From positions 1 through 8,839 of the forward strand of contig QGVE01000115.1 of assembly GCA_003242675.1 (NCBI GenBank): a stretch of DNA of 8,839 nt, written 5' to 3'. The stretch's first letter is position 1. Every line of letters begins with the position of its first letter. Positions 1 to 8,839 of this stretch are shown piece after piece. Made by a program: the position numbers and the translations under genes. The notes beneath the pieces were generated by a model. That model was not told where the DNA came from, searched no databases, and saw only the letters and a program-made list of their open reading frames with translations. Source of the stretch: Bacillota bacterium. Its GTDB lineage: Bacteria; Bacillota_E; Symbiobacteriia; Symbiobacteriales; Symbiobacteriaceae.

Positions 1-357
1 CACGTCGACCCCGGCGAAGGGCACCGCGCGGTACCCGCCCCACGTGTACACGAAGGTCACCGTCTCCGGGCCGGAACCCCGGAAGTACCGGTCGACCTCC
101 AGGGTCACCTCGGACTTCCTGAAGCCCATCCCCGGCGGCAGCCTCAGCAACCCCCGGTCTTCCGAGGCAGTGGGCCCCTGCCCGGGGGCGGGGGCGGAAA
201 CTGGCCGGACGCTCGCGACCCTGCCGCGCACCACCAGGTCATACCGGTCGAACTCTTCCACCGGTCCGATGCAGCTCAGCGCCCGTGCGTGACCCCACAA
301 GAGCGTCGCCCCCAACAGCGCAATCCCGAGAAGCAACGCCAACAGGCCTTTTTGCAC
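1..357 (-). CDS. Secreted protein, N-terminal part (runs off left edge)
   Basis: This is an open minus-strand frame with no stop as far as the window edge, so only about 119 residues are visible. The protein opens with a short basic stretch and a hydrophobic Leu/Ala-rich signal peptide, ending near the motif ARALSC. The frame after it reads like a small extracellular beta domain (EEFDRYDLVVRGRVASV), reminiscent of bacterial NTR/TIMP-like exported proteins that begin with a cysteine after signal cleavage. That family link is only an impression. I prefer the GTG at 357 because the run AGGGGG lies six bases before it. The ATG at 363 directly abuts the Shine-Dalgarno and is a less likely start. 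A Pro/Gly/Ala-rich insert (APAPGQGPTASE) interrupts the domain after VASV. The gene is divergent from the DUF4375 gene. The function is unknown. Confidence 0.65.
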   Translation of the reverse strand, partial: MQKGLLALLLGIALLGATLLWGHARALSCIGPVEEFDRYDLVVRGRVASVRPVSAPAPGQGPTASEDRGLLRLPPGMGFRKSEVTLEVDRYFRGSGPETVTFVYTWGGYRAVPFAGVDV

Positions 358-488
358 GGTCATCCCCCTAAGAGTGCTGGCATGGGGTCAAGTCATAAAC
401 TTCAGTAAAGTAGACGGTATTCCCGGTAGGGTGGGATTCACATTGCGCGGGACGTCGCCGAGAGCGGCCCGGCACGGGAGGTCCTCAC
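358..488. other. Divergent intergenic region
   Basis: About 130 bases separate the minus-strand secreted protein gene from the plus-strand DUF4375 operon. The centre (roughly 390-425) is clearly more AT-rich than its surroundings and probably carries the promoters of both. I could not find a -35/-10 pair with good spacing on either strand, so no promoter is called. The plus-strand ribosome binding site GGGAGG lies at about 476-481. Confidence 0.5.
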
Positions 489-1172
489 GTGCAGAGGTTC
501 ATCCGCTTTGCCATCTTCCTGGCCGCCGTCCTGGCGGCGGTGTTGGTCACAGGGAGGAGCATGGCCCGCATGCACAGAGGCACTGACCTTCGGTGGGAAC
601 CCAGGCACATCCGCATCGACGAGGCCCGGATCGCCGAGATCGACAGTGCCATGGACCTGATCGAACCCCTGTGGTGGACCGTGGAGACCACGAGCCCCGA
701 GGCCTACGAGGCGAGCCTGGCGCCCTTCACCCGGGCCCAGCGGCTGGTGTACGCGATCGAGATGTACCGGGCCGAGGTGGACAACGGCGGCCACGGCCAG
801 TTCTACGGCAACTCCAGCGGCATCGTCTGGCGCGACGCTTTAGCCGGGTTCGAGTGGCTGGGGCTCACCGAGCTGGCGGAGAACCTGCGCGCGTCAGCGG
901 ATCTCCTGGGCGGCGACCCGCCCCTCGACAGGTGGGAGCGGGAGGCGCTGCTGCAGCGGCTGAAGCCGGACTTCAGCGGAATCACCCGTCGGTTCTGGGA
1001 GCTGGATGCGCAGACCGACGTCGACGCGGTGATCCTGCAGTACGCCCGGGCCCACCCGGAGGCGTTCCGGTTCGACGGCATGGTCCGCGTGCCCGCCTCC
1101 GACAACGTGGTGTTCAGACAGTACATCTTCTGGTTCTTCCCATCGCCGTGGGTCCGGCAGGAAAGAAGGTGA
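489..1172 (+). CDS. Membrane-anchored DUF4375 (DMP19-like) protein
   Basis: The 227-residue protein starts at GTG, with GGGAGG seven bases upstream. Residues 5-22 form a single hydrophobic segment after a short basic start, so it is either a signal anchor or an uncleaved signal peptide. The body carries the DUF4375 signature: a helix QRLVYAIEMYRAEVDNGG (84-101) followed by GQFYGN (103-108), then the helical repeat ALAGFEWLGLTELAENL. DUF4375 includes DMP19 of Neisseria, a DNA-mimic protein, but most members are uncharacterised. The membrane segment argues against a cytosolic DNA-mimic role here. The stop lies five bases before the oxidoreductase start, so the two are probably co-transcribed. 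Any role in the metal-pterin system is inference from this spacing only. Confidence 0.8.
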   Translation: MQRFIRFAIFLAAVLAAVLVTGRSMARMHRGTDLRWEPRHIRIDEARIAEIDSAMDLIEPLWWTVETTSPEAYEASLAPFTRAQRLVYAIEMYRAEVDNGGHGQFYGNSSGIVWRDALAGFEWLGLTELAENLRASADLLGGDPPLDRWEREALLQRLKPDFSGITRRFWELDAQTDVDAVILQYARAHPEAFRFDGMVRVPASDNVVFRQYIFWFFPSPWVRQERR

Positions 1173-1177
1173 AGCGA

Positions 1178-3154
1178 ATGCCCACGCAGCTGGGCGGCTA
1201 CATGGGACGGATGCTGAAAATCGACCTGACCACCCGTCAGGTGAGCGAATACCCGATCTCCGATGAGCAGCGGAAGCGGTACCTGGGCGGCAAGGTGCTG
1301 GCGGCCCGCATCCTGGCCGACCTGATCACGGGCCCCCTCGACCCCTTCGGGCCCGAGAACGTCATCGTCGTCACCACCGGGCCGCTCACCGGCACCGGCG
1401 CGCCCATGGCCAGCCGCTTCAACGTCTCCACCATCTCCCCCCTCACCGGGCTGCTCACCTCCTCCAACTGCGGCGGCTCCTTCGGGATCCACCTGAAGAA
1501 GGCCGGCTGCGACGGGCTGATCATCACGGGCCGGGCCGAGGCGCCGGTCTGGGTGGAGATTGCGGAGGACGGCGTCCGCTTCCACGACGCCGCCCCCCTC
1601 TGGGGGATGACGACCAGCCAGACCCAGGCGGCGCTGCCGCCCCGCACGGGCAAGCTGGTCATCGGGCCGGCCGGGGAGAACCGGGTCCGCTACGCCGGCC
1701 TGGTCAGCGACGACCGCATGGCCGCCCGGGGCGGCGTCGGCGCGGTCTTCGGCGCCAAGAACCTGAAGGCGCTGGTGGCCCACGGCCGCCAGGTGGTGCC
1801 CATCGCCCACCCGGAGCGGTGGCGGGAGCTGCAGAAGACCTGGGTGCAGGAGCTGCGGGCCCATCCCATCACCGGACGGCAGCTTCCCCGCCTGGGCACG
1901 GCGGGGCTCCTCGCCGGGATGCAGGCCCACCGGATGCTGGCCACCCGCAACTTCAGCCGGGGTCAGTTCGCGCAGTTCGACGCGGTCTCGGGCGAGACGC
2001 TGGCCGAAGAGCACCTGGTGAAGAACGGCGGCTGCACCGGCTGCCCCGTCCACTGCGGGCGGGAGGTGATCCTGCCGGAGAAGGCCGAGGGTGCGGCCGA
2101 CTTCGGCCCCGGCGCCGCTGCAGGGACAGGCCCGACTCCCGAGGCTTCCGGCGGCGGCAGGGCCGGCCGGCGCGTGAAGGGCCCCGAGCTGGAGACCCTC
2201 GTCCTCCTGGGGCCCAACCTGGAGAACGCCGACCTGGCGGAGATCATCCGCCTGAACCACCAGCTGGACGAGCTGGGAATGGACTCCATCTCCACCGGCG
2301 GCACCCTGGCCTTCGCCATGGAGCTGAGCGAAAAGGGGCTCTGGAGCAATGGCCTCCGCTTCGGAGACGTGCGGAACCTCTCGCAGATCATCGACGACAT
2401 CGCCCACCGGCGGGGCATCGGGGACCTGCTGGCCGAGGGCACCCGGCGGCTGGCCGAGCGCTTCGGCGGCAGGGAGTTCGCCATGCAGGTGAAGGGGATG
2501 GAGCTGCCCGCCTACGAGCCCCGCGGGGCCGTGGGCCAGGGGCTCGGCTATGCCGTCGCCAACCGGGGCGCCTGCCACCTGAATGCGGGCTACCTGGCCG
2601 TGCTGGAGGGGCTGGGGCTCGAGATGGACCCCCACACGCCGCGGTCCAAGGCCGCGCTCACCATCCTGATGCAGGACCTGATGGAGGCCGTCTCCGCCGC
2701 CGGAAACTGCCTGTTCAGCGCGTACGACGTCTTCCCGGCCCCCCTCCTCGACCGGCCCAACAGCTGGCTGACCCGGGCGGTCAACAAGATCCTGCCCTGG
2801 GTCGGGGGCCCCGTGGCCCTGATCCTCTGGCTGCGCTGGATGCCCATCCACCTGCCGGGGCTGCCGGTCACCCGGGCCCTGGAGGCGGTGACCGGGATGA
2901 AGATGGACCTCGGCCGCCTGAAGCTGATCGGCGAGCGCGGGTACAACCTGGAGCGGCTGGTCAACACCCGCCTGGGGGTGACGGCCGCCGACGATGATCT
3001 GCCCGAGCGGCTGAAGGCGGTGGAGCAGGTGCCCGGTGATCCCCGCACCAAGGTCCCGCTGGAACCGATGAAGCGGCAGTACTACCGGCTGCGGGGCTGG
3101 ACCCGCGACGGCGTCCCGGCGCCGGCCCTGCTGCGCCGGCTCGGGATCCAGTAG
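1178..3154 (+). CDS. Aldehyde:ferredoxin oxidoreductase family enzyme (tungsten/molybdenum bis-pterin)
   Basis: The 658-residue protein belongs to the AOR family. These enzymes oxidise aldehydes to acids with ferredoxin through a tungsten or molybdenum bis-pterin centre and one 4Fe-4S cluster. The start MPTQLGGYMGRMLKIDLTT is typical of the family, and AAGGTG six bases upstream supports the ATG at 1178. The cluster ligands are visible as C286-x2-C289-x3-C293, with the fourth cysteine at C511 (GNCLFS). The pterin-loop motif D364-ELGM-D369 is present, as is the segment LPAYEPRG near 447 followed by GLGYAVANRGACHL. The usual D-x-x-G-L-C around the last ligand reads SAAGNC, lacking the Asp. A Gly/Ala/Pro-rich insert (about 305-333) after the cysteine cluster makes it longer than the roughly 605-residue Pyrococcus AOR. 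It is cytosolic. The substrate cannot be told from sequence. It is followed 11 bases later by a MoaD-like carrier. Confidence 0.93.
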   Translation: MPTQLGGYMGRMLKIDLTTRQVSEYPISDEQRKRYLGGKVLAARILADLITGPLDPFGPENVIVVTTGPLTGTGAPMASRFNVSTISPLTGLLTSSNCGGSFGIHLKKAGCDGLIITGRAEAPVWVEIAEDGVRFHDAAPLWGMTTSQTQAALPPRTGKLVIGPAGENRVRYAGLVSDDRMAARGGVGAVFGAKNLKALVAHGRQVVPIAHPERWRELQKTWVQELRAHPITGRQLPRLGTAGLLAGMQAHRMLATRNFSRGQFAQFDAVSGETLAEEHLVKNGGCTGCPVHCGREVILPEKAEGAADFGPGAAAGTGPTPEASGGGRAGRRVKGPELETLVLLGPNLENADLAEIIRLNHQLDELGMDSISTGGTLAFAMELSEKGLWSNGLRFGDVRNLSQIIDDIAHRRGIGDLLAEGTRRLAERFGGREFAMQVKGMELPAYEPRGAVGQGLGYAVANRGACHLNAGYLAVLEGLGLEMDPHTPRSKAALTILMQDLMEAVSAAGNCLFSAYDVFPAPLLDRPNSWLTRAVNKILPWVGGPVALILWLRWMPIHLPGLPVTRALEAVTGMKMDLGRLKLIGERGYNLERLVNTRLGVTAADDDLPERLKAVEQVPGDPRTKVPLEPMKRQYYRLRGWTRDGVPAPALLRRLGIQ

Positions 3155-3165
3155 GGGGTAGGGAC

Positions 3166-3402
3166 ATGGTCACCGTGCGGCTCTTCGGCACGCTCCGGCT
3201 GGACGCCCGCCGGCGCCGGGTCGAGGTGGATGCGGCGACGGTGGCGGAGGCCTTGCAGATGGCCGCCGCCGCCCTGGGGCTGCCCGATCCGGGGCCGCTC
3301 CTGCAGGCGGCGGTCTACGTGAACGGCGAGCGGGCGGGGCTGCGCACCCGCCTGAAGGACGGAGACGAGCTTTACCTGCTCTCCCCCGCGGCGGGGGGAT
3401 GA
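3166..3402 (+). CDS. MoaD/ThiS-family sulfur carrier protein
   Basis: This is a 78-residue beta-grasp protein ending in the diagnostic Gly-Gly (residues 77-78). In this family the C-terminal glycine is adenylated by a MoeB/ThiF-type E1-like enzyme, becomes a thiocarboxylate and donates sulfur, in MoaD's case to form the dithiolene of molybdopterin. Visible family features are the opening strand VTVRLFGTL, the helix AEALQMAAAALGL, the strand AVYVNGE, and the end DGDELYLLSPAAGG. The start follows a purine-rich GGGGGTAGGGAC, 11 bases after the oxidoreductase stop, so the two are almost certainly one operon. Placement next to an AOR enzyme favours tungsto/molybdopterin synthesis over thiamine. 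No MoaE or E1 enzyme lies in this window. Confidence 0.88.
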   Translation: MVTVRLFGTLRLDARRRRVEVDAATVAEALQMAAAALGLPDPGPLLQAAVYVNGERAGLRTRLKDGDELYLLSPAAGG

Positions 3403-3441
3403 CCGGTCGGGAGGCCAGGTACGCCAGGGGGATGACCGGGC

Positions 3442-3464
3442 GGCCTCCGGGGCCACCGGAGGCC
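3442..3464 (+). terminator. Hairpin, candidate terminator of the AOR-MoaD operon
   Basis: GGCCTCCGG and CCGGAGGCC form a perfect 9-bp stem around the loop GGCCA, 39 bases after the MoaD-like stop. The following bases (CTTCGTGTT) are only mildly T-rich, so this is a weak intrinsic terminator or an RNA-stabilising 3' hairpin. Confidence 0.5.
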
Positions 3465-3468
3465 CTTC

Positions 3469-4304
3469 GTGTTGCCAGCCAGCAGGAAATCGGTCACGAC
3501 TGCTGGAAAGGCAACAAGACCGGTCCCTCTGCGCCCCATCGCGGAGGCGCTTCAGGCGGCGATCCAGTTGGACCAGGCCACGTCCACGGCCGTTTTGAAG
3601 CGGGGATCACGGGAGGTCCGCATTCAGCCCGGCGCCGCGACAGCGACCGTTGACGGGCGCGAGGTCCCCCTGCCGGCGCCGGCGATCCTCAGGGAGGGCA
3701 CCACCTTCGTGCCCCTCCGCTTCGTCGGCCAGTCGCTGGGCGCCGCCGTGGGGTGGGATGGCCAGCGCCGGCTGGTCACCGTGCTCACGGAACTGGACCC
3801 CGACACGCCACCGATCTTCGTCAGCCCCGGCCTGGAACTCGCGCAGACCGGCCCCTCTTCGGATTCGGCTTCAGCCCCGAGGGGAACTTCTCCGCGATGC
3901 ACGTCTTCGACGCAAGCCGGGCGGTGCCGGTCGACTTCGAGGTGATCGCCTGGCCCGCCAGCGGCTGGTTCCCGACCGAGTTCTTCTCGGCGAATGCCCC
4001 CTGGTCGGTCTCCGTCAATCCTGGCAAGTACAGCGTGGAGCCGGCGGAGATTCGGGTCACACTGAAGCGACTCTCCGACGGCCGGGTGTGGCGGTTTCCG
4101 GGCGCGGATGGGGAGCCCGGCGCGTACTTCAACGTGGACACGGGCAACTACGGGCACAACGGCCCCGCCATCATCTTCCGGCCCGGACTGGATACCATCC
4201 GGCCAGGAGACCGGTTCGAGGTCACCATCACCGGCGTTCGCAGCCGCCAAACGCAGATCCCCGTGCAGTTCCGCTTCCAGGTCACGTTCTACGACCTCGA
4301 GTGA
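3469..4304 (+). pseudogene. Broken surface protein with copper-amine-oxidase-N (stalk) domain
   Basis: Two frames together make one protein. The first (3469 to about 3855) reads RPVPLRPIAEALQAA, then VDGREVPLPAPAIL and TTFVPLRFVGQSLGAAVGWD. This is the repeating pattern of the copper amine oxidase N-terminal (stalk) domain, common in exported Firmicute proteins. The second (about 3852-4304) continues with FGFGFSPEGN, then WSVSVNPGKYSVEP, VTLKRLSDG, YFNVDTGNYGHNGP, IIFRPG and GDRFEVTITG. I recall such a beta-rich ending from clostridial CAP/stalk proteins. The frames join at the C-run 3852-3855, where one missing C would restore LELAQTGPLFGFGF. The 5' half of the first repeat and any signal peptide are missing, and no better start exists upstream. 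It is probably dead. A sequencing error could explain the frameshift but not the missing N-terminus. Confidence 0.75.
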
Positions 4305-4336
4305 GCCCATCGGCACTGCTCCGCCGCCCCGGCCGC

Positions 4337-4356
4337 GTCCGGCCCGGCTGCCGGAC
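4337..4356. terminator. Small GC hairpin after the stalk-domain remnant
   Basis: GTCCGGC and GCCGGAC pair perfectly around a six-base loop, about 30 bases after the stop of the broken surface gene. There is no T-tract on either side, so termination activity is uncertain. Confidence 0.3.
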
Positions 4357-4431
4357 CGGGCGGCGGACGTTGCGTCGGCGGACGAACACGGAGTGTGGGA
4401 GCGCGAAAACCCCCGGTCGCCAGGGCCGAGC

Positions 4432-4451
4432 GGGGGTACATGGGGGTACAT
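4432..4451 (+). repeat. Tandem 10-bp direct repeat upstream of dsbA-like promoter
   Basis: GGGGGTACAT occurs twice back to back, one helical turn apart, ending 15 bases before the -35 hexamer proposed for the DsbA-like gene. The spacing would suit a dimeric regulator. The first copy also contributes to a 7-bp hairpin (ACCCCCG 4409-4415 with CGGGGGT 4431-4437). Confidence 0.5.
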
Positions 4452-4466
4452 TCTGTTAGTTTGAGG

Positions 4467-4496
4467 TTGTGTATCCTCCCTATGTTCCATTACAAT
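4467..4496 (+). promoter_or_regulatory. Sigma-A-type promoter of the DsbA-like gene
   Basis: TTGTGT (4467-4472) and TACAAT (4491-4496) are separated by 18 bases in an AT-rich patch within otherwise GC-rich DNA. Transcription would start near 4503, about 26 bases before the ATG at 4529. Confidence 0.55.
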
Positions 4497-4528
4497 GAGG
4501 CAAACCATCCCAAGGGGGCGACGTTCCG

Positions 4529-5245
4529 ATGCCCAAGTCCAGGGGAGGCCGCTCCCTCAGCCGCCAGAAGGACAGGAGCCTCTGGTGGGTCGTCGGCATC
4601 GCCGTCGGGGTCACCGCGGCGCTCATCGTGGCGAGCAACGTCACCGCACGCCGGCTGGGCGAGATCCGGCTGCCCGAAACCATCCTCACCGACCAGGAGC
4701 GGGGCGGCGAGCGCAACGTGCTCGGCCGCGCCGATGCGCCGGTGGAGCTGGTGGAGTTCAGCGACTTCCGCTGCCCGGCCTGCATGGACTCGCACTTCAC
4801 CCTGGGCGACCCGATCGCGCAGCTGGTGGCGGAGGGCACCGTCCGCTACGTCCGCAAGCACATGCTGGTGATCGACCCGGCCGACACGTCCCTGAACGCC
4901 GCCGAGGCCGTGGAGTGCGCCGCCGACCAGGGGTACTACTGGGCGTTCCACGACCTGCTCTTCCTCAACCAGAGCGCGCACGGGCAGAAGTGGACCCGCG
5001 GCGCGATGCTGACCTACGCCCGGGAGCTGGGGCTGGACACGAAGGCCTTCGGCGAGTGCATGGATCAGCAGAAGTACCGCGACAAGGTGCTCGCCGACAA
5101 CGCCGAGGGCTACTCCACCCCCGGCATCACGGGCACTCCCTCGTTCCTGGTGAACGGCGAGCTCCTCCGCCTGCAGCGGTCGTTCTTTGAGGTCATCGAC
5201 GCCGTTCAGGCCGCAGCCGGCCAGTCCGCCGGGCAGGGGCAGTAG
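4529..5245 (+). CDS. Membrane-anchored DsbA/BdbD-type thiol-disulfide oxidoreductase
   Basis: The 238-residue protein starts at ATG with AAGGGGG about ten bases upstream. Residues 1-17 are strongly basic and residues 18-36 form one membrane anchor, placing the domain outside the cell. The thioredoxin-fold part begins near RNVLGRADAPVELVEFSDF and carries the active site C82-P-A-C85. It also has a DsbA-type helical insertion (about 120-195) and the cis-proline loop GTPSF with P204. The length and architecture fit the DsbA/BdbD family, which makes or exchanges disulfides in exported proteins. A further cysteine at 130 (VEC) and one at 177 (GEC) could form a structural disulfide. The gene has its own promoter and stands tail-to-tail with a second thioredoxin-fold oxidoreductase 45 bases away. 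Whether it acts as oxidase or reductase cannot be decided from sequence. Confidence 0.9.
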   Translation: MPKSRGGRSLSRQKDRSLWWVVGIAVGVTAALIVASNVTARRLGEIRLPETILTDQERGGERNVLGRADAPVELVEFSDFRCPACMDSHFTLGDPIAQLVAEGTVRYVRKHMLVIDPADTSLNAAEAVECAADQGYYWAFHDLLFLNQSAHGQKWTRGAMLTYARELGLDTKAFGECMDQQKYRDKVLADNAEGYSTPGITGTPSFLVNGELLRLQRSFFEVIDAVQAAAGQSAGQGQ

Positions 5246-5261
5246 CACGCCGGACCCGACG

Positions 5262-5287
5262 CGCCGGCCTGCGGGCCCGACCCGGCG
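5262..5287. terminator. Weak hairpin between convergent oxidoreductase genes
   Basis: CGCCGG (5262-5267) can pair with CCGGCG (5282-5287) in the 45-base gap between the two convergent genes. No T-tract follows on either strand. It is the only candidate for a shared terminator here. Confidence 0.25.
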
Positions 5288-5290
5288 GCC

Positions 5291-5953
5291 TCACTGCCGC
5301 GCGGCCCGGTACAGCTCCGCCACGAACTCCGCCTCCGGACGGGGGCCGGCGAGCACGACCCGCTGCGCCCCGTCGATGACGGTGTGGGGCACGGACCGGA
5401 CGCCGCTGCGCCGGGCCAGTTCCGGGAACGCGGCGGCGTCCACGGCGTACGCCCGGATGCGGGGGTTCTCCATCGCCGCCATGTGCGCCAGGCGAACCGC
5501 CTGGGGGCAGCGGGGTCAGGTGGGGCTGGAGTAGACCTGGATCACCAGGTCCCGGTCGATCGCCCGGATCAGGGCCCGGGCCGGCCCGGTGAGGCGGGTC
5601 TCGCCGCGGGAGACGTCGATCAGGTCCTCCAGCAGCACCGCGAAGTCCACTCCCATCGGCACGCCGTAGAAGCGGATGCGCGTGTCCCGGCCGGCGCCGT
5701 CGAGCAGGGCGAGCGCCGGCACCTGCCCCACGCCGTAGGCGGCCGCTTCGGCCCGCCCTTCCGGGCCGGTGCGGGACTCCACGGTGATCTTGCCGTCCGA
5801 AAGCTGCGCCAGGTCGCCCAGCAGGTCGCACAAGGCGTGGGTGGACGGATCCCGGGCAGTGGCGAAGAAAAAAAGAATCCGCACCGGCGCCCGGAGGTGC
5901 TCGGTGAAGAGGCTCTTCACCTGCCGGCGCTGGGCAGCGGAGAGCGGGTTCAA
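5291..5953 (-). CDS. Selenocysteine-containing protein disulfide oxidoreductase (PDO, double thioredoxin fold)
   Basis: Reading the TGA at 5518-5516 as selenocysteine gives a 220-residue protein, the normal PDO length (226 in Pyrococcus furiosus). TTG at 5953 is the start, with AGGAGG eight bases before it. Domain 1 (about 20-120) has strand VRILFFF, cis-Pro P79 in GQVPAL, RFYGVPMG and LEDLIDVSRGET. Domain 2 (about 130-220) has IQVYSSPT-U146-PRC149-PQAVRLAHMAAMEN, FPELA, and cis-Pro P189 in RSVPHTV. The TGA falls exactly where relatives carry the first Cys of CPYC, so the active site would be U-x-x-C. In domain 1 the CxxC position reads DPST, so only the second site can be redox active. PDOs catalyse thiol-disulfide exchange in the cytosol. 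Other genes here use TGA as an ordinary stop, so global recoding is unlikely. If Sec is not inserted the product is a 145-residue fragment. A nonsense pseudogene is the main alternative. Confidence 0.85.
5475..5511 (-). promoter_or_regulatory. Candidate bacterial SECIS element
   Basis: On the coding (minus) strand, CCAGGCG and CGCCTGG (5504-5488) form a perfect 7-bp upper stem around the loop GTT; if the last pair opens, the loop is GGTTC. A lower helix GCTGCC/GGCGGC (5511-5506 with 5480-5475, one G-T pair) extends it. The loop-proximal GGT begins 18 bases after the TGA, close to the GGTC loop position of the E. coli fdhF element. A G within the first two loop bases is the known bSECIS hallmark. 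The fold was judged by eye. Confidence 0.65.
5516..5518 (-). other. In-frame TGA, putative selenocysteine codon 146
   Basis: This TGA interrupts a frame that is PDO-like on both sides with no shift in frame. It replaces the N-terminal cysteine of the catalytic CxxC, and the codons after it are CCC CGC TGC (Pro-Arg-Cys). Confidence 0.82.
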
Positions 5954-6162
5954 TCCTCGTTCCTCCTCAGGGGCCTTCCCTCGCGACGTGGGGGAGGGCC
6001 CGTTTCTATGGTTCCCGTATTCGTGCCGGCCGCCCGCGGTCCCTGCCCCGGCTCCCCGACCGGGCCGGAACCGCCAGCCGGCCCTATCGTCATGACGCTT
6101 CACACGAGCGCCTCCGGACCTGCCCCTGCTCCGGGTGCGGGCCGGAGGCACTGTGCTGCGCA
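5954..6162. other. Non-coding gap between the DUF1992 and PDO genes
   Basis: These 209 bases lie downstream of the DUF1992 stop and upstream of the selenoprotein on the same strand. They contain a long-loop inverted repeat (GCCTCCGG 6110-6117 with CCGGAGGC 6142-6149) that may end the DUF1992 transcript. I see no convincing gene. An AT-richer patch near 6000-6025 (minus strand ATACGGGAACCATAGAAA) could hold a promoter, but no clear hexamers were found. Confidence 0.4.
5962..5967 (-). promoter_or_regulatory. Ribosome binding site fixing the TTG start of the PDO
   Basis: A perfect AGGAGG on the minus strand lies eight bases before TTG at 5953-5951. It decides the start, because the frame stays open far upstream but encodes only GC-rich, family-unlike sequence there. 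Confidence 0.8.
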
Positions 6163-6564
6163 TCATTCCCGGTACCGCACCATGTCCACGATGCCCCGCG
6201 GCTTGTTCAGGTTGTAGAGCATGATCTTCTCGTTCAGCTCCTGGATGCGGGCCTGGCGCTCCGGGTGGTCCTTCGGGTGAGTTCGCAGCCACTCCTTGTC
6301 TTCCCGGATGGACTTCTCCAGCTCGATCCAGAGCGGCGCGGCCTTATTCTCCCGCAGAATCCGGTTGACCAGCCACGAGCCCTCCCGCGCATAGGGGTCG
6401 GGTTCGTCCTTTCTCAGGTCCAGCGGCTTGCCCTTGCCGGGCAGGTTGTCGAACTCGCCCCTCCGCATGGCCTCCTGGATGATTTCCTCCATCCACCCCA
6501 CCGTGAACTTCTGCGGCGCAGGCGCCTTCTCCCGGTCGCCGCCACTGGCCTTCTCGTCCGTCAC
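6163..6564 (-). CDS. DUF1992 (DnaJ-homologue C28-like) protein
   Basis: The protein has 133 residues from GTG at 6564, chosen because GGGGGGAG lies seven bases upstream; longer in-frame starts lack such a site. The conserved core is plain: IIQEAMRRGEFDNLPGKGKPL, followed by DPYAREGSWLVNRILRENKAAPLWIELEKSIRED. This is the DUF1992 signature found in small bacterial proteins and in eukaryotic DNAJC28, where no J-domain function is needed. The N-terminus is polar and probably disordered. The C-terminal half is a long charged helix ending in LNEKIMLYNLNKP, as in relatives. It is a soluble cytosolic protein of unknown function. It lies upstream of the PDO gene on the same strand but 209 bases away, so co-transcription is uncertain. 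Confidence 0.88.
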   Translation of the reverse strand: MTDEKASGGDREKAPAPQKFTVGWMEEIIQEAMRRGEFDNLPGKGKPLDLRKDEPDPYAREGSWLVNRILRENKAAPLWIELEKSIREDKEWLRTHPKDHPERQARIQELNEKIMLYNLNKPRGIVDMVRYRE

Positions 6565-6608
6565 TGCCCTCTCCCCCCTCGCGAATATCGTTCGCCACAA
6601 GGGCGTGG

Positions 6609-6757
6609 GAACCTGCAAGAGGGATCATTGCAGGGCGGTGCGCTCTAGGCGAAACCTGCAAGAGGGCTTCTACAGGGTCGCACGCTCATCATTGACGCAA
6701 GACAAAACCTGCCAAGAGGGGTTCCGCACGGCCGTGCTCTCAACATGGAAGCGAGAG
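6609..6757. repeat. Three imperfect copies of a ~50-bp repeat
   Basis: AACCTGCAAGAGGG begins at 6610 and 6653, and AACCTGCCAAGAGGG at 6706. Each copy continues with a related CAGGGnCGnnCGCTCt block, and copies two and three share a further TCAnCATTGAnGCnAGA tail. In the first copy CCTGCAA and TTGCAGG form a 7-bp inverted repeat with AGAGGGATC in the loop. A weaker hairpin exists in the second. GCACGGCCGTGC (6726-6737) in the third is a perfect 12-bp palindrome. The block fills the gap between the divergent DUF1992 gene and the SLH remnant. Spacer lengths (29 and 39 bases) and divergence do not fit CRISPR. Confidence 0.7.
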
Positions 6758-6791
6758 GGAAGGTATGCAACATTGTCTACAGCCCGATTAG

Positions 6792-7482
6792 CTTTGGCGA
6801 GGGGGTCCATTCCAACGTGACTCGAACAGTCCTCCGCCCATTCCGGTGTGGCACGCGGCGCCGGGTGACGGCGGCCTCTATCTGGTGGCGGACGGCGGCC
6901 AGATCCTGTGGACGCGCACCCCGACCTGCGACGTGCCCTTTGCCGACGTTCCCGCCGACTCCCCCGCCTGCACGGCCTTCGCCACGCTCCACAAGCGGCA
7001 TCCTCACAGGCCCTGCCGGCGCCAACATCCACCCGGACCAGCCGGTCACCCGCGGAGAGGTCGCCCGCCTGGTGGTGAGGGCGCTGGAGCAGGCGCGGGG
7101 CCAGACGCCCGCGCCCAGAGCCAGTGATCTCGAGTACCTCCAGGAGGCTGAACGGCTCGGCCGCTTGCAGTCGCCGACCTCCGGGGGGCCCGCCGCCTCC
7201 GCCCCGGTCACGCGCGCGCAGCTCATCAAGATCGCCGTGGCGGCCCACGGATTGGAGCCGGATCATGAAATGCAGGAATACTATCGCTTCAGAGGCCACT
7301 GGGTCTTTGGCTGGGCCGTCACAGCCGAGCGTTACAGCCTGATCGGCGATACGGGCATGGTATTCGGCGACGAAGCTCCGGACCCGTTGGACGAATTCTT
7401 CCATGAGGATCAGATCGATGCCCCGGTCACCCGGGCCGAACTGGCGATGATGCTCGTCAACATCCTCCAGTACGCCCCGTAG
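6792..7482 (+). pseudogene. Broken S-layer protein fragment with three SLH domains
   Basis: Two frames combine into the C-terminal part of an S-layer-type protein. The first frame (open from 6792, after TAG at 6789) reads PVWHAAPGDGGLYLVADGGQILW, then VPFADVPADSPACTAFATLHKR. The second frame (about 6994-7482) continues GILTGPAGANIHPDQPVTRGEVARLVVRALE. This completes SLH domain one. Domain two ends in APVTRAQLIKIAVAAHGLE, and domain three in DAPVTRAELAMMLVNILQYAP. SLH triplets anchor proteins to cell-wall polysaccharide. The frame change falls at 6996-6999, where one missing G would restore HKRGILTG. No start codon with a ribosome site and no signal peptide are present, so the gene is truncated as well as frameshifted. 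It ends before a strong terminator. Confidence 0.75.
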
Positions 7483-7502
7483 CGCAGCCCTGTCGAGCAC
7501 CG

Positions 7503-7536
7503 CGACCCCCCGACCGCGCGAGCGGTCGGGGGGTCG
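7503..7536. terminator. Strong bidirectional hairpin terminator
   Basis: A perfect 15-bp stem (CGACCCCCCGACCGC with its complement) closes a GCGA tetraloop of the stable GNRA type, 20 bases after the SLH fragment stop. Only TTCG follows on the plus strand, but the stem is very stable. It lies between convergent genes and can serve both, including the OsmC gene that ends at 7591. Confidence 0.75.
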
Positions 7537-7590
7537 TTCGCAGCGGCGCCCGGCCCCGCAGCCGGTCGGGGGGCCGGCATCAAATCGGCG

Positions 7591-8046
7591 CTAGGCCAGG
7601 TACTCCCAGGTGGAGTGGAACGGCACCTTGGCGGCGTTGATCAGGCCTGCGGCCGGGCAGCGGGCCTCCACCTTCTCCTTCAGCTCATTCAGCCGCTCCA
7701 GAGGCTCATCGGTCTTGATCTTCACGTTCAGGCGGACCTCGGTGAAATGCGGCTGCACCCCTGGCACGCCCATCAGGCCGCGGACATCAAGCACGCCGTC
7801 GGCCAGAAGTTCCACGGCCTCGTACTGGAAATCCATCTCCTTTGCGACCAGCGCGATCATGACGGACACGCAGCCGTTCAGCGCGGCCATCATGTACTCC
7901 ATCGGGTTCGGACCGGTATCGTCCCCGCCCAGCGCTTCGGGCTCGTCCGAGTAGAAGGGCGGGAAGTTACGGACCCTGAGGGCCGTCCGCACCTTGCCTT
8001 CCCAAGCGCCACGGCAGCGAACGGTCACCAGTTGCGGCTTGTCCAT
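7591..8046 (-). CDS. OsmC-family peroxiredoxin/stress protein
   Basis: The protein has 151 residues starting at ATG 8046, with AGGTGA nine bases upstream; the in-frame extension to 8157 has no ribosome site and crosses the promoter. The OsmC pattern is clear: PNPMEYMMAALNGCVSVMIALVAKE with C59, a beta-rich middle (VLDVRGLMGV, FTEVRLNVKI), and EARCPAAGLINAAKVPF with C130. These are the two active cysteines that reduce organic hydroperoxides in OsmC/Ohr proteins. The GVQPHF middle and short length point to the YhfA/OsmC-like branch rather than true Ohr, so the peroxide substrate is uncertain. It is cytosolic. It appears monocistronic, with its own promoter and a shared strong terminator. Confidence 0.9.
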   Translation of the reverse strand: MDKPQLVTVRCRGAWEGKVRTALRVRNFPPFYSDEPEALGGDDTGPNPMEYMMAALNGCVSVMIALVAKEMDFQYEAVELLADGVLDVRGLMGVPGVQPHFTEVRLNVKIKTDEPLERLNELKEKVEARCPAAGLINAAKVPFHSTWEYLA

Positions 8047-8098
8047 CGCGGCTGTCACCTGCAACACCCCCGGCACACGTGTTGAATCTCGTTCATAT

Positions 8099-8126
8099 AT
8101 TATCGAATTCACTAACCCGCGGCCAA
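8099..8126 (-). promoter_or_regulatory. Promoter of the OsmC-like gene
   Basis: On the minus strand TTGGCC (8126-8121) and GATAAT (8104-8099) are 16 bases apart; TAATAT two bases on is an alternative -10 with an 18-base spacer. The region is conspicuously AT-rich. The transcript would begin about 45 bases before the ATG at 8046. Confidence 0.6.
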
Positions 8127-8137
8127 GGGGTTGCTGA

Positions 8138-8165
8138 CCTATATTGCACGAGAGCAATGCATCAA
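8138..8165 (-). promoter_or_regulatory. Second possible promoter with inverted-repeat operator
   Basis: TTGATG (8165-8160) and TATAGG (8143-8138) are 16 bases apart on the minus strand. Between them lies the inverted repeat ATTGC-n6-GCAAT (8143-8158), well placed for a repressor. It is weaker than the proximal promoter. Confidence 0.35.
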
Positions 8166-8197
8166 TTCCGTGCAGGAGAAAAGTCTAGCCGACATGG

Positions 8198-8839
8198 TCA
8201 TTCCGGTGGTCTGCTGCCCAAGTCGGCGGGGCTCTCCTGCGGCCGCTCGGGCGCGAACCGCAGATTGGGAAGCAGCAGCGCCGTGGCGAGGCTCAGCAGC
8301 GCGGCCAGCAGCATCACCAGGTGCACGCTGCGCAGGGCCGCCGCCAGGGCCTCCTGCATGGCCCGCTGCAGTTCCGGTGCCAGCGCTGCACGCTGGACCG
8401 GGTCCAGGAGCCGGTTGGCCCACTGCCCCGCCTCCACCGCCGTGCGGGCGCCGACGCCGGGGATCCGCTGGAGCCGGCCCAGCAGGTCCCCGTTCATCAC
8501 GCCGCCCATCACCGAGACCCAGATCATGCCACCCAGCGTGCGGATGAACTGGAACGACGCGGTCGCCACGCCCCGCTGCGCCCATTCCACCGAGGACTGG
8601 ATGCCCAGGATGAAAGCCAGGGTGGAGAAGCCCATCCCGGCGCCGATCACGAACGTGACCAGGGCGAGCAGCACCTCGGGGATCTCGGTCATGCTCCGGG
8701 CCAGCACCACCAGCGCCAGGGAGCCGGCGACGTTGAGGCCGAGACCGAGCAGGGCCGAGGGGCGCACGCCCATGCGGATGATCAGCCGGCTGCCCAGCAC
8801 CGCCGCCAGCGGCCAGCCGATCGACAGCCAGAGCAGAGA
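8198..8839 (-). CDS. MFS drug transporter, DHA2 family, C-terminal part (runs off right edge)
   Basis: About 213 C-terminal residues are visible and the frame is open to the window edge. The segment WLSIGWPLAAVLGSRLIIRMGVRP, followed by hydrophobic helices LNVAGSLALVVL, LLALVTFVIGAGMGF and the loop GVATASFQFIRTLGGMIWVSVMGGV, is typical of the second half of 14-helix DHA2 (EmrB/QacA) exporters. A roughly 50-residue polar loop with Gln/Arg/Ala-rich helices (RLQRIPGVG to AALRSVH) precedes the last membrane helix (VMLLAALLSLATALLLP). The tail (APERPQESPADLGSRPPE) is cytosolic. Family members export drugs or metabolites by proton antiport; the substrate is unknown. It lies upstream of the OsmC gene on the same strand, about 150 bases away. 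Confidence 0.88.
   Translation of the reverse strand, partial: SLLWLSIGWPLAAVLGSRLIIRMGVRPSALLGLGLNVAGSLALVVLARSMTEIPEVLLALVTFVIGAGMGFSTLAFILGIQSSVEWAQRGVATASFQFIRTLGGMIWVSVMGGVMNGDLLGRLQRIPGVGARTAVEAGQWANRLLDPVQRAALAPELQRAMQEALAAALRSVHLVMLLAALLSLATALLLPNLRFAPERPQESPADLGSRPPE

Follow-up and report, generated by a model that had tools for sequence, protein, structure and literature searches.

The locus and its reading frame

The stretch of DNA analyzed here (the window; 8,839 nucleotides from a Bacillota bacterium of the Symbiobacteriaceae) carries on its minus strand a 220-codon frame, 5953-5291, whose only internal stop on translation is the TGA at codon 146 (5518-5516). The layout is 145 residues, TGA, 74 residues and then a terminal TGA. 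The original prediction had described this same frame, broken only at this codon, and had expected that standard annotation would split it into a 145-residue protein and a short fragment. Both pieces do exist: the database protein P0003 (145 aa, 99% identical) and a 63-aa ORF at 5482-5291 that starts at ATG 5482. The TTG taken as the start of the full frame is at the same or a nearby position in close relatives; P0006 starts further upstream. The features of the locus are as follows.

5962..5967, minus strand: AGGAGG with an 8-nt spacing to the TTG, likely ribosome-binding site (upstream sequence)
5294..5953, minus strand: predicted coding region of the selenocysteine (Sec) protein, 220 residues, TTG start at 5953 and stop TGA at 5293-5291 (starts of homologues; dN < dS on both sides of the TGA)
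5544..5953, minus strand: N-terminal thioredoxin fold, CxxC lost, limits approximate (sequence match of residues 4-217 to 1a8l; CxxC check)
5294..5543, minus strand: C-terminal thioredoxin fold with the active site, limits approximate (Pfam Thioredoxin_3, residues 138-214)
5516..5518, minus strand: in-frame TGA, probably read as selenocysteine 146 (translation; TGA/Cys codon alignment; hairpin)
5507..5509, minus strand: TGC, Cys149, putative resolving partner in U-P-R-C (translation; TGC/TGT in 77/77 relatives)
5488..5504, minus strand: SECIS-like hairpin, 6-bp stem CCAGGC/GCCTGG, loop GGTTC (fold; pairing in TGA versus Cys genes)
4529..5245, plus strand: gene convergent with the Sec gene, for a DsbG/DsbA-like thiol oxidoreductase that has C-P-A-C and a hydrophobic stretch at its N terminus (ORFs, Pfam, NCBIfam)

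Elsewhere in the window, an aldehyde ferredoxin oxidoreductase gene (1157-3154, plus strand) is followed by a ThiS-family (MoaD-like) gene (3166-3402, plus strand), a usual pairing for tungsten or molybdenum enzymes. The protein from 4529-5245 matches NF041057, the Rcas_1661 (seleno)lipoprotein model, below its cut-off (114.2 of 190 bits), and is a Cys form within a family that has Sec members. An OsmC-like frame at 7591-8157 on the minus strand has no in-frame TGA and scores 73.5 of 95 bits, below the cut-off, with NF041052 (OsmC-related (seleno)protein). A search of the window for tRNA genes found none.

TGA or cysteine at one codon, and a hairpin that follows the TGA

When some 5.8 billion database proteins were searched, 25 matches were found at E <= 1e-5. 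Eight of these entries, 44-99% identical and 143-163 aa long, have their last residue immediately before the TGA position, which is what gene prediction halted by a TGA would give, and thus are without the C-terminal active site. A scan of genome contigs found 77 relatives, in which the codon aligned to the window TGA is TGA in 32 and TGC or TGT in 45; the second active-site codon is TGC or TGT in all 77. The TGA therefore lies opposite the first cysteine of the relatives' CPxC, giving U-P-R-C in the window, and the homologues with an aligned TGA or Cys for which the original prediction had proposed a search are there in number. It had also held that a chance nonsense mutation at precisely this codon was unlikely; a site at which so many proteins end and so many genomic relatives share the TGA bears that out. 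Stops scattered elsewhere and relaxed selection, which it had named as counting against a selenoprotein, were not seen: none of the 32 TGA genes has an additional stop within the aligned part, and dN is below dS in each of the four comparisons made. Close to the end, at aligned positions 206-219, three of the Cys genes carry a TAA or TAG codon.

G001 belongs to a group of five genomes. The gene is present in four of them, each time with a single TGA, at 77, 71, 63, and 53% identity; the fifth (G002) gave no match to the PDO-like gene. G001, the genome of locus L001, also has a second, very divergent PDO-like gene (L090), with one TGA in U-P-R-C and six of six hairpin pairs. The Sec form is present in Acidobacteriota, Chloroflexota, Thermomicrobiota, Bacillota, Spirochaetota, and other phyla of this sample. 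Among viral contigs, 17 stretches fit a pattern and none encodes a relative of the Sec protein. Plasmid records gave 86 matches, all below 60% identity, and 12 of the 20 listed are annotated ahpF.

For selection, the window was compared with four near relatives over the 73-74 codons downstream of the TGA. There, dN was 0.14-0.30 and dS 0.38-1.18, with dN/dS of about 0.37, 0.33, 0.43, and 0.25 for the four relatives, and dN was below dS upstream as well as downstream of the TGA in every comparison. Amino acid identity was 64-80% after the TGA and 46-75% before it, the downstream value being the higher one in each of the four pairs. The downstream length is nearly constant (73-77 codons in the window and the four relatives), and the codons between the TGA and ATG 5482, that for Cys149 included, are conserved. 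By these codon comparisons, the region downstream of the TGA is translated and under purifying selection.

The stem of the hairpin starts 11 nt after the TGA. An Rfam scan of the window gave no family at gathering score, and the single-sequence folding energy of the region was unremarkable against shuffles (z of -0.8 to -1.1). Since the folding energy of a single sequence is uninformative in this GC-rich DNA, we compared TGA and Cys genes instead. The six pairs defined by the fold of the window were scored in 45 Cys genes and in 37 TGA genes, the latter being the window itself and 36 loci, with L087 left out because it duplicates L001. The TGA genes form a mean of 5.2 of 6 pairs, versus 2.8 in the Cys genes. 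All six pairs are present in 25 of the 37 TGA genes, and at least five pairs in 29 of them, versus none of the 45 Cys genes, although near relatives are not independent support here, as the pairs were defined on the window's own fold. Shuffling of the 3' arm reached the observed pairing in 0 of 5,000 trials among TGA genes and in 1,525 of 5,000 among Cys genes. Stem changes in the TGA genes are compensatory, for example, AGGC/GCCT, GCGC/GCGT, and GTGC/GCAC. The element thus looks SECIS-like, covarying and with its pairing limited to TGA genes. The G in the loop is not diagnostic as a Sec marker; it is the second loop base in all 37 TGA genes and all 45 Cys genes.

In eight of the 37 TGA genes, four or fewer pairs form. 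For six of these, from Chloroflexota or Thermomicrobiota (L027, L037, L039, L045, L049, and L075), the six-pair stem fails and a possible stem is seen by eye a few bases downstream; for the remaining two (L040 and L073), no shifted stem was noted. The shifted stems suggest that the position of the SECIS may vary by lineage.

Selenocysteine machinery and other readings of the TGA

We searched 55 genomes for the selenocysteine machinery: G001-G005, the genomes of another 31 TGA loci, and, out of the 45 Cys loci, the genomes of the 19 most identical to the window. This gives 35 TGA genomes, 19 Cys genomes, and G002, without the gene. A selA match over the cut-off was found in 32 of 35 TGA genomes, 5 of 19 Cys genomes, and 1 of 14 controls, and a selB match in 31 of 35, 7 of 19, and 2 of 14, respectively (Fisher P for TGA versus Cys genomes, 1.7e-6 for selA and 1.3e-4 for selB, with shared ancestry ignored). 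The three TGA genomes without selA and the four without selB over the cut-off are weak evidence of absence, since many of the genomes searched are metagenome bins.

For tRNA-Sec, the Rfam cut-off of 47 bits was exceeded in 5 of 14 controls, and six Cys genomes had matches only at 49-55 bits. Presumably not all of those control genomes are Sec users. Because these matches made the cut-off seem too lax, a line at 60 bits was drawn, after the score list had been viewed; 28 of 35 TGA genomes and 7 of 19 Cys genomes reach it. At least one of selA, selB, and a strong tRNA-Sec is present in all 35 TGA genomes, versus 7 of the 19 Cys genomes. In the four near-relative genomes that carry the gene, selA, selB, and tRNA-Sec are all present, and ARAGORN also called a tRNA-SeC in G001; G002 has selA and tRNA-Sec, with selB under the cut-off.

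The gene structure, the conserved TGA, the hairpin, and the co-occurrence with Sec genes in relatives are direct outcomes of computation. From them, we infer that Sec is inserted in this organism as well: the UGA at 5518-5516 would be decoded by the bacterial SelB/tRNA-Sec system, with the hairpin just downstream directing insertion. The original prediction of a probable U-x-x-C selenoprotein is strengthened by the alternation of TGA and Cys, the purifying selection, the covarying hairpin, and the machinery in relatives. Judged by sequence comparison, the window gene is almost certainly a functional selenoprotein gene.

The other readings of the TGA have to accommodate the same observations. 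If it were a nonsense mutation or a read error in a Cys gene, ORF calling with the standard code would stop there, as it does, and a database copy of 145 aa would be no surprise; it would, however, be hard to see why a single TGA is shared at 53-77% identity and by 32 of 77 wider relatives, or why selection and a length of 73-77 codons persist after it, and we regard such a pseudogene or error as vanishingly improbable. One can also imagine that the 145-residue N-terminal protein is the real product and that the C-terminal part is a separate or dead ORF, given the 63-aa ORF from ATG 5482 and the eight database proteins that end at the TGA. Such a product would have no CxxC site at all in the window's branch, and it would not explain the conservation from the TGA to ATG 5482, Cys149 included, or the better conservation downstream than upstream in four of four comparisons; it is extremely unlikely. 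Some bacteria reassign UGA, and reassignment in this organism (to Trp or Cys, for instance) or readthrough by a near-cognate tRNA would also yield a full-length protein. Yet the window gene itself ends with TGA, so UGA terminates here too and is not generally reassigned. Moreover, the site alternates with Cys codons only, Cys genes, unlike TGA genes, lack the hairpin, and the carriers have Sec machinery. This reading, too, is very unlikely, and reading of the TGA as selenocysteine is the one that we carry forward.

Family, likely role, and relation to known systems

Within the product, Pfam places a Thioredoxin_3 domain at residues 138-214. The best NCBIfam model is TIGR02187 (current name, PDO_seleno_TRX), at 178.2 bits over profile positions 3-208 of 209; two AhpF models come next. 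The score narrowly misses the curated TIGR02187 cut-off of 185 bits, and the protein is thus not an equivalog by NCBI's rule. All 48 rows of our alignment A3 match TIGR02187 at E <= 0.001. The AhpF model TIGR03140 gives 65 bits over profile positions 5-180 of 515, below its whole-protein cut-off, as expected for one domain of a longer protein. In a comparison with the sequences of solved structures, 1a8l from Pyrococcus furiosus ranks first (E of 3.1e-33, residues 4-217), and the TGA is aligned with the first Cys of the CPYC in 1a8l; AhpF 1hyu is next (E of 5.8e-11). The original prediction had called the protein a protein disulfide oxidoreductase (PDO). That stands insofar as it is PDO-like, with two thioredoxin folds; it is not a canonical two-site PDO, with CxxC in both folds, since the N-terminal CxxC is gone.

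This loss leaves U146-P-R-C149 as the only such site in the window's branch. Nine of the 37 TGA genes lack the N-terminal CxxC: that of the window, those of its four near relatives, the paralogue L090, and the Sulfobacillus-like L026, L035, and L043. Three of the 45 Cys genes lack it as well. In a tree of 82 sequences, the window clusters with four Symbiobacteria-like genes (support, 100/100), and there are at least 10 changes between Sec and Cys, 3 of them forced by well-supported branches; the bootstrap had not settled. The product would be a free-standing, PDO-like homologue of the AhpF N-terminal domain, with two thioredoxin folds and one working site, in which Sec146 would react with substrate disulfides and Cys149 would resolve the selenenyl-sulfide.

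To ask what such a protein might serve, we can look to its neighbors. Open frames within 4.5 kb were clustered by BLAST in 82 loci, with flanks that were often shorter. A TrxR/AhpF-type flavoprotein is near the PDO gene in 12 of the 82, on the same strand in 11 and within about 470 nt of the site codon in 9; 11 of the 12 are Cys loci, and the sole TGA locus is L059. Four of the twelve flavoproteins were checked by profile HMM: that of L018 passes the thioredoxin reductase model cut-off, those of L059 and L056 match AhpF and TrxR models without reaching the cut-offs, and that of L002 matches Pfam Pyr_redox_2. The L059 neighbor matches the AhpF model from position 211 on only, that is, AhpF without its N-terminal arm, and the PDO gene and flavoprotein gene there resemble an AhpF split in two. 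In 4 of the 82 loci, all Cys, an OsmC-type cluster is found no more than 1.5 kb away; three are ordered OsmC-PDO-TrxR, and one was checked by Pfam.

From the flavoprotein and OsmC neighbors, a relay can be proposed in which electrons would pass from an NAD(P)H-dependent TrxR/AhpF-type flavoprotein to the Sec protein and on to thiol peroxidases of the peroxiredoxin or OsmC type. We lean slightly toward this role, and homology to the AhpF arm and to PDO speaks for it as well; the partners are the weakest part of the explanation. The 4.5-kb clustering found no flavoprotein neighbor in the window's near relatives and no peroxidase beside them, and among the frames identified in the window, neither a flavoprotein nor a peroxidase lies directly beside the gene. 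Some other TGA genes have unrelated neighbors (an M61 peptidase, a pantoate ligase, or a FeMo-Co-like protein). What does lie beside the window gene is the convergent gene for the DsbG-like protein, with a like gene in the same place in three near relatives (L086, L001, and L088); the window copy fell outside the clustering, where a longer antisense frame covers it, and was recognized from ORFs, profiles, and the relatives. The selenoprotein might accordingly do something other than reduce peroxidases: serve the DsbG-like protein, repair disulfides in the cytosol, or handle metal or sulfur compounds. Set against the 12 flavoprotein and 4 OsmC loci, we consider such a role plausible, if somewhat short of an even chance.

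One can envision, more doubtfully, that in the Symbiobacteria-like and Sulfobacillus-like lineages, a two-site PDO lost its N-terminal CxxC and came to do all its redox work at one U-x-x-C, as a detached, selenium-based counterpart of the AhpF arm working for a separate flavoprotein and for peroxidases, and perhaps also for the DsbG-like protein in the window's lineage. Related lineages with Sec and Cys forms lend themselves to a comparison of the chemistry of the two residues; if the exchange has indeed been repeated, the family offers natural Sec/Cys pairs in which to test what is gained by Sec.

The branch has been described previously. A selenoprotein family termed "homolog of AhpF, amino-terminal domain" was given with two members and named for Carboxydothermus hydrogenoformans and Symbiobacterium thermophilum (PMC1794560), and we infer that the S. 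thermophilum entry is an orthologue of the window gene. In the portions seen of two reviews, the family appears under TIGR02187, with U-x-x-C, as a prediction (PMC9312934, PMC13188914), and the family is also reported in Asgard archaea (PMC11227280). The passages seen of a Symbiobacterium study name glycine reductase selenoproteins and not the AhpF-arm gene (PMC1242214), and the word AhpF is absent from the main text of two further selenoprotein papers (PMC12013277, PMC5029168). It is well supported that the window gene joins a known, predicted selenoprotein family and is not a new kind; the present analysis adds independent computational support for a family that those reviews, as far as seen, list as predicted only.

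Our findings here place the window protein among several known systems. Like the AhpF-arm selenoprotein family of TIGR02187, it is a free-standing homologue of the AhpF arm with U-x-x-C, although its 178.2 bits fall under the cut-off of 185. It matches both thioredoxin folds of PDO 1a8l, with UPRC opposite CPYC, but differs in having no N-terminal CxxC and in the replacement of the first C-terminal Cys by what is probably Sec. The AhpF N-terminal domain has lost the active site of its first fold. With that domain (1hyu and 4o5q) and with the TrxR/glutathione-related 5h29 and 6il7, the window protein shares two thioredoxin folds of which only the second site would be active. The arm of 1hyu is fused to its flavoprotein and uses Cys, whereas the window protein is separate and would use Sec.
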